From assembly GCA_016342755.1 (NCBI GenBank), contig JAEINS010000004.1:62001-126000 (forward strand): DNA of 64,000 nucleotides, read 5' to 3'. The position numbers were made by a program, and so were the translations under genes. Source of the DNA: Melioribacteraceae bacterium. Its GTDB lineage: Bacteria > Bacteroidota > Ignavibacteria > Ignavibacteriales > Melioribacteraceae. Below are positions 1 to 64,000 of this stretch, piece after piece (positions within the stretch are counted from its first letter, which is position 1; each line of letters starts with the position of its first letter). The notes under the pieces are model-generated. The model saw only the letters and a list, made by a program, of their open reading frames with translations. It searched no databases and was not told the DNA's origin.

Positions 1-213
1 ATTAAATTTATCTTTGCGCTTTTACATTCGCCGGAATTATTGCTGCTTGATGAACCAACATCGAACCTTGATAATGAAGGTAAAGATGCTGTATATAAAA
101 TGATTAAAAATGTATCAGAGAAATCGCTTGTTATAGTTGCATCAAACGAAGAAACAGATCTTTCTTTGTGTACTGAAATTTTAGAAATTGAAAAATTTAA
201 GCCGAATAAATGA
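1..213 (+). CDS. ABC transporter ATP-binding protein, CcmA-like (C-terminal end only)
   Basis: The window opens inside this gene; only the last 70 codons are present. They contain the end of an ABC ATPase: hydrophobic strand then Walker B LLLLDEPTSNLD (about residues 12-23 of the fragment), followed by the strand LVIVASNEE where the H-loop histidine of classical ATPases would lie; here the matching residue is N. The stop TGA overlaps the start of the CcmB-like gene (ATGA), so the two are translationally coupled and should form one exporter. CcmA is inferred from the CcmB neighbour; the fragment alone could be any ABC ATPase. Confidence 0.75.
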   Translation: MKFIFALLHSPELLLLDEPTSNLDNEGKDAVYKMIKNVSEKSLVIVASNEETDLSLCTEILEIEKFKPNK

Positions 214-869
214 AAGCACTAGCATTATTTAAAAAAGACTGGCAATCAGAAATGCGTACAAGATACGCAATAAACGCACTTGCAATGTTTATACTTGTTA
301 CAATAAGTGTAATAATGTTTTCTATTGGACAGGAAAAAATATCGCCTCATTTAACAGGCGGTTTATTGTGGGTTGTAATATTTTTCAGCGCTATGTCTGG
401 TCTTTCCAGAGCTTTTGTAAGTGAGGAAGAAAGAGGCACAACATTAACACTTCAATTAATTGCGGCTCCAACAACCGTATTTAACGGAAAACTTATATTC
501 AATTTAGTGTTAGTTTTTATTATGAACTTTGCAATTACAATCCTTTATTCTCTGTTATTCGAATCATTCACAGTCAATAATATGCCTCTTTTTATTGTCG
601 CGTTTATATTTGGCAGTTTAGGAATTGCAATATCATCAACGGTAATTGCCGCAATAATTTCTAAAGCAAGCGGTAAAGGAACTCTTTATCCGGTACTTTC
701 ATTCCCAATATTACTTCCATTAATTTTAACTCTTCTTGAAATAACAAAATTTGCAATTGACGGTGTTACTATATCAGAATCTGTTGTAGAAATTGCATCC
801 CTTATAAGTTATGATGTAATAATGCTTACGGCTGGATATTTGCTGTTCGATTTCATTTGGAAAGATTAA
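210..869 (+). CDS. ccmB: CcmB-like ABC transporter membrane subunit
   Basis: This 219-residue protein is almost wholly hydrophobic, with about six predicted membrane segments, and its length is that of heme exporter protein B. The N-terminal cytoplasmic start (KALALFKKDWQSEMRTRYAI) and the internal stretch LSRAFVSEEERGTTLTLQL match the family pattern in which a charged cytoplasmic loop follows the second membrane span. CcmB works with the CcmA ATPase in the inner membrane during cytochrome c maturation. The start overlaps the stop of the ATPase gene by 4 nt. No CcmC/CcmD follows in the next 1 kb, so the rest of the system, if any, lies upstream of the window. Confidence 0.8.
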   Translation: MKALALFKKDWQSEMRTRYAINALAMFILVTISVIMFSIGQEKISPHLTGGLLWVVIFFSAMSGLSRAFVSEEERGTTLTLQLIAAPTTVFNGKLIFNLVLVFIMNFAITILYSLLFESFTVNNMPLFIVAFIFGSLGIAISSTVIAAIISKASGKGTLYPVLSFPILLPLILTLLEITKFAIDGVTISESVVEIASLISYDVIMLTAGYLLFDFIWKD

Positions 870-889
870 TTAAGGGATATTCTCTTAAT
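869..889 (+). terminator. weak stem-loop after ccmB
   Basis: ATTAAGGGA, a 3-nt loop, then TCTCTTAAT form a 9-bp stem with one G-T pair directly at the ccmB stop. There is no clean T run after it (CAAAAATTTTA), so it may be a weak terminator or an mRNA end stabiliser. Confidence 0.35.
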
Positions 890-1058
890 CAAAAATTTTA
901 TATATTCCTTAGAGATCTTTCATAATTAAGTTTTCCGGGTTCCAATAATTTGATTAAGAAAGATTGGAAGAAAGAGAAAAGTTGATTTTTAAGATACTGT
1001 AAATACATCTTGTAATGAAATTCCTGTCCGGTTTAATTCAATTAGATTGGAGGCGAAA

Positions 1059-1517
1059 ATGAGTAAATTTGAAAGAGTTAAAGATGTAATTGAGTTTGCA
1101 AAATGTTTTCATGAAAAAGTTAGCAAGCTATATGAAAGATTAAGTATATCAACAGATGACGAAAGAATCAGAATATTTTTAGATTATTTAAGCCGTCATG
1201 AAAAAAACATTGAAGATCAGTTAAATGAATTTGAAGGCGGTTTAAGTGATAAACTGTTAGATAGCTGGTTCCGTTTTTTGCCTGAAGAAGGCAAGTATAA
1301 GTGTTTTGAAGATATCAAATTTAAGCCCGGTATGGATGTAGACGATGTAACAGATTTAGCTTTGGAAATGGATAAGTGTTTATTGAATGTTTACGCAAGA
1401 ATCGCGTCTTCTACAGAAAATCATAAAATTAAGGAGATTTTCCAAAGTCTTTATGATATGGGAAATAAAGATATTCATAAACTTATGTTAAGCGCGCAAA
1501 CATTAAAAACACTCTAA
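1059..1517 (+). CDS. ferritin-like helical protein of unknown function
   Basis: Start chosen at the ATG at 1059 because a strong GGAGG lies 5 nt upstream; a longer frame would start at TTG 1047. The 152-residue product is all helix, with the stretch FAKCFHEKVSKLYERLS followed by FLDYLSRHEKNIEDQL, reminiscent of the paired helices of rubrerythrin/ferritin-like domains, where Glu and His bind a di-iron centre. The canonical ExxH pairs are not all obvious, so metal binding is uncertain. There are three Cys residues. It stands alone, about 190 nt after ccmB and 20 nt before the potassium channel gene, with which it may be co-transcribed. No known name is recognised. Confidence 0.6.
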   Translation: MSKFERVKDVIEFAKCFHEKVSKLYERLSISTDDERIRIFLDYLSRHEKNIEDQLNEFEGGLSDKLLDSWFRFLPEEGKYKCFEDIKFKPGMDVDDVTDLALEMDKCLLNVYARIASSTENHKIKEIFQSLYDMGNKDIHKLMLSAQTLKTL

Positions 1518-1537
1518 AACTTATGTAATATTATTGT

Positions 1538-2356
1538 ATGGAAAACAAAAATACTCTTCCAAAATGGAAAAATAGGTTACACGAAATAATTTTTGAAGCT
1601 GATACATCTGCCGGCAAAATATTTGATGTTGTTCTGATTGTAAGTATTTTAATCAGTGTAATTATTGTAATGCTCGATAGTGTAAAATCGGTAAGCAATG
1701 AATACACTGATTTAATATTCTACTCAGAATGGTTTTTTACAATCCTCTTTTCAATTGAGTACTTTTTAAGAATTCTTATAGTTGATCGTCCTGTTAAATA
1801 TATATTCAGCTTTTACGGAATAGTCGATTTCATTTCAGTTGTGCCAACTTATTTAAGTCTCTTTTTCCCAGGCGGACAATATTTTATTGTTATAAGAATA
1901 TTGAGAGTACTCCGGATTTTTAGAATTCTAAAATTTGCTAAATATATAAAGGAAGCATCACATCTTAGAGTTGCATTAATTGCCAGCAGAAGAAAAATAG
2001 TAGTTTTCCTTTTTGTAGTTTTATCAGTTGTTTTAATTGTCGGTTCCTCAATGTACCTTATTGAAGGTGAGGAGAACGGCTTTACAAGTATTCCCAGAAG
2101 TATTTATTGGGCAATTGTTACTTTAACAACAGTTGGATACGGGGATATTTCGCCTCAAACGGGATTGGGGCAGGCTATTGCTTCCATGATAATGATTTTG
2201 GGCTACGGAATAATTGCGGTCCCGACAGGAATTGTAACAGCCGAAATTTCAAGAACAAATATTAGCTCAGTTTCTACTCAGGTTTGTAAAGCCTGTAGTA
2301 AAGAAGGTCACGATGCAGATGCTGTATATTGTAAATATTGCGGTGCTAAACTGTGA
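1538..2356 (+). CDS. Kv-type potassium channel with C-terminal zinc ribbon
   Basis: A six-span voltage-gated channel subunit of 272 residues. S1 lies near 28-48, S2 66-82, S3 88-110, and S4 is visible as IRILRVLRIFRILKF (119-133) with an Arg every third position, the voltage sensor. S5 spans 154-175, the pore loop carries the selectivity filter TVGYGD (198-203), and S6 211-236. A short tail then ends in a CxxC...CxxC zinc ribbon, with Cys250, Cys253, Cys265 and Cys268. Four subunits should form a potassium-selective pore in the inner membrane. The tail is where other channels carry RCK or cNMP sensors, so the ribbon may gate or assemble the channel. It follows the ferritin-like gene by 20 nt. 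Confidence 0.9.
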   Translation: MENKNTLPKWKNRLHEIIFEADTSAGKIFDVVLIVSILISVIIVMLDSVKSVSNEYTDLIFYSEWFFTILFSIEYFLRILIVDRPVKYIFSFYGIVDFISVVPTYLSLFFPGGQYFIVIRILRVLRIFRILKFAKYIKEASHLRVALIASRRKIVVFLFVVLSVVLIVGSSMYLIEGEENGFTSIPRSIYWAIVTLTTVGYGDISPQTGLGQAIASMIMILGYGIIAVPTGIVTAEISRTNISSVSTQVCKACSKEGHDADAVYCKYCGAKL

Positions 2357-2437
2357 TTTTATCATGTCTAATTTGTTTGAGAAGTAGTAATTATTAAATA
2401 TCTTTAGATTCAATTAATTTAAAGGTATCATTTTTAG

Positions 2438-3451
2438 ATGAAATTTTACATTCACTTATATTTGCTCCTCATTTTATTCTTGCCGCCAAAAGAATTATTT
2501 TCACAGAATTCAAATATTGAAAAAGCTATCTCAATATTTGAAAAAAATTATGAAGAAAGATTAGATGATGTTCACATAGAAATTAATAACGATTCACTTT
2601 CTGGAATAAGCGAAGTTAAAATTGTATCCGGCAAGTTAAGAACAGATAATTATCCAACTATTTATCATTACAATAAAATCACAAAAAACGTGATAGTTCT
2701 AATTCACGGTTTATCCGATTCTCCATATTATTTAAAAGACATTGCCAAAAGATTTGTAAGTGATTCTGCAAATGTAGTGCTGGTATTATTGCCTGGTCAC
2801 GGATTAAAAGATCCAGACTTGGCGATGGAAGATGATAGTCTTAAAACCAAATGGAGAAAGGAAGTTTTTAATGCTGTTGAAGTCGCGGGTTTACTTGGAA
2901 GAAAAATTTCTATCGGCGGATTTTCAACTGGCGGAGCATTAAGCATCGATTATATTCTGAATAATCCTAAAAAAATTAATGGCGGATTATTTCTATTCTC
3001 AGCCGCTTTGGGATTGGGCGGTTGGACAGAATTTAATGCGAGTATTCCTTTAGTTTCTTCCATTGTAGCAAAGTATAACGACGGTTTATATAGAGGGGAA
3101 AGTGAAAATCCGTATAAATATCCCAAAGTTGCTGATTACAGCGGAATTCATCTGGTTGATATAATTAAAGATATACGTGAAAAAAACTCAGATGTAAAAG
3201 TTAAACTTCCAATTTTTATTGCACACTGCAAGCATGATAAAACAGCAAAGTGGGAAAATGTAAATCAGTTTTACAGTAATAACGGAACCGCAAAATTTCT
3301 TTATGAAATAAATGATACACTTGTAAAACATGGGAATCTTGTTTTAGAAAAAAACATTGTAAATAAGGGGAAAATAATTGTGAAAAAAAATCCCGTGTTT
3401 AATGAAATGATGGAACAGTTAATTAAATTTTACAGAGTAAATATTAAATAA
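2438..3451 (+). CDS. alpha/beta hydrolase (serine lipase/esterase fold), exported
   Basis: A hydrophobic N-terminus (MKFYIHLYLLLILFLPP) with a following SQN reads as a signal peptide, so the 337-residue enzyme is probably periplasmic. The strand VIVLIHGLSDSP (85-96) is the oxyanion-hole HG motif, and GGFSTGG (160-166) is the nucleophile elbow with Ser163. HCKHDKTAKWE further on supplies the likely acid Asp, and the KHGNL stretch the likely catalytic His. The fold resembles the serine aminopeptidase/monoacylglycerol lipase group; the substrate is not readable. The gene ends 13 nt before the acyl-CoA synthetase gene, so the two may share a transcript. Confidence 0.8.
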   Translation: MKFYIHLYLLLILFLPPKELFSQNSNIEKAISIFEKNYEERLDDVHIEINNDSLSGISEVKIVSGKLRTDNYPTIYHYNKITKNVIVLIHGLSDSPYYLKDIAKRFVSDSANVVLVLLPGHGLKDPDLAMEDDSLKTKWRKEVFNAVEVAGLLGRKISIGGFSTGGALSIDYILNNPKKINGGLFLFSAALGLGGWTEFNASIPLVSSIVAKYNDGLYRGESENPYKYPKVADYSGIHLVDIIKDIREKNSDVKVKLPIFIAHCKHDKTAKWENVNQFYSNNGTAKFLYEINDTLVKHGNLVLEKNIVNKGKIIVKKNPVFNEMMEQLIKFYRVNIK

Positions 3452-3464
3452 AAACAGTGATATT

Positions 3465-5537
3465 ATGACCGACCAAATTAAAAATTTCTTTTATCCAAAA
3501 TCAATCTGTGTTGTTGGTGCTTCAACAAAAGAGAAAAGTATTGGATACGAATTATTAAAGACCATTAAAGTTTACGATTACAAAGGTGAAGTGTTTCCCG
3601 TAAATCCTAAAGCCGATGAAGTACTTGGCTATAGGTGTTATAAATCAATTGATGAAATTGAGAGAACAATTGATCTTGCAATTCTGGTTGTACCAAAACC
3701 ATTTGTAGATGATTCGGTAAACAGACTTCTTTCAAAAGGTGTTAAATCAATTGTACTTGTAACAGCCGGTTTTAAGGAAGTTGGTGAAGAAGGCGCAAAA
3801 GCTGAAAACTTACTTCTGGAAAAAATCAGATTGGCCGGCGCAAGAATGGTTGGACCAAACTGCATGGGTGTTATAAGTACTTTAGATGATATAAAACTTA
3901 ACGCAACTTTTGTAGCGGAAAAACCGGAGATTGGGAAAATAGGTTTTCTTTCCCAGAGTGGAGCCTTAGGCGCAGCCGTATTAAACTCTTTGAGAGAAAC
4001 AGATATCAGATTTGCGCATTTTATAAGTGTTGGAAATAAAGCCGATATAAATGAAAACGATATTTTGGAGTTCTGGCAAGAGGATGAAAATATAAATTCG
4101 TTAACATTCTATCTGGAAAGTTTTGTAAATGGCGAAGCGTTTATTAAATCATTTATAACCGGAAAAGTGAATAAGCCGTCAATAGTTTTGAAAGCCGGGA
4201 AAACTTCGGGAGGAATGAAAGCGGCTTCATCTCATACTGGTGCACTGGGAAGCAGTGACGGAGTTGTAGATGCATTATTAAAGCAGTTTGGTATTATCAG
4301 AGTTGATGACCTAAATGAAATGTTTAATACAGCAAAGGGATTTGATAACTTCCCGATTACAAAGGGAAACAGAATTGGAGTTGTTACAAATGCCGGTGGC
4401 CCGGCAATACTTGCCGTTGATGCAATCGAAAACGCGGGACTAAAACTTGCAGATTTATCGGAAGATACAAAGCAGAAATTGAGAGAAATTGTTCATCCCG
4501 AAGGAAGCGTTAATAATCCGGTTGATACACTACCCGGCGGTAATGCTGAAACATATAAAAAAGTGAATGAACTGCTTATTGCTGATGAAAATGTTGACGC
4601 GGTAGTTTCTATATTTGTTGAACCGGTTATGGTTAAGCCAATGCCGCTGATAGAAGGGATTGCGGGCATTAACTCGGGAAAACCAATTATGCAGGTAGTT
4701 ATGCCGCTGCCGGAGTTTTGGCAAAAGTATAGAGAAGAATCGGAAAAAAAATTACCGCTGTTTAGAAATCCGGAAGATCCGGCTAAAGTAATTTCTAATA
4801 TGCTGTTTTACTCCAATTCTCAAAAGGAGTTGGCTGATTCTAGAGAAGAGTACCTGGGTTTATTAAGTCTCGACAGAAGAAAAAATAATTTCGAATCTGG
4901 TTTTATTAATCAGGCAGAAGTGCAGAAAGTAACAGAAAAATATGATTTGCCAATTGTAAAATCTTTAACTATTAAACCTGATGAATTGAATAAAATTACT
5001 GATGATTATTTTCCTCTGGTTATTAAAGGGGTAAATAAAGAGGTTATTCATAAATCAGAATTAAATGCCGTTAAGCTGAATATTAAAAATCGTGAAGAAT
5101 TAAAAATAGCAGTGAAAGAAATTATAGATTCATTTAAGAATAATAATTTTGAGATTGAAGAATTCTTAATTCAGCAATTTATAAAAACTAAACATGAAGT
5201 TTTACTTGGCGGATTTAGAGACCCGTCGTTTGGTCCGGTTTTAATGTTTGGAACCGGCGGCAAATATGTTGAGACAATTGGTGATATATCGATGAAATCG
5301 GCTTATATTTCTGATAGTGATATTGAGAAAATGATTAGTGAAACTAAAATGGGTAAAATTCTCAGCGGAGTAAGAGGTGAGAAACCTGTTAATATGTCTG
5401 AGTTAAAAAGAATTATTAAATTGACTGCTAAAATGTTTATAGAAAACAGAGAAATAACGGAGTTCGATTTTAATCCACTGATAGTTTCTACAGACGATAA
5501 GATTTATGCGGTTGATATAAGAATAAAAATTGAATAA
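3465..5537 (+). CDS. acetate/acyl-CoA ligase (ADP-forming), fused alpha and beta subunits
   Basis: This 690-residue protein joins both halves of an ADP-forming acyl-CoA synthetase. Residues 1-135 are a CoA-binding Rossmann domain (VVGASTKEKSIGYELL). Residues 150-460 are the succinyl-CoA-ligase-like domains with FLSQSGALGAAV and the loop ASSHTGALGSSDG, where His257 is the expected phosphohistidine. Residues about 465-690 are an ATP-grasp domain (FPLVIKGVNKEVIHKSE, GFRDPSFGPVLMFGTGGKYVE). The family converts acyl-CoA, ADP and phosphate to the free acid, CoA and ATP, often conserving energy from acetyl-CoA in fermentation. Substrate range cannot be told. It lies 13 nt after the hydrolase gene. 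Confidence 0.9.
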   Translation: MTDQIKNFFYPKSICVVGASTKEKSIGYELLKTIKVYDYKGEVFPVNPKADEVLGYRCYKSIDEIERTIDLAILVVPKPFVDDSVNRLLSKGVKSIVLVTAGFKEVGEEGAKAENLLLEKIRLAGARMVGPNCMGVISTLDDIKLNATFVAEKPEIGKIGFLSQSGALGAAVLNSLRETDIRFAHFISVGNKADINENDILEFWQEDENINSLTFYLESFVNGEAFIKSFITGKVNKPSIVLKAGKTSGGMKAASSHTGALGSSDGVVDALLKQFGIIRVDDLNEMFNTAKGFDNFPITKGNRIGVVTNAGGPAILAVDAIENAGLKLADLSEDTKQKLREIVHPEGSVNNPVDTLPGGNAETYKKVNELLIADENVDAVVSIFVEPVMVKPMPLIEGIAGINSGKPIMQVVMPLPEFWQKYREESEKKLPLFRNPEDPAKVISNMLFYSNSQKELADSREEYLGLLSLDRRKNNFESGFINQAEVQKVTEKYDLPIVKSLTIKPDELNKITDDYFPLVIKGVNKEVIHKSELNAVKLNIKNREELKIAVKEIIDSFKNNNFEIEEFLIQQFIKTKHEVLLGGFRDPSFGPVLMFGTGGKYVETIGDISMKSAYISDSDIEKMISETKMGKILSGVRGEKPVNMSELKRIIKLTAKMFIENREITEFDFNPLIVSTDDKIYAVDIRIKIE

Positions 5538-5576
5538 TATAATAGCAGTTGTTCATTAATAAATTATGGGGATAAT

Positions 5577-6242
5577 ATGAAAAAGCTACTACTATTGCTT
5601 TTTTTACCGATTTGTGTTTTTGCTCAGGTTGGTGAGGATGAATTAGTAAATCCAAAAGATATCATTCACGATGTTGTGATTGATCTGCGGTACAGTACAA
5701 CGGAACACAAGTTTCTAAATTTGCCGGAAGGTGATATGCCTTTACCTAAGTTCTATACTGCCAATGAATGTCTTATGGTTCTAAAAGGCGTATTACAATT
5801 GAAGATTGCTCAGGATAGCCTGCGAAATATCCGCGAGCATAATGGCAAAACATATCCAAATGGAATTGGCATTAAAATCTGGGACGGATACAGACCAAGA
5901 GCGGTTCAATATTTATTTTGGGATATCTATCCAAACGGAGCTTTCATAGCTAATCCTGCAAGCGGTTCTAAACATAACAGAGGCGGAGCAGTAGATTTAA
6001 CACTAATAGACTTAGCTACTAGTGAGGAATTGGTTATGCCTACAGCCTTTGATGATTTTAGCAATAGAGCTAGTCATACATTTTCTGGATCACTGCTTAC
6101 ACAAGAGCAGGTTGCAAATAGAAAATTAATCAAAGACATAATGGTTAATGTCGCGGGTATGGGCTGGTATTCAGCAGAATGGTGGCATTATGAAGTAGCT
6201 GGTGCCAATAGTTTACCATTGTTAGATTTTCAGATGAAGTAG
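5577..6242 (+). CDS. D-alanyl-D-alanine dipeptidase, VanX/DdpX type (M15D)
   Basis: A signal peptide (MKKLLLLLFLPICVFAQ) precedes a complete M15D zinc peptidase of 221 residues. The zinc ligands are seen in SKHNRGGAVDLTLID (His133, Asp140) and EWWHYE (Glu201 as base, His204 as ligand), and the substrate-binding Arg in DGYRPRAVQ (Arg106). These match VanX in order and spacing. The family hydrolyses D-Ala-D-Ala dipeptide; without vanH/vanA nearby a role in cell-wall peptide recycling is more likely than glycopeptide resistance. It sits 8 nt before the T9SS protein gene and 39 nt after the acyl-CoA synthetase. Confidence 0.9.
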   Translation: MKKLLLLLFLPICVFAQVGEDELVNPKDIIHDVVIDLRYSTTEHKFLNLPEGDMPLPKFYTANECLMVLKGVLQLKIAQDSLRNIREHNGKTYPNGIGIKIWDGYRPRAVQYLFWDIYPNGAFIANPASGSKHNRGGAVDLTLIDLATSEELVMPTAFDDFSNRASHTFSGSLLTQEQVANRKLIKDIMVNVAGMGWYSAEWWHYEVAGANSLPLLDFQMK

Positions 6243-6250
6243 AGGGGAAG

Positions 6251-8509
6251 ATGAAAAAAATAAATATTTTATTGATGATGTTATTTGTTACCGCGAGTTT
6301 ATTTGCACAAACTGAATTTATAGTAAACACTCAGCTTGAAGAAAATCAGAGAGATCCGAAGATAGCAAGAGATTCAGAAGGAAATTATGTTGTTGTCTGG
6401 AAAAATGAAGCAAACGATTTAGGCGATATAAGTGCGCAATTGTTTAATTTATCGGATGAAAAAGTCGGGAATGAAATATTAGTAAATACAGTTTTAGAGG
6501 AAGAACAGGAACGGCCAAAAGTTGCCATGAACAAAAATGGTGATTTTGTAGTTGTGTGGGCTTCGCATATTAAAACAGAATCTATTTTTGATATTAAAGC
6601 CAGACTGTTTAAAAATAATGAACCAATTGGCGAAGAATTTTTAGTTAATACATATTTAGAAGGTTCACAAACTAAACCGGATGTTGATATTGATGACGAG
6701 GGCAATTTTATTGTTGTCTGGGAATCATGGTTTCAGGACGGAAGTGATAAAGGAGTTTACGCTCAGAGGTTTAATTCGAATTCCGATTTTTTAGGTGAGG
6801 AGTTTTTAGTTAATACTACAAAGGCTTATAGCCAGTGTCGCCCGACAGTTAAATATTTCCCGAATGGAAATACTCTTATTCTTTGGGAATCCTGGAAACA
6901 GGATGTTGCAACTGAATCCGGATATGGAATTATAGCTAAGATTCTTGCTCCCGACGGTACAGTTATAAAAGATGAATTTACTGTCAATACTTATACAAAC
7001 GATTATCAGTGGTTCGGCGATATTGTTATAAATCAGGATAATAGTTTTGTAATTGCCTGGTGCAGCTGGGAACAGGACGGACACGATGGAGGAATCTATT
7101 TACAGCAATTTGATTCGGATGGGAATAAAATTGAGAGCGAAATTTTAGTAAATCAGAATACGGAGTATTATCAATGGCTTCCTAAAATAACACGGATGGA
7201 ATCTGGTGAGTATGCGGTTGTATGGTCAAGCTGGCAGCAGGACGGGAGTCGTGAAGGAGTATATAGTAGATATTATGATTCTGAGTTTAACAGGGCAAGT
7301 TTTGAAAATAAAGTAAACGATTTCACAGAAGGTTACCAATGGGAACCAAGCATAATTCCGACAAACGATAATGAAATTATTGTAGTGTGGTCAAGCTGGA
7401 ATCAGGCCGATAAAAAATATGAGGTTGTGGCAAAGCGGGAAAAGTCGGAGTATCCTCAAGGTAAAATTGAGGAAAAGACAATTAATCATGAAGAAGGAAA
7501 TTCGACTTCTATAATTAAAGTTCACGTTATTGATTCAACTTTTCTAACGGGTGATAGTTATGAAGCCAGTTTTACAAAAGATTCAGGCGGAGACTGGTTT
7601 GCCAGTATACAAAACCAAAGAACAGGCGAACTTAAGATTGATAATTTGAAGTTATCCCTAAATCCTTTAGCATTTAATCTTACTCCCGTTTTTGATGGTA
7701 TTGCTGTTCAGTTTACTCTTGATAATGAGTTGAAACTTGATGAGGAAAAATCTTACTTTAAAACTACTTCCAGCACAAATGTTAGTTTTACAATTGGTCA
7801 AAGTTCCGGTCAAAATGTGCTTGCCCCTGTTAATATGGCTTTAATCTGGGGTTCAGCCGATACACTGTCAGACGGAAAATATTCTGATCCAATATACAAA
7901 GCATATAATGGTTCCGGGCAATTGGTTGTCGACTGTCCTTTTATTCTGTGGAATTTTGACGACAACGAAAAAGTTGATCTGTTTATACAGGAAATAAATA
8001 CAAACGAAAAATGGGATATTGAAGAAAGTATAAATATGTTAACACCGGCAAAGTATCAGTCAACATTCCCTAATTTCCATGGTATGTTAACACCGGTTTA
8101 TGATGAAAATGATATAATAATGCCATCATTGGGCGATACACTTTTCATTTATACTGTTCGTCCAATTACGGCAAATGATAAATATGTTTTTAGTACGGAA
8201 GCGTCAAATATTGTAACTTCTGTTTTGAGAGATGAAAATATAATTTCACATTTTAAGCTCGGTCAGAATTACCCGAATCCGTTTAATCCGGCAACTACCA
8301 TAGAATATAAAGTTCCTAATAGCGGGCATGTTAATCTGAAAGTATATAATATGCTTGGAGAGCTTGTTACTACGCTTGTTAATGAAGTTAAAACTGAAGG
8401 TAGTTATAAACAATTATTTAACGCAAAATCACTTGCCAGCGGTGTATATTTTTATACATTTGAGTTTCAAAATAAAATTATTTCGAAAAAAATGATGTTG
8501 ATCAAGTAG
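6251..8509 (+). CDS. secreted T9SS protein with repeated beta-propeller-like blades
   Basis: A 752-residue extracellular protein with a signal peptide (MKKINILLMMLFVTASLFAQ) and a C-terminal type IX sorting domain (about 670-752) carrying GQNYPNPFNPATTIEY and ending in a short basic KKMMLIK. Residues 25-410 hold about seven repeats of about 50 residues with the signature FLVNT ... VVWESW/QDG, which looks like a WD/propeller-like domain found in many uncharacterised secreted proteins. The middle region (about 415-660) is beta-rich, without a recognised motif. A GGGG-type SD (AGAGGGGAAG) lies just before the ATG. No catalytic motif is visible; adhesion or binding is a guess. Confidence 0.85.
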   Translation: MKKINILLMMLFVTASLFAQTEFIVNTQLEENQRDPKIARDSEGNYVVVWKNEANDLGDISAQLFNLSDEKVGNEILVNTVLEEEQERPKVAMNKNGDFVVVWASHIKTESIFDIKARLFKNNEPIGEEFLVNTYLEGSQTKPDVDIDDEGNFIVVWESWFQDGSDKGVYAQRFNSNSDFLGEEFLVNTTKAYSQCRPTVKYFPNGNTLILWESWKQDVATESGYGIIAKILAPDGTVIKDEFTVNTYTNDYQWFGDIVINQDNSFVIAWCSWEQDGHDGGIYLQQFDSDGNKIESEILVNQNTEYYQWLPKITRMESGEYAVVWSSWQQDGSREGVYSRYYDSEFNRASFENKVNDFTEGYQWEPSIIPTNDNEIIVVWSSWNQADKKYEVVAKREKSEYPQGKIEEKTINHEEGNSTSIIKVHVIDSTFLTGDSYEASFTKDSGGDWFASIQNQRTGELKIDNLKLSLNPLAFNLTPVFDGIAVQFTLDNELKLDEEKSYFKTTSSTNVSFTIGQSSGQNVLAPVNMALIWGSADTLSDGKYSDPIYKAYNGSGQLVVDCPFILWNFDDNEKVDLFIQEINTNEKWDIEESINMLTPAKYQSTFPNFHGMLTPVYDENDIIMPSLGDTLFIYTVRPITANDKYVFSTEASNIVTSVLRDENIISHFKLGQNYPNPFNPATTIEYKVPNSGHVNLKVYNMLGELVTTLVNEVKTEGSYKQLFNAKSLASGVYFYTFEFQNKIISKKMMLIK

Positions 8510-8526
8510 TTATTAGGAAGGTTTTT

Positions 8527-9987
8527 ATGAATGTTGCTTTTGTTGCAAGTGAAGTTGTTCCATTTGCTAAAACCGGCGGTTTAGCTGATGTTGCCGGTGC
8601 TTTACCAAAAGAACTGTCGAAGTTAAAATGCAATGTAAAAGTTTTTATGCCTCTTTATGGTTCTATAAAAAAGCAAAATTTAAAGCTTAATTATGTATGG
8701 TCTATTGGAAAAATAAAGTTGGATATTGGCGGTGAAGTTAGAAATGTTGAAGTCTGGCAAATTCAACTTAAAGATTCTGACGTTCAGGTATATTTTATAG
8801 ATTATCCAAAGTTTTTTAAAAGAAAAGATTTTTACACAAATTCTCCGGATGAACATTTACGCTGGATTCTTTTTAATAAGGCTGTTATAGAAACTATTCA
8901 AAGACTGCAATGGTCACCCGATATTATTCATCTAAATGACTGGCAGGGCGGTTTAATTCCCTTATATATAAAAGAAAACTATAATTGGGATAAATTTTTT
9001 CAAAAAACTAAAACAATTTTTTCAATCCATAATATTGGTTATCAGGGTTTATTTCCCGCAAATATATTTAATGAAACTGAAATAAACAGTAAACATTTTT
9101 ATCCGACCGGTCCTGTTGAGTATTATGAGAAAATTAGTTTGTTAAAAGCCGGACTTGTATTTTCAGATTTAATAAACACAGTTTCCGAAACATACGCAAA
9201 AGAAATTCTGACAGAAGAATACGGCGGCGGAATGCATGAAATTCTTAATGACAGGAAATCTGATTTATCGGGAATTGTAAACGGTGTTGATTACGAAATT
9301 TGGAATCCTAAAACTGATCCTAATATTTATAAGAATTATACAAGTGCAAAACTTTCTGATAAAGAGATAAATAAAGAAGAGCTGCTTAAAGAAGCAGGGT
9401 TGCCTTACAATAAAACAACTCCGGTAATTGGAATGATTTCAAGAATTGTATCGCAAAAAGGTTACGATATATTAGCGGAAGCCTTACCGGAACTTACAAA
9501 GCTCGATGTACAGTGGGTAATTCTTGGCAGTGGCGAAAAGAAATATGAAAGACTGATGAAAAAAGTAGCCCGGAAATTTCCCGATAATGTTTCAATTATA
9601 ATCGGTTATAACGATGTTTTATCACATAAAATTGAGGCTGGTGCTGATTATTTACTAATGCCGTCACTTTATGAACCGTGCGGACTGAATCAAATATTCT
9701 CACTAAAATATGGAACAATTCCTATTGTCCGTAATACCGGCGGTTTAGCCGATACTGTAATTGACTGGGACAAATCAGTTGAAGAAAAGAGAAATGATGG
9801 TACCGGTTTTGTCTTTGATGAATATTCCGGGCATGCTTTGTTTAAGGTAATTGAAAGAGCTGCTGTTCACTTTAATAATAAAAAAGTATGGCGCTCAATT
9901 CAGAAAAACGCGATGAAAAAAGATTATTCATGGAAAGCATCTGCTAAAAAATATATTGAGCTTTATGAAAAGGCGATTGAAAAGTAA
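8527..9987 (+). CDS. glgA: glycogen/starch synthase, GT5
   Basis: The 486-residue length and motifs fit bacterial GlgA, which adds glucose from ADP-glucose to the growing alpha-1,4-glucan. The N-terminal KTGGLADVAGALP (15-27) is the ADP-glucose site; HLNDWQGGLIPLY and IFSIHNIGYQGLFP are also family hallmarks, and the C-terminal half has LMPSLYEPCGLNQ with the catalytic/nucleotide Glu and the following NTGGLADTV loop. The enzyme is cytoplasmic. AGGAAG precedes the ATG. It is the last gene of the plus-strand run and is followed by a stem-loop shared with the convergent minus-strand operon. Confidence 0.95.
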   Translation: MNVAFVASEVVPFAKTGGLADVAGALPKELSKLKCNVKVFMPLYGSIKKQNLKLNYVWSIGKIKLDIGGEVRNVEVWQIQLKDSDVQVYFIDYPKFFKRKDFYTNSPDEHLRWILFNKAVIETIQRLQWSPDIIHLNDWQGGLIPLYIKENYNWDKFFQKTKTIFSIHNIGYQGLFPANIFNETEINSKHFYPTGPVEYYEKISLLKAGLVFSDLINTVSETYAKEILTEEYGGGMHEILNDRKSDLSGIVNGVDYEIWNPKTDPNIYKNYTSAKLSDKEINKEELLKEAGLPYNKTTPVIGMISRIVSQKGYDILAEALPELTKLDVQWVILGSGEKKYERLMKKVARKFPDNVSIIIGYNDVLSHKIEAGADYLLMPSLYEPCGLNQIFSLKYGTIPIVRNTGGLADTVIDWDKSVEEKRNDGTGFVFDEYSGHALFKVIERAAVHFNNKKVWRSIQKNAMKKDYSWKASAKKYIELYEKAIEK

Positions 9988-9990
9988 GTG

Positions 9991-10023
9991 AAACCTTCAG
10001 GGTTGTTAAAACCCCGAAGGTTT
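9991..10023. terminator. bidirectional terminator between glgA and the sigma operon
   Basis: AAACCTTC, then GGG, a TTGTTAAAA loop, CCC and GAAGGTTT form a nearly perfect stem between two convergent genes. An A run on one side and a T run (GGTTTATTAAAT) on the other make it usable in both directions. Confidence 0.75.
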
Positions 10024-10033
10024 ATTAAATAAT

Positions 10034-10609
10034 CTAATCCCAGTCTAAATAATCTTCTTCACCTAAAAGACTTTGAATTCTCCTGTCCAGAATCATATCT
10101 TTCTTTTCAGTTCTAACTTTTAAAGATGTTTTAAGCTCCAGCATTTCCTGTTCTAAGCGGGCAAGTTCTTCTTTCCGTTCTGCTTCTCTCAAATCAAAAA
10201 GTTTACTCAGTTCTATTTTAAGTTTTTTACGAAGTTCTGTTTTTTTACTTTCATTTGCACGGTGATATTCGGCAGCTAAAGCTTCTGTCGCAATATTAAG
10301 TTCGCTTATTTTATTTTGGCGTTCAAAATATTGTTTGTCGGCTTTTTTCCAAAAATATGAACCCGGTTCCATTCTTCTAAAATAACCGTCCCGCAGTAAA
10401 TATCTGTATTTATCCTTATTAAAGGTTTTAATTTTTTCAAGATTGGATCTTGTTTCAGCATTAAATTTTGCCAAATATTTTTGTTCTTCCTGTTCATCAA
10501 ATGTTATAGACGGAGGAGGTGGCGGCGGAACTAATTCCTCTTGAGCATTTACCTTTGTAAATACAATTAGTGTTATTAAAAAAACCAGCAATAATGTTTT
10601 TTTGTTCAT
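10034..10609 (-). CDS. exported coiled-coil protein of the ECF operon, unknown function
   Basis: The 191-residue product has a signal peptide (KKTLLLVFLITLIVFTKVNA), then a run of six prolines (PPPPPP, about residues 28-33), and then mainly charged helix rich in Glu, Lys and Arg (about 40-180) that should form a coiled coil. It ends in LDWD, a tetrapeptide also present in the exported half of the neighbouring anti-sigma factor. It is the third gene of the operon, 11 nt after the anti-sigma gene. The helical periplasmic layout is like envelope-stress proteins of the CpxP/Spy type, but the LTxxQ signature is absent, so no family is assigned. Confidence 0.7.
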   Translation of the reverse strand: MNKKTLLLVFLITLIVFTKVNAQEELVPPPPPPSITFDEQEEQKYLAKFNAETRSNLEKIKTFNKDKYRYLLRDGYFRRMEPGSYFWKKADKQYFERQNKISELNIATEALAAEYHRANESKKTELRKKLKIELSKLFDLREAERKEELARLEQEMLELKTSLKVRTEKKDMILDRRIQSLLGEEDYLDWD

Positions 10610-10620
10610 GATTAACTCCT

Positions 10621-11217
10621 TTATAATGATTCTTGTTTAATTTCTTTTTCAATTCTGCTCATTGAACTTTTGATATTATGATAACTGCGTTTCCATGGAT
10701 CATTTTGAATTCTTTCCAGCAGATAGTTTTCCAGCTCTTTGTTTTTTATGTATGCAAAATCATAAGTGGTTTTTTCCATTTTTGAAGTTAGCTGCGGTGC
10801 GTCCCAATCCAATAGATCGGCACTAATTTCTTTTAAAGGGCTGGGTTTGTTTGAAAATAATATTATTAGGAATGCGACTAATGCAAGTGATCCGCTTAGT
10901 GCCAGCTTTGGAAAGTTCAATCCTACAATATTAATTCCTTTTAGCCATTGCACAAACCTGTTTATAATCGACTTATTATCAATCTCAATTGTTTTTTGTA
11001 TCATTGAGCTAAATTTAATTTCAGAAATAGTTTCAGTTTCAAGCTGGCTGTATGAATTTAGCGTGGAATTAATTTCATCATAAATCGTTTTTATTTCATC
11101 ATTGTTTTCAATTTTATCTTTCCAATACAGCATTCTTTCATCATCAAGATTTTTATCAAGATATAACCAAATTTCATTTTCAAATTCTTCAATTAAAAAT
11201 TTATTTTCAGATAACAT
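10621..11217 (-). CDS. putative membrane-bound anti-sigma factor
   Basis: A 198-residue single-span protein: residues 1-100 are cytoplasmic and helical, residues about 104-121 (KLALSGSLALVAFLIIL) form one membrane segment, and the rest is exported. This layout, and an 11-nt overlap with the upstream sigma factor gene, fit an anti-sigma factor that holds the sigma at the membrane. The zinc HxxxCxxC motif of ZAS anti-sigma factors is absent, so it would be a non-zinc type. The exported part has LLDWDAPQ (135-142), which echoes the C-terminus of the next gene's product. Function is inferred mostly from position and topology. Confidence 0.7.
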   Translation of the reverse strand: MLSENKFLIEEFENEIWLYLDKNLDDERMLYWKDKIENNDEIKTIYDEINSTLNSYSQLETETISEIKFSSMIQKTIEIDNKSIINRFVQWLKGINIVGLNFPKLALSGSLALVAFLIILFSNKPSPLKEISADLLDWDAPQLTSKMEKTTYDFAYIKNKELENYLLERIQNDPWKRSYHNIKSSMSRIEKEIKQESL

Positions 11218-11737
11218 CTTTCTGCCTCAGTGTTTTTTTTAGTTTTTTTACGGCGTAATGCATATGACTTATAACTGTATTCAACGGCTGGTCAAGTTTT
11301 TTAGAAATTTCCTTGAACGATAATTCGCCATGCTGCCTTAGCAAAAACACTTCCTTCTGGTTGTCGGTTAATAATGAAAGAGCATTTTCTATTATTTTAT
11401 TTGTTTCCAGTGCTACAAAATTTTCAAAAGGACCGTTGTTTGTAATACCAATATCTTCATCAGAGTTAATAATACTGCTGTTTTTCTTTCTGCCAGCATC
11501 AATTACAGCATTATAAGCAATGGAAAAGAGCCATGAAGAGAACCGGTTTTCCTCTTTGTATTTAGGAAGACCTTTCCAGACCTTTATAAGTACTTCCTGC
11601 ATTATATCTTCCGCTTCATCTCTCGAATCGGCTTTGCGCATTAGATATGAAAACAATCTGTTCTTATATATGTTCATCAAAGGTTTAAATGAAGCAGAGT
11701 CTCCATTTTTACACTTATGAATCAATTCCTTTTCCAG
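11207..11737 (-). CDS. RNA polymerase sigma factor, ECF subfamily
   Basis: Region 2 is visible as DEAEDIMQEVLIKVWKGL, which binds core polymerase and the -10 element, and region 4 as LSFKEISKKLDQPLNTVISH, the helix-turn-helix for the -35 element; about 175 residues is normal for ECF sigmas. The start is unusual. There is no ATG at the N-terminus: a CTG at 11737 has GGAG 6 nt upstream (11744-11747) and adds LEKE before the next candidate, a TTG at 11725 without a well-placed SD. I chose CTG; TTG is the fallback. It is the first gene of a sigma/anti-sigma/periplasmic protein operon. Confidence 0.85.
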   Translation of the reverse strand: MEKELIHKCKNGDSASFKPLMNIYKNRLFSYLMRKADSRDEAEDIMQEVLIKVWKGLPKYKEENRFSSWLFSIAYNAVIDAGRKKNSSIINSDEDIGITNNGPFENFVALETNKIIENALSLLTDNQKEVFLLRQHGELSFKEISKKLDQPLNTVISHMHYAVKKLKKTLRQKDVI

Positions 11738-11873
11738 TCTGTTCTCCGTAATTAAATTTCTACTACAGTAAACGCAGCAATTTTAAATTTATTGTGCTTA
11801 GACTAAAAAATAATTGAAAAAAGTTTTGGATGTGTAAAAAAGTGAAGTGAATTTGATTAATTGTGAGAGTAGT

Positions 11874-11899
11874 AAACCCATGGATTGCTCCATGGGTTT
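11874..11899. terminator. terminator after rseP
   Basis: AAACCCATGGA, loop TTGC, TCCATGGGTTT: an 11-bp perfect stem. It lies 12 nt past the rseP stop and upstream of the sigma gene on the same strand, so it separates the dxr-rseP unit from the sigma operon. Confidence 0.7.
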
Positions 11900-11911
11900 T
11901 TACTTAATATA

Positions 11912-13276
11912 TTAAATACTTATAAAATCATAATAAATAATAACAGCCATAAGAAGCAGTAACAAGACAAAACCAACATTCTGAATTGCTATTTTTATCT
12001 TAATAGGAATTTCTCTTTTTATAATTCCTTCAATTAATATGATAACAAAATGTCCGCCGTCTAAAACCGGGAAAGGCATAATGTTAAGTATAGCTAAACT
12101 TAAACTCAGCATTGCAAGGAAGAATAAAAATGATGTCATTCCCGCATCGGCAGAATCGGCTGCAAATTTGGCTATTTTAATTGGTCCGCCAAATGCCTGT
12201 CCAACCTCAATATCGCCAATTATTACTTTCTTAACCATCGATAGAGTTAAGCCGGTATAGTTTGCAATATTTTCTCCGGCTAAAGTAATTGATTCAAAGA
12301 AACCAAATGTTTTATATTCCAGCGGTCCTGTGTATGCGTCCGCAATTCCAACACCAATCAGTCCGTCAGCTCCGGGAATAACCGTAGTTTTTACAGTATC
12401 TTCTTCTCTTAAAATTATAAGCGGCAAAGCAGCTTCTTTATTTCCTTTAATGATAGAAGTTGTTTGCTGCGCGCTGTTTACCGGTATATTATTCAGGCTT
12501 AGAAAAATATCGCCAGCTTTAATACCTGCTGAGTCCGCAGGCGATTTCTCAAGAACCTGGGTAATTGCAACATTTGTCTTCTCAATTTTTAAGAAGAAGT
12601 TTTCCGGCTTAATATTTTTTAATCTGACCGAAGGTATTTCTAGAACTGTATTTTCATTGTTACGAAGAATATCTACTTCTAAATCTTCGCCAATATTTGT
12701 TACTAACATTTCGCTAAGAACATTGTGCCATGTTAAAACATCAGCTCCATTTATCTTTACAATTTTATCATCTGTTTTAAAACCAAGGCTATCGGCTAAA
12801 CTCTGACTTGTAACAAAACCAATAGTTGTAGTTTTAAATTCTGGTTTTCCCTGAAAGAAATTTATACCCCAGAAGATTGAAAAAGTTAAAATCAGATTCA
12901 TCAAAACACCGGCTGTAATTACAAACAGTTTTTGATAAGTCGGTTTTGCGCGGAATTCATAAGGCTGCGGTTCTTCATCAGCAAAATCATTATCAAAACT
13001 TTCATCCACCATTCCGGCAATTTTAACATAGCCGCCAAGGGGAACAGCGCAAAGTCTGTAATCTGTATCGCCTTCACCATCAAAATCTTCGGGAAGATCG
13101 CCAAATGTAAATCCGGTAATTTTATTCCAGCCAAAAAGTCTTTTACCAAATCCAATGGCAAAAACATCGGCTCTCATGTTACATAATTTAGCAGCAGCAA
13201 AATGTCCAAATTCGTGAATAAAGACTAAAATACCAATCGTGATTCCGAAATAGACAATATATTCTAGCATTTCCAT
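11912..13276 (-). CDS. rseP: site-2 membrane metalloprotease RseP
   Basis: The 454-residue protein starts with a membrane span bearing the zinc motif HEFGH (His21, Glu22, His25), has a long periplasmic insert with one clear PDZ domain and a probable second one (TNVAITQVLEKSPADSAGI near residues 230-250), and returns to the membrane with NIMPFPVLDGGH, which carries the third zinc ligand Asp. RseP cleaves the membrane span of anti-sigma factors and signal-peptide remnants. It follows dxr by 17 nt, the usual pairing, and lies just before an ECF sigma/anti-sigma operon on the same strand. GGAG is 11 nt before the chosen ATG. Confidence 0.95.
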   Translation of the reverse strand: MEMLEYIVYFGITIGILVFIHEFGHFAAAKLCNMRADVFAIGFGKRLFGWNKITGFTFGDLPEDFDGEGDTDYRLCAVPLGGYVKIAGMVDESFDNDFADEEPQPYEFRAKPTYQKLFVITAGVLMNLILTFSIFWGINFFQGKPEFKTTTIGFVTSQSLADSLGFKTDDKIVKINGADVLTWHNVLSEMLVTNIGEDLEVDILRNNENTVLEIPSVRLKNIKPENFFLKIEKTNVAITQVLEKSPADSAGIKAGDIFLSLNNIPVNSAQQTTSIIKGNKEAALPLIILREEDTVKTTVIPGADGLIGVGIADAYTGPLEYKTFGFFESITLAGENIANYTGLTLSMVKKVIIGDIEVGQAFGGPIKIAKFAADSADAGMTSFLFFLAMLSLSLAILNIMPFPVLDGGHFVIILIEGIIKREIPIKIKIAIQNVGFVLLLLLMAVIIYYDFISI

Positions 13277-13293
13277 TAATTAATTTTCTCCTA

Positions 13294-14436
13294 TTAACGA
13301 GTTTCTAAAAATTCTCTTGTTTTACGATCACACTCAAAAATAGTTTCAAGATCGGGAGTGTGATGATTACTAATTTTATTTAAAGCAGAATCAATAATTT
13401 CCGGTATTTCTAAAAATTTTATTGATCCTTTTAAGAACTTCTCAACAGCAAATTCATTCGCGGCATTTAGGATGCAGGGTGCCGTTCCGCCCTGATCCAT
13501 AACTTCATAGGCTAATTTTAGACATCTAAATTTTTCAAGATCAGGCTCAAAAAATGTTAATTGATGAAGTTTTGGAAAGTCGGTTTCAATAAAATTACTT
13601 TCCAGTCTATCGGGATATGTAAGCGCATATTGAATTGGAAGTTTCATATCCGGTATACTTAACTGGGCTTTTATTGATCTGTCGTTAAACTCAACCATAG
13701 AATGAATTATTGACTGAGGATGAATAACAACTTCAATTTTATCGTTTGACAGATTAAACATCCACTTGGCTTCAATAACTTCCAGACCTTTGTTCATCAT
13801 ACTTGCAGAATCGATTGTAATTTTTGCGCCCATCTCCCAGTTAGGATGATTTAGTGCATCTTTCACAGAAACATTTTGCAGTTCATTGTATTCTCTGTTA
13901 AAAAATGGTCCGCCCGAAGCAGTAAGAATTAATTTGCTTATATTTTTATTTTCTTCACCAACCAGACTCTGAAAAATCGCACTATGTTCAGAATCAACCG
14001 GAATCATCTCCGCGTCGTACTGTTTGCAAAGATCAATTATAAATTCGCCGGCAACAACTAAAGTTTCTTTATTTGCAAGTGCAATTCTTTTTTTACGCTT
14101 TATTCCTTCGATTGTTGGTGCAAGACCAGCAAAGCCAACTAATGCCGTAACTAATATATCATAGTCGCTGTTTTTGGTTATCTCAAGAAGTCCGTCACTT
14201 CCCGAATAAACAGCGGTTTTTGTATCAGCAATTTTAGTTTTTAAGATCTGTGCTTTTCCCGGGTTAGATACAACTACAGATTCAGGATTATGTTTGCGAA
14301 TCTGCCTTTCTAATAAATCAATATTTGAGTGAGCTGTTAAACCAACAGCCTTAAAGTGGTCAGGAAAAGTATCAATTACATTGAGAGTATTTTCTCCTAT
14401 AGAACCGGTTGAACCTAATACTAAAATTTTTTTCAT
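13294..14436 (-). CDS. dxr: 1-deoxy-D-xylulose 5-phosphate reductoisomerase
   Basis: This enzyme makes 2-C-methyl-D-erythritol 4-phosphate, the committed step of the MEP isoprenoid pathway, using NADPH and a divalent metal. The NADPH fold shows GSTGSIGENTL at the N-terminus; VDSEHSAIFQ holds the metal-binding Asp and Glu, and NKGLEVIEAKWMF is the family block after the flexible loop. The ATG at 14436 is preferred to the TTG one codon earlier. Length (380 residues) is normal. Transcribed with rseP downstream. Confidence 0.95.
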   Translation of the reverse strand: MKKILVLGSTGSIGENTLNVIDTFPDHFKAVGLTAHSNIDLLERQIRKHNPESVVVSNPGKAQILKTKIADTKTAVYSGSDGLLEITKNSDYDILVTALVGFAGLAPTIEGIKRKKRIALANKETLVVAGEFIIDLCKQYDAEMIPVDSEHSAIFQSLVGEENKNISKLILTASGGPFFNREYNELQNVSVKDALNHPNWEMGAKITIDSASMMNKGLEVIEAKWMFNLSNDKIEVVIHPQSIIHSMVEFNDRSIKAQLSIPDMKLPIQYALTYPDRLESNFIETDFPKLHQLTFFEPDLEKFRCLKLAYEVMDQGGTAPCILNAANEFAVEKFLKGSIKFLEIPEIIDSALNKISNHHTPDLETIFECDRKTREFLETR

Positions 14437-14619
14437 CAAATACTTAATTTATAAGATTTAGAATCTTATAATAATCCTGCTAATTTTTAACAAAGTTGTG
14501 AATTTTCTGTGAATAATCTTGTAATATTAAGAAAATAAAGGGAGAAAAGTAAGGCAAATATGAGACTGTTAATATTGCTGTTATATTAAGTTTAAGTATT
14601 TAAGATAGAAATTAAGGTT

Positions 14620-14716
14620 TTTTGTCATCCAGGTTTTTCAAATAATTTATAATTCCGGGATCAATATTCTCTATAAAATATAGATGCCGGTGCTAAAACA
14701 GACCGGCATGACAAAA
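14620..14716. repeat. palindromic repeat element with TTTTGTCAT/ATGACAAAA ends
   Basis: A roughly 97-bp intergenic block begins TTTTGTCAT (14620-14628) and ends ATGACAAAA (14708-14716), a perfect 9-bp terminal inverted repeat. Inside its right arm is a second perfect hairpin, ATGCCGGT (14684-14691) against ACCGGCAT (14702-14709). The left arm matches the right one only partly (GTCATCCAGG versus GTCATGCCGG). It looks like a degraded non-coding REP/MITE-type element, or a terminator of the downstream minus-strand flavoprotein gene. The other about 180 bp of this gap shows nothing clear. Confidence 0.55.
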
Positions 14717-14722
14717 GATCTG

Positions 14723-15667
14723 CTAAACAGTTAACTTTTTGAGTGTAGAATCGTATTCTGAAATTAGCTGAACAAATAATTCTTTTACAGAAGGAATATT
14801 TTTAATTAGCCCTGAACCCTGGCCGGCTTCCATCATTCCATTTTCAAGATCACCCTGAAACATTCCGCGCATTTCTCTTTTTTCGCCGCGCAGATCCATA
14901 AGTTTTTCTTTCTCAGCACCGGAATTTTCGGCTTCAATTACAGCATTGCTGAAAGAATTTTTCAACATTCTAACAGTCCCGATTTTTTTCAAAACTAAAA
15001 CGGTATCATTATCTTTGGCTTCAACTACACGCTGTTTGTAATTTTCATGAATTCCGGATTCCTTTGTTACGGCAAATCTGGTTCCCATCTGAACACCTTC
15101 GGCTCCAAGAGCCAGTGCGGCTAAAATTCCTCTTCCGTCAACAATTCCACCGGCAGCAATAACAGGAATACTTAAATTATCGGCCATTTGCGGAATTAAG
15201 CTCATAGTTGTTATTTCGTCTAATCCATTATGTCCGCCAGCTTCGGTTCCTTCACCAACAACAGCGTCACAACCGGAATCTTCAACTTTTTTGGCAAATT
15301 TTAGAGACGGAACTACATGAACAACTGTCATGTTATGTTCTTTGAATTTATCGATATATTTGCCCGGATGTCCCGCAGATGAAAAAACAATTTTCACTTT
15401 TTCATCAATTACTACCTGAATTAAATCTTCTATATCGCCTCTAAACAGGGGAAGATTTACGCCAAAAGGTTTATCGGTTGCGGCTTTACATTTTTGTATA
15501 TGCTCTTTTAACAATTCAGCTTTCATTGATCCGGCACCAATTAATCCTAATCCGCCTTCGTTTGAAGTTGCTGAAGCTAATTTCCATCCCGATGCCCAAA
15601 CCATGCCGCCCTGGATGATTGGATATTTAATATTAAATAATTCTGTAATTCTGTTATTAATTTGCAT
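14723..15667 (-). CDS. FMN-dependent nitronate monooxygenase / FabK-like enoyl reductase
   Basis: A TIM-barrel flavoprotein of 314 residues. The start YPIIQGGMVWASG, the loop DAVVGEGTEAGGHNG with the conserved His, the FMN phosphate site PVIAAGGIVDGRG and GVQMGTRFAVTKES are all shared by 2-nitropropane dioxygenases and enoyl-ACP reductase II (FabK). The EAGGHNG block slightly favours FabK-type or a FabK-like paralogue, but the two cannot be separated by eye. No fatty-acid genes are adjacent; it stands alone between the palindromic repeat and the divergent sugar nucleotidyltransferase gene. Confidence 0.85.
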   Translation of the reverse strand: MQINNRITELFNIKYPIIQGGMVWASGWKLASATSNEGGLGLIGAGSMKAELLKEHIQKCKAATDKPFGVNLPLFRGDIEDLIQVVIDEKVKIVFSSAGHPGKYIDKFKEHNMTVVHVVPSLKFAKKVEDSGCDAVVGEGTEAGGHNGLDEITTMSLIPQMADNLSIPVIAAGGIVDGRGILAALALGAEGVQMGTRFAVTKESGIHENYKQRVVEAKDNDTVLVLKKIGTVRMLKNSFSNAVIEAENSGAEKEKLMDLRGEKREMRGMFQGDLENGMMEAGQGSGLIKNIPSVKELFVQLISEYDSTLKKLTV

Positions 15668-15806
15668 TACTGAAATCCTCTAAATTTTGAATATAAACTT
15701 ACTTAACATTTTAACTATAATCCAAACAGATTGATAATAGAGGGTAAAATATTTAAGTTACGAGGTCGTATTTAAAAGTATTTTACTAATATTTATTTGG
15801 AGTCCT

Positions 15807-16784
15807 ATGAGGGCTGTTATACCAGTTGCCGGATTTGGAACAAGATTAAAACCGCATACTTTTTCATTACCTAAAGTTTTAGTAAATGTTGGCGGAAAAC
15901 CGATTCTTGGTCATATACTTGATAAACTGGTTGAAGAGAAAATTACTGATGTTACCTTTATAATTGGATATTTAGGTGAAAAAATAAAGGTATATGTTAA
16001 TACAATTTATCCTCAGATAAACGCTGAATATGTTGAGCAAAAAGAAATGTTGGGACTCGGACATGCTATTCATACGGCAATTACTACTCTAAATCATGAA
16101 GAAATATTTATCATTCTTGGTGATATGATTTTTGATGCAGATTTTAGAAAGTTTTTACAAAATCCTACATCGGTATTAGGTGTAAAAGAAGTTGACGATG
16201 CCAGTAAATATGGCGTTGCTATATTAAACGAGGATGGAATAATAGAAAAGCTTGTTGAAAAACCGAGTGATCCAATTTCTAATTTAGCTCTTGTTGGAAT
16301 CTATTATATTAAAGATGCAAAACTTCTTGAAGATTGTTTAAATGAACTTGTTGAAAAAGATATAAGAACAAAAGGAGAGTTGCAATTAACAGATGCTCTT
16401 CAATTACTGATTGATAAAGGTGAGAAAATAAAAACATCCAAGATTGAAGGATGGTTTGACTGTGGCAACCAGGAAACACTTCTTTTAACAAACAAATTTT
16501 TACTTAGTAAAAATAGTGTTTCTACCAGGAGAGAAAATGTTGTAATAATTCCTCCCGTGTTTATTGCAGAAAATGCGAAGGTCGAAAACTCTGTTATAGG
16601 ACCAAATGCAACAATCTCAGATAATTGTGAAGTGTTAAACTCCAACATAAAAAATTCGATAATTAGTTCTAATGCCAAAGTTGAAAACAGCTTATTAGAA
16701 GATTCATTAGTTGGACCGTATGCTGTTGTAAAAGGCAAGACTAAGAAAGTAAATATTGGTGAATCAGCAGAAATTGAAATTTAA
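15807..16784 (+). CDS. sugar-1-phosphate nucleotidyltransferase
   Basis: The N-terminal two thirds are an NTP-transferase fold: VIPVAGFGTRLKPHT (4-18) binds the nucleotide phosphates, FIILGDMIFD carries the metal-binding Asp, and VGIYYI and GWFDCGNQETLLLTN are typical of the RmlA/GlmU/GDP-mannose pyrophosphorylase group. The last 80 residues are hexapeptide-like (IPPVFIAENAKVENSVIGP) and should form a short left-handed beta helix. It makes an NDP-sugar for cell-surface glycans; base and sugar cannot be assigned. It is 26 nt upstream of metK and probably in the same transcript. Confidence 0.85.
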   Translation: MRAVIPVAGFGTRLKPHTFSLPKVLVNVGGKPILGHILDKLVEEKITDVTFIIGYLGEKIKVYVNTIYPQINAEYVEQKEMLGLGHAIHTAITTLNHEEIFIILGDMIFDADFRKFLQNPTSVLGVKEVDDASKYGVAILNEDGIIEKLVEKPSDPISNLALVGIYYIKDAKLLEDCLNELVEKDIRTKGELQLTDALQLLIDKGEKIKTSKIEGWFDCGNQETLLLTNKFLLSKNSVSTRRENVVIIPPVFIAENAKVENSVIGPNATISDNCEVLNSNIKNSIISSNAKVENSLLEDSLVGPYAVVKGKTKKVNIGESAEIEI

Positions 16785-16810
16785 TTATTTAATAAATTAA
16801 CGAGGTATTA

Positions 16811-17950
16811 ATGTCATACTTATTTACATCAGAATCTGTGTCTGAAGGACATCCGGATAAAGTAAGTGATGCTATATCTGATGGTGTTTTAGATGCTATC
16901 ATAAAAGAAGATCCGGATGCAAGAGTTGCATGCGAAACATTTGTAACAACCGGTTTAGTTCTGGTTGGCGGTGAAATCACTACTTCGGCTTATGTCGATA
17001 TTCAGGAAATAGTTAGAAATACTGTTAAACAAATTGGCTATACAGAGGCAGAATATAAATTTGATTCTGAATCATGTTCGGTTTTAAATGCAATACATTC
17101 TCAATCGCCCGATATAGCGATGGGAGTTGATACCGGCGGTGCGGGTGATCAGGGAATTATGTTTGGTTATGCATGCGATCAGACTCCGGAACTTATGCCA
17201 ATGCCAATTGTTTTTGCTCATAAGTTAGTTAAGAAACTTGCGGATATTCGTAAAAGCAAAAAAAATACAATGCCTTATTTAAGACCGGATTCAAAATCCC
17301 AGGTAACAATTGAGTATGATGATAATCATAAACCATTGCGTGTTGATGCGGTTGTAATTTCTACTCAACATGATAAAAAAGTAAGTCAGAAAAAAATTAA
17401 AGACGATGTAATTAAAAATGTTATAAACGCAATTATTCCGGCAAAATTACTTGATAAAAATACTAAGTATTATGTAAATCCGACCGGGCGTTTTGAAATT
17501 GGCGGTCCTCACGGAGACAGCGGTTTAACCGGACGTAAAATTATTGTTGATACTTACGGCGGATGGGCTCCTCATGGAGGCGGTGCTTTCTCAGGTAAAG
17601 ATCCTTCAAAAGTTGATAGAAGTGCAACTTACGCTGCACGTTATGTTGCAAAAAATGTTGTTGCGGCAAAATTAGCTAAAGAATGTTTAGTTCAGCTTGC
17701 TTATGCAATTGGTGTTGCGGAACCGGTTTCAGTTTATATTGATACAAAAGGAACTGGTGTTATTTCGGATAAAGAAATTTCTGAAATGATTATGAAAGAA
17801 GTTGATTTAACGCCAAAAGGAATTATCACTAAATTAGATCTTAAAAAACCAATTTATCAAAAAACTTCTTCTTACGGTCATTTTGGAAGAAAAGATTTTT
17901 CATGGGAAAAATTAGATCTGGTTCCACAATTTAAAAAATATAAAAAATAA
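16811..17950 (+). CDS. metK: S-adenosylmethionine synthetase
   Basis: MetK joins ATP and methionine to give AdoMet. The motifs are complete: [17 protein letters not shown] at the N-terminus (methionine/ATP site), the hallmark [14 protein letters not shown], and [15 protein letters not shown] with the P-loop-like stretch. Length 379 is normal. ahcY follows 18 nt later, so AdoMet synthesis and removal of the by-product S-adenosylhomocysteine are co-expressed. A polyamine operon that consumes AdoMet lies about 9 kb away. No SAM riboswitch is seen in the short leader. Confidence 0.97.
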
Positions 17951-17968
17951 GTATGTTAGGAGTATAGA

Positions 17969-19288
17969 ATGAGTCAGATAGAAACTGAACAAAAATTGAA
18001 ATATAAAGTAAAAGACATTAGTTTAGCTGCCTGGGGAAGAAAAGAAATTGAACTTGCGGAGGCAGAAATGCCGGGTTTAATGTCATTAAGAAAAGAGTTT
18101 GGTAATGAGAAACCTTTAAAAGGTTCCAGAATTGCTGGTTGTCTTCACATGACAATCCAGACAGCGGTTTTGATTGAAACATTAGTTGAGCTTGGCGCCG
18201 AAGTTCAATGGTCATCCTGTAATATCTTTTCAACACAAGATCATGCAGCGGCGGCAATTGCTGAAGCCGGTGTTCCGGTTTACGCATGGAAAGGCATGAA
18301 CGAAGAAGAATTTGACTGGTGTATTGAGCAGACACTTTTGTTTGGCGATGATAAAAAACCATTAAATTTAATTTTGGATGACGGCGGCGATCTTACAAAT
18401 ATGGTTCTTGATAAATTTCCGGAATATGTAAAAGATCTTCGTGGATTATCTGAAGAAACTACAACAGGTGTTCACCGTTTATACGAAAGAGTTGAAAATG
18501 GAACACTTACAATTCCCGCAATAAATGTTAACGATTCTGTAACTAAATCAAAATTCGATAACAAATACGGATGCAGAGAATCGTTAGTTGATGCTTTACG
18601 CAGAGCTACCGATTTAATGATGGCTGGTAAAGTTGCTGTTGTTGCCGGTTATGGCGATGTTGGTAAAGGTTCGGCGCAATCATTAAGAAGTGCGGGCGTC
18701 CGTGTTCTGGTAACTGAAATTGACCCGATCTGCGCTCTTCAGGCTGCTATGGACGGATATGAAGTTAAGAAATTTTTAGATGCAGTACCGGAAGCTAATA
18801 TTATTGTTACCGCAACAGGAAATAAAAATATTGTTACCAGTGAAGCATTCAAATTAATGAAAGACAAAGCAGTAGTTTGTAACATTGGTCACTTTGATAA
18901 CGAAATTGATATGGCCTGGTTAAATGCAAATTACGGCAATACCAAAGACACAATTAAACCGCAGGTTGATAGATATTCTATTGACGGTAAAGATATTATT
19001 GTTCTTGCGGAAGGAAGACTTGTAAATCTTGGCTGTGCAACTGGTCATCCGTCGTTTGTAATGTCAAATTCATTTACTAACCAGGTTTTAGCGCAGTTAG
19101 AACTTTGGAATAATTCTGATAAATATGAAAACAAAGTTTATATGCTTCCTAAACATTTAGATGAAAAAGTTGCAATGTTGCATCTGGCAAAAATTGGTGT
19201 TGTACTTGATGTTCTTTCAGAAGAACAGGCAAAATACATTGGTGTAACTGTTGAAGGACCTTACAAACCGGAACATTACAGATATTAA
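17969..19288 (+). CDS. ahcY: adenosylhomocysteinase
   Basis: AhcY splits S-adenosylhomocysteine into adenosine and homocysteine with a tightly bound NAD. The NAD site is [16 protein letters not shown], the N-terminal substrate part shows [16 protein letters not shown], and the protein ends KPEHYRY, the C-terminal Lys/Tyr tail that reaches the neighbouring subunit's NAD. At 439 residues it is full length. SD AGGAG is present. It closes the metK transcript, with a strong terminator directly after it. Confidence 0.97.
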
Positions 19289-19296
19289 AACTTAAG

Positions 19297-19322
19297 TCCC
19301 GGTTATGCCGGGATTTTTTTTA
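19297..19322 (+). terminator. intrinsic terminator after ahcY
   Basis: TCCCGG, loop TTATG, CCGGGA followed by a run of about nine T. Confidence 0.85.
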
Positions 19323-19483
19323 TTAAATATAATAACCATCCCATATTATTTCTGATAATTTTCAGTAAATCCCCTTTTATTTCTATCGTAATTAGAACAA
19401 TTTTTTGGCATATTTTGTGTCAGTTAGTTTAGTTGTACTTTCTTCAGATTTTACAAATAGTTCTATAAATTATTGGAGCAATT

Positions 19484-22400
19484 ATGAAATATCTAAAATG
19501 TTTTTTGCTGCTATTTATATCTATCAGTATTTATGGGCAGAATGTACCCGTTAAACTTCATTTTACGCCGCCGTTAAGTGATTTTACAACACTTAGATTA
19601 GTTGGAAGTTTTAATGGATGGAATAATGATGATGATAATTATATTCTTGCTGATGAAGACAATGATGGTGTATATGAAATAACTGTTGAGTTTGCTCCAA
19701 ATGTAGATTACATGTACAAATTTGTAATGGATGCTGACTGGGGCCAATCGTGGAATGATCCTGACAATCCTGATATTAATATTACTGATAACGACAATTC
19801 ATGGCTACGTGTAAAAGATCCTATGATAACATATCTTCTGCCAAGAGGTGTAAATTCAAATAATGAAATGTATGTTGATAATTCAGTGAATGGAGAACCA
19901 ATTCGTGCAGTTATTAATCATAGTTCCGCTGTAACAATTTCCCCGGAAAAAGTTTCCTTATATATAGACGGTGTAAAAATTGACAACACACAACTCTATA
20001 ATCCGGCAACAAATGAACTTATTTATCAGCCAGCCGTTCCTTTAGAAGAAGGTGAACATTCAATTTCGGTTGCTATAATTACAGATCAGGGCGGATTTAT
20101 AAATAAAAGTTCAAAATTTAAAAGAGAACCGGGTTTTGAACCTACACTTGTTCCTGTTGATTTTTATTTCGATTTTAACAATTCGCGTATTGTGTTTGCG
20201 CAAGAGGCTAATTCTGCTTCCGCAGTTGGAGCTTTTAATAACTGGAACGATAAATTTAATCCATTAAAGGAAGTGGAAGAAGGATTTTGGGAAGGAACAG
20301 CAGAGCTTGAACCCGGAACTTATAATTATAAAATAAAGGTAAACGGCGGATTTTGGCTTAACGACTGGGATAATCCAATATTCAATCCGTTAAATGATAA
20401 CAACAGTGTTGTAATTGCAATAGCTGATTCAACACCAAGTTTAAAATTGATCTCACCGCTGCAGGGTACAATATTTTCCGATCAAAATACTTTCACGTTC
20501 GAAACCCTCTTAAGACCGGGTGTTTTAAGCAGCGGAGTGGATGAAACATCTATTCTACTTAAGGTAAATGGAATTGAGATAGTTTCACAATTCGATTCGG
20601 TTACAAGTGTTGTTTCCGGTGATATAGATTTAAGCGAAACTGGTTATACTACAGTTGAGGCAGCATTTACAAATGCCGAAGGCTTTTCTGTTACTGAAAT
20701 GTTTACATACGGATATTTTCCTAATGAAAGCGGATATAATTTTATTGACGCGTTTAACGATGAACAATATGCATATCCTGACGGAGTTGAAGAAGGCTCG
20801 GTAGATATTAAAGCAATTAATATTACTGATAACGAAACTCACAATCAGCTTCAATTCTCAATAGAAATGGCAAGTATTTCTGATAGAACCAGACTCGGGC
20901 TAATTATAAGTAATCCAACAAAATCCTTTGTAGAAGATGATCTTAATCTAGATCTGCTTTTACCTGAATGGAATAATAACGGATTGATGGTTGTTATATC
21001 AAAACCCGGAAATGCTTATCAGAACTCTGACTTGGAAAACAAAATTGCCGTTAAAAAAGATCCTCTCACCTTTGATGGAAATTTAGAAATAAGTTCACCG
21101 GCTTTAAATGAAAACAAATTTGAATTTGAAATTAGCTTAGAGTTATTGGATAGTTTATTAGGCGGATGGCGCAACGATAGAAATATAACACTATTCTCCT
21201 ATATTGCCGAGACTGATGGTTCCGGCAAAAGTATGGAAGTTGGAACAAGTCTGGGTGGAAGTAATTTGGAAATGGACGCAGATATTTATGATGCTGCTTT
21301 TATTAGAAGTGCTTTCTGGCAAAACAGAATGTTGAATAATTATATAAAACCCGATATGGATTTTGGTCCCCGTTTAACAGCTCTTGACGGTAATGGAAGA
21401 GGACTTGCCTTTATTAAAGCTAGCCAAATTTCTGACAGCCTTGTTGTTTTTGGTCCCGATATATCAATTTTAAATCCCGGAGTTGAATATTGGTACGATA
21501 CTTTAACAATAGCCGGGGAAATTAGCGATCTGAATATTACAAACGCAACTTTTATTTTTAATGGTGTTGAATCAAACGTTGAAGTCAGCAACGGAATTTT
21601 TCAAAAAGAAGTAGTCTTAGCAGAAGGAGAAAATACTGTTTCTGCCAAAGCTGTAAACGAAAAAGGTCTTGATGGAGAAGCAAGAGAAATAACAATATCT
21701 TATGTGAAAAATCATACTCCAACTATTACAATCGAAACCAGCACAATTGGTTCTTTGGTAAACTTAAATGCAATTGGTAGTTCTCCTGATGATCTTCCAT
21801 TAACATACTATTGGGAAGCTGATCCTGATAATCCGGCTAATGTTTCGTTCAGTAATAATAATAATTTAATTTCACTAACAATGCCTGAAACTTTAGGTGA
21901 ATATTATTTTACTGTTACGGTAACAGATAGCGAAAACCGTTCTGCTAAAGCAAGAAGATATATTATAGTGGATGAAGACGGAGTAAGAGTCGGGCAGGAT
22001 GAAGAACACGCAGCATGGATTGATAAAGCTGTGTTTTATGAAATTTATCCCAGATCGTTCAGTGATCAAGGGGGATTTGTTGGTATTGAACAAAAAATTC
22101 CAGAAATGCTTGATCTTGGAATTAACGCAATCTGGTTAATGCCTATGTATTCTGGCCCAACAACGCATGGTTACGAAATAACTAATTATTATGGGTTCGA
22201 AGAAGACTACGGAACAGAAGAAGAATTTCGTTCATTAGTTGAAGCATTACACAATAACGGAATAAAAATAGTTCTGGATTTTGTAGTAAATCATACCGGA
22301 ATTACACATCGTTTTATGCAGAATGTTTTTGAATATAAAGAATATTCACCATGGGCAAACTGGTACATTTGGGAAGGTACTCCCGGAAGCAGTAATTATG

Positions 22401-23596
22401 AATTCCTATTTGATTGGTCAAGCTTGCCAAACTTAAATCATACTAATACTGATGTAAGAAAATACTTTATTGATGTTGCTAAACACTGGATCACTGAATA
22501 TGACATAGACGGATACAGATGTGACGTTGCATGGGGAGTTGAACAAAGGAACTCAGATTTTTGGCAGGAATGGAGAACGGCACTTAAAAATATAAAACCA
22601 GAAGTATTTCTTGAAGCTGAAGCTTCCTCAAGCGAATCCGTTTTTTATCAAAACAGATTCGACTCGGCAAACGACTGGGATTTACGAAATGACATTTTAA
22701 ATGTATTTGGCGGCAGCGGAACAATAAATGATTTAAATGGTGAGTTAAGAAGAACTTATTCTGCTAATAATCGTCCATTTAGGTTTTTAGAAAATCATGA
22801 TGAAAACAGAGTTGCTTCAGTTTATGATACAGACAGAAGTAAGCTTGCACACACAATTATAATGAGCGCAAACGGAGTTCCATTAATTTACTCGGGCGGT
22901 GAAGTTGGTGAAGAAACATCACGCGGAATAATTGACTGGACTGATCCAAATAATATTAGACCTTATTTTAAAAAACTTATAAGAATTCGTAAGCAGTATA
23001 TTCATAATCCGGTAATTGAGAGAATAACAAATAAAGATGCGTCAAATGTGTATTCGTATTTATCAATTAGTGATACAAATCTGATTTTAACAGTCGCAAA
23101 TTTTAAAGATCAGGCAAACACACCGGAACTGATATTAAATAAACTTCCGTTTGAAGCTGGTTCAACTTATTATTTAACTGATTTGTTTGACGGATCTGTA
23201 ATTGAGGTTACAGATAACAATGTAAATAGTCTGCCAATAGATTTGGGTGCTTATGAAGCCAGAATTTTTTATTACGGAAAAGAACCTGTAGTTGTTGGTG
23301 TGGAAGATGAAAATTCAGCCGAAGTTGAGATTACAGAATTTAAACTTATGCAGAATTATCCAAATCCGTTTAATCCAAGCACAATAATAAGATACCAGAT
23401 TCCAAAAGAGCAAAATGTTAAACTTAAAGTTTATGATATTTTAGGCAGAGAAGTTATGAGTCTGGTTAATGAACAAAAAACAACTGGCAGTTATGAAGTG
23501 AAACTGAACGGTTGGGCTCTTTCCAGCGGAGTTTATATTTATAGAATAGAAACTGAAGAATTTAATATGGCAAGAAAATTCTTGTTGCTTAAGTAA
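19484..23596 (+). CDS. secreted multidomain alpha-amylase (GH13) with T9SS sorting domain
   Basis: A 1370-residue extracellular glucan hydrolase. After the signal peptide come two starch-binding E-set/CBM48-like domains (about 20-120 and 225-320; LVGSFNGWN, AVGAFNNWN), an Ig-like part, a region like the glucodextranase DOMON domain (about 420-620), a PKD-like domain (about 745-830) and the GH13 barrel (about 840-1250). The barrel is complete: FVVNHTG, nucleophile Asp1014 in GYRCDVAW, acid/base Glu1046 in FLEAEA, and Asp1106 in ENHDENR. A T9SS domain with QNYPNPFNPSTIIRY ends the chain. It should degrade starch or glycogen-like polymers outside the cell, complementing cytoplasmic GlgA. Confidence 0.92.
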   Translation: MKYLKCFLLLFISISIYGQNVPVKLHFTPPLSDFTTLRLVGSFNGWNNDDDNYILADEDNDGVYEITVEFAPNVDYMYKFVMDADWGQSWNDPDNPDINITDNDNSWLRVKDPMITYLLPRGVNSNNEMYVDNSVNGEPIRAVINHSSAVTISPEKVSLYIDGVKIDNTQLYNPATNELIYQPAVPLEEGEHSISVAIITDQGGFINKSSKFKREPGFEPTLVPVDFYFDFNNSRIVFAQEANSASAVGAFNNWNDKFNPLKEVEEGFWEGTAELEPGTYNYKIKVNGGFWLNDWDNPIFNPLNDNNSVVIAIADSTPSLKLISPLQGTIFSDQNTFTFETLLRPGVLSSGVDETSILLKVNGIEIVSQFDSVTSVVSGDIDLSETGYTTVEAAFTNAEGFSVTEMFTYGYFPNESGYNFIDAFNDEQYAYPDGVEEGSVDIKAINITDNETHNQLQFSIEMASISDRTRLGLIISNPTKSFVEDDLNLDLLLPEWNNNGLMVVISKPGNAYQNSDLENKIAVKKDPLTFDGNLEISSPALNENKFEFEISLELLDSLLGGWRNDRNITLFSYIAETDGSGKSMEVGTSLGGSNLEMDADIYDAAFIRSAFWQNRMLNNYIKPDMDFGPRLTALDGNGRGLAFIKASQISDSLVVFGPDISILNPGVEYWYDTLTIAGEISDLNITNATFIFNGVESNVEVSNGIFQKEVVLAEGENTVSAKAVNEKGLDGEAREITISYVKNHTPTITIETSTIGSLVNLNAIGSSPDDLPLTYYWEADPDNPANVSFSNNNNLISLTMPETLGEYYFTVTVTDSENRSAKARRYIIVDEDGVRVGQDEEHAAWIDKAVFYEIYPRSFSDQGGFVGIEQKIPEMLDLGINAIWLMPMYSGPTTHGYEITNYYGFEEDYGTEEEFRSLVEALHNNGIKIVLDFVVNHTGITHRFMQNVFEYKEYSPWANWYIWEGTPGSSNYEFLFDWSSLPNLNHTNTDVRKYFIDVAKHWITEYDIDGYRCDVAWGVEQRNSDFWQEWRTALKNIKPEVFLEAEASSSESVFYQNRFDSANDWDLRNDILNVFGGSGTINDLNGELRRTYSANNRPFRFLENHDENRVASVYDTDRSKLAHTIIMSANGVPLIYSGGEVGEETSRGIIDWTDPNNIRPYFKKLIRIRKQYIHNPVIERITNKDASNVYSYLSISDTNLILTVANFKDQANTPELILNKLPFEAGSTYYLTDLFDGSVIEVTDNNVNSLPIDLGAYEARIFYYGKEPVVVGVEDENSAEVEITEFKLMQNYPNPFNPSTIIRYQIPKEQNVKLKVYDILGREVMSLVNEQKTTGSYEVKLNGWALSSGVYIYRIETEEFNMARKFLLLK

Positions 23597-23616
23597 AGTT
23601 AAAGTAAATTTCTCAA

Positions 23617-23650
23617 GGGCGTTTTTTAATTATTATTAAAAACGCTCTTT
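23617..23650 (+). terminator. intrinsic terminator after the amylase gene
   Basis: GGGCGTTTTTTAAT, short loop, ATTAAAAACGCTC, then TTTTATTTT. Confidence 0.75.
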
Positions 23651-23728
23651 TATTTTAAATTGAAATTTTATTTTTATACTCCGATTATATAAATTGATAT
23701 GAAACTTTATTTTTGTTGAGACTATATT

Positions 23729-24463
23729 ATGTTTAAAGTGCTTGTTGTTGATGATGATGATAATATAACCCTGTTTATAAGCAGACTTCTTACAAAAAAA
23801 TTCCATTGTACAGTTATAAGTGCTAAAAATGGATTAGTAGCTCTTTCGCAAATGAAAAAGGAAGAGCCCGAAGTAATTTTTCTTGATGTAACCATGCCTG
23901 TTATGGACGGTATAGAAATGTTGACCGCATTAAAAGAGGATGAAAAATATTGTGAGATTCCTGTAATAATGCTTACTGCTGTAAGTGAAAGAGCGGTAAT
24001 TGAAAAGGCTATGAACATTGGTGTTTTGGATTATATACTTAAACCGTTGGTATACGAAACTGTTTTCGAAAGGATGAAAGAAATCTTTTCTAATATAAAA
24101 AAGATGAGAGAGATAGAAGAATTAAAGAAATCGGCAGAGGCTGATACTAATGAAGGCAAACCTAAAATACTAATAGTTGATGGTGATGAAAGTTTCCGCA
24201 GGGTATTTGGTACACAAATGGAAAAAAATTATAATGTACTGGAAGCTGAAAACGGTGCGGAGGGATTGACTCTTTTTATGGATGAACGCCCGAAGATTGT
24301 CTGTCTAGGAGAAAACCTTCATTTAATAAATGAAAAATTATTAGCACAAAAAATTAAGCAAATATCAAAAGATATTGTTATCTATGCAGTGCGCGAAAAT
24401 ATGAATATTAGCGAAGAAGAAAAAAGTCTTTTTAATATGGTAATTCCCAGAGGGAAAAAATAG
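23729..24463 (+). CDS. response regulator with receiver plus degenerate second receiver domain
   Basis: Residues 1-125 are a normal receiver domain: acidic pair VVDDDD (6-11), phosphoacceptor Asp53 in FLDVTMPVMDG, the Thr in MLTA and the Lys in YILKP. A charged linker (125-145) leads to a second receiver-like domain, KILIVDGDESFRRVFG onwards, that keeps the first strand acidic residues but has IVCLGENL where the phosphoacceptor would be, so it cannot be phosphorylated in the normal way. There is no DNA-binding or enzymatic output domain. The next gene, 14 nt away, has the same two-domain plan. No histidine kinase is near. Confidence 0.88.
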   Translation: MFKVLVVDDDDNITLFISRLLTKKFHCTVISAKNGLVALSQMKKEEPEVIFLDVTMPVMDGIEMLTALKEDEKYCEIPVIMLTAVSERAVIEKAMNIGVLDYILKPLVYETVFERMKEIFSNIKKMREIEELKKSAEADTNEGKPKILIVDGDESFRRVFGTQMEKNYNVLEAENGAEGLTLFMDERPKIVCLGENLHLINEKLLAQKIKQISKDIVIYAVRENMNISEEEKSLFNMVIPRGKK

Positions 24464-24477
24464 AAACGGAGAAATAG

Positions 24478-25251
24478 ATGAAAGTTCTTATTGTAGATGA
24501 TGATAAGAATGTAAACGAATTTTTAAGCAGAGTAATGAAGACCAGATTAAACTGTCGTATTGAAAGTGCAATGAACGGTATTGACGCAATTTCATACTTA
24601 AATACAGAATTGGTTGATTTAATACTGCTGGATGTTGCGATGCCGATTGTTAGCGGTGTTGAAGTTCTTGAAATAGTTAGGAATGATAAGCGGCTTAAAC
24701 ATATTCCGGTTGTTATGATTACTGCCAATAAGGAAAAAGAAATTGCTACAAGGTTAGTTGAATTAGGTATAATGGGATATATTTTGAAACCTTTAATGAT
24801 TGATAATCTTGTAAAAAACATGCGTGATATTTTTGAGAAGATTAGTAAAATGGAGAAGCCGGCTGTTGTTGAAGAAGCTGGTGATTCAAAAATGAGTCTT
24901 CTTTTAGCAGTTGAAAACCCGGATCTGCGTGCCCAGATTAAAAACAAAGTAACGGGCTTTGAAGAAATTCATGAAACTGCTAACGGAGTTGAAGTACTAA
25001 AAATATTTATGAAGGAAAAACCTCTGGTAGTTTTTGCAAGTGCTGGTATTCAAATCTTGTCCGATATATTATTGGCTAAATCGCTTAAAAAAGTTGCCGG
25101 TACAAGAAAATTTAAGATGATTATTAGCAGAGAATCTGGTAAGATTACTGCAGAAGAGAATCAGTTTATACACGGAGTTGTTGAAATTTCGAATAACAAA
25201 ACCGAACTTGCGGAAAAAATTGCAGAAAAAATTAATGAATCTATAAAATAG
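24478..25251 (+). CDS. response regulator, sister of the preceding gene
   Basis: The same layout as its neighbour: a receiver domain (1-120) with LIVDDDKN, phosphoacceptor Asp52 in LLDVAMPIVSG, a conserved Thr in MITA and Lys in YILKP, then a linker and a second receiver-like domain (about 140-257; LLLAVENPDLRAQI) lacking both the acidic pair and a phosphoacceptor (VVFASAGIQIL). The pair most likely arose by tandem duplication. The output is probably protein-protein contact of the pseudo-receiver. An SD-like GGAG lies before the ATG. tRNA-Lys follows. Confidence 0.88.
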   Translation: MKVLIVDDDKNVNEFLSRVMKTRLNCRIESAMNGIDAISYLNTELVDLILLDVAMPIVSGVEVLEIVRNDKRLKHIPVVMITANKEKEIATRLVELGIMGYILKPLMIDNLVKNMRDIFEKISKMEKPAVVEEAGDSKMSLLLAVENPDLRAQIKNKVTGFEEIHETANGVEVLKIFMKEKPLVVFASAGIQILSDILLAKSLKKVAGTRKFKMIISRESGKITAEENQFIHGVVEISNNKTELAEKIAEKINESIK

Positions 25252-25310
25252 TTGCATTTAAATTCTCATGTCCGTATATTTTGAATCTTGATTGACATTG
25301 TGTTTGTGTT

Positions 25311-25382
25311 GGGCGCGTAGCTCAGTGGTAGAGCATCTGCCTTTTAAGCAGAGGGTCGGTGGTTCGAGACCACCCGCGCTCA
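25311..25382 (+). tRNA. tRNA-Lys (anticodon TTT)
   Basis: The cloverleaf folds fully: acceptor GGGCGCG/CGCGCTC with one G-T pair, D arm GCTC/GAGC, anticodon stem TCTGC/GCAGA with loop CTTTTAA (anticodon TTT at 25343-25345), and T arm GGTGG/CCACC around TTCGAGA. The discriminator is A. The 3' CCA is not encoded. Confidence 0.96.
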
Positions 25383-25389
25383 CAAACTA

Positions 25390-25427
25390 AAGCCTTGTAG
25401 GATAATTACTTACAAGGCTTTTTTTAT
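25390..25427 (+). terminator. intrinsic terminator after tRNA-Lys
   Basis: AAGCCTTGTA, an 11-nt loop, TACAAGGCTT and a run of T. The following about 175 bp to the convergent lipoprotein gene holds no further feature that I can see. Confidence 0.85.
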
Positions 25428-25601
25428 TTTAAACAAACTCCACTAAAGTATAAACAGCAGTATGAGATTTCTGACTGCTTCGTTTTTGTTAATACATATC
25501 TCTAAAGAAACCCGGTTTTTTAACATATCAGCGGGTAGAAAATCCCGGAGGTTTACGAAAGAATAATTTCTCCATATTTGGATGTGACAGTTTTATATAG
25601 G

Positions 25602-26024
25602 CTAATCAAAAACCAGTGTTGTATCGAGCGAAGAAGAATCACTCTGCCAGAAATGATACGTATAAGAACCAGAAACTGGTTCGTTTAGTTCAACTTTACC
25701 CTTAATAGTTATAATCGCATCTGTACAGGTTGCGCCGTCTTTTTGTTTACCATATACCGCAACATCAATGTTTGTAACTCTTTGTGTCCATTCTGAGTGG
25801 GAAAAAGAACCGCATCCGTTTGGATAAGAAGCATTTACTTCAAATTCTATTTTACCGGCATCCCTTTTTATCGAGGTTATTTTTAATACCGGCACTTTTC
25901 TAAAAACATCTTCATCACCTAAATTTGTAAGATCGCATGAAACCATTATAAATATTGATATAATAGATAAACCTAAAAGACCTGTTAGCTTTTTCTTTTT
26001 ACAATCTGCTTTTAAGGATTTCAT
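25602..26024 (-). CDS. small lipoprotein of unknown function
   Basis: A 140-residue protein with a basic start, a hydrophobic stretch (LLGLSIISIFIMVSCD) and a lipobox-type Cys, so it is probably lipid-anchored. The rest is beta-rich, has three more Cys, and matches no family that I recognise. The ATG overlaps the end of the iron alcohol dehydrogenase gene by 26 nt, making it the last gene of the polyamine operon. Overlapping translation suggests real expression, but its relation to polyamines is unknown. Confidence 0.6.
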   Translation of the reverse strand: MKSLKADCKKKKLTGLLGLSIISIFIMVSCDLTNLGDEDVFRKVPVLKITSIKRDAGKIEFEVNASYPNGCGSFSHSEWTQRVTNIDVAVYGKQKDGATCTDAIITIKGKVELNEPVSGSYTYHFWQSDSSSLDTTLVFD

Positions 26025-27168
26025 AAATTTCTTCTTCCGTTAATTTTACTGGATTGTTTTTATTACCGGTATTTTTTACAATCAGCTCCAAATCTTTTTC
26101 TTCAATTCCATATTCACTTAGTTTTGGCATATTAAGTTTTTCCGTTAACTCATAAAGCCTTTTTATAAGAATATTGCAGCCGTCTTCCACTGATTCTGAT
26201 TTAGAAAAAAGGTTTCCAACTTTTGCAAACTTCTTTAAAACCGGATCATTTTCTGAATTTTGGTTCAGTTTTTTAATATTCATTTCTATAGAAGGAGCAA
26301 GTACGGTGCCACAAAAAACTCCGTGTGGGATATTAAAATATCCGCCAACAGGGGAAGCCATTCCATGAATTATTCCTAAACCGGCATTTGCTAAAGTCAT
26401 ACCCGAAATTAATGAGCCGTATGCCACTGCGGTTCGTGCGTCTAAGTTGTTTCCATTCTCATAAACTTCAACTAAATATTTAGTTATAAATTCCAGTGCG
26501 GTAAACGCAAGTGAGTCGGTTAATGGATTTGCATTATCCGATGTATAGGATTCAAGCAGCTGTGTAAATGCGTCCATTCCGCAGGCAGCAGTAATATCCG
26601 CAGGACAATCAATCATTAATTCCGGATCTACAATTGCATAGTCTGGTACAAAGTTATCGTGTCTTAAAGATTTTTTAAAACCGTCTTTGCCAACCTTGCT
26701 TATCACGGCATTTTTTGTAGCTTCACTTCCTGTTCCGGCTGTTGTAGGAACCGCAATGAAAGGAACTTTTAATCCCGGATGATCTTTTGTTCCAACTCCC
26801 TCAAGATAGTTAACAATTGAATCATCTAACACAAGCATTGCTGATATTGCTTTTCCGGCATCCATTACGCTTCCGCCTCCTATTCCGACGACTAATTTCA
26901 CATTCTCATTTTTAAATTTAGCAACAGTAGAATTGATAAGTTCAGGAGAGGGTTCTGATGATACCTGCACCTTAAAACTAGCTATATCATTTTCTTCTAG
27001 ATATTGTTGAAGTGTTTTCCAATTTTTACTTTTACGAAATGATGAAGCGCCTGTAACAATTAAAACAGCTCCATTATATTGGGGTATTAAACAGAATAGT
27101 TTTTTGAATTGCCCGACACCAAAATGTAGCTCCGGATTTTTAGCAAAAGAGAAATTTCCAATTACCAT
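25999..27168 (-). CDS. iron-containing alcohol dehydrogenase (group III)
   Basis: The 389-residue protein has the NAD(P)-binding GGGSVMDAGKAIS block, the phosphate/cofactor stretch PTTAGTGSEATKNAVIS, and the metal-site region with Asp in ACGMDAFTQLLESY and the His pairs in IIHGMASPVGGYFNIPHG. This is the complete group III (Fe-ADH/GldA/butanol dehydrogenase) pattern. It should interconvert an alcohol and an aldehyde or ketone in the cytoplasm. The start ATG overlaps the stop of the ABM monooxygenase gene (ATGGTAA). In this operon an aldehyde from polyamine breakdown is a possible substrate; that is inference. Confidence 0.9.
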   Translation of the reverse strand: MVIGNFSFAKNPELHFGVGQFKKLFCLIPQYNGAVLIVTGASSFRKSKNWKTLQQYLEENDIASFKVQVSSEPSPELINSTVAKFKNENVKLVVGIGGGSVMDAGKAISAMLVLDDSIVNYLEGVGTKDHPGLKVPFIAVPTTAGTGSEATKNAVISKVGKDGFKKSLRHDNFVPDYAIVDPELMIDCPADITAACGMDAFTQLLESYTSDNANPLTDSLAFTALEFITKYLVEVYENGNNLDARTAVAYGSLISGMTLANAGLGIIHGMASPVGGYFNIPHGVFCGTVLAPSIEMNIKKLNQNSENDPVLKKFAKVGNLFSKSESVEDGCNILIKRLYELTEKLNMPKLSEYGIEEKDLELIVKNTGNKNNPVKLTEEEIYEILKSRL

Positions 27169-27470
27169 AAATCTTTCCGAATCGGAGCCAAAACTTTATG
27201 ATGCAATCCTTCACGCGGCTGTACCATCATATTTGCAACCGTCTCTTTCCATTTTAAGTAGTGCGCGGTTTTTTTATGCTCTGCCGATGATTTATTAGAA
27301 TCGTATGCTTCGTAAAGTGTAAATCTGCATGGATCATCAATGTTCTGTAAAACATCGAATCTTAAATTACCCGGCTCTTTAATTGATCCTTCATGATTTT
27401 CTAAAGTCGCATTTATAAAATCGGTTATAGATTCTTCTTTTACCCAGACTGATACGGTTGATACTTTCAT
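27162..27470 (-). CDS. ABM-domain quinol monooxygenase-like protein (LsrG-like)
   Basis: A 102-residue single-domain protein of the antibiotic biosynthesis monooxygenase fold. KEESITDFINATLENHEGS and EPGNLRFDVLQ are the two consensus helices/strands, and FTLYEAYDSNKSSAEHKKTA holds the conserved Tyr, Glu and His of the dimer pocket. These proteins act without metal or cofactor on quinols, or, as LsrG, on phospho-AI-2. AGGG precedes the start. It is 6 nt after the agmatinase gene and overlaps the alcohol dehydrogenase gene. ABM beside Fe-ADH is seen in other genomes; its substrate is not deducible here. Confidence 0.8.
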   Translation of the reverse strand: MKVSTVSVWVKEESITDFINATLENHEGSIKEPGNLRFDVLQNIDDPCRFTLYEAYDSNKSSAEHKKTAHYLKWKETVANMMVQPREGLHHKVLAPIRKDLW

Positions 27471-27476
27471 GCTGCC

Positions 27477-28514
27477 CTAAATATTTTGATGTGATAAATA
27501 CATTAAGTTCGATAATTTATATAAAAGTCTTGCCCCGACATTTGCATCCCATTCGTCCTCACCCGGAGCAACTTCACAAAGATCAAATCCTATTATTTTT
27601 TTACCAGATTCAACAACAGATTTAATGAGAAAAACAGCTTCATTAAAACTTAATCCGCCTGGAACCGGTGTTCCGGTATTTGGGCAAAGTGCCTGATCAA
27701 GTCCGTCAATATCAAAACTTATATAAACTTTTCCCGGAAGTTTTGATATTATGCGTCTGCATTGTTCAAACCAGCTAATACCGATAAAACTATTTTCCTT
27801 TAACTTATAATCATATTCAATTATTAGTTTCTCATTCTCTTCGGCTAGAGTTGCTTCCTCGTCACATATATCCCTAATTCCTACATGAACAATTTTTTTT
27901 ACGCTTTCTAAATTCATTGCATTGTACATTATAGAAGCGTGTGAATTCTCGAATCCTTCGTAAGCTTCTCTCAGATCGGCATGAGCGTCAATTTGCAGAA
28001 TTCCAAATTCATTATGCTTTTCAGACAAAGCTTTAATCAGCCCCAGAGGAACACTATGATCTCCGCCAACTACTCCCACCAGCTTTTCAGAATCTATAGC
28101 CGCTCTACATTTTTCATAAAGCCAATCGTTAATTTCTTCAGAACCACGATTAACTTCGCTTAACGCTTCTCTAACTGCTAAATCGGATGCGGAGCCGCCA
28201 CGCTCAAGATGGTTAATTACTTTCTCAGCTTCCGAACGGAGCCAAATACTTTTGGTCAGTATTTCATCAGAGACTGGATCAGTTCCGATACCAAATTCCC
28301 ATGCATTGGGAATTTCGGGATCAAAAAAATCGAGCTGGGTTGAAGCTTCTAAAATTGCCTTTGGTCCCTGTGAAGAACCGGCGTTATATGATGTTGTTAC
28401 ATCCCATGGAACTGAAACAAGCAGTATATTTGATTCATCCGGTGTATAGGGAAATCCAAAATAATTTCCATTTGGAATTCCCACTCCACTGGGATCAAAC
28501 TTTTTATTTTTCAT
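27477..28514 (-). CDS. speB: agmatinase / ureohydrolase
   Basis: A manganese ureohydrolase of 345 residues with all metal-binding motifs: [19 protein letters not shown] and [13 protein letters not shown] (Asp-x-Asp), then [12 protein letters not shown] near the C-terminus. The position after the SpeD-SpeE gene makes agmatine, giving putrescine and urea, the likely substrate; arginine or formiminoglutamate cannot be excluded by motifs. ATG 28514 is chosen over the TTG one codon before it, and lies inside the end of the speD-speE gene (11-nt overlap), so the two are translationally coupled. It is about 30 residues longer than E. coli SpeB. Confidence 0.87.
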
Positions 28515-29787
28515 CAAGCATCTCTTTTACATAATTTGGCAAAGCAAATGCCGCTGAATGAATTGCGCTGTTGTAATATTTTAAAGCATGTTTAGCTTCA
28601 AAGGCTTTTGCAGATTCAAGATCAAACCGCGATGCTTTTATCTCACCATTCGAAGATATTTGAAAACTCCATGTTCCCGATGGATAAGTAGGAATATGGA
28701 ATAACAGTGTTTCAACTTTATCTTTCCCGAATATTCTTTTGAAACATTTATTCAATTCAACAAAAGCATGTTTGTTAAATAGAGGTGATTCGCCTTGCGC
28801 AACTAACAATCCATTTGCCTTTAATGCTTTTTTACAGCTCCAGAAAAATGCTTCTGAGAATAGACCTTTAGCTGGTCCAACCGGATCCGAACCGTCTATA
28901 ACTATTAAATCGTAGGAGTCTTCTTCTGCTTCAGAAACAAATTTAATTCCGTCTTCAATTTTCAGATCAAGTTTAGGATGATCAAAACTTTGTGATAGTT
29001 GAGGCATATAAAGCTTAGATGCTTCTACAACTAATTCATCAATTTCAACCATTGTAACTTTTTCAACCGATTCATGTTTCAAAATTTCACGGACAGTTCC
29101 GCCATCACCACCACCAATTACCAGAACATTTTTAATGTTCCCATGAGCAAGAAGTGCCGGATGACTAATCATTTCATGGTAATGAAATTCATCTTTTTCA
29201 GTACACATAAACATATTATCTATTGCTAAAGTTCTGCCATACTCGCATGTATCAAAAACTTTTACACGCTGGAATTCTGATTTCTTGTCGTAATGCATAT
29301 CGCCGGTATATCTAAGTGATAACGCCTGGTTCTCATCTTTATCAGTAAACCAGAGGTTTCTGGTATACATACCCGGGTTAACATGTTTTTTGGCGTCTTC
29401 ACGCATTCCTTTTAAATCAAATTCCATTCTGGTTAAAAGATTAACAGCACCACGTTTCAATTCTAACGCGGAATAATTTTGCGCATTAAAGATTTTTTTT
29501 AAGTGATCAAATGCAATCCATGTATCAACGCCATCACCGCATGTAAAAAGGTCAACAGCAGCATAACCGTATTCCGGCCAGGTATGAATAGCTAAATGAC
29601 TTTCCTGAATTACTACTACTCCCGAAACACCATAAGGTGAAAAATGATGAAATGTTGAATTAATAACTGTAGCACCGGATTTCTGTGCTGCTTCAACCAT
29701 TTCTTTTTCAATTACCGAAACATTATTCATTATTTCAGGAGTGCATCCTGAAAACTCAACTAAAATGTGTTGTCCTAACGCTGCCAT
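28504..29787 (-). CDS. speDE: fused AdoMet decarboxylase - spermidine synthase
   Basis: One 427-residue chain carries two polyamine enzymes. Residues 1-120 are a class 1b AdoMet decarboxylase: [17 protein letters not shown] has the Glu62-Ser63 self-cleavage site that makes the pyruvoyl group, with His68 and Cys83 (DLFTCGDG) at the positions known for Thermotoga SpeD. Residues about 145-427 are spermidine synthase: [16 protein letters not shown] binds decarboxylated AdoMet, [13 protein letters not shown] follows, and [12 protein letters not shown] carries the catalytic Asp. Together they make decarboxylated AdoMet and transfer its aminopropyl group to putrescine. The SD is AGGAAAAGAG. Ser63 cleavage would release a short beta chain and leave the synthase on the alpha chain. 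Confidence 0.93.
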
Positions 29788-29955
29788 CTCTTTTCCTATA
29801 AATTTTTATATGTTATAATTACATTTATCAATTCGGGCGAAATAAAATCAAAAATTAAATTAAAGTCTAGTTATTTGTTTTTAATAACAGCACACCTTTC
29901 GGTTATCGAAAAATGGAACGCAAGATTTACGTTTCATACTATAAATATAATAACT

Positions 29956-30567
29956 TTATAAAATTTTTCTTTTCTCAAATTCTTCAACTAAATTTTCATA
30001 TCCAACAAAATGAATTGCGTCCCAGCCCATTTTACGGGCTCCTTCAGCATACTCAGCTACATCATCAATAAATATGTGCTCTTCCGGCGGAAGCTGTGTA
30101 AATTCCATTACAGACTCATACATTTTTGCTTCCGGTTTGTAAGCACCAACCTCATGAGACAAAACCAGCTTATCAAAATATTTCAGGAATTCATAATTTT
30201 TCCAGCCATACTCTTTATGAATTTCGTTAGTATTCGATAATAAAACAATCTTGTATTTTTCTTTTAGCTTAGGAATTAAAGCCGTCACATCGGTATTCTC
30301 CCAAAACAATTCAGAATATAGTTTGCAAAATTCTTCACGGGTTAATTTATTTTCCGTCCATTCTATCATTATATCCAGAAATTCATCAACACTTAAATCA
30401 TTTTTTTCAAACTTTCTATGCAGATCATAATTTGTTTCGTATCTGTCTACAAATTTATCTCCTAATCCTTCTGAGACCCCGTTCATTTTTTTTCTAGTAA
30501 TACCATAATCAAATGGAATTAAAACACGACCAAGATCAAATACGATAACTGAATATTTACGTTCCAA
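29956..30567 (-). CDS. HAD-superfamily hydrolase, YihX-like
   Basis: A small HAD phosphatase of about 203 residues. Motif I is VIVFDLGRVLI, where the second Asp of the usual DxD is replaced by Gly as in the YihX/alpha-D-glucose-1-phosphatase group; motif II is KIVLLSNTNEIH, the Lys is in GAYKPEAKMYE, and motif IV is EHIFIDDVAEYAEGARKMGW. Start: TTG 30567 has GGGAG 6 nt upstream and gives MERKYSVIVFD; ATG 30573 sits too close to that SD, and TTG 30597 is longer. It lies 168 nt upstream of speDE on the same strand; the intervening DNA has no clear terminator. Substrate unknown. Confidence 0.85.
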   Translation of the reverse strand: MERKYSVIVFDLGRVLIPFDYGITRKKMNGVSEGLGDKFVDRYETNYDLHRKFEKNDLSVDEFLDIMIEWTENKLTREEFCKLYSELFWENTDVTALIPKLKEKYKIVLLSNTNEIHKEYGWKNYEFLKYFDKLVLSHEVGAYKPEAKMYESVMEFTQLPPEEHIFIDDVAEYAEGARKMGWDAIHFVGYENLVEEFEKRKIL

Positions 30568-30641
30568 TAACATCTCCCTGGTAATAGGACTTTTCAAAAT
30601 TAAATTATTAAATTAGCCAGACAAAATTAACATGAGAAGTA

Positions 30642-31307
30642 ATGATAAGCAAGAAAACGAGAGTTAAAATTTGCTGTATCTCATCGGCTGAAGAAGCAAA
30701 AATGGCAATTAATGCGGGTGCTTCACTTTTAGGCTTAGTCTCTGAGATGCCAAGCGGACCCGGTATAATTGATGAAACGCTGATAACTGAAATTGCTGAA
30801 ACAGTTCCTCCCGGAATTGGGACAGTAGTTCTGACAAGTAAAATTAAAGCTGATGAAATAATTGAACAGCAGAAAAAATGTAAAGTCAATACAATTCAGC
30901 TTGTTGATGTTTTGCCTGATGGCGAGCATGAAAAGTTAAAATCGGCACTACCCGGAATTTCTATCATTCAGGTAATTCACGTTAGAGATGAAAGCTCAAT
31001 TGATGAATGTATTAAACTTTCACAGTTTATTGATGCATTTCTTTTAGATTCCGGCAATCCTGATCTGGAGGTTAAAGTTCTAGGCGGAACAGGAAAAACT
31101 CATAATTGGGAAATAAGTAAAAAGATTGTTAAAGCAGTTGAAGTTCCGGTATTCTTAGCCGGCGGATTAAGACCGGATAATGTTCAAGACGCGATTAGAA
31201 AAGTGAGACCATACGGAGTTGATCTTTGCAGCGGAATTAGAACCGATGGGAATTTAGATTTTGAAAAACTTTCGCAATTTATGATAAATGTAGAAAATGT
31301 TATTTAG
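30642..31307 (+). CDS. phosphoribosylanthranilate isomerase-like protein (TrpF-like)
   Basis: A 221-residue TIM barrel. RVKICCISSAEEAKMAI matches the TrpF start KICGIT, with the catalytic Cys kept but the following Gly changed to Cys; FLLDSG contains the expected catalytic Asp; GGTGKTHNWEI and VFLAGGLRPDNV are the phosphate-binding loops; and VDLCSGIRTDG is the C-terminal signature. TrpF isomerises phosphoribosylanthranilate in tryptophan synthesis. No other trp gene is near, so this may be the only TrpF or a paralogue with another sugar-phosphate substrate. Its end overlaps the MFS gene start by 11 nt. Confidence 0.75.
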   Translation: MISKKTRVKICCISSAEEAKMAINAGASLLGLVSEMPSGPGIIDETLITEIAETVPPGIGTVVLTSKIKADEIIEQQKKCKVNTIQLVDVLPDGEHEKLKSALPGISIIQVIHVRDESSIDECIKLSQFIDAFLLDSGNPDLEVKVLGGTGKTHNWEISKKIVKAVEVPVFLAGGLRPDNVQDAIRKVRPYGVDLCSGIRTDGNLDFEKLSQFMINVENVI

Positions 31308-32541
31308 ATTTTCATTATACGGCTTCTTAAAAAATCAAAGATACTTTGAGCCTTTTATAATGTTCTTTTTTCTTGAAAAAGGTTTAAACTTTGCCCAGAT
31401 CGGCATTTTGGTTTCCTTTAGGGAAATTTTTATAAATATACTTGAAATACCAAGCGGCTCATTTGCAGATCTTTATGGACGAAGGTTTTCGATGGTGCTT
31501 TCATTTTCGGCTTACATTATTTCCTTTCTTATTTTTGGATTTTCAAATAACTTAATACCTTTTTTTGCGGCAATGTTTTTCTTTGCAATTGGAGATTCGT
31601 TTAGAACAGGAACTCACAAAGCAATTATATTTAGCTGGCTTCGGAGTCAGAACAGACTTGACGAGAAAACAAAGGTTTACGGCTATACAAGATCGTGGTC
31701 TAAGTTTGGTTCCGCGTTTTCAATAATTATAGCTACTCTTATAATTCTTTTCAAAAATAATTATAACGATCTCTTTTTCTACGCAGCCATACCTTATGCA
31801 GCCGGATTGATAAATTTTATTACTTATCCAAAATCACTTGATGGTGAAAGGTCAAAGCATTTCACTTTATCTGTAATTATTAATCATTTTACTTCTTCAT
31901 TAAAAAAAGCCATTAAAAACAAGCCTTTAAGAAACCTTATGTATGAATCGATGGGTTACGAGGGAACTTTTGCGGCATTAAAAGATTATATTCAGCCAAT
32001 TGTTAAAAGTTTAATAATCAGTTTGCCAATTCTTATTACACTCGAAGAGTCATCAAGAAGCGCAATACTTATTGGAGTTGTTTACTTCATTTTATATTTG
32101 GGTTCTGCTTATTCCAGCCGGTTTTCTCATAAAATTTCAGATCTGGCCGGGAATGAGGAAAAGGGAACACAATTAGTCTGGTTAATCAGCTTTATAGTTT
32201 ATACTTCGTTAATTCCATTATTCTATTTTAAATATTACATTTTTGCAATAGTACTATTCATACTGCTTCATATATTGCAAAACTTCTGGCGACCAATGCA
32301 CATAAGCCGATTTGACAGTCATTCTACTGAAAAAGAAGGTGCCGTAATTTTATCGATAGAGAGTCAGTCAAAATCATTTGCTACCGCTATTCTCGCGCCT
32401 ATATTTGGATTTCTAATCGACTTCTCTATTTCGTTCAGTATTGGCGGTGAATTTTGGCTGATAGCAATTTGTGCATCCGCAATTTCAGTATTCTTTTATA
32501 TAAGATCTGCAAAAAGGAACAGACCCGGTTTTAATCATTAA
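31297..32541 (+). CDS. major facilitator superfamily transporter
   Basis: A 414-residue inner-membrane protein with about twelve predicted spans. The loop after the second span, SGSFADLYGRRFSMVLSF, is the MFS motif A (G-x-x-x-D-x-x-G-R-R). Substrate-binding residues cannot be assigned; the sequence is closer to multidrug/unknown MFS permeases than to sugar carriers. It overlaps the TrpF-like gene, so the two are coupled, and converges on the fucose-isomerase-like gene with an 11-nt overlap of the coding ends. Confidence 0.85.
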   Translation: MLFRFSLYGFLKNQRYFEPFIMFFFLEKGLNFAQIGILVSFREIFINILEIPSGSFADLYGRRFSMVLSFSAYIISFLIFGFSNNLIPFFAAMFFFAIGDSFRTGTHKAIIFSWLRSQNRLDEKTKVYGYTRSWSKFGSAFSIIIATLIILFKNNYNDLFFYAAIPYAAGLINFITYPKSLDGERSKHFTLSVIINHFTSSLKKAIKNKPLRNLMYESMGYEGTFAALKDYIQPIVKSLIISLPILITLEESSRSAILIGVVYFILYLGSAYSSRFSHKISDLAGNEEKGTQLVWLISFIVYTSLIPLFYFKYYIFAIVLFILLHILQNFWRPMHISRFDSHSTEKEGAVILSIESQSKSFATAILAPIFGFLIDFSISFSIGGEFWLIAICASAISVFFYIRSAKRNRPGFNH

Positions 32542-33799
32542 TCATATTGAATTGTATATTAGTATAACGGCAGAAATCTTTCAATTCATCAGTTATATCG
32601 CCATATACAATAACCTGATGATTCCCAACCGCGTGATCAAGCCACGAATCAACATTACCATCCAACGCAACTACAACCTGTGTCCGGCACAAAGCTTTCT
32701 CTTTCATATCCGTTTCAATAATACGCCCTGTTGTGCATAACATTTTTTCGAAGTTGCCGCCAACCCTAAAAATTGTTACTTCACCTCTTTTCATAGGACC
32801 CTGAATGGCGGTACTTAAATCTGATTCCATGTGCGAAACCAATTCGCTTTCTGAAAGATCGGATAACATTTTTATAGGAACTGTGCAGTGCGCCAAAACT
32901 AATAGATTAGATTTTCTGTCGATTGAGGAAGGATTTGCCATCCAGCAAGGTTTATCAGTTATGTATGAACCTATCATCATTGTGAAAGTCGTTAACAGAT
33001 CACCTTCGCAACCGGTTACTATTTCATCATCGTTGCACATGCTAACGCCCATACACGCAGTATAATTGTACGGAAGCAGATCGAAACATTTTATTGTCAT
33101 TGAATTGAGATTGTATTCTTTAATTATAGTTTTTAAAGCAAGATATACTTTAGAAGAGTTTAGTAAGTCTGTTTCGCTAACAGAAATTTTATTGAATTTT
33201 TTCTTAAGATTTCTGGAAACCTTTAAACCGTCTTTATCAGAAACCTGATTAACATATTCCGGGATTTTATTTATATCAATATTTACTAATTTTGTTTTAA
33301 AATGACTGATTGATTTTTTCCCTCTTGAAGTTAGCAGCCATGGAGATGCCTCTCCAATCATTCCAAGATTAGCCGAGTTAACTTTTTCTATTGTATTTGT
33401 AACTTTTACAAAACGCTCAATTTCTTTAGATAATTCTTTTATATTATCTGAATAAAAAAGTTTAACAGGATTATCTTCTTTTAAAACCGCGTAAACTTCA
33501 ATTGAAGCAGCCAGTGAATTACTCTTAGGATAAGCCCACATAAGAACCGGTTTATTAACTACATTTATTACAGAGTCTATTATTTCTTCCGTTCCGCCGC
33601 TTGATACAAATATAACCAGCGATGAATATTTATTTAGCTCACTTGTAAAATGCTTTTCCGCTGTTTTGGCATCATTAAAATATCCTGCAAATGCTAAAAG
33701 ATTATTCTTGCTCATAATCTGATCAACATTTTTATGTGCTCTTTTTTCAGCTTCCAAAACTGTTTCAAGTGCTGAATGAACAACTAATAAACCCGTCAT
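32531..33799 (-). CDS. L-fucose/L-arabinose isomerase-like protein
   Basis: A 422-residue protein whose two N-terminal domains read as Rossmann-like (VIFVSSGGTEEIIDSVINV, MWAYPKSNSLAASIEVY) and whose C-terminal part has the isomerase layout: SMTIKCFDLLPY, MGVSMCNDDEIVTGCEGDLL with the metal Glu/Asp, and near the end a His of the DHAVGNHQVIVYGDI block. These features place it in the fucose/arabinose isomerase superfamily, many members of which have unknown sugars. It is a single gene on the minus strand with a terminator upstream of it. Confidence 0.75.
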   Translation of the reverse strand: MTGLLVVHSALETVLEAEKRAHKNVDQIMSKNNLLAFAGYFNDAKTAEKHFTSELNKYSSLVIFVSSGGTEEIIDSVINVVNKPVLMWAYPKSNSLAASIEVYAVLKEDNPVKLFYSDNIKELSKEIERFVKVTNTIEKVNSANLGMIGEASPWLLTSRGKKSISHFKTKLVNIDINKIPEYVNQVSDKDGLKVSRNLKKKFNKISVSETDLLNSSKVYLALKTIIKEYNLNSMTIKCFDLLPYNYTACMGVSMCNDDEIVTGCEGDLLTTFTMMIGSYITDKPCWMANPSSIDRKSNLLVLAHCTVPIKMLSDLSESELVSHMESDLSTAIQGPMKRGEVTIFRVGGNFEKMLCTTGRIIETDMKEKALCRTQVVVALDGNVDSWLDHAVGNHQVIVYGDITDELKDFCRYTNIQFNMIND

Positions 33800-33861
33800 A
33801 ATAAAACCCTATGGATTAGTTTTAATGAAAATTGTCTGAATAAATTTAATGAAGTGAAATG

Positions 33862-33894
33862 AAAGATGACATCTTTTTAACAGATGTCATCTTT
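33862..33894 (-). terminator. terminator after the S46 peptidase gene
   Basis: A 13-bp perfect stem (AAAGATGACATCT against AGATGTCATCTTT, 7-nt loop), followed on the minus strand by TTTCATTTCAC. It separates two minus-strand genes. Confidence 0.75.
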
Positions 33895-33906
33895 AAAGAA
33901 AACAAA

Positions 33907-36078
33907 TTATAACTCAACACCCATCTCTTTTAACAGATAGCCGCCATTTCCAATTTTTTGTGTTATCCAAAGAACGTAGCGAATATCAACGCCAATTGAA
34001 CGGCTGTACGATTCATTCCAGGCGTAGTCATTTATAGTCGCTTCAAAAGCACGGTCGAAGTTTACACCAATTAGTTCACCATTTGCGTTTAATATAGGGC
34101 TTCCAGAGTTCCCGCCGGTTGTATCCATATTGTACAAAATTGCTACCGGAACACTTCCGAGTTTTTTATCTACAAATCTGCCATAATCTTTAGATTCATA
34201 TAACTCTCTTAGCTGTTCGGGAATTTCATATTCGCCGCCCTGGTTAGCTTTATCTATAACACCGTCCAAAGTTGTTATTGGTGAATAATAAGTCGCATCA
34301 GCAGGTGAATATCCTTTTATATAGCCGTAAGTAAGGCGTAAAGTGGAATTTGCATCTGGAATAAAAGAAGTTTTTTTCCATGCTTTTTTAACCTCAATAA
34401 GCTTAGGCGATAATTTACTTAAAGCACCATCGGCCATATCAGATTCTTCATCCAAAGCATCAAGCTGGGTTTTTAATTCTGATGCAAATGTTAACATCGG
34501 GTCTTCAAATTTTTCAATCTCTTCTATTGGTTTTTCTAACAGAGCTAAAATAAATTCCTTGTCAGTCAGTTTTGTATCTAAAACAACACTGTTTATAAAG
34601 TCCTCAATTTCATCTTCATTAGTAAAATTATTGTTCACTGCCTCAATTTTAACTTCTCCCTCAAAATTTAAGGCTTCCGTTAACATCCTAAAAAGTAGTC
34701 TTTCCTCTAAATCAGGATAATACATTGAAAAAGTTCTATTTAATCTTCCAATAGTTTTTTTAACATTTTCGTCTCTATAAGCTGACTTTCTCTCAAGATT
34801 AGGTTTTTTCATTTCTTCAAGATATGTTAAAAGGAAATTTGAAATATTAAGAGAAGTTGAAAATCTTGTTATTCTGCCAAACCAAAGATTAGCTTCCGCA
34901 TTTTTAAAAATTCCTGAATACACACTATCAATATCACTAAATAATGTAGAATATTTTTCTTTTAAAACATCATCACTATTTATAAACTCAGCAATAGCTT
35001 CTTCTTCAGCAATTTTTTTATCAACCAGACCTATTCTGTTAATGCCAAGCATTTTGCCTCTGTAGTTCTTACTAGTATTAGCGAGACCTTTTTTATAAGA
35101 AGCTACTTCCAATTGAAGAGTTTCATCATCCGCGCTTATATCCTCTAACTGCTCTATAATCCACTCATAAAGATCAGCTATATATGGTAAATGATAGTCT
35201 TGCTGATATTCTAAAAATTGAGATGGAAGATGTCTGTATGTTCTGCCGGGATAACCAAGTATAAATGTGAAATCGCCTTCCTGAACTCCGTTAGGATTAA
35301 CTTTTAAAAACTTTTTAGGTTTGAAAGGAATATTTTCCGCTGAATATTCTGCGGCACTTCCGTCCGGCGCAACATAAGCTCTCATGAATGAGAAATCACC
35401 GGTATGACGAGGCCACATCCAGTTATCAGTTTCTCCTCCAAAATTGCCTATTGATTGCGGCGGTGCATATACTAACCGCACATCTTTAATTATTCTATAC
35501 TTAAATAAAACGTAAGTCTGACCTAAAAACATTTCTGAAACTCTTGCTTCAATTGAGTTTTCTTCATCATTAGCTTCTTCAGCTAGTTCACGCATTTTTT
35601 TTCCAATTTCTCTTGATCTTTCTGCCAGATCTTCAATATCTGCCACGGCTTCAAGAATTTCCTCTGATACATCTTTATAAGATTCCATAATCCTTACAGT
35701 ATATCCTTTAGCCGGAATCTCCTCGCTTTTATCTTTAGCTACAAATCCGTCACTTAAAAAATTAGTTTCGGGTGTACTTGCTCTGCTAATTGCCCCAAAC
35801 GCACAATGATGATTTGTGATCACAAGTCCGTCTTCAGAAACAAAAGAACCGGTACATCCGCCTATGTTTACAAGTGCATCAATTAAACTAGTTCCGTTAG
35901 GATTGTATAATTCTTGCGGATCAATTTTTAATCCAGCCTTTACCAGATCAAGTTTTCCAACTTCGCTAAGCGGGTACATCCCTTCTTCCGGCGCCGAAGG
36001 AAACATTCCCATAAAAAGGATTACCAAAACAGCGGCTAGAACTGTTACATATTTAGACTTCCTAATTGATTTTTTCAT
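33907..36078 (-). CDS. S46 family dipeptidyl-peptidase (DPP7/DPP11 type)
   Basis: A 723-residue exported serine peptidase that removes dipeptides from the N-terminus of oligopeptides. After the signal peptide and a basic start, the chymotrypsin-like part gives VITNHHCAFG (His91) and TGGNSGSPI (Ser658), separated by the long helical insert typical of S46. Residue Arg676 in VNFDRAFEA lies where DPP11 has its Arg that reads Asp/Glu at P1, while DPP7 has Gly, so an acidic preference is the better guess. The enzyme supports growth on peptides. It is transcribed alone, with terminator downstream. Confidence 0.93.
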   Translation of the reverse strand: MKKSIRKSKYVTVLAAVLVILFMGMFPSAPEEGMYPLSEVGKLDLVKAGLKIDPQELYNPNGTSLIDALVNIGGCTGSFVSEDGLVITNHHCAFGAISRASTPETNFLSDGFVAKDKSEEIPAKGYTVRIMESYKDVSEEILEAVADIEDLAERSREIGKKMRELAEEANDEENSIEARVSEMFLGQTYVLFKYRIIKDVRLVYAPPQSIGNFGGETDNWMWPRHTGDFSFMRAYVAPDGSAAEYSAENIPFKPKKFLKVNPNGVQEGDFTFILGYPGRTYRHLPSQFLEYQQDYHLPYIADLYEWIIEQLEDISADDETLQLEVASYKKGLANTSKNYRGKMLGINRIGLVDKKIAEEEAIAEFINSDDVLKEKYSTLFSDIDSVYSGIFKNAEANLWFGRITRFSTSLNISNFLLTYLEEMKKPNLERKSAYRDENVKKTIGRLNRTFSMYYPDLEERLLFRMLTEALNFEGEVKIEAVNNNFTNEDEIEDFINSVVLDTKLTDKEFILALLEKPIEEIEKFEDPMLTFASELKTQLDALDEESDMADGALSKLSPKLIEVKKAWKKTSFIPDANSTLRLTYGYIKGYSPADATYYSPITTLDGVIDKANQGGEYEIPEQLRELYESKDYGRFVDKKLGSVPVAILYNMDTTGGNSGSPILNANGELIGVNFDRAFEATINDYAWNESYSRSIGVDIRYVLWITQKIGNGGYLLKEMGVEL

Positions 36079-36292
36079 ACAACTATCCTTTCTTAAATAT
36101 TGAATTTTCTCAAAATTATTTTATACGAAGATATAAAAAACCCTAATAAATTATCTCAAGTCATTAAAAATTTAATCAATTTCATTTTAAATATAGTTTT
36201 ATCTAAAAAAATATTTTTGAAGACAAATATCATTATATTCACTTTGATGACCAAATTACATAAAACCATCTAGCAAAAAATGAGAAATAAAC

Positions 36293-36862
36293 ATGGCTTT
36301 TAGTACAAAAATTTACACTGACTTAAAGGAAAGTAAGATTGATTGGAAAGTTATTGCTTCTTTTATACCAATTGCATTTATCACATATATCTTCCATGAA
36401 TTTGGACATTGGACTTTGGGAGAATTGTTAGGAAATGATATGACATTAAGTCTAAATAATTCAACTCCTAAAAGTGGACATTTTATTAATGAATCCGATG
36501 CTTTATGGTCTGCAATCGGCGGACCAATTTTTACAATTACCCAGGGATTAATATTTCTATTGATCACTTGGAAAACCAAATCTAGTATTGCTTATTCAAT
36601 TATTTTCTTTGCTGTTTTTTCACGCTTTTTCTCAATTTTTTTTGGTGGAATTAACATGCAAGACGAAGCAAGAATTGCTTCGATGTTAGGAATAAATAAA
36701 TACTTGATTACAGCAATTGTCTTATCAATACTTTTTTTAATAGTGTGGAAAGCTAATCAAATTATGAAATTAAATTTAAAAGCTTCGGGATATTACACTG
36801 TTTTAGGAGTTTTTGCCATGCTTATTGTAATAGGAGTTAATGAATTAATAATGATAAAATAG
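36293..36862 (+). CDS. membrane protein with HExxH motif, M50-like
   Basis: A 189-residue integral membrane protein with about five spans. The second contains YIFHEFGHWTLGEL (His35, Glu36, His39), a zinc-metalloprotease motif in the place used by site-2 proteases, and IGGPIF follows at about residue 75. The second Asp ligand motif (NxxPxxxLDG) is not visible, so catalysis is uncertain. SD is weak. Its neighbours are an S46 peptidase (divergent) and an AlkD-like gene, with no operon link. It may be a small member of the M50 group or a non-catalytic relative. Confidence 0.6.
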   Translation: MAFSTKIYTDLKESKIDWKVIASFIPIAFITYIFHEFGHWTLGELLGNDMTLSLNNSTPKSGHFINESDALWSAIGGPIFTITQGLIFLLITWKTKSSIAYSIIFFAVFSRFFSIFFGGINMQDEARIASMLGINKYLITAIVLSILFLIVWKANQIMKLNLKASGYYTVLGVFAMLIVIGVNELIMIK

Positions 36863-36931
36863 AGAACAACTGATCGTAAAAATAAACAGAGTATATTTGG
36901 CAATAAATAAAACTAATTGAAAGGATTCATT

Positions 36932-37639
36932 ATGACTCTAATAGAAGTAATGGAAGAATTGGAAAAAAAGGGAAATCCGGGTACAAAATCGATATACATA
37001 AAACATGGAGCCCGTGAGCCATTTTTTGGCGTTAAGGTTGGCGACTTAAAACCAATTCAGAAGAAGATAAAAAAAGATTATGAATTGGCAAAAGAATTGT
37101 TTGATACCGGAAACTCTGATGCAATGTACTTAGCCGGACTTATTGCTGATGAAACCAAGATGAATAAAGGTGATTTAAATAAATGGGCTAAAAACGCTTA
37201 CTGGTATATGATAAGTGAATATACTGTTCCCTGGGTAGCTTCTGAAAGTAAATTTGGATTAGAGTTAGGTTTAAAATGGATTGAATCACCAAAAGAAAAT
37301 ATAGCCTCAACAGGCTGGGCTACACTTGCAAATTTAACGGCTATAAAAGATGATTCCGAACTTCCAATGGATGAATACACAAAATTATTAAAGAGAGTTG
37401 AAAAAGAAATTCACAATTCACAAAACCGGGTACGATATACAATGAACGGATTTGTAATTTCTGTTGGAAGTCATATTAAAGAACTAACTGGTACTGCCGA
37501 AAAAACCGCCGCTAAAATTGGAAAGGTTAAAGTTGATATGGGGGGAACTTCATGTAAGGTTCCTTATGCTTCTGATTATATTCTGAAAGTTAAAAGCATG
37601 GATAGAATTGGGAAAAAGAAAAAAACTGCCAGGTGTTAA
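36932..37639 (+). CDS. DNA alkylation repair protein, AlkD-like
   Basis: The ATG at 36932 (with GAAAGGA 7 nt before) is preferred to the TTG at 36917. The 235-residue product is made of HEAT-like helices: NPGTKSIYIKHGAREPFFGV, DLKPIQKKIKKDYELAKELF, MYLAGLIADE, and the conserved end KIGKVKVDMGGTSCKVPYAS. This family includes AlkD, which removes alkylated bases by binding the helix without flipping the base; many members are not tested. No other repair genes lie beside it. Confidence 0.82.
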   Translation: MTLIEVMEELEKKGNPGTKSIYIKHGAREPFFGVKVGDLKPIQKKIKKDYELAKELFDTGNSDAMYLAGLIADETKMNKGDLNKWAKNAYWYMISEYTVPWVASESKFGLELGLKWIESPKENIASTGWATLANLTAIKDDSELPMDEYTKLLKRVEKEIHNSQNRVRYTMNGFVISVGSHIKELTGTAEKTAAKIGKVKVDMGGTSCKVPYASDYILKVKSMDRIGKKKKTARC

Positions 37640-37786
37640 AAAAATCTTTTGGTAAGAGTAATTACAACCCTAATAACTAAATAAATGATAAAGAGTAAAA
37701 TTTTACTCCATAAATAATTCGAACAATTTTCTTTTTAAAAGTCTATATTTAGCACTAATTTTTTGTTTTATTATATGGGGATATAA

Positions 37787-40585
37787 ATGAACAGAGCTAA
37801 ACCTTTTTTACTGCTTCTAACTTTATTGTTTACCGCTACCAGCTTTACAATTGCACAAGGGAATCCCGCTGATATTAAGGAAGGATTTTTTATAAATCCG
37901 AAGATATCCTCGCACGGTGTTATTGTTACAGACGATTTTGAATCATCACTTTACATCATAAAAGATGGAACTCATAAAAGATTATTTTCAGCTCCCGGTT
38001 GCGGCAGATTTTTTACACTTTCGCCTGATAAAAATATAATCGGGTTCAAATTTATTGACAGCGAAACCGGATTACAGGCACCGGCTATTTTTGATTTAGA
38101 AAAAAACAAACTGGTAAAACTGCATAAACCAGTTCAAAATGCCGGTCAGGTTACTTTTACCAATAACGGATCAATTAGCTACACTATTGAAAATACTTTA
38201 TATGTTAAAGGAAATAAAACAGTTTCATACAATCTTGAAAAATATTCTAACTGGACTCCAATTTCTCCCGACGGAAAATTTGTAATCTACAAAAACGACG
38301 ACGATCAGTTATGTAAATATGAACTGGCAACCGGGAAATCATTTGAATTTACGGACAGTAAAAACGGTTATTGCAATGTTCAGATTTCACCAGACAGCAA
38401 AAGACTGGTTTTTAATTCAATTGACGCAAAAGTTTTTACATACAATTTTGAATCAAGCGAAATAAAATATATTGATGAAGGTGAAGAACCCAAATGGTCG
38501 CCGGACGGGAAAAAATTCTCATACTATAAACGCACAATAGATTTTAATGAGTTCAAAACAACAAACTCAGATATTTTTGAGTATGATTATGAAAATCAAA
38601 TTTTAACAAACATAACAAATACACCAAATATAATTGAAGTAAATTCAAGCTATATTGATCAGGATCAGATTCTATACTGTAATTTCTCTGATGATGAAAT
38701 TACCAGTAAACGAATAAACTCTTTACAAAAAGGGACTTCAAACATTTTATACAAATTAGGCTCCGCAATTAAGCCGGTTATATTTTATAAAAATGATGAA
38801 AAGAAACTAGCAAAAAACACTACTTCTGATTTAGACAGATGGGTACATGTTCATCAGGTATTTGATACACGGCAGTACGGAACCTGGACAAACTTTCCTG
38901 GCGGAAAACACCAGGGTTACAGATGCTGCGGTGCAACAAGTGCAATGGAAGTTCTTGCTTCTTATAAAATTTTACCTTCATGGCCGATGACTACCTATAG
39001 TCATACAAGTAATTACGGGCAATATATTTCAGATGAATTTACTTTTGAAAATTATACTTTTAAAAATTTTAGTTACCGTAAGGAAATTGGTTTTAAAACC
39101 GGAATGCACGGTTATATGTGGAGCAACGGTTCACCATCATCAAGAACAGTTTCATTTATGCAAAAATTTGGTGTTTCCGCAAGTCATTCAGATTACCCAA
39201 GCTGGTCAAAAATTACTAAAGAATTTGAGAATGGTTATCCTTATATACTTTGTACCACTGCACTTACAGATGCTCATATTGTAATGGGTATTGCCCAATA
39301 TGGTTCTGGTCATACTTTATATTGTAATGATCCGTACGGCGATAAAAATGCCGGAAGTTACGGCGGTATTAGAAATGGTAAAAATGCTGTCTACGACTGG
39401 TCTGACGCAAATACCGGACATCAAAAAATTTCGCCGGTTGTCTGGGGAGTTACCGCCAGATTTTCGCCAAATTTAAATTTAGTGGAATCAGCACCGGCAA
39501 ATTCTTCAACCGATCTTGGCTGTAATGCTAATATAGTTTTATTCTTTGATTCTCCAATTAATCCGTCTTCAATATTCGGCAATATTAAATTAGTTGATGC
39601 TTTTGAAAATGAGATTGAGACTGAAATTGATTTTACAGCATTTCAATACAAAAAAATTATTCTTAATCCGGTTAATGATCTTGATTATAATACAAACTAC
39701 AAAGTTATTGTAAAAAAGGGGATTACTGATGTTTACTCTGGTACAATGTTAGCCGATACTATTATAACTTTTAAAACAGCGGATAAGATATCAGTCTTTG
39801 GAGTTGATGTAGATAATTTTGAAATACCTGAGAGATATCAATTAGCTTTAAGCGGGGCAGAAAATAATGATTCTGTTTTTATTTATACCGATGAAGAAAA
39901 AGTAGTTGGTGATTACTCCGGAAAACTAAGTTATAACTTTACTTCTACATCCAACGGTTATTATAGACTTATGGATAAAGAAGAATTTTCACTCGGAGCA
40001 AATGCAGATTCAAGTTTTGGTATTTGGATTTCCGGCGACGCGAACAAACACACATTAGAGCTTTGGTTTACTTACGAGAATGGTCAACTGGTAAATGGAT
40101 TTTCTTCTGTTATTGACTGGAGCGGCTGGAAGTTTCTGGAAGTTAAACTTTCGGATATTGCAGATGGAGATACGTTAACGTTTAACAGCATTGCAATTAG
40201 ACAAAACAGTTCTGCCAGAAAAGACGGATCTATATACTTTGACGGAGCAGTAAGATTTAAAACCGGCGAGATAGTTACTGATATTCATAACGGACTTAAT
40301 AATTTGCCAAACAGATTTTCATTAGAGCAGAACTATCCAAATCCGTTTAATCCTTCAACAGTAATTAGTTATCAGTTGCCCGAAAGCGGTAATGTAACTT
40401 TAAAGATTTACAATATGCTTGGCGAAGAAATAAAAACTTTAGCTGCCGGAAACAAAACTGTTGGAAAACATCATATAAATTTTGACGCTTCTAATCTGCC
40501 AAGCGGTGTTTATATCTACCGATTAAGAGTTCATTCGCAAAATGGATTTTATAGCGAATCTAAAAAAATGATGCTGGTTAAATAA
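37787..40585 (+). CDS. secreted T9SS protein: propeller, C39-like peptidase and Ig-like domains
   Basis: A 932-residue secreted protein. After the signal peptide, residues 25-345 hold propeller-like repeats (PDGKFVIYKNDD, SPDSKRLVFNS, PDGKKFSYYK). Residues about 370-560 are a papain-like C39_2 domain: YRCCGATSAMEVLASYK with Cys381, and TALTDAHIVMGIAQYG with His497, followed by YCNDPYG for the third residue. Then come a Big_5 Ig-like domain (SAPANSSTDLGCNANIVLFF, about 565-660), a jelly-roll-like part, and a T9SS sorting domain (QNYPNPFNPSTVISY) at the end. It may be an extracellular cysteine peptidase or peptide-processing enzyme; the substrate is unknown. Confidence 0.88.
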   Translation: MNRAKPFLLLLTLLFTATSFTIAQGNPADIKEGFFINPKISSHGVIVTDDFESSLYIIKDGTHKRLFSAPGCGRFFTLSPDKNIIGFKFIDSETGLQAPAIFDLEKNKLVKLHKPVQNAGQVTFTNNGSISYTIENTLYVKGNKTVSYNLEKYSNWTPISPDGKFVIYKNDDDQLCKYELATGKSFEFTDSKNGYCNVQISPDSKRLVFNSIDAKVFTYNFESSEIKYIDEGEEPKWSPDGKKFSYYKRTIDFNEFKTTNSDIFEYDYENQILTNITNTPNIIEVNSSYIDQDQILYCNFSDDEITSKRINSLQKGTSNILYKLGSAIKPVIFYKNDEKKLAKNTTSDLDRWVHVHQVFDTRQYGTWTNFPGGKHQGYRCCGATSAMEVLASYKILPSWPMTTYSHTSNYGQYISDEFTFENYTFKNFSYRKEIGFKTGMHGYMWSNGSPSSRTVSFMQKFGVSASHSDYPSWSKITKEFENGYPYILCTTALTDAHIVMGIAQYGSGHTLYCNDPYGDKNAGSYGGIRNGKNAVYDWSDANTGHQKISPVVWGVTARFSPNLNLVESAPANSSTDLGCNANIVLFFDSPINPSSIFGNIKLVDAFENEIETEIDFTAFQYKKIILNPVNDLDYNTNYKVIVKKGITDVYSGTMLADTIITFKTADKISVFGVDVDNFEIPERYQLALSGAENNDSVFIYTDEEKVVGDYSGKLSYNFTSTSNGYYRLMDKEEFSLGANADSSFGIWISGDANKHTLELWFTYENGQLVNGFSSVIDWSGWKFLEVKLSDIADGDTLTFNSIAIRQNSSARKDGSIYFDGAVRFKTGEIVTDIHNGLNNLPNRFSLEQNYPNPFNPSTVISYQLPESGNVTLKIYNMLGEEIKTLAAGNKTVGKHHINFDASNLPSGVYIYRLRVHSQNGFYSESKKMMLVK

Positions 40586-40591
40586 TATAGT

Positions 40592-40613
40592 GGGAACGGA
40601 TATGTCCGTTCCC
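40592..40613. repeat. perfect 9-bp palindrome GGGAACGGA/TCCGTTCCC
   Basis: A stem of nine paired bases with a 4-nt TATG loop sits 7 nt after the T9SS gene and 12 nt before the DinB-like gene. There is no T run, so it is not a textbook terminator. It may be a short dispersed REP-like unit or an mRNA end element. Confidence 0.6.
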
Positions 40614-40624
40614 TACATAAAAAT

Positions 40625-41119
40625 ATGAACGCAGATATAATAAAACAATATAAGTATAGCGGTGCGGCTTCAATGATTCTTCAGCATGAGAATTATATGA
40701 GATCGCTTTACCGGACGTGGCTTAAAGCTAAAGAGCTTAAAATACATTTGCCTAAAACTGAGGATGAAGATTATAAATCGCTTGAAACTTTACTGCTGCA
40801 TTTTGTCCGATCATCAAGAGGTTATATAATCTGGATCTGTGAAAAACTGGACTTGCCTGATCCACGAATAAATGCGATACCGGTGGTTGAAAACATTGAC
40901 CGTGAAGCGGATAAATATATTAATCACTTAATAGAGCGTTGGAAGCTGCCTCTTGTAAATGTTCCCGAAGAAAAATTTTATTCTCCAACCTTCAAATCAA
41001 ATTGGGGAGTTGAATATTGTGTTGACGCAATGCTGGAACATGCGGTTATGCATCTTATTCGCCACGAATATCAGCTCAAAAACTTAATTAAATATCAGAA
41101 GGGGTTAAGTTTAAATTAA
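40625..41119 (+). CDS. DinB-like protein
   Basis: A 164-residue four-helix protein. LLLHFVRSSRGYIIWICEKL and MLEHAVMHLIRHEYQLKNLI hold histidines in the places used for a metal by the DinB/YfiT superfamily, and the length fits. The catalytic role of the superfamily (thiol transfer and others) cannot be narrowed. It is separated by a palindrome from the T9SS gene before it, and converges on the chemoreceptor gene with a shared terminator. Confidence 0.68.
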   Translation: MNADIIKQYKYSGAASMILQHENYMRSLYRTWLKAKELKIHLPKTEDEDYKSLETLLLHFVRSSRGYIIWICEKLDLPDPRINAIPVVENIDREADKYINHLIERWKLPLVNVPEEKFYSPTFKSNWGVEYCVDAMLEHAVMHLIRHEYQLKNLIKYQKGLSLN

Positions 41120-41142
41120 GAGCTGAAATTATATCAGCTCTT
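41118..41142. terminator. bidirectional terminator, DinB-like / chemoreceptor genes
   Basis: AAGAGCTGA, 7-nt loop, TCAGCTCTT with TTAAT after it; it overlaps the last bases of the plus gene and lies just past the minus gene. Confidence 0.75.
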
Positions 41143-41150
41143 TTAATAAT

Positions 41151-43322
41151 TTAGTTATACTCTTGTTTTAATTTTGTTAATAACTTTACAACATTGCTTG
41201 CATCAGAATAAACTTCATTAGCAAATTTGTTAGCTTCAGACACTCTATTATTATTCAAACAATTTACAGCTTCTTTAAGTCTATTATGCATCCTTTCATG
41301 TATAATTCCCAACTCCTGATAGTTTTTATTAGAACTTAAAAGACTTTTCCAATTTGAGTTATACATTTTACCTAATTGACATTCAGTTGCGGATAAAACT
41401 TCGGAACTTGCAGCTTTTAATTGCCCTTTTAAAATTTTTGGAAGTTTTAATTTCCAGACTTCATGGGCATTTATTGCAATATCAAACTCACGAGAATCTA
41501 TGCGTACTGTTCTTTCAGCTAACCTTTTTGATTCTTTAAAGTTAAAAAAGGATAATGATTCTTTTAATCCTAGTAAATGGTTGCTTAAAGTTTCAGCAGA
41601 TTCAGTAACACTTTGTATTCTTCCCACCGAATCACCTGAAATCTCAACAAAAGCTCCAACGTTATTTTTAATTTCTTCAATTGAAGAATTCTGTTGTTCG
41701 CTGGCAACAGCTACCTGATTAACAGACTGCGAAACCTGTGATGTAGAATTCAAAATTTGTTTTAATGAATCACCAGCCTTAACTCCCATTTCACGCCCTT
41801 TATTAACCTGCTCAGCTCCTTCATTCATAGAATCAACTGCTTCATTAGTACTATCTTGAATTTCTTTAATCATCACTCCAATTTCTTTTGTGGCTTTAGT
41901 TGTTCTTTCTGCAAGTTTTCTAACTTCATCGGCAACAACAGCAAATCCCCTGCCGGATTCTCCTGCTCTGGCTGCTTCAATTGCTGCATTTAATGCCAAC
42001 AGATTTGTTTGATCTGCTATATCTTCAATAACCTGAAGTATTTCGCCAATCTCGTCACTTTTACTCCCAAGTTTTTTTACAGTACCCGAAGCACTTAACA
42101 CAAGATCAGAAATCTTCTCCATTCCTTCTAAAGTTGCATGTATTATTTTTACACTTTCATTGGCATTTTCGCCAGATAGATTGGCTAATCTTGCAGCCGA
42201 AGAAACATTTTCTGTGTTTTCTCCAATTGTTTGAGATATATCGTTAATTGATCTGGAAAAATCATCAGTCTGGGTTATCTGCATTTCATTTCCATGAGCT
42301 AACTGTTCAGAATTTTCCGATATTTCATGCCCGGCTTCAATAACTTCTGCTGTTACATTAACAATATTGCTTATTATTTTTTTAAGATTTAAAACAGATT
42401 TATTAAATCCATTTATTAACCTTCCAATTTCATCATCTTTTTCAACTGGCAGATTAACACTTAAATCGCCATTTTCAAACCTTTGCATTTCCGTTAAAAG
42501 ATTATGCACATTTTTTGATAAATATAACTTCTGCTCTTCTAAATCTCGGGTCGCTTCAAAAACTTTTATCTCAACATTTTCTTTTTCATTTAATAAATCA
42601 TCACTTGCTTTAGCAATATTGTTAATCATTATATTAAAATTATTTCTAAGTATACCAATTTCATCCTTCCCTTTTACAGTCAGTTGGAAATCAACATCCC
42701 CGTCAGCTATTCTCTTAGCAGCTTTAACAATACTGTTAAGCGGATGAAATAAAAATTTTCTTGATAATGATATTGAAACTATTCCTATTATCAATGTCAG
42801 GACAAAAAAGATACTCATTGTAAATTGGAGATTTGAAACTCTGGTGGCTGTTTCTTCTTCATACTGACCAACAATACTATTCATATCATTTAATATTTTT
42901 ACATTGTTTTCTATAACATAGCTTAAGGAATTTTCCGAATCTATTCCGGCAAGAATATTTTCAAGCTTTTTGCTAAACTTCACCCAGTCGTTCCGCAATA
43001 ATTTCAAATTATTTAAAATTGTTTCATTTTCTGTTGGTGGCAAATTCAGTTCTGAATCCCCGTTTATTAATCCTGATAAAGTTTTAGAAAAAAGTTTTTC
43101 AGTTGTTCTAACTTCAGAAGCTTCAAGTTGGTTTCTAGAAAATAGTAATACTTCTTTTGTCATTTTTTGAATTAACATTCTTTGCTTTCCGGCCAGATTA
43201 ATAACTGTACCATCAGATTTTTGATTTGCAAGAGTTATAAAAGTATTCAAAATTGCAGCACCAAAAAATACCACAACTAGTACAATTACAAATATGATCT
43301 TCGATTTAAGCGTTTGTAACAT
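41151..43322 (-). CDS. chemoreceptor with PilJ-type sensor, HAMP, MCP and zinc-binding CZB domains
   Basis: A 723-residue transmembrane receptor. The N-terminal span and periplasmic PilJ domain ([20 protein letters not shown], residues about 43-62) precede a second span (about 167-187) and HAMP ([20 protein letters not shown]). The signalling coil has the conserved tip ([20 protein letters not shown]), and the C-terminus (about 610-723) is a CZB domain: [21 protein letters not shown] and HERMHNRLK give the three His and one Cys that bind zinc. Such CZB receptors link chemotaxis to zinc or hypochlorous acid; the PilJ part suggests type IV pili or nitrate-like ligands. SD GGAG. No che genes nearby. 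Confidence 0.93.
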
Positions 43323-43646
43323 TTAGACTCCAAATAATTAACAGCTTATATTCGGCATTTTATGATAATATTTGAGGGATATTTTATGTTTTTATTTTGA
43401 AAACAAAATAGCATTTTTAGGAAATTACACTCTTTGTTATGATTTCAATTAAAAACCGGACTTCTACTATTATTCAGGTTTCTTTTGATTTGATGCAGAA
43501 TTAAGTTAACTTTGTAAAGTAATTATTTGTAATGCTTCAGTTTCATTCCTTTGTTTGTAATTCTTAGAAAGATATCATTCATCAAGCCGCTGATCCAGAA
43601 CACAATAAAATTTTAGAATACCCGTTACAAAAGGAAACATTTATAT
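43323..43646 (+). other. 324-bp divergent leader region, no gene
   Basis: The gap between the divergent chemoreceptor and helicase genes holds no open reading frame with a credible start, no clear hairpin and no recognisable RNA. The long AT-rich plus-strand part before the helicase resembles the long leaders of cold-shock DEAD-box helicases, but no motif proves it. Confidence 0.4.
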
Positions 43647-44933
43647 ATGTCGTTTGAAAAAATTAATCTTATAAGACCAATACAAAAAGCTTTACAAGAA
43701 GAAGGTTATAAATCTCCAACACCAATTCAGGAAAGATCAATTCCAATAATACTTAAAGGAAAAGATTTACTTGGATGCGCACAGACCGGCACAGGAAAAA
43801 CTGCCGCATTTGCAATCCCAATTCTACAGCTATTAAGCGAAGTAAAGAAAACAGCCTATAAAAAGAGAACAATCCGTTCTTTAATAGTTACTCCTACAAG
43901 AGAACTTGCAATTCAGATTGGAGACAGTTTTTCGGCTTATGGAAAACATACCGGACTTAAAAACGCGGTTGTCTTTGGCGGTGTTAAACAAAGAATACAG
44001 ACCGATAAATTAAACTCAGGTGTTGATATATTAGTAGCAACTCCCGGAAGACTTCTCGATCTGATGAATCAGGGATATATTAGTCTGCATGCAATAGAAC
44101 TATTTGTACTTGATGAAGCTGACAGAATGCTTGATATGGGTTTTATTAATGATGTTAATAAAATTATTAGAAAACTGCCGACAAAAAGACAATCATTGTT
44201 CTTTTCGGCAACAATGCCTGCAGAAATAGTAAAACTTGCAAAAACTATTTTGGATAAACCTGTTAAAGTTGAAGTGACTCCTGAATCATCAACTGTAGAA
44301 AAAATAAAACAGAGTGTTTATTACGTTGCGAAACCTGATAAAAAAAGACTTCTTGTTCATTTGTTAGATGATCAAAGTATTGAATCGGCACTGGTTTTTT
44401 CGCGCACAAAACATGGTGCAAATAAAATAGCTCAAATTTTAAGTAAGAAAAAAATTAAAGCAGAAGCTATTCATGGTGATAAATCGCAAAACTCTAGACA
44501 ACGTGCTTTACATAATTTTAAGTCTAAAGAAACCCGTGTTTTAGTGGCTACCGATATTGCAGCACGCGGAATTGATATTGATGAACTTTCGCATGTAATA
44601 AATTATGATCTTCCTAACATACCGGAAACTTATGTACACCGGATTGGAAGAACCGGCCGTGCCGGATTAGAAGGAACAGCTTTCTCATTTTGTGATACAG
44701 AAGAAAGAGAATTTTTAAAAGATATAAACAAGTTGATTAAAAAATCGATTCATGTTGTTGATAATCATCCTTTTACTACGCCGACTGAAATAACAGAAAA
44801 ACCTAGTTTACCTGCAGAAAAACAGAATCGTGCAAAAGTTAAAACCAGTAAAGAAAGTAAAACTACTGAAACTAAATCGAGACGCAGAAAAAGAAATCCT
44901 AAAAAGGCATTTGTTAATAAAGGAAGAAATTAA
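43647..44933 (+). CDS. DEAD-box RNA helicase, RhlE type
   Basis: All core helicase motifs are present: Q motif [11 protein letters not shown], Walker [13 protein letters not shown], Ia [18 protein letters not shown], motif II DEAD, motif III SAT, then [29 protein letters not shown] and [10 protein letters not shown] in domain 2. The C-terminal tail (about 380-428) is Lys/Arg-rich ([13 protein letters not shown]), a typical RNA-binding extension. It unwinds RNA duplexes in ribosome assembly or RNA decay. The 428-residue length and the basic tail favour RhlE over the larger CsdA. Confidence 0.95.
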
Positions 44934-44987
44934 TTGTAATTTCTCCTTTCCACTTAAAATGTTAACATAAAAGCTTCCTTAATAAAA

Positions 44988-45008
44988 TGCCATGGCAAGA
45001 TCATGGCA
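44988..45008 (+). terminator. stem-loop TGCCATG/CATGGCA after the helicase gene
   Basis: A perfect 7-bp stem with GCAAGAT loop, 54 nt after the helicase stop, followed by CTCTTATAAAA instead of a T run. It may terminate helicase transcription or be part of the repeat-rich accessory stretch that follows. Confidence 0.45.
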
Positions 45009-45103
45009 CTCTTATAAAACCCACTATGAGTATAGCCTGCACTATTTTTAAAAAAGTTATAAAAGAACACCTATTTAGTTATAATTAAATTGCTTATAAA
45101 AAT

Positions 45104-45192
45104 AATTGCTTTTTGTTTTGTTCAATTATTTGTAGTTTACTTTCAAAAAGGGTACAGATTTTTATATGTTAGTACCCTATTCATGCAGGTTA
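45104..45192 (+). repeat. cassette-like 5' module, copy A
   Basis: This non-coding block lies 59 nt before the start of the membrane-protein gene at 45252. It is about four-fifths identical to copy B (46362-46451). Shared parts are AATTGCTTTTT, ATTTGTAGTTTA, a hairpin of AGGGTAC and GTACCCT enclosing a T-rich loop, and TATTCATGCAGGTTA. Similarity continues past its end (GTTATAC, AAATAATATT). An imperfect inverted match to its last bases, GTATAGCCTGC at 45030-45040 against GCAGGTTATAC at 45185-45195, brackets a 166-bp segment. The 318-bp gap after the helicase gene holds only this and the stem-loop at 44988. Confidence 0.75.
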
Positions 45193-45251
45193 TACCGCTT
45201 AAAAGATAAATAATATTATAATTATATAAAGTTTAACAGGAATAAGCCAAA

Positions 45252-45647
45252 ATGTTTTACAAATATACTTACTATAGATTATACAAATGGTCTAGAGGTA
45301 ACAGTCTGATAAATGTTCCTTATCTTTATCCACATATAAGTGCAATTTATTTTCTTACTTTGTTAATCTTATCAAATGCTTATTTTCTTTTGGTTTTGCT
45401 TGACAAATTACAGATTTTCAAATTTGATGGAGATTTTATTCATAGTCCTTCTGCTAAAATATTATTAACAGTTTTTATTTCAATGCTTTTGTTTAACCAC
45501 CTTTATTTCTATTGGATAAATAAATGGCGAGAGGTTATAACTTATTTTAAGAACAATAATATTTCAACTAAAATAAAATTGTTCTCACATACTTATATCC
45601 TCTTTTCAGTTTTTAGTTTTCTGATTATTTACTTATTTGATTTATAA
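45252..45647 (+). CDS. small membrane protein of unknown function (cassette-like position)
   Basis: A 131-residue protein with three likely membrane spans: about 29-52 (ISAIYFLTLLILSNAYFLL), 73-91 (LLTVFISMLLFNHLYFY) and 110-129 (HTYILFSVFSFLIIYLF). It begins with an aromatic-rich, basic stretch (YKYTYYRLYKWSRG). No family is recognised. The ATG has AGGAATAAG before it. It stands between a 5' module and a 3' module that also frame a quite different gene at 46510, the reason for treating it as part of a cassette-like element. Confidence 0.6.
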   Translation: MFYKYTYYRLYKWSRGNSLINVPYLYPHISAIYFLTLLILSNAYFLLVLLDKLQIFKFDGDFIHSPSAKILLTVFISMLLFNHLYFYWINKWREVITYFKNNNISTKIKLFSHTYILFSVFSFLIIYLFDL

Positions 45648-45713
45648 TATTTTTTAAAACGTCAGTGAAGGAATTATAATATTTATAGTTGAATTTCGTC
45701 AATTATTAAAATC

Positions 45714-45761
45714 GGTATAACCTCCTAAGTAAGTAAAAAGTCCCGCCCAAAGAAATGGCGG
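45714..45761 (+). repeat. cassette-like 3' module, copy A
   Basis: GGTATAACCT (45714-45723) is the exact reverse complement of AGGTTATACC at 45187-45196, so the small membrane-protein gene is bounded by 10-bp inverted repeats. It is followed by CCTAAG and a hairpin, CCGCC (45743-45747) with GGCGG (45757-45761), whose loop includes AAAGAAAT. The same design follows the next framed gene at 47132-47168. Confidence 0.7.
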
Positions 45762-45807
45762 TAAACAAGAGAATTTAATTTTTAATAAAAGCATTCGAAG
45801 GGGCAAA

Positions 45808-46215
45808 ATGAAAAAATATCAGCAATATTTACCCTATTTAATTATTGTCATTTTTTTATCTCTCCCAGGACTAACTGAAACAACACATGTTAGTCTGGCT
45901 TGGATAGAAATAGTAATTTTAATTATTGCAATAATTTTATTATTTGAATTTATTGAGAAAAGTAGAATTAAGAGAATAAAGAAATGGGGCGATAATCGTC
46001 CAGGTAAAATAAAACAAATATTAAAATTCAGTTTATTACTGGGTTTACCAATATCGTCTATAATTATATTTATTCTTCACAACAAGGCAGATTTAATTTA
46101 TTCCATAATATTTATATCTGTCCCATTAATTATACTATTCGGTTGGATAGGTCTATTGGACTGGAAGAGTTGTGATAGAATAAATCTTGAAGGGAAGTAT
46201 AAAATATCTTTATAA
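45808..46215 (+). CDS. second small membrane protein of unknown function
   Basis: A 135-residue protein with spans at about 8-26 (YLPYLIIVIFLSLPGL), 28-48, 67-88 and 94-114, separated by a basic loop (KSRIKRIKKWGDNRPGKIK). No family is recognised. GAAGGGG precedes the ATG. It is placed between the 3' module of the first framed gene and the large hairpin at 46267, and has no 5' module of its own, so it may be a passenger of the same element. Same strand as all other genes in the stretch. Confidence 0.6.
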   Translation: MKKYQQYLPYLIIVIFLSLPGLTETTHVSLAWIEIVILIIAIILLFEFIEKSRIKRIKKWGDNRPGKIKQILKFSLLLGLPISSIIIFILHNKADLIYSIIFISVPLIILFGWIGLLDWKSCDRINLEGKYKISL

Positions 46216-46266
46216 GATTGAATCTGTCAATCAAGACAACCGATTTTGAGTGTTTTAAGTTTTCTG

Positions 46267-46316
46267 AATTTATCTGAAGCTGCGCTGTGTAAACTCCGCT
46301 TCGCTTCAGATAAATT
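46267..46316. repeat. 14-bp perfect inverted repeat in the accessory stretch
   Basis: AATTTATCTGAAGC (46267-46280) pairs perfectly with GCTTCAGATAAATT (46303-46316) across a 22-nt loop. Weaker complementarity continues outward (GTGTTTTAAG against CTTAACACA). There is no T run. It lies between two small genes and could be a terminator for the first, a recombination site, or a structured RNA end. Confidence 0.7.
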
Positions 46317-46361
46317 ATTCCCTTAACACAAAACTTTTTACACTACCTATTAAAGACAACT

Positions 46362-46451
46362 AATTGCTTTTTATTTAGTTTAATAATTTGTAGTTTAGCT
46401 CTCAAAAGGGTGCGGGGTTTTTATTTGTTAGTACCCTATTCATGCAGGTTA
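46362..46451 (+). repeat. cassette-like 5' module, copy B
   Basis: The second copy of the upstream module described at 45104-45192. The hairpin arm here reads AGGGTGC with GTACCCT, so one A-T pair of copy A became a G-T pair: pairing is kept while the sequence changed. It ends at CATGCAGGTTA, 58 nt before the ATG at 46510, almost the same spacing as in copy A. The 294-bp gap before that gene holds this and the inverted repeat at 46267. Confidence 0.75.
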
Positions 46452-46509
46452 ATAATATGTTATACAAATTAAATAATATTTGATTAATAAATATTTATGG
46501 GATGGGAGT

Positions 46510-47115
46510 ATGATTATAAATATCAATGAAGTATATCAATTCAAAATATCATTGAATAATTCCAAACCATTGATTTGGAGAAGGATAGTAGTTCCTTCTA
46601 CATATTCATTTTGGGATTTGCACGTTGCGATTCAAGATTCAATGGGGTGGTATGATTACCATCTGCATATGTTCGAAATAAAAAAACCCGGAACAAACAT
46701 AAAAGTTGAAATTGGAATTCCTGATGAGGAGTACGAGGCATTTGATAAAACAGTTTTAGCAGACCATAAAGAAAAAATATCAAAGTATTTTAATGAGACT
46801 AATAACATTGCCAGATATGAATATGATTTTGGTGATTCCTGGATTCATACTGTCAAATTAGAGAAAACACTCAAAGCTACAATCGCTGAAAAATATCCTA
46901 TATGTATAGCTGGTAAGATGGCATGCCCGCCAGAAGATTGTGGTGGTATCGGTGGTTATTATCATTTGTTATCTGTATTGAGCGATCCTAATAACGAAGA
47001 TTATACCGGAATGATAGAATGGCTGGGTGGAGAATTTAATCCGGAAATATTTGATTCTAAAGATGTATCGTTCGATGATCCAAAAGAAAGATATAAGCAG
47101 ATGAATAGAGATTAA
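46510..47115 (+). CDS. plasmid pRiA4b ORF-3-like family protein
   Basis: The ATG at 46510 is chosen because family members begin with a strand like YQFKISLNNSKPLIWRRIVV, here right at the N-terminus; a TTG at 46480 would be longer. The 201-residue product keeps FWDLHVAIQDSMGWYDYHLH, YEYDFGDSWIHTVKLEK and CPPEDCGGIGGYYHLL, the three conserved blocks. The biochemical role of the family is unknown; it is common on plasmids and in mobile or accessory DNA. GGGAG directly precedes the ATG with only one base spacing, which is unusual. Framed by 5' and 3' modules. Confidence 0.85.
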   Translation: MIININEVYQFKISLNNSKPLIWRRIVVPSTYSFWDLHVAIQDSMGWYDYHLHMFEIKKPGTNIKVEIGIPDEEYEAFDKTVLADHKEKISKYFNETNNIARYEYDFGDSWIHTVKLEKTLKATIAEKYPICIAGKMACPPEDCGGIGGYYHLLSVLSDPNNEDYTGMIEWLGGEFNPEIFDSKDVSFDDPKERYKQMNRD

Positions 47116-47131
47116 GTGTAACAAAAAGTTT

Positions 47132-47168
47132 GTACAACCTCTTAAATCCGCCAAAAGAAATTGGCGGA
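47132..47168 (+). repeat. cassette-like 3' module, copy B
   Basis: GTACAACCTCTTAAA followed by a 7-bp hairpin, TCCGCCA (47147-47153) with TGGCGGA (47162-47168), loop AAAGAAAT, repeats the design seen after the small membrane-protein gene. It may also act as a terminator between two convergent genes. The remaining about 75 bp to the FeS gene show no feature. Confidence 0.7.
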
Positions 47169-47242
47169 TAAACCAGGGGCTATTCAACTGCTGCCGGGAA
47201 TCACTTTCCGACTGTACACTAAGAAATTAAAGAGCGTAACTA

Positions 47243-48556
47243 CTAATTTTCAATCTCACTCTGAGGTGTTATCGGTTCCAGATAAATGTAAAATTCAAAT
47301 CTTTCAATCAGTTCACTTGCCAGAATAGAAATTACAGAATAGTAGAAATACTCTCTGTAACCGGTTAACCCAATAATTATAGGCATAACAAAACCAAAAA
47401 CTATTTTAGAATAGAAAAACAGAATTTTAGTTTTACTTGTAGTTGTATCACTTAACCGGGAATTATTTAGCCATAAAAGAATCTTTAGAATAACCAGAAT
47501 AAAAAATGAAATCTCAATGGAAATCAGTATGCCGATAAAAAACACCGCGGAAATAAATAGCTGATTATTTTTGTAAATGGATTTTTCTTTCTTCGGAATT
47601 ACACGATAGACACTATCGATTGCGAACAGCGCGGCAAATCCGATAAACGAGATGAATAAGCCGGCAGCACTTTTTTGGCCTATTAGTAAATAGATAAATG
47701 CCGATCCTAAAAATAATGAAGCAAATAATATTTCTCTACTAAGCCATGAGTTTTTCAAATTCAAAATTGCGCGGAAAGCCCTGTCTTTTTTGCCTAAATG
47801 TATTACACTAATTCCCATTGCCATTACACCGCTAATTAAAAATGGCATTGGCAAAAGATCTAAACTTACAAACTCTGCCGCTGTAAACATGCTGGTAAGA
47901 AACATAAAGATAAATGAGAATACAGCAAGGACCCATTCTTTTTTGACATCGATTTTCGGCTCGCTCTCTTTTTCACTCAGCAGACTCAATATAGATTCAT
48001 CATAAGGCTGTGAAAATTCGGGAAGAATATTTTTTTTACGAATTGACTTAATTTTAATCTTCGGCTTAATCCCGGTTTCGGGAAAGCCTGTAATATTATT
48101 TTCCACAACAGATTCATATTGTTCTGTAAACAAAGCTCCGGTCGGGCATACTGAAACACAGGCAGTTGTCATACCTTCTTCTAATCGATGATTACAAAAC
48201 GTACATTTTTCCATAACACCTTTGGTAAAGTTAAATGCCGGAGCATCGTACGGACAAACCCATGAACAATAGCCGCATCCAATACATTTGTTTTCATCAA
48301 TTATAACCGCGCCGGTTTTGTTGTCTCTAAAAATTGCAAGTGCCGGACAATATTTCATGCATGGCGCATCTTCGCAATGATTACACGCAATTGATAAATG
48401 ATAATACGGCTGATCAGGTTTTTGGTCTTTGTTATAAGTAACAACACGCCGCCAGTTTGTATTTACATCAAGCTGATTTTCTATTTTACACGCAATCTCG
48501 CAGGCTCTGCATCCGGTGCATTTATTGGCATCAAATATAAATTGAGTTTTTCCCAT
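47243..48556 (-). CDS. 4Fe-4S ferredoxin subunit fused to a membrane anchor
   Basis: Residues 1-160 hold a DmsB/NrfC-type electron-transfer subunit with sixteen Cys in four clusters: CTGCRACEIACKIEN, CNHCEDAPCMKYCP, CIGCGYCSWVCP and CTFCNHRLEEG with CVSVCP. Residues about 205-430 add about eight membrane spans, the place of the separate DmsC/NrfD anchor in other systems. So electron transfer and quinol oxidation are joined in one chain. It partners the molybdopterin enzyme gene upstream, whose stop overlaps its start (TAATG). The acceptor is unknown. Confidence 0.88.
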   Translation of the reverse strand: MGKTQFIFDANKCTGCRACEIACKIENQLDVNTNWRRVVTYNKDQKPDQPYYHLSIACNHCEDAPCMKYCPALAIFRDNKTGAVIIDENKCIGCGYCSWVCPYDAPAFNFTKGVMEKCTFCNHRLEEGMTTACVSVCPTGALFTEQYESVVENNITGFPETGIKPKIKIKSIRKKNILPEFSQPYDESILSLLSEKESEPKIDVKKEWVLAVFSFIFMFLTSMFTAAEFVSLDLLPMPFLISGVMAMGISVIHLGKKDRAFRAILNLKNSWLSREILFASLFLGSAFIYLLIGQKSAAGLFISFIGFAALFAIDSVYRVIPKKEKSIYKNNQLFISAVFFIGILISIEISFFILVILKILLWLNNSRLSDTTTSKTKILFFYSKIVFGFVMPIIIGLTGYREYFYYSVISILASELIERFEFYIYLEPITPQSEIEN

Positions 48557-50595
48557 TATACTTTCTCAACCTCAACCATATTATCATGAAATGCCGCTCC
48601 GTGTCCCATATCTGTTTCGCGGTCGGCTGATAAAATATTTACAGTAGCACCATCTTTTAACCACCAGCCGTTTGTAATAGAAACCGCTCCCGCCTTTATT
48701 GAAAAGGTAAGTCCGGCTTCAATTGTCAAATTACCCCTATCGTTAAACACTTTTACAAGATCGCCGTTTTTAATATTTCTTCTTTTCGCGTCTTCGGGAT
48801 TTATGGATATAACTGGCTTTGCGCTTATCTGTTTTATTAATTCAAGATTATTAAACTGTGAATGAATTCTGTTTTTTGTGTTTGGTGTCATTAAGCTAAG
48901 AGAAAACTTTGAACTCTTAGCTGATTCAACCGGCTCATTATAAGTCGGTAAACTATCAACATTCCAGCGGCTATTTGCTTCCTCCGAGTATAATTCAATC
49001 TTACCGGATGGAGTCGGGAATTTTAGATCAGCAAAGGCTATTTCTTCGTGTCCCGGAGCTATAACTGGATTTTCTTTTAACCTCTCTAAACTTAATTCCG
49101 GGAACGGTTCAAGTTTTTTTGCAAGAAATTTTTCAATTGTTTCATCCGATGGGAAAGGCAGGTTCTCTCCAATTTCCGAATCTGGAAAACCCATTTCTTT
49201 CGCCAGTAGATAATAAATTTCCGTTTCCGGTTTTACTTCTCCCGGCGGATCAATTATTTTTTGCCGCAGCTGAATATACGGATGCCAGTAAGCCCCAATT
49301 ATATCCGACTGTTCAAACATAGATTTAGCCGGAAGTACAATGTCTGCTTCCATTGCGGTATCTGTTAAAAACTGATCAATAACAACATTAAATTCAGATG
49401 AACGAAAAGCTTCAATTACTTTATTAGTATTTGGATTTTGTGGAATAGGATTTCCCCGTTCTACCCATATCATTTTTATCGGCGGATCGGTTTGTTCAAT
49501 AATACCTTTGCCTAACTGAGTTGTCGGGATTGATACTCTAAAAATGCCGTCTGCATTTTTCGGTGGATATGATGCAATTGGATCTTTAACTGAATCAAAT
49601 ATTCCAGTCTGCAAATTTGCGAACATCCATCCAGCGCCGGGTTTCCCAATATTGCCGGTTAAAGAAATTAAAGAAAGAATTGCTCTCATTGTCTGACCAC
49701 TATTAGTATAACGCTGCATTCCGTATCCGGCATTGATTGTCATTGGTTTTATTGTTCCAATCAACTCGGCAAGCTTATATATTTGTCCTTCCGGTACACC
49801 GGTGATTTCAGAAGCCTTCTCTACAGAGTAATCCTTAATAGAATTTTTTAATTCTTCAAATCCGAAAACATTATTTGCTATAAACTCTTTATCAATCCAA
49901 TCATTGTGTATCAATATATTTGCAGCAGCTAATGCCAAAGCTCCGTCTGTTCCGGGACGCGGCTGGATAATCATATCAGCTTTTTCGGCCGACTCTGTCC
50001 GCCTGGTATCAATTACAACCAGCCTGGCTCCATTTTCAATCGCATTATCAATATGTTTTATTTGATGAACATTAGTCTCAGCGGGATTTTTCCCCCACAT
50101 GATAATTAGCTTTGCGTTTTCAAGATCCCAAGGGGCATTGTGTTTGTTGTCTCCAAGTGTTAATCGTGTTGCCTCTAATCCGGCAGACCAGCAGAGATCA
50201 CCGTATGTTGTTGTGCATCCGCCGTACATCTTCCAGAAACTGCTTCCAACACCGTTTAACAATCCTTTGGTCCCGGAAGCAGAGTAATACAAAACACTTT
50301 TCTGTGAATGCTTTTCTCTTATTTCGTTCAGCTTGAATGCAATAATTTCAATCGCGTCATTCCATGAAATTTCTTCAAACTCATTCGAAACTCTATTTCG
50401 TCTAAGCGGTTTTAAGATTCTGTCTTTTGAATAAACCCTTTCAACATAACTTAGACCTTTTAAGCAAACGCCTTCTCCTGCTGCTTTGTTTTCCCCGTGT
50501 GGCTCAATCGATCTTATTTTATCATCTTTTACCAGGACTTTAAAACTACAAGTACTGTAACAATTTCTTGGACAGGCTGTTGTGTATATTGGCAT
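48556..50595 (-). CDS. molybdopterin oxidoreductase catalytic subunit (DMSO reductase family)
   Basis: A 679-residue bis-MGD enzyme. The first residues give a 4Fe-4S motif (CPRNCYSTC, Cys8, Cys12, Cys16, then Cys44 in GEGVC). The molybdenum region is TYGDLCWSAGLEATR, where a Cys or Ser may be the metal ligand; IMWGKNPAETNVHQI, GTDGALALAAANIL and the C-terminal MTPNTKNRIHSQFNN are the pterin-binding blocks. There is no twin-arginine signal peptide, so the enzyme would act in the cytoplasm. Its reaction cannot be told; nearest pattern is the formate dehydrogenase/polysulfide/thiosulfate reductase-like group of simple operons with one FeS partner. Confidence 0.9.
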   Translation of the reverse strand: MPIYTTACPRNCYSTCSFKVLVKDDKIRSIEPHGENKAAGEGVCLKGLSYVERVYSKDRILKPLRRNRVSNEFEEISWNDAIEIIAFKLNEIREKHSQKSVLYYSASGTKGLLNGVGSSFWKMYGGCTTTYGDLCWSAGLEATRLTLGDNKHNAPWDLENAKLIIMWGKNPAETNVHQIKHIDNAIENGARLVVIDTRRTESAEKADMIIQPRPGTDGALALAAANILIHNDWIDKEFIANNVFGFEELKNSIKDYSVEKASEITGVPEGQIYKLAELIGTIKPMTINAGYGMQRYTNSGQTMRAILSLISLTGNIGKPGAGWMFANLQTGIFDSVKDPIASYPPKNADGIFRVSIPTTQLGKGIIEQTDPPIKMIWVERGNPIPQNPNTNKVIEAFRSSEFNVVIDQFLTDTAMEADIVLPAKSMFEQSDIIGAYWHPYIQLRQKIIDPPGEVKPETEIYYLLAKEMGFPDSEIGENLPFPSDETIEKFLAKKLEPFPELSLERLKENPVIAPGHEEIAFADLKFPTPSGKIELYSEEANSRWNVDSLPTYNEPVESAKSSKFSLSLMTPNTKNRIHSQFNNLELIKQISAKPVISINPEDAKRRNIKNGDLVKVFNDRGNLTIEAGLTFSIKAGAVSITNGWWLKDGATVNILSADRETDMGHGAAFHDNMVEVEKV

Positions 50596-50780
50596 AGTTC
50601 AATTCAATTTTAATCCACACTTTTACTCTGCTTAGTGTGACGTGTTCTAGAAAATCTTAATGTTAACTAGTGATAAATATAACATATAATTAACAAATAT
50701 TGAATCTGACTCACTTTAATATCAGGCTTCATTTTACTAAATTTAAGTTGTATTTAGAATTTCTACAGATGGGAGTTACA

Positions 50781-51917
50781 ATGAGAAAGCAAATTCAATT
50801 ACTTTTTTTGATTTTAATATTCGGAACCATTCCTTTTCAAGCGCAGACAGAAGTCAGGACTGATATAAACATTCCCGATATACCAGGTTATAAAACATTA
50901 AAATGTGATTTCCATATGCATACTGTTTTTTCAGATGGGAATGTCTGGCCGACTATCAGAACGATAGAAGCCTGGCGCGAAGGTCTTGATGCCATTGCTA
51001 TAACTGATCATATTGAGTACTTACCTCACAAGAAGGATATAAACATTGACTTTAACCGTTCTTACGAAATTGCAAATAGCGAAAGTGAAAAACATCAGGT
51101 TACAGTTATAAAGGGCGGTGAAATAACCCGCAGAATGCCTCCGGGTCATCTAAATGGAATTTTCTTAAACGATGTTTCTAAACTTAAAACGGAAAAATGG
51201 GAAGATGCGGTGAAAGCCGCTTATGATCAGGGAGCATTTATATTTTGGAATCATCCCGGATGGAAAGGGCAGCAGAAGGATGGAGTTTCCAAATGGTACG
51301 ATGAACACTCGATGATTCTGGAAAACGGATGGCTGCATGGAATTGAGGTTGTAAACGAAAGAGAATATTACCCGGAAGTTCATCAGTGGTGTCTGGATAG
51401 AAACCTCACAATGATGAGTAATTCTGATATTCATGATCCGACAAATATGTTTTATGAAATTCACAAAGGCGATCACAGGCCGGTAACATTGGTGTTTGCC
51501 ATGGATAATACAGAAACATCAATTAAAGAGGCTTTATTTGACAGAAGAACTGTTGTTTATGCAGAAGATTTTTTAGTCGGTAGAGAAATGTTTTTAAAAC
51601 CAATTTTTGAGAAATCAATAAAAATATCAGAAACTGAATTTGAACTAACTGGAAATTCTACAAAACACATACAAATCAAAAACTGTTCTGATATTGATTA
51701 TAAGCTAGTTTTAGAAGACACGAATGAGTTTGTTTCAGTTCCGGAGGAAATAATTTTATACGGCAATAAAATTGTACTTTTTTGGATCAAAGCAAAAAAA
51801 GATGATATATTTGAAAGCCAAAAAATCAAGATTAATTACAAAGTTGAAAATTTAAAAGTAAAGCCAAACGAAGGTTTACCTGTTATATTGGAATTTGATA
51901 TCACTAAGAAAAAATAA
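50781..51917 (+). CDS. secreted PHP-domain phosphodiesterase (Sb-PDE like)
   Basis: The start at ATG 50781 has GGGAG 5 nt before; the TTG at 50700 is a longer false start. A signal peptide (MRKQIQLLFLILIFGTIPFQ) is followed by a PHP domain: KCDFHMHTVFSDG (metal His pair), AIAITDHIEYLPH, VIKGGEIT, FWNHPGW and NSDIHDP, which together supply the histidines and acidic residues of the trinuclear site. The C-terminal 100 residues are beta-rich. The layout matches the Sb-PDE group of bacterial phosphodiesterases; the natural substrate is unknown. About 380 residues. It precedes the C_GCAxxG_C_C gene by 9 nt. Confidence 0.85.
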   Translation: MRKQIQLLFLILIFGTIPFQAQTEVRTDINIPDIPGYKTLKCDFHMHTVFSDGNVWPTIRTIEAWREGLDAIAITDHIEYLPHKKDINIDFNRSYEIANSESEKHQVTVIKGGEITRRMPPGHLNGIFLNDVSKLKTEKWEDAVKAAYDQGAFIFWNHPGWKGQQKDGVSKWYDEHSMILENGWLHGIEVVNEREYYPEVHQWCLDRNLTMMSNSDIHDPTNMFYEIHKGDHRPVTLVFAMDNTETSIKEALFDRRTVVYAEDFLVGREMFLKPIFEKSIKISETEFELTGNSTKHIQIKNCSDIDYKLVLEDTNEFVSVPEEIILYGNKIVLFWIKAKKDDIFESQKIKINYKVENLKVKPNEGLPVILEFDITKKK

Positions 51918-51926
51918 AATGGATAT

Positions 51927-52370
51927 ATGAAAAAATCTGATCAGGCAAAAAACATGTTTATGGAAGGATATTCCTGTTCCCAGGCTGTTTATACTCCTTT
52001 TGCAGTCGACCTGGGAATTGACAAGGAGACAGCATTAAAAATATCCAGTTCTTTTGGCGGCGGAATTGCCGGAAGCGGAAAAACCTGCGGAGCAGTTACC
52101 GGCGCTATTCTTGCAATTGGATTAAAATACGGGAACACTGATCCCGACAATACCGAAGCAAAACAAATTTGTTATGATAAAGGCAATCTGTTTTTAGAAA
52201 AGTTTAAAGAACTAAATAATAGTAAAACAGAATGCAACGATTTAGTCGGGTATAAAAGAAACGATATTTCGGAACACAACAAAGCAAAAGAGTTAGGATT
52301 GTATAAAACAATTTGTCCAAACTTAGTTACAGACGCGGCAAATATTTTAGAGGAAATACTTGGAAGCTAA
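51927..52370 (+). CDS. C_GCAxxG_C_C family protein
   Basis: The 147-residue product has the named Cys pattern: YSCSQAVYTPFAVDLG near the N-terminus, FGGGIAGSGKTCGAVTGAIL in the middle, and later Cys in TECNDLVGY and KTICPNLV. These proteins are taken as redox-active, with the spaced Cys able to bind metal or form disulfides, but their role is not known. It is probably co-transcribed with the phosphodiesterase. Its stop overlaps the stop of the convergent cold-shock-like gene by 4 nt. Confidence 0.85.
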   Translation: MKKSDQAKNMFMEGYSCSQAVYTPFAVDLGIDKETALKISSSFGGGIAGSGKTCGAVTGAILAIGLKYGNTDPDNTEAKQICYDKGNLFLEKFKELNNSKTECNDLVGYKRNDISEHNKAKELGLYKTICPNLVTDAANILEEILGS

Positions 52371-52915
52371 TTAACAGCTTTCAAGATTTCGTTAATTCCT
52401 TCTTCATGAGTAACTTCTTTTTCATCCATTTTCTCTACAATTAAATTCAACTCAGGTTTTTTAGCTTCTTTATCTGTGAACATCGATTTAATAGCAGAGG
52501 GATTATTGCATACCTTATGCGAGTTTAAAATTTTAGAGAACTGATCTTTCTTAAGTATATCTTTTTCTCTGAACATTTTAACTACATGAGCAAGTTCGTA
52601 AATATTTATATAACCATCATTAAACTCAGCTGTTATTTTATCCAGAAAATCATGAATAAGTACTTTATCAATTTTTTCTAAATCAAGCCAAAGTTTATCA
52701 ACTTTTCTTTTACCTTCTTTATTTAATCTGGAAGTATAAAAAAGATACACCATACCGCGTTTCATTTTTTGGAGTTTTTCTTTTGCGTCTTCATCCTTAA
52801 TTCTGGAGAAATGTAAAAACACATCTTCCTGATGGTAGAGACTTGTTAAAAATCCGAAACCCTTATCAAATATTTTTTTTATTCGGCAATAATCTAAAAT
52901 TTCTTTTTCGTTCAT
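52367..52915 (-). CDS. cold-shock-domain-like protein with helical C-terminus
   Basis: Residues 5-75 resemble a cold-shock/OB domain: KKIFDKGFGFLTSLYHQEDV with FLHFSRIKDEDAK has the RNP1-like GFGF and RNP2-like VFLHFS, the residues that stack on single-stranded nucleic acid. Unlike CspA (about 70 residues) it continues with about 100 mostly helical residues (LIHDFLDKITAEFNDGYINI and onwards) of unknown role. It is the last gene of the long minus-strand run. RNA or ssDNA binding is likely. Confidence 0.7.
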   Translation of the reverse strand: MNEKEILDYCRIKKIFDKGFGFLTSLYHQEDVFLHFSRIKDEDAKEKLQKMKRGMVYLFYTSRLNKEGKRKVDKLWLDLEKIDKVLIHDFLDKITAEFNDGYINIYELAHVVKMFREKDILKKDQFSKILNSHKVCNNPSAIKSMFTDKEAKKPELNLIVEKMDEKEVTHEEGINEILKAVN

Positions 52916-52964
52916 TTATATTTCAATTAGTGTGTAATGTAGTTTGTATAATTTTATTCAGTGT

Positions 52965-53837
52965 TTATTTGTTCTCTAAATATTTTTTAAGATTTCCCTT
53001 TATAAAATAGTCCCATCCGGCTTGGCAGCTTTCTGCTGAAAATTCCGGGATTTCCTCCGGAAAATTTTCTACTACTTTATTGGTGAGTTTTAACCTTGTT
53101 GAAGTTCCTTCATCAAATAACTCAAATATAACTGTAGCTTTACCGGGATACTCTTCGTATTGCCAGTTATATTCTATCAATTTATCCGTAATTACTTTCG
53201 TTATCTTCCACTTATGAAGAAAGTTTCTGCTTTCACTTTTTACGCTAAACTCAGTTTCAAATCCGGGAGTTGGTTTAAAGTCCGGAATGTTTTCAAAATA
53301 CCAATGTTTCATCTCATCAATATTAGTAATGGCGTTCCAAACTTCTGAAGCCGAAACATTAAATGTTTCCTCAACAATTATTGTATCATTATTTTTCATG
53401 GTTTCCTCAATAATCCTTTTCCAATTTTGCGGATCTCTTAATGCCCATCCAATAGTGTCTTCTCCGGCTGCCGATTCAAATTTAACACACAATAACGGAG
53501 CATACACTGACTTGCCGTTAAACGACTTTGGAAATGAAATAGCTATAATTGAGTTTATTGGAATCGCAAATTCCTTTTTGGGGACTGCTCTTATAAACAG
53601 CAGAGATTTTTTGGTCAATATTAGAGCACCATTTCCTTTTATCTGCGAATTTCCCCTTGAGCCAATTCCAAAAAAAATAGCTCGTGTTGTAACAGCAATC
53701 ATATCTCTTTTTTCAAACTTTTCATTAATTATTTTTTCAAGTTTTTTCTGAACTCCTGAAAAAACAATTTTCAAAATCGTAAAAAGAAATATTAAACCAA
53801 TTACAACCAAGCTGAAAATCATGAATGAAGTGCTCAC
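52965..53837 (-). CDS. membrane-anchored protein with PH-like and SRPBCC (AHSA1) domains
   Basis: A 290-residue protein with an N-terminal membrane anchor (SFMIFSLVVIGLIFLFTILK). Residues about 45-145 form a beta-rich, PH/YokE-like domain (GNGALILTKKSLLFIRAVPK) and residues about 150-290 an SRPBCC/AHSA1-like domain: VEETFNVSASEVWNAITNID at its start and STRLKLTNKVVENFPEE near its end. AHSA1-like proteins bind hydrophobic ligands or Hsp90. The anchored double-domain design is unusual. It is 11 nt from the PPOX-like gene, so likely co-transcribed. Confidence 0.7.
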   Translation of the reverse strand: MSTSFMIFSLVVIGLIFLFTILKIVFSGVQKKLEKIINEKFEKRDMIAVTTRAIFFGIGSRGNSQIKGNGALILTKKSLLFIRAVPKKEFAIPINSIIAISFPKSFNGKSVYAPLLCVKFESAAGEDTIGWALRDPQNWKRIIEETMKNNDTIIVEETFNVSASEVWNAITNIDEMKHWYFENIPDFKPTPGFETEFSVKSESRNFLHKWKITKVITDKLIEYNWQYEEYPGKATVIFELFDEGTSTRLKLTNKVVENFPEEIPEFSAESCQAGWDYFIKGNLKKYLENK

Positions 53838-53848
53838 TAATAAATCTC

Positions 53849-54301
53849 CTAAGCTTGTTTTCCAGTAACGTCCTCAATTTCTATTTTAATAATTGTTGAA
53901 GTGTTTACTGCCTCTTCATTAAATTCATAAATGTCATTGGAATATTGATTCATCAATACAGTAAATGCTTTTTTCTTCTCACTCTGTTCTTCTACAAATA
54001 TAGCTTTGCCAAAACCGACAACACTTTTATATTTCATACTCCAGTTGCATGCTTTATCGGCTTTAACTATTTCTGTATTAATATCTATTTCAAAACAGAC
54101 ATGATTGTTTTTCTTAAGAATGTCAATCTTTTTCCCCTTATGAGCACTATGAATATATAGAGTGTTATCCTTATAGCCATAATTCACGGGAACAATGTAC
54201 GGTTTGTTTCCATCAACCATTGCAATTCTGCAAATTGTTGCACGCTTAATTACGGCATCAATTTCTAATCTATCTGTAATCTCTTTTTCATTTCTTCGCA
54301 T
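53849..54301 (-). CDS. pyridoxamine 5'-phosphate oxidase-like flavoprotein (NimA type)
   Basis: Start at ATG 54301 (GAGG 7 nt upstream) instead of 54346, which would run into the next gene. A 150-residue split-barrel protein: ATICRIAMVDGNKPYIVPVN is the FMN-binding strand pair, YIHSAHKGKKIDILKKN the phosphate-contacting block with Lys/His, and KYKSVVGFGKAIFVEE the dimer strand. Family members reduce nitroimidazoles or bind flavin/heme; the role is not deducible. It lies 11 nt after the outer-membrane-type gene. Confidence 0.8.
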   Translation of the reverse strand: MRRNEKEITDRLEIDAVIKRATICRIAMVDGNKPYIVPVNYGYKDNTLYIHSAHKGKKIDILKKNNHVCFEIDINTEIVKADKACNWSMKYKSVVGFGKAIFVEEQSEKKKAFTVLMNQYSNDIYEFNEEAVNTSTIIKIEIEDVTGKQA

Positions 54302-54311
54302 AGTGGAGCCT

Positions 54312-55055
54312 CTAATAATTAAATTGAAAAGAAAAGCCGGCACCAATTATTAAATCAGGGGTGTAATCGTTTAATCCTTTTCCTACATACAAATCAATTT
54401 GAGCTTTTGAAGTTACTAAGTATGTAAATCCGCCGTCTATAACAGGCTGCCAGACTTCATTTTGCGGAACCTCCGCATAGGCTTCAATAAAAGCACTTAC
54501 CTTATCTGTTATTCCTATTCCCATAGCGACTGAAGCCAGGGAAAGTATTTCCCTTTTACCACCCGATTCTACTGATATAAAACCTAGATTGAAACCCAAT
54601 CCAAGTTTATCGTTTATATCATAACCCGTAGCAAGTTTAACTCCAATTTCAGCACTTTCCACTGATACTTCTTCATCGCCGGTTGGCAGTGTTGAAACAA
54701 GCATTATAGCTGTCGGAAACAAAACATCATCTTTTGTAATTTGATACTTGGCTTCAAAAAGAAGATCATTTAAATAATTATTTGAATTATCATTCACCGA
54801 GACATTTGTCCATCCGGACAATCCAAATCTAACTTCCAGATTATTACCAACACCAATTCTAAATAAGGCATTTGGATATGAAAACTCTTCAATACTCTGA
54901 AAATCAGAATACTCAACACCGCTTTCTACCTGTATCATGTGTAAGGGCACAACTAATGCGCTCTCCGTGAAATCAGGTCTATCCGTTACTAGTTCCTGTG
55001 AAAATAGTATTGTTGTTAAACAAAAAAACAAAACGATTGTAAAATATCTATTCAT
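54312..55055 (-). CDS. outer-membrane transporter-like protein
   Basis: ATG 55055 (AGGG 8 nt upstream) is preferred; the longer frame from 55133 would hide the signal peptide MNRYFTIVLFFCLTTILFSQ. The 247-residue mature-type sequence is rich in beta strands of alternating hydrophobic residues. It opens with LVTDRPDFTESALVVPL and keeps TLPTGDEEVS and a final aromatic FSFQFNY, like the outer-membrane proteins of the MetA-pathway-of-phenol-degradation family. It should be a beta barrel in the outer membrane; cargo unknown. Confidence 0.75.
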   Translation of the reverse strand: MNRYFTIVLFFCLTTILFSQELVTDRPDFTESALVVPLHMIQVESGVEYSDFQSIEEFSYPNALFRIGVGNNLEVRFGLSGWTNVSVNDNSNNYLNDLLFEAKYQITKDDVLFPTAIMLVSTLPTGDEEVSVESAEIGVKLATGYDINDKLGLGFNLGFISVESGGKREILSLASVAMGIGITDKVSAFIEAYAEVPQNEVWQPVIDGGFTYLVTSKAQIDLYVGKGLNDYTPDLIIGAGFSFQFNY

Positions 55056-55190
55056 AATAAAACCCTGCCTATTTAAAGTTTTAATACAGCTTATCTTAAT
55101 CGGAAAGATATTATTCATTTCCTTGTTCTGCAAATCCTTCTATATGATCTAACAATTTCTGAATCTGCTTTTATAAATCTTCCAGAATTA

Positions 55191-56744
55191 TTATATCTCA
55201 TCTGATAATGGAATTAATTTAGCCTTAAGATCTGGATCACTCATATCTTTATCTAAAGGAAACATTGGTCTCTTAATACGCTTATAATCCAGCCTTTCAA
55301 GATCCTGATCAACTCCGCCAGGAGTTAACGCCATTAACCAGTCACCTCGCATATTATAGAGATCAGGAACCAGATACCCTATTTTTACAACTACAATATC
55401 CGATTCTCGTGGATTTAATCCCAGGTTGGTGAAGTCTTTTTCATAATGATACGGCTTACGCTTTTTAGTAACTATAACATGAACATTTCCAATTTTTACC
55501 ACAATTTCTGTTTCCGCGTATTTATCGCCATGTTCAATTGTTTCTACTATTCCTGTTAGTTTAATTGGCGGGGAATATCTATTATCAACCGCGGCTCCTG
55601 CATAAGCACTGACTTTCCCTCCGACTCCGGCCTCAACAGCTTTTTTAACCAGCTCCGGTCCAGGTATAGATGCGTAAATTAGCGAAGATCCATTTTTCTT
55701 TTTAAATTCTTTTTGTGCAAGAATTTCATTTAAAGTCCAGGTTACATCGCCAGCTCCGCCTGCAGTGGGGTTATCGCCCATATCACTAATTATAAAGGGC
55801 TTTTTATCGCTTGTTAGTGCTTTAGCTAAACATTCTTTCAGGGTTGTTGTTGGGGCAATAAATTCAAACTCTTTTCGGACAGCCCAAAAACTTTCGGCTA
55901 AAGCCTCAGCAGACGCGGTTACTTTTTCTTTATCATCGCCAGTAACCATTACAACTGCGTGATTACGTGGTTCATCGGCCCAGGCATAACCCACCCAAAT
56001 TGCCGCGTCAATAATTCCTTCCTGATTTGCAACAGGCGCGACTTTAGCATACAGACTTTTTGCCGGTTCAACTCTTGTACTTGTCTTTTCGCCAGGCAAT
56101 AAAATAGGAACCGGAATCCATGCTTTATATTTAGGTTTTCCTTTACCGCTTTCAATTCTATCTAATAAATTTGTAACTGCCCGTTTCTTTGATTCTATCG
56201 CGTCTTCATGAGGAGCCAAGCGGTAACATGTAATCAGATCGGTGTTTGCGGCTAGTCTTTCCGAAACATTTCCATGTAAATCCATAGAAGTAGATATAAT
56301 CACATCTTTCCCAACAAGCCCGCGAATTCTCTCGATAAAATCTCCTTCCGGGTCATCAAGACCAACAACACTCATCGCACCATGAATATCAAAGAAGATT
56401 CCATCGTAAGGTTTATTTCCCTCAAGCATATCTAACGTTTTTGTAACTAATGATTCATATGCTTCTCTTGTTACTATTCCTCCTGGTAATGCGTGACCTC
56501 TTAACGTTGGAATCCAGTTTGCACGTTTACGGGTTAATGAATCCTTTTGCATAAAGGGATAATATGAATAAACATCATCTCCAATTCTGGCATGAAAAGC
56601 TTCAGCATGTGTTTGTGCCGGTGAAAATGTGCTTGATTCAATAGCAATTCCGGCAATAGCTATTTTGGGGAGTTTTACCTGCTGATTACATCCGACTATA
56701 AAAACAATTAAAATTAAACTCAGCAGCGTATATACTTTTTTCAA
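55191..56744 (-). CDS. M81 family metallopeptidase (MlrC-like), predicted lipoprotein
   Basis: The start is a TTG at 56744 with GAGG 5 nt upstream; the frame could open earlier (56816) but that would bury the signal. It gives a signal peptide (KKVYTLLSLILIVFIVGC) with a lipobox-type Cys, so the 517-residue enzyme is probably lipid-anchored. IAGIAIESSTFSPAQTHAEA, FFDIHGAMSVVGLDDPEGD, STSMDLHGNVSE and PFIISDMGDNPTAGGAGD are the M81/MlrC metal and active-site blocks. MlrC-type enzymes cut peptides made from cyclic or unusual residues (microcystin linear forms). The substrate here is unknown. Confidence 0.85.
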   Translation of the reverse strand: MKKVYTLLSLILIVFIVGCNQQVKLPKIAIAGIAIESSTFSPAQTHAEAFHARIGDDVYSYYPFMQKDSLTRKRANWIPTLRGHALPGGIVTREAYESLVTKTLDMLEGNKPYDGIFFDIHGAMSVVGLDDPEGDFIERIRGLVGKDVIISTSMDLHGNVSERLAANTDLITCYRLAPHEDAIESKKRAVTNLLDRIESGKGKPKYKAWIPVPILLPGEKTSTRVEPAKSLYAKVAPVANQEGIIDAAIWVGYAWADEPRNHAVVMVTGDDKEKVTASAEALAESFWAVRKEFEFIAPTTTLKECLAKALTSDKKPFIISDMGDNPTAGGAGDVTWTLNEILAQKEFKKKNGSSLIYASIPGPELVKKAVEAGVGGKVSAYAGAAVDNRYSPPIKLTGIVETIEHGDKYAETEIVVKIGNVHVIVTKKRKPYHYEKDFTNLGLNPRESDIVVVKIGYLVPDLYNMRGDWLMALTPGGVDQDLERLDYKRIKRPMFPLDKDMSDPDLKAKLIPLSDEI

Positions 56745-56874
56745 TAGATCCTCATTATTTTTAATAATCAAAATGTTTCCAGTTTCTTTCCCGGGATTCC
56801 GCATATCTAAAAGCACCGGGAAATTTCCGATCAGCTAATCTAATTTATATTAACCAGTGTTTTTATTTTATTAC

Positions 56875-58422
56875 TTATTTAACTTCTAATGTAATAACTG
56901 ATTTTGACGGGACATTTATTTCTATATTATTTTCGTTTAAATCAAAATCATTAAATGATGAAACATTTACTTTTTCTGATATTCCAAAATCGTTATAATC
57001 ATTCATATTTGGTGATGTAATAATTTCACCTTTTACATCCGCAATAGAAGTAATTCCTCTTAAGTCAATTTCTATATTCACAGCCTTATTCGGATTTATA
57101 TTTGCAAGTGAAATGTGAACAGCTCCCGCCGCGTCTTTTGATGCAGAGACACTTACGCCAGGCAGTTTAATTCCGTCAAGTTCATAATCTTCACAGCTAA
57201 TATTTAGAGGCAGTAATGTTGAATTTTGATGTACCTTGTACATTTTGAAAACATAATAAGTTGGTGTTTTAACAATCTGATTATCCTTTGTAAGAAGCAT
57301 TGCCTGAAGTACATTAATTGTCTGGGCTATGTTTGCCATCTTAACACGTTTTGCGTGGTTATTAAAAATATTTAAATTTAGAGCCGCTGTAACCGCATCA
57401 CGAAGTGTGTTTTGCTGATATAAAAAACCGGGATTAGTTTCAGGCTCAACGTTAAACCAGTTGCCCCATTCATCGGCTATTAAACCTATGTTGTTTTTAG
57501 GATCATACTCGTCCATTAGTGCTATATGTGTCTTAAGACTGCTTTCCATTGCCAGAGTCTTTTGCATTGTTCCAAACCACTCCTTCTCCGCAAAATCCGT
57601 AGCCGATCCTTTATTATTCCATTCAGGAAAAACTGTATAATAGTGATATGAATATCCATCTATTAGATGCTGATATTTTTGGGTCTTTTTAAGAATTGTT
57701 TCTGTCCAGTTAAAATCATTATCTATTCCTCCGCTGGCAATTCTATAGAGTTTACCCGACATTAAAAATGTTGAAAATCTTTTATAAAGATCAGCGTAGT
57801 AATCCGGGGTCATATTACCGCCACAGCCCCAGCTTTCATTTCCTACTGCCCAATACTTTACATTCCATGGCTTTTCTCGTCCGTTCTTCTTTCTAAGATT
57901 TGTCATAGGACTAATATTGTCCGAATTAATATACTCAACCCAATCTCTTGCTTCCTGAACTGTTCCGCTTCCAACATTAATACACAGGTAAGGTTCAGCA
58001 CTAAGCAGTTCACATAAGTCTAAAAACTCATGAGTTCCAAAGCTGTTATCCTCAGTAACACCACCCCAGCTTGAATTTATCATTGCTGGTCTTTTATCTC
58101 TTGAACCAATGCCGTCTTTCCAATGGTAATAATCTGCAAAACAGCCGCCCGGCCATCTAATTACCGGAGGAGCAATTTCTTTTAAGGCTTCAATAACATC
58201 ATTTCTAATTCCGCGTGTATTTGGAATTGCCGATTCTTCACCAACCCAAAATCCGCCGTAAATACAGTTGCCTAAATGTTCTGCAAAATGTCCGTAAATA
58301 TTTTTGTTAATTGTTTCTTCACCAAGATCGGTGTTTACAATTATCTTGTTAGTTTTTTCCTGAGCATTAAGTGCAACAATACCTAATATGAAAAAAGTAA
58401 AAACATAAATTATTTTTTTCAT
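56875..58422 (-). CDS. secreted alpha-L-arabinofuranosidase, GH51
   Basis: The ATG at 58422 (GGAG 5 nt upstream) starts a signal peptide (MKKIIYVFTFFILGIVALNA). The 515-residue enzyme has the GH51 catalytic pair: YWAVGNESWGCGG with the acid/base Glu, and IGLIADEWGNWF with the nucleophile Glu. IYGHFAEHLGNCIYGGFWVG and PVIRWPGGCFADYYHW are the usual substrate-loop blocks. It removes arabinose from arabinan or arabinoxylan. GH51 enzymes are often cytoplasmic; this one appears exported to the periplasm or outside. Confidence 0.93.
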   Translation of the reverse strand: MKKIIYVFTFFILGIVALNAQEKTNKIIVNTDLGEETINKNIYGHFAEHLGNCIYGGFWVGEESAIPNTRGIRNDVIEALKEIAPPVIRWPGGCFADYYHWKDGIGSRDKRPAMINSSWGGVTEDNSFGTHEFLDLCELLSAEPYLCINVGSGTVQEARDWVEYINSDNISPMTNLRKKNGREKPWNVKYWAVGNESWGCGGNMTPDYYADLYKRFSTFLMSGKLYRIASGGIDNDFNWTETILKKTQKYQHLIDGYSYHYYTVFPEWNNKGSATDFAEKEWFGTMQKTLAMESSLKTHIALMDEYDPKNNIGLIADEWGNWFNVEPETNPGFLYQQNTLRDAVTAALNLNIFNNHAKRVKMANIAQTINVLQAMLLTKDNQIVKTPTYYVFKMYKVHQNSTLLPLNISCEDYELDGIKLPGVSVSASKDAAGAVHISLANINPNKAVNIEIDLRGITSIADVKGEIITSPNMNDYNDFGISEKVNVSSFNDFDLNENNIEINVPSKSVITLEVK

Positions 58423-58552
58423 ATGGTCTCCATGATTATTTTTGAACAAAAAGCGAACTATTAAACCGGTACAAAAATAAGAAATATTTTAGAGAAGAGT
58501 AATTGGTTAAATTCATTAGTCGGGGAGTAAATTCCGAAAACTCAACTTAAAA

Positions 58553-58981
58553 TTAAAAACTTATAACTGAATAATTACCTTTAAGATATTTAGTTAGCTG
58601 TTTACCCATATATTTTACATCAACACCAATATCTATCAGTTTTTCTGAAACACCATACGAATCTGAACAGGCTTTACAAGCTTCAAGCTTAATCCCATCC
58701 GTAGCCATTTGTTTAACCTGTGCTTCCAATTTACTATTAGCAACTAACAAATTTGCTGATGGTCCCCACACTATTAAAACTACATTTTTAAACCAGCCCC
58801 ATTTTTTTGCATTATGTGTATACATAAAACAAACATTTTCAGCTACTTCAATATCACCACTTGTCCAAACTACAACAAGAGTATCAGAATCACTTTTCTC
58901 TGTTTGCGACTGGTTTTTAGCTTGTGCAAATAAATTTAGGTATGTAAAAATTACAATTAAAATAATTAGTGCCTTTTTCAT
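58553..58981 (-). CDS. exported DsrE-family protein
   Basis: ATG 58981 has AAGGA 8 nt upstream; the upstream frame (59047) has no support. A signal peptide (KKALIILIVIFTYLNLFAQ) leads to a 143-residue product with a DsrE/YchN-like fold: VVWTSGDIEVAENVCFMYTH, VVLIVWGPSANLLV and KLEACKACSDSYGVSEKL with a Cys pair (CKAC) where family members carry their active Cys. DsrE-type proteins transfer sulfur; an exported version with no sulfur genes near is unexplained. It is 73 nt after the creatininase gene. Confidence 0.7.
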   Translation of the reverse strand: MKKALIILIVIFTYLNLFAQAKNQSQTEKSDSDTLVVVWTSGDIEVAENVCFMYTHNAKKWGWFKNVVLIVWGPSANLLVANSKLEAQVKQMATDGIKLEACKACSDSYGVSEKLIDIGVDVKYMGKQLTKYLKGNYSVISF

Positions 58982-59054
58982 TTTTAATATCCTTCTTAGT
59001 GTGTGAGATATATTATAAAATTTCAATTTTTTATTTATCAAAAACATGCTCTAA

Positions 59055-59816
59055 TTACTCGTATAAATCATCAAGATCTGCATCAGCAATTTCAATAAAG
59101 AGCTGAGCCATTTTTTCTACAATAGCTTTTAAATATTTTTCACCTTTTTCTTTTGTTGCAAGTTTAGGATTTCCAATTCCTGTGTCTTGAGTAATCTTCG
59201 ACCACTTGCGTTCTGTCCAAGCCCAATTTTCTCGAAGACTTTTTATTTTGATCTTTTTCTCAATACCTTCTCCTGCCTGATCCATGGGAAGAACAAGTTC
59301 TGGATTCAAATAGAGCATCAGGCTTGTTTCCATTTCATCTGCATGATCACCATTAAAATCAAAAAATTCTTCCTTATCTAATGCACTGTACCAGTTACTT
59401 GAGCTAAGAAACATTTTCGGGAATTTTAATCCGAGTTCTCTTAGGATTTGTTTGAAATCATTTCCACCATGACTATTCATTATATGCAGTTTATAAATCC
59501 CCTGCCGATTTAATACTTCAATTAAATCATTTAATATGGCACTTTGTGTGCTTGGATTGATATTTAGATTCAGTTTTATATCGGGCTGACCCGTATTAAC
59601 ACCAAAAGGAACTGTCGGCAGAACTATAATTTTACTTCCATTCTCATAAGCAATTTTTGCTGCAGCCTCGGCAATTTTATCAGATTCAATTACATCTGTA
59701 GAATAAGGCAGATGATAATTATGCGCCTCAATTGCACCCCAAGGCAAAATGGCTAAATCGAATGATTGGTCTTTGATAATATTATAATTGTTTTCTGATA
59801 GTATGTAAGGGTTCAT
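59055..59816 (-). CDS. creatininase-family metal amidohydrolase
   Basis: A 253-residue enzyme. LAILPWGAIEAHNYHLPYST carries the first metal His/Glu, ESDKIAEAAAK the Asp, LHIMNSHGGNDFKQIL the second His and Gly pair, and GDHADEMETSLMLYL the catalytic His/Glu block. This is the creatininase pattern shared with MftE-type and 2-amino-5-formylamino-pyrimidine deformylases. The substrate cannot be decided. First gene of the minus-strand run after the accessory patch. Confidence 0.88.
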   Translation of the reverse strand: MNPYILSENNYNIIKDQSFDLAILPWGAIEAHNYHLPYSTDVIESDKIAEAAAKIAYENGSKIIVLPTVPFGVNTGQPDIKLNLNINPSTQSAILNDLIEVLNRQGIYKLHIMNSHGGNDFKQILRELGLKFPKMFLSSSNWYSALDKEEFFDFNGDHADEMETSLMLYLNPELVLPMDQAGEGIEKKIKIKSLRENWAWTERKWSKITQDTGIGNPKLATKEKGEKYLKAIVEKMAQLFIEIADADLDDLYE

Positions 59817-59871
59817 TTTTTACCTTTTGGAAGTTTCACATATTAGAGATACTCGGAGTAGCGGGAATTAG

Positions 59872-60294
59872 TTATTTTAGTTTCAATTTTATATCAATTA
59901 ATTTATATACATTTTCTAGAGCAGTCCCATTTTTAATCTCAATTGTAATTCCTCTAATTTTGCCATACCGTTTCCCATTTTTGAAAGAATCCTTTAGTTC
60001 ATCAGATATATTGCTTTCTAATATTGCTGTTTCTGCTTTATCTCCAAAATAGAATGTAGTTCTAAATGAGTTTTTTATGATGGAAAGCCAGAAAATTGTT
60101 TTCTTCTTTCTAACTACTTTCATCAGCCAACTTTTACCATCATTGTAGTAGCTCCATTGTTCTTCAAACTCAGGGTAATTTGAGCTTATAAAATCGAATA
60201 GTTTTTCCCACCTTTTTTTTGAATTTCCAATATGAGTGAAAATAACTTCATCTGTTGGAAATTGTTCTTTGTCAGAAAGAATTGGTTTTTCCAT
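59872..60294 (-). CDS. DUF3788 family protein
   Basis: A 140-residue protein with the DUF3788 marks: PTDEVIFTHIGNSKKRWEKL, EEQWSYYNDGKSWLMKVVRK and FRTTFYFGDKAE. No enzyme function is known. It is mostly found in accessory DNA of Bacteroidetes and Firmicutes, which agrees with its place next to a decayed gene. SD AGGAG present. Confidence 0.8.
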   Translation of the reverse strand: MEKPILSDKEQFPTDEVIFTHIGNSKKRWEKLFDFISSNYPEFEEQWSYYNDGKSWLMKVVRKKKTIFWLSIIKNSFRTTFYFGDKAETAILESNISDELKDSFKNGKRYGKIRGITIEIKNGTALENVYKLIDIKLKLK

Positions 60295-60352
60295 TCCTTA
60301 CTCCTATTTATTTTGGATGAAACTGTTTGATATTTAGTTCGATTACAATGTT

Positions 60353-60781
60353 CTAACTGGACGGAGCTAGAAGTATTTTCTCATATCTAATTGCCGGAAC
60401 ATCTGCATCAAAAAATTTACAATTTGAATTACCAATATTTACATGTCCCATTTTTTCATAAAACTTCCCATTGTATTTGGGAATTGTAGTATCAAGATAA
60501 ATCCGCTCTGTTGTTTTCCAATTACTTCTGATCCACCGTTCTAATAATATTGACTCAGAACCATATCCTTTGCCAATTTTAATTTATAAATCATCAACCG
60601 AAGTTTCGTGATCAATCCAGTTTTGCTCGCTGTCATTCAAGAAATAATTCGGCTAGTCAATCTGGTTTTCTTCTGCAAATCCATGAGCCAAAGAATCTGC
60701 TAAAAGAATTGCCAGAATGGAATCATCCTTTTTATAGATTTCTAAAACTTTGTTAATTGCTTCTTTGTGGTGTGGAAACAT
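60353..60781 (-). pseudogene. decayed gene: nucleotidyltransferase-like start joined to a GNAT-like end
   Basis: A 143-codon frame is open except for two in-frame stops, TAG at 60653-60655 and TAA at 60584-60586. The N-terminal part reads SILAILLADSLAHGFAEENQ, like the start of small nucleotidyltransferases (usual G-S motif lost), while the C-terminal part, KIGKGYGSESILLERWIRSN and KYNGKFYEKMGHVN, resembles the acetyl-CoA and C-terminal blocks of GNAT acetyltransferases. Joined remnants of two genes, or a broken fusion; no shift of frame was needed. It fills most of the 548-bp gap. Confidence 0.65.
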
Positions 60782-60842
60782 TTAATTACTCCAAGAGTTT
60801 ACATGATAATTTGTATCATGCTTTTTTCAAAAACAATTAATT

Positions 60843-61292
60843 TTAAGTATCCGTCTTAAAGTGCATAATTAAACTTGTTGCTGTCATAATCAAAAAAGTT
60901 ATTATTGTTGTTATCGACCATGGTTTTCCAGCCTGACTTGCGATACCAATCATTCCTCCGAATGAAGCATAAAACAATGTGAGATAGGGAATTACTATCA
61001 TTCTGTTTTGTCTAAAATCAATCTTGAATATATAATCGAGAAATAATTCAAGTAGAATAAAACTTATCATTAGGATTAATTGCACAAGGTACAATACGTC
61101 TCTATCAAAACTAAAAGCTTTAACAAACATTAAAATTAAAGGCAAAACTGTTAGGATAAAAAGTGCTCCAAGCCAGTATTCTATTTTAGGATATTTAAAT
61201 ACTCTAGCTACAAATATTCCAATTAGAAGTAAATTATTAAAGTTTGCAATTACAGCTCCTAAAAAATCCAGATTTTCTTTTGAGTTTAGCAA
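60843..61292 (-). CDS. small membrane protein of unknown function
   Basis: A 149-residue protein with about four to five spans (LLLIGIFVARVF, ALFILTVLPLILMFVKAF, YLVQLILMISFILLELFL, TIITFLIMTATSLIM). No family is recognised. Start is uncertain: the TTG at 61292 has only a weak SD, no in-frame ATG lies upstream, and the frame stays open about 50 more codon-less bases to a TGA. It lies between a restriction enzyme and a pseudogene and could itself be damaged at the 5' end. Confidence 0.5.
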   Translation of the reverse strand: MLNSKENLDFLGAVIANFNNLLLIGIFVARVFKYPKIEYWLGALFILTVLPLILMFVKAFSFDRDVLYLVQLILMISFILLELFLDYIFKIDFRQNRMIVIPYLTLFYASFGGMIGIASQAGKPWSITTIITFLIMTATSLIMHFKTDT

Positions 61293-61373
61293 AGCATATA
61301 ATCCAGTTTGTGATGAAAGTCTAATTATTTGAAAATCACCATAATTGTGTGTTCAAGAAATTTGTTGATTATT

Positions 61374-62231
61374 TTAGTTCCTTTCAAATTCCTTAAAAAA
61401 GGTTTTATCAATTTCATATACAGTTTTAGGAATAACACCTGATTTTAATTCTTGAAACATTTTTACAAGCTTATCTCCGTCAACCAATTCAATCGGAGGA
61501 GCACCATCTCTTCTAGCTTCTTTTTTTTCATCAGCTGTAAAAGTTCCTGTTGTTAAAATTATTCCTTTATCAGCTCTTCCTAACATTGCGCCTCGGAAGT
61601 CTCTAATTGTAGCAGAACCGACGCTACCTTTATATCTTTTACATTGAAATAGGACGTTAAAACTAACTAGAGGATTAATTTGAAGTATTCCATACCCATC
61701 AATTCCACCATCATCACTTTTACCAATAACTTTAACTTCTTGAAAACCAGATTCTCTTAATAGTCTTTGGCAGATTCTTTCAAATCCATCAGGTGGAAGA
61801 TTTTTAAGTACATCTAATAACTCTATTTCATCAGAAGAATCAGGATCTGGTTCTAAATATTGAGAGAGTTTTGCTGAGGATTTTTTCTTTTTTTCATCAC
61901 GATACTTTTGTCGCTGAGCTTTAATAATTTCTATTGCTTTTTCTTCAGTGAATTTTTCTGTTGTAGCTTTTTCAGTAAGAGTCCATATTCCTCTTTGTGA
62001 CGATGAGATATAGCCACTTAGTAGTAAATAATATTTTGCCCATTGAGCTTGGTTGATAATAGTTGAACCACCATTTTTGTTCGTTTGCTCCTGTTCTTTC
62101 TCGGAAATATTCATATTTAAAATCGGTAAATCTATAACTTCAGATGGGGATCCTGAACCACCCAATTCAAGAAGTGAATCAACTAAGGGAACAAAAAATC
62201 GTAAAAACTTAGGTTTTATTTCTTTGCTCAT
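61374..62231 (-). CDS. Mrr-type restriction endonuclease
   Basis: ATG 62231 (GAGG 5 nt upstream) starts a 285-residue protein. The N-terminal part is an Mrr-N winged helix (PLVDSLLELGGSGSPSEVID, WAKYYLLLSGYISSSQRGIW). The C-terminal catalytic domain (about 160-270) has GFERICQRLLRESGFQEVKV, then IGKSDDGGIDGYG with the metal Asp and FNVLFQCKRYKGSV with the Glu/Gln-x-Lys. Mrr enzymes cut DNA with modified bases and need no partner methylase. SD good. It stands alone in an accessory patch. Confidence 0.88.
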   Translation of the reverse strand: MSKEIKPKFLRFFVPLVDSLLELGGSGSPSEVIDLPILNMNISEKEQEQTNKNGGSTIINQAQWAKYYLLLSGYISSSQRGIWTLTEKATTEKFTEEKAIEIIKAQRQKYRDEKKKKSSAKLSQYLEPDPDSSDEIELLDVLKNLPPDGFERICQRLLRESGFQEVKVIGKSDDGGIDGYGILQINPLVSFNVLFQCKRYKGSVGSATIRDFRGAMLGRADKGIILTTGTFTADEKKEARRDGAPPIELVDGDKLVKMFQELKSGVIPKTVYEIDKTFFKEFERN

Positions 62232-62308
62232 TATATCCTCAAAGTTTAAATATAGTACCCACTTCACTAAACTTACTCATTTTACATTCATAAATCAATT
62301 TGAATAAA

Positions 62309-62411
62309 AAAGGTTCGCGAATCCTTTCCCTGTGATTAGAATCTAATCTTAATAAGCATAATTTTATAGGATGCGAGATGTTATTTTATTAACTTTGGAA
62401 AGTTAAATAAC
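62309..62411 (+). promoter_or_regulatory. structured leader upstream of aceE: operator-like dyads and attenuator-like hairpin
   Basis: Three symmetric elements lie in the 198-bp leader. AAAGG, TTCGCGAA, T, CCTTT (62309-62327) is nearly palindromic around TTCGCGAA. GATTAGA-A-TCTAATC (62334-62348) is a perfect 15-bp dyad. GTTATTTTATTAACTTT pairs with AAAGTTAAATAAC (62380-62411, with a 4-nt bulge) and is followed by ACTTTTTAT, like an intrinsic terminator placed in the leader. The first two could be repressor sites and the third an attenuator; none is tested. Confidence 0.4.
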
Positions 62412-62465
62412 ACTTTTTATCCGATTAAGAATTTTTATAGTAAAAATAAATTGTAAGGTTATAAA

Positions 62466-64000
62466 ATGAGCGAATTAAATAAAAATGAGCTTGAGTTGAT
62501 TAAAGAAGAAGAGACGAGAGAATGGATTGAATCGCTGGAATATGTAATGCAGAACGGTGGTCCGGAAAGGGTAAAAGAACTGCTTCATGATCTTGATACA
62601 TACGCGCATGAAGCCGGTGTAGACTTACCATTTACAGCTAACACTCCATTTGTAAACTCAATTCCTCCACATCAGCAGCCAGGTTTTCCGGGAAGTAGAG
62701 AAATAGAAAGACGTATAAAATCTCTTATCCGATGGAACGCAATGGCAATGGTTGTCAGATCAAATAGAGAATCTGCCGGTATAGGCGGGCATATTTCTAC
62801 CTTTGCCTCGGCCGCAACTTTATATGAAGTTGCTTTTAATCATTTTTTCAAAGGTAAAGATAATAATCAGCGTGGCGATCAAATCTATTTTCAGGGTCAT
62901 GCGGCTCCGGGCGTTTATGCAAGAGCCTTTTTAGAAGGAAGACTCTCAATAGAACAGCTTCAAAATTTTAGAAGAGAATTAGCTCCCGGCGGCGGACTTT
63001 CATCATATCCGCATCCTTGGTTAATGCCTGACTTCTGGGAATTCCCAACAGTATCAATGGGATTAGGTCCTATAATGGCAATCTACCAAGCCAGGTTTAA
63101 TAGATACTTAGAAGACCGCGGATTATTAACTCCTGCCGATACAAATGTCTGGGCGTTTTTAGGCGACGGTGAAACAGACGAGCCTGAAGCACTTGGTGCT
63201 ATCTCACTAGCTTCAAGAGAAAAACTTGATAACTTAGTTTTTGTAATAAACTGCAACCTTCAAAGATTGGATGGACCGGTTAGAGGTAATGGAAATGTTG
63301 TTCAGGAACTGGAAGCTAGTTTTAAAGGTGCAGGTTGGAATGTTATAAAAGTTCTTTTAGGAAGTGAATGGGATGAAATTCTTAAGAAGGACAAAAAAGG
63401 TCTTCTGATGAAACGCTTTGCCGAAACAGTTGATGGTGCTTCTCAGAAACATTCAATTCAGGACGGAGCATACTTAAGAGAGCATTTCTTTGGCAAGTAT
63501 CCTGAACTAAAAGAATTGGTTGCAGATCTTACTGATGAGCAGATAGAAAAATTGAAACGTGGCGGTCATGATCCGTTGAAGGTTTATTCAGCGTATAAAG
63601 CAGCTACAGAACATAAAGGTCAGCCAACAGTTGTTTTAGCGAGAACTGTAAAGGGTTACGGACTTGGTGAAGCTGGTGAAGGTAAGAATATTACACACTC
63701 ACAAAAAAAATTGAACGAAGAAGAATTAAAACATTTCCGTTCACGATTTGGTATTCCTATTTCGGACGAAGAAATTGCAAATGCACCATTTTACAAGCCT
63801 GCTGATAACAGTTTAGAAATTAGATATCTAAAAGAAAGACGTCAGGAACTTGGCGGATACGTTCCAAAAAGAATTTTAAGAAACTCTCCGTTAAGCACAC
63901 CTTCTGATGCCCTTTTTGAAGAGTTCTACAAGGGAACCGGAGAACGTGAAGCTTCAACTACAATGGTTATGGTAAGAATATTAACTAAGCTTCTTAAAGA
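62466..64000 (+). CDS. aceE: pyruvate dehydrogenase E1 component, homodimeric (partial, 3' end beyond window)
   Basis: The gene opens at ATG 62466 (TTGTAAGGTT before it) and runs off the window after 511 codons. It is the large, alpha2-type E1 (about 890 residues in full): NSIPPHQQPGFPGSREIERR, GGHISTFASAATLYEVAFNH, DFWEFPTVSMGLGP, and the thiamine diphosphate motif GDGETDEPEALGAISLASRE ending in NCNLQRLDGPVRGN (about 232-280). It decarboxylates pyruvate and hands the acetyl group to lipoyl E2. The E2 and E3 genes, if linked, are downstream of the window. Confidence 0.93.
   Translation, partial: MSELNKNELELIKEEETREWIESLEYVMQNGGPERVKELLHDLDTYAHEAGVDLPFTANTPFVNSIPPHQQPGFPGSREIERRIKSLIRWNAMAMVVRSNRESAGIGGHISTFASAATLYEVAFNHFFKGKDNNQRGDQIYFQGHAAPGVYARAFLEGRLSIEQLQNFRRELAPGGGLSSYPHPWLMPDFWEFPTVSMGLGPIMAIYQARFNRYLEDRGLLTPADTNVWAFLGDGETDEPEALGAISLASREKLDNLVFVINCNLQRLDGPVRGNGNVVQELEASFKGAGWNVIKVLLGSEWDEILKKDKKGLLMKRFAETVDGASQKHSIQDGAYLREHFFGKYPELKELVADLTDEQIEKLKRGGHDPLKVYSAYKAATEHKGQPTVVLARTVKGYGLGEAGEGKNITHSQKKLNEEELKHFRSRFGIPISDEEIANAPFYKPADNSLEIRYLKERRQELGGYVPKRILRNSPLSTPSDALFEEFYKGTGEREASTTMVMVRILTKLLK

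Follow-up and report, generated by a model that had tools for sequence, protein, structure and literature searches.

Two small genes of unrelated sequence lie close together in the window (the whole stretch of 64,000 nucleotides that was analyzed), and similar non-coding modules are found upstream and downstream of each. What kind of unit is repeated here? The earlier note described a 5' and a 3' module framing each gene and proposed either recombination sites, integron-like or of another cassette system, or a shared promoter/leader plus a terminator. The repetition of the modules stands, but the frame has to be redrawn, as the modules are better assigned to the halves of attC sites. The most natural explanation, to which we give a probability of about 0.84, is that a few integron gene cassettes with eroded sites are clustered here, away from the integrase. 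We call this cluster CALIN-type rather than a complete integron because the integrase IntI is encoded elsewhere, on contig C53. In our reading, the 3' module belongs with the gene before it and forms the left half of that gene's attC site, for cassette 1 (R''-L'' and hairpin) as well as for cassette 2; the 5' module forms the right half of the attC site that comes before.

In such a cluster, each cassette would combine a small gene with an attC recombination site, whose left half (the 3' module) would carry the R'' box, the L'' box, and an internal hairpin; the right half (the 5' module) would carry a hairpin, the L' box, and a spacer, up to the R' box with which the following cassette begins. 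The integron integrase would excise a cassette as a circle and then insert it, cutting at G^TT in R' on a folded single strand. The IntI encoded on C53, or a past integrase, would be the obvious candidate for this enzyme.

Repeated modules and genes of the locus

The two 5' modules are direct repeats that align in two blocks, one of 64 nt with 78% identity (45100-45163 and 46358-46421) and one of 53 nt with 83% identity (45140-45192 and 46399-46451). In a BLAST search against the genome to which the window belongs, the whole module is recovered at 86% identity (E 4e-23). As described previously, the modules precede both genes at nearly equal distances, 59 and 58 nt from the start codons ATG 45252 and ATG 46510, and a hairpin module follows both genes, with the hairpins at 45743-45761 and 47148-47167. 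The two coding regions are indeed unrelated, since the first has no Pfam match and the second belongs to PRiA4_ORF3 (3e-62). Two further genomes of the class sample encode distant homologues (32-49% identity) of the 131-aa protein of the first gene, and inspection by eye revealed no clear attC site beside them. To its left the locus adjoins a DEAD-box helicase gene, and to its right a ferredoxin/DmsC-type gene on the opposite strand. The features are listed in Table 1.

Table 1. Features of the probable cassette region, in coordinates of the window
Feature	Coordinates	Strand	Description	Basis
5' module 1	45100..45188	+	Putative attC right half, left half missing; inner part and L'-like GCAGG	Probable assignment
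R' edge of cassette 1	45189..45196	+	GTTATACC	Reverse complement of GGTATAAC at 45714-45721
Cassette 1 gene	45252..45647	+	131-aa membrane protein	No Pfam match
3' module 1	45714..45775	+	R'' GGTATAAC (45714-45721), L''-like stretch, hairpin CCGCC/GGCGG (45743-45761), TAAACAAGAG	Covariance model
ORF	45808..46215	+	135-aa membrane protein, between left and right attC halves	No significant Pfam match
Long imperfect hairpin	46249..46344	.	3' of the 135-aa ORF	Possible variable part of an attC
5' module 2	46358..46458	+	Putative attC right half: hairpin AGGGTGC/GTACCCT, L'-like GCAGGTTAA, 6-nt spacer TAATAT	Direct repeat
R' edge of cassette 2	46459..46468	+	GTTATACAAA	9/10 complementary to R'' at 47129-47138
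Cassette 2 gene	46510..47115	+	PRiA4_ORF3 (PF07929) protein, 201 aa	Pfam, 3e-62
3' module 2	47129..47182	+	R'' TTTGTACAAC (47129-47138), L''-like CTCTTAAATCCGCC, hairpin 47148-47167	Covariance model

The complete 5' module is found in only two copies in its own genome, 1.26 kb apart, and none was found in 390 other genomes of the class; on these grounds we rejected a dispersed repeat. No exact 25-nt match to it occurs in genome_contigs. Compared as whole sequences, the modules show no significant DNA similarity to attC sites from the related genomes G113 and G195 or from the own genome, and local alignment with attI regions and attC right halves gave no convincing match (best p 0.04-0.05 among 28 comparisons). 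In the absence of overall similarity, the identity of the module as an attC half therefore rests on its position and on the L'-R' motif. From these we infer that the 5' module is an attC right half with a hairpin, an L' box, and a spacer. In 5' module 1 the hairpin is formed by AGGGTAC (45149-45155) and GTACCCT (45172-45178), and the module matches the right halves of other sites in the same genome in position and order.

The right ends of sites in the own genome consist of GGTTAA or GCTTAA, a stretch of 6-11 nt, and GTTA or GTAA. Thus, 5' module 2 ends in GCAGGTTAA-TAATAT-GTTATAC, and the identical 6-nt spacing is found at C37:131 and C34:183. A generalized L'-spacer-R' motif (GTTAA or CTTAA, 5-12 nt, GTWA) is present at five of eight left edges, 52-87 nt ahead of the end of the gene region, versus 1-5% of shuffles, the pattern having been derived partly from the sequences on which it was tested. 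The L' box of 5' module 1 is fused with the R' box (GCAGGTTATACC), as would result from loss of the sequence between two GTTA copies.

The window contains no complete attC site. The first right half lacks its left half, the last left half (3' module 2) is one for which no matching right half was found, and the two halves of the site after gene 1 are separated by the 135-aa ORF. We therefore describe these units as eroded rather than as functional sites; several half-sites were probably lost by decay. The 135-aa ORF may be the gene of a third cassette with a deleted junction, or an insertion, and the long hairpin that follows it might be the variable portion of an attC site belonging to this ORF. 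Rfam gave only sub-threshold matches within the window, none of them attC-like. One of these, HrrF, coincides with the long hairpin and was taken as a chance match because its score, 29 bits, is far under the family cut-off of 77 bits. The helicase gene has close relatives in 19 other genomes, and the ferredoxin-type gene of the right flank is absent from the 1.5 kb beside them, so that no empty site can be demonstrated.

Complementarity of cassette edges

Within a cassette, the R'' box (..AAC) and the R' box (GTT..) are complementary over about 7-11 nt (PMC2727003), because both are ends of a single attC site when the cassette is a circle. The inverted outer ends previously described for the first element are real and form an inverted pair of 14 nt with 93% identity. 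The outer ends of the second element are also paired, GTTATACAAA (46459) with TTTGTACAAC (47129). This had been overlooked in the earlier note because these ends begin 8 nt past the shared module. Both window cassettes show R'/R'' pairing at 9 of 10 positions, and the pairing is gene-specific, with different sequences in the two units (GTTATACCGC versus GTTATACAAA).

The cassettes of G113 served as a positive control: all eight testable cassettes pair at 10/10 positions, and mismatched pairs average 6.9/10. For five cassettes of the own genome, the mean is 8.4/10 versus 5.75/10 for mismatched pairs (permutation p 0.008), with R' in this set anchored by eye on the GTTA after an L'-like motif and with several candidates available at C37:131. 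Taken together with the cassettes of G195, the pairing has p 5e-5; the four cassettes of G195 alone do not reach significance (p 0.08). This anchored test replaced an earlier permutation test with a free search in the left regions, which gave a weak result (5 of 120 permutations reached the score).

Distribution of the hairpin module

A covariance model of the hairpin module, built on six copies, matches seven places in the own genome. Six are the training copies (E 1e-14 to 1.5e-10), 3' module 1 of the window among them (E 1.5e-10), and one, on C35, is new (E 9e-5). The C35 site used as a query revealed two further sites on C7 (79851 and 80863) and shorter matches to the right half at C37:43488 and C30:172279. 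The genes located 5' of the module are diverse. They include a Phd/ParE pair at both C37:131 kb and C34:183 kb, HigB with an IrrE-domain (HigA-like) gene at C30:50 kb, an SDR-like gene at C7:79 kb, and an Mrr-type restriction endonuclease on C35 (the antitoxin on C34 and the SDR-like gene were named by eye). In the cases read in the own genome and in G195, the module lies downstream of different genes in the same sense. Restriction of the modules to the two window genes thus holds for the complete 5' module and fails for the 3' module, which has further copies and variants.

Three sites on C7, spaced at about 0.8-1 kb, have as neighbors an SDR-like gene, a HigBA pair, and a CAP12/PCTIR TIR gene. 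The own genome thus has a short cassette array at this place. The TIR-domain gene (G000:C7, L070, 5161-6447) adjoins HigBA and is possible defence cargo of cassettes.

The C7 sites contain the hairpin and have right ends of the form CGGGTTAACATAATA(C/G)GTCGTTA. In attC sites the L'' and L' boxes pair and leave an extrahelical base. Judged by eye, TTAAaTCCGC as L'' and GCGGgTTAA as L' may plausibly pair in this way in a C7 site; the window L' GCAGGTTAA would pair with a mismatch. Intact sites of the own genome are about 100 nt long on C35 and longer on C7. Sites of attC greater in length than the classical ones also occur. For comparison, a size of 57-142 nt and a greatly varying sequence are described for attC (PMC2727003).

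An array is also found in G195, where four covariance-model matches on C63, 0.95-1.7 kb apart, mark a series of small genes. The weaker of these matches are unconvincing alone, and the repeats were confirmed by BLAST: the genes are separated by repeats of about 200 bp (E down to 5e-67) that start with ..TAACMTCTTTAAT..CCCCGC and end with ..CACGCCGTTATATGG. The cargo, assigned by eye, includes a toxin-antitoxin pair and a HEPN/nucleotidyltransferase pair. Folding of these sites is mixed, as one folds well with paired R ends (z -3.5) and another poorly (z -0.3).

Two unlinked sites, L056 and L057, have AACGGTCGCAGARGMTGTCTCAAAA in common just 3' of the hairpin module, with CCTCT/AGAGG in one and CATCT/AGATG in the other, as would suit either a paired L box or a target of insertion that both sites share. 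The tail of the hairpin module, searched as a pattern in genome_contigs, gave eight matches; they were dismissed as chance because none has the full module.

These observations bear on the second option of the earlier note, in which two co-regulated genes share a promoter or leader upstream and a terminator or mRNA-end hairpin downstream, with no recombination. The near-equal distance of the 5' modules from the start codons and the position of the 3' hairpins soon after the stop codons would fit it, but we consider it improbable. No intrinsic terminator (G+C stem with a T-run) exists in 44900-47300, this scheme does not predict inverted edges, yet both units and other cassettes have them, and the hairpin is seen again at the edges of cassettes with unrelated genes, toxin-antitoxin and defence genes among them. 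Still less credible is a mobile element other than an integron, such as a MITE-like unit with hairpin ends and passenger genes that moves by IS200/IS605-like single-strand transposition. Such a unit would have hairpins near both ends and could be scattered singly in the genome, as is seen here, but the units lack fixed ends and those elsewhere have no 5' module. On C7 and in the G195 array, moreover, the right and left parts are joined in one intergenic site, an arrangement typical of attC and not of a transposon. A local segmental duplication that set identical flanks round another gene, with no cassette system, agrees with the two neighboring copies of the complete 5' module, but is the most remote of the alternatives, as it leaves unexplained both the dispersed 3' modules and a gene-specific R'/R'' pairing that differs between units.

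Integrase, arrays in relatives, and comparison with known integrons

An integron integrase is encoded in the own genome at C53:11716-12672, on a contig other than that of the window (TIGR02249, 454 bits versus a curated cut-off of 265). A cassette-like ORF pair and an attC-like site lie upstream of it. The same family exceeds the cut-off in 24 of 57 sampled genomes of the bacterial family, the own genome included. Several intI contigs of these genomes end about 250 bp past the 3' end of intI, which would fit a location of repeat-rich arrays on the 3' side of intI throughout the family.

The single-contig genome G113 contains a reverse-type integron, in which a full integron integrase is followed directly on its 3' side by about 12 repeats of about 220 bp in the same orientation, with the attC anatomy CCTAAC-CA-GCAAATcAACCCG ... 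CGGGTTATTTGC-AACGCC-GTTAGG. Among intact arrays beside intI, only this attC type is observed, and it lacks the CCGCC/GGCGG hairpin of the own-genome sites. Integron-like recombination sites, the first option of the earlier note, gain support from direct observations: the modules are repeated, the edges are complementary, the hairpin module occurs beside other genes that are cassette-type cargo, relatives have similar arrays, and another contig of the genome encodes IntI. The particular sites of the window are probably present or past substrates of IntI.

Integrons have been reported in Chlorobi and Ignavibacteriae (PMC9024848), and CALINs away from intI are known (PMC12444791). The window resembles integron cassettes with attC in its small genes of one orientation, a site after each gene, R'/R'' complementarity, and location away from intI, and differs in having only incomplete or interrupted sites. 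Chromosomal cassettes usually include toxin-antitoxin cargo, a further feature shared by the own genome. Unlike the usual attC, the sites of this genome carry the internal CCGCC/GGCGG hairpin close to L''. The TIGR02249 integrase in the own genome and the intI with about 12 cassettes in G113 are similar to sedentary chromosomal integrons. In contrast to G113, where the array follows intI in the same orientation, the C53 IntI has one or two recognizable cassette genes on its other side, in divergent orientation. Insertion of cassettes at non-classical attG sites, in the terms in which Loot et al. (2024) is cited in PMC12444791, would account for the scattered solitary cassettes of the own genome. 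The hairpin close to L'' and the number of solitary cassettes in one genome are mildly unusual.

The double frame of modules is explained here as worn attC halves. Outside the integron itself, at least five contigs hold much of the recognizable cassette cargo of this genome, namely toxin-antitoxin pairs, a restriction nuclease, and a TIR effector. Stranded cassettes of this kind may escape attC finders once half of the site is gone, and the edge-pairing test provides a simple way of recognizing them. A bolder and rather doubtful scenario is that this lineage has cassettes with a variant attC, its internal hairpin directly adjoining L'', that are regularly inserted one at a time around the chromosome, after which the site loses its right half and toxin-antitoxin and defence genes become locked in place. 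If true, it would describe a one-way route from an integron array to the fixed genome.

In G029, a shorter array lies behind an internally deleted integrase ORF. The intI remnant that heads this cassette array (G029:C21, L161:1283-1549) is an 88-aa ORF in which an N-terminal part is fused to a C-terminal part. In G153, two similar repeats of intI ends (L154:4580-4858 and 9143-9422) are found near a full intI.
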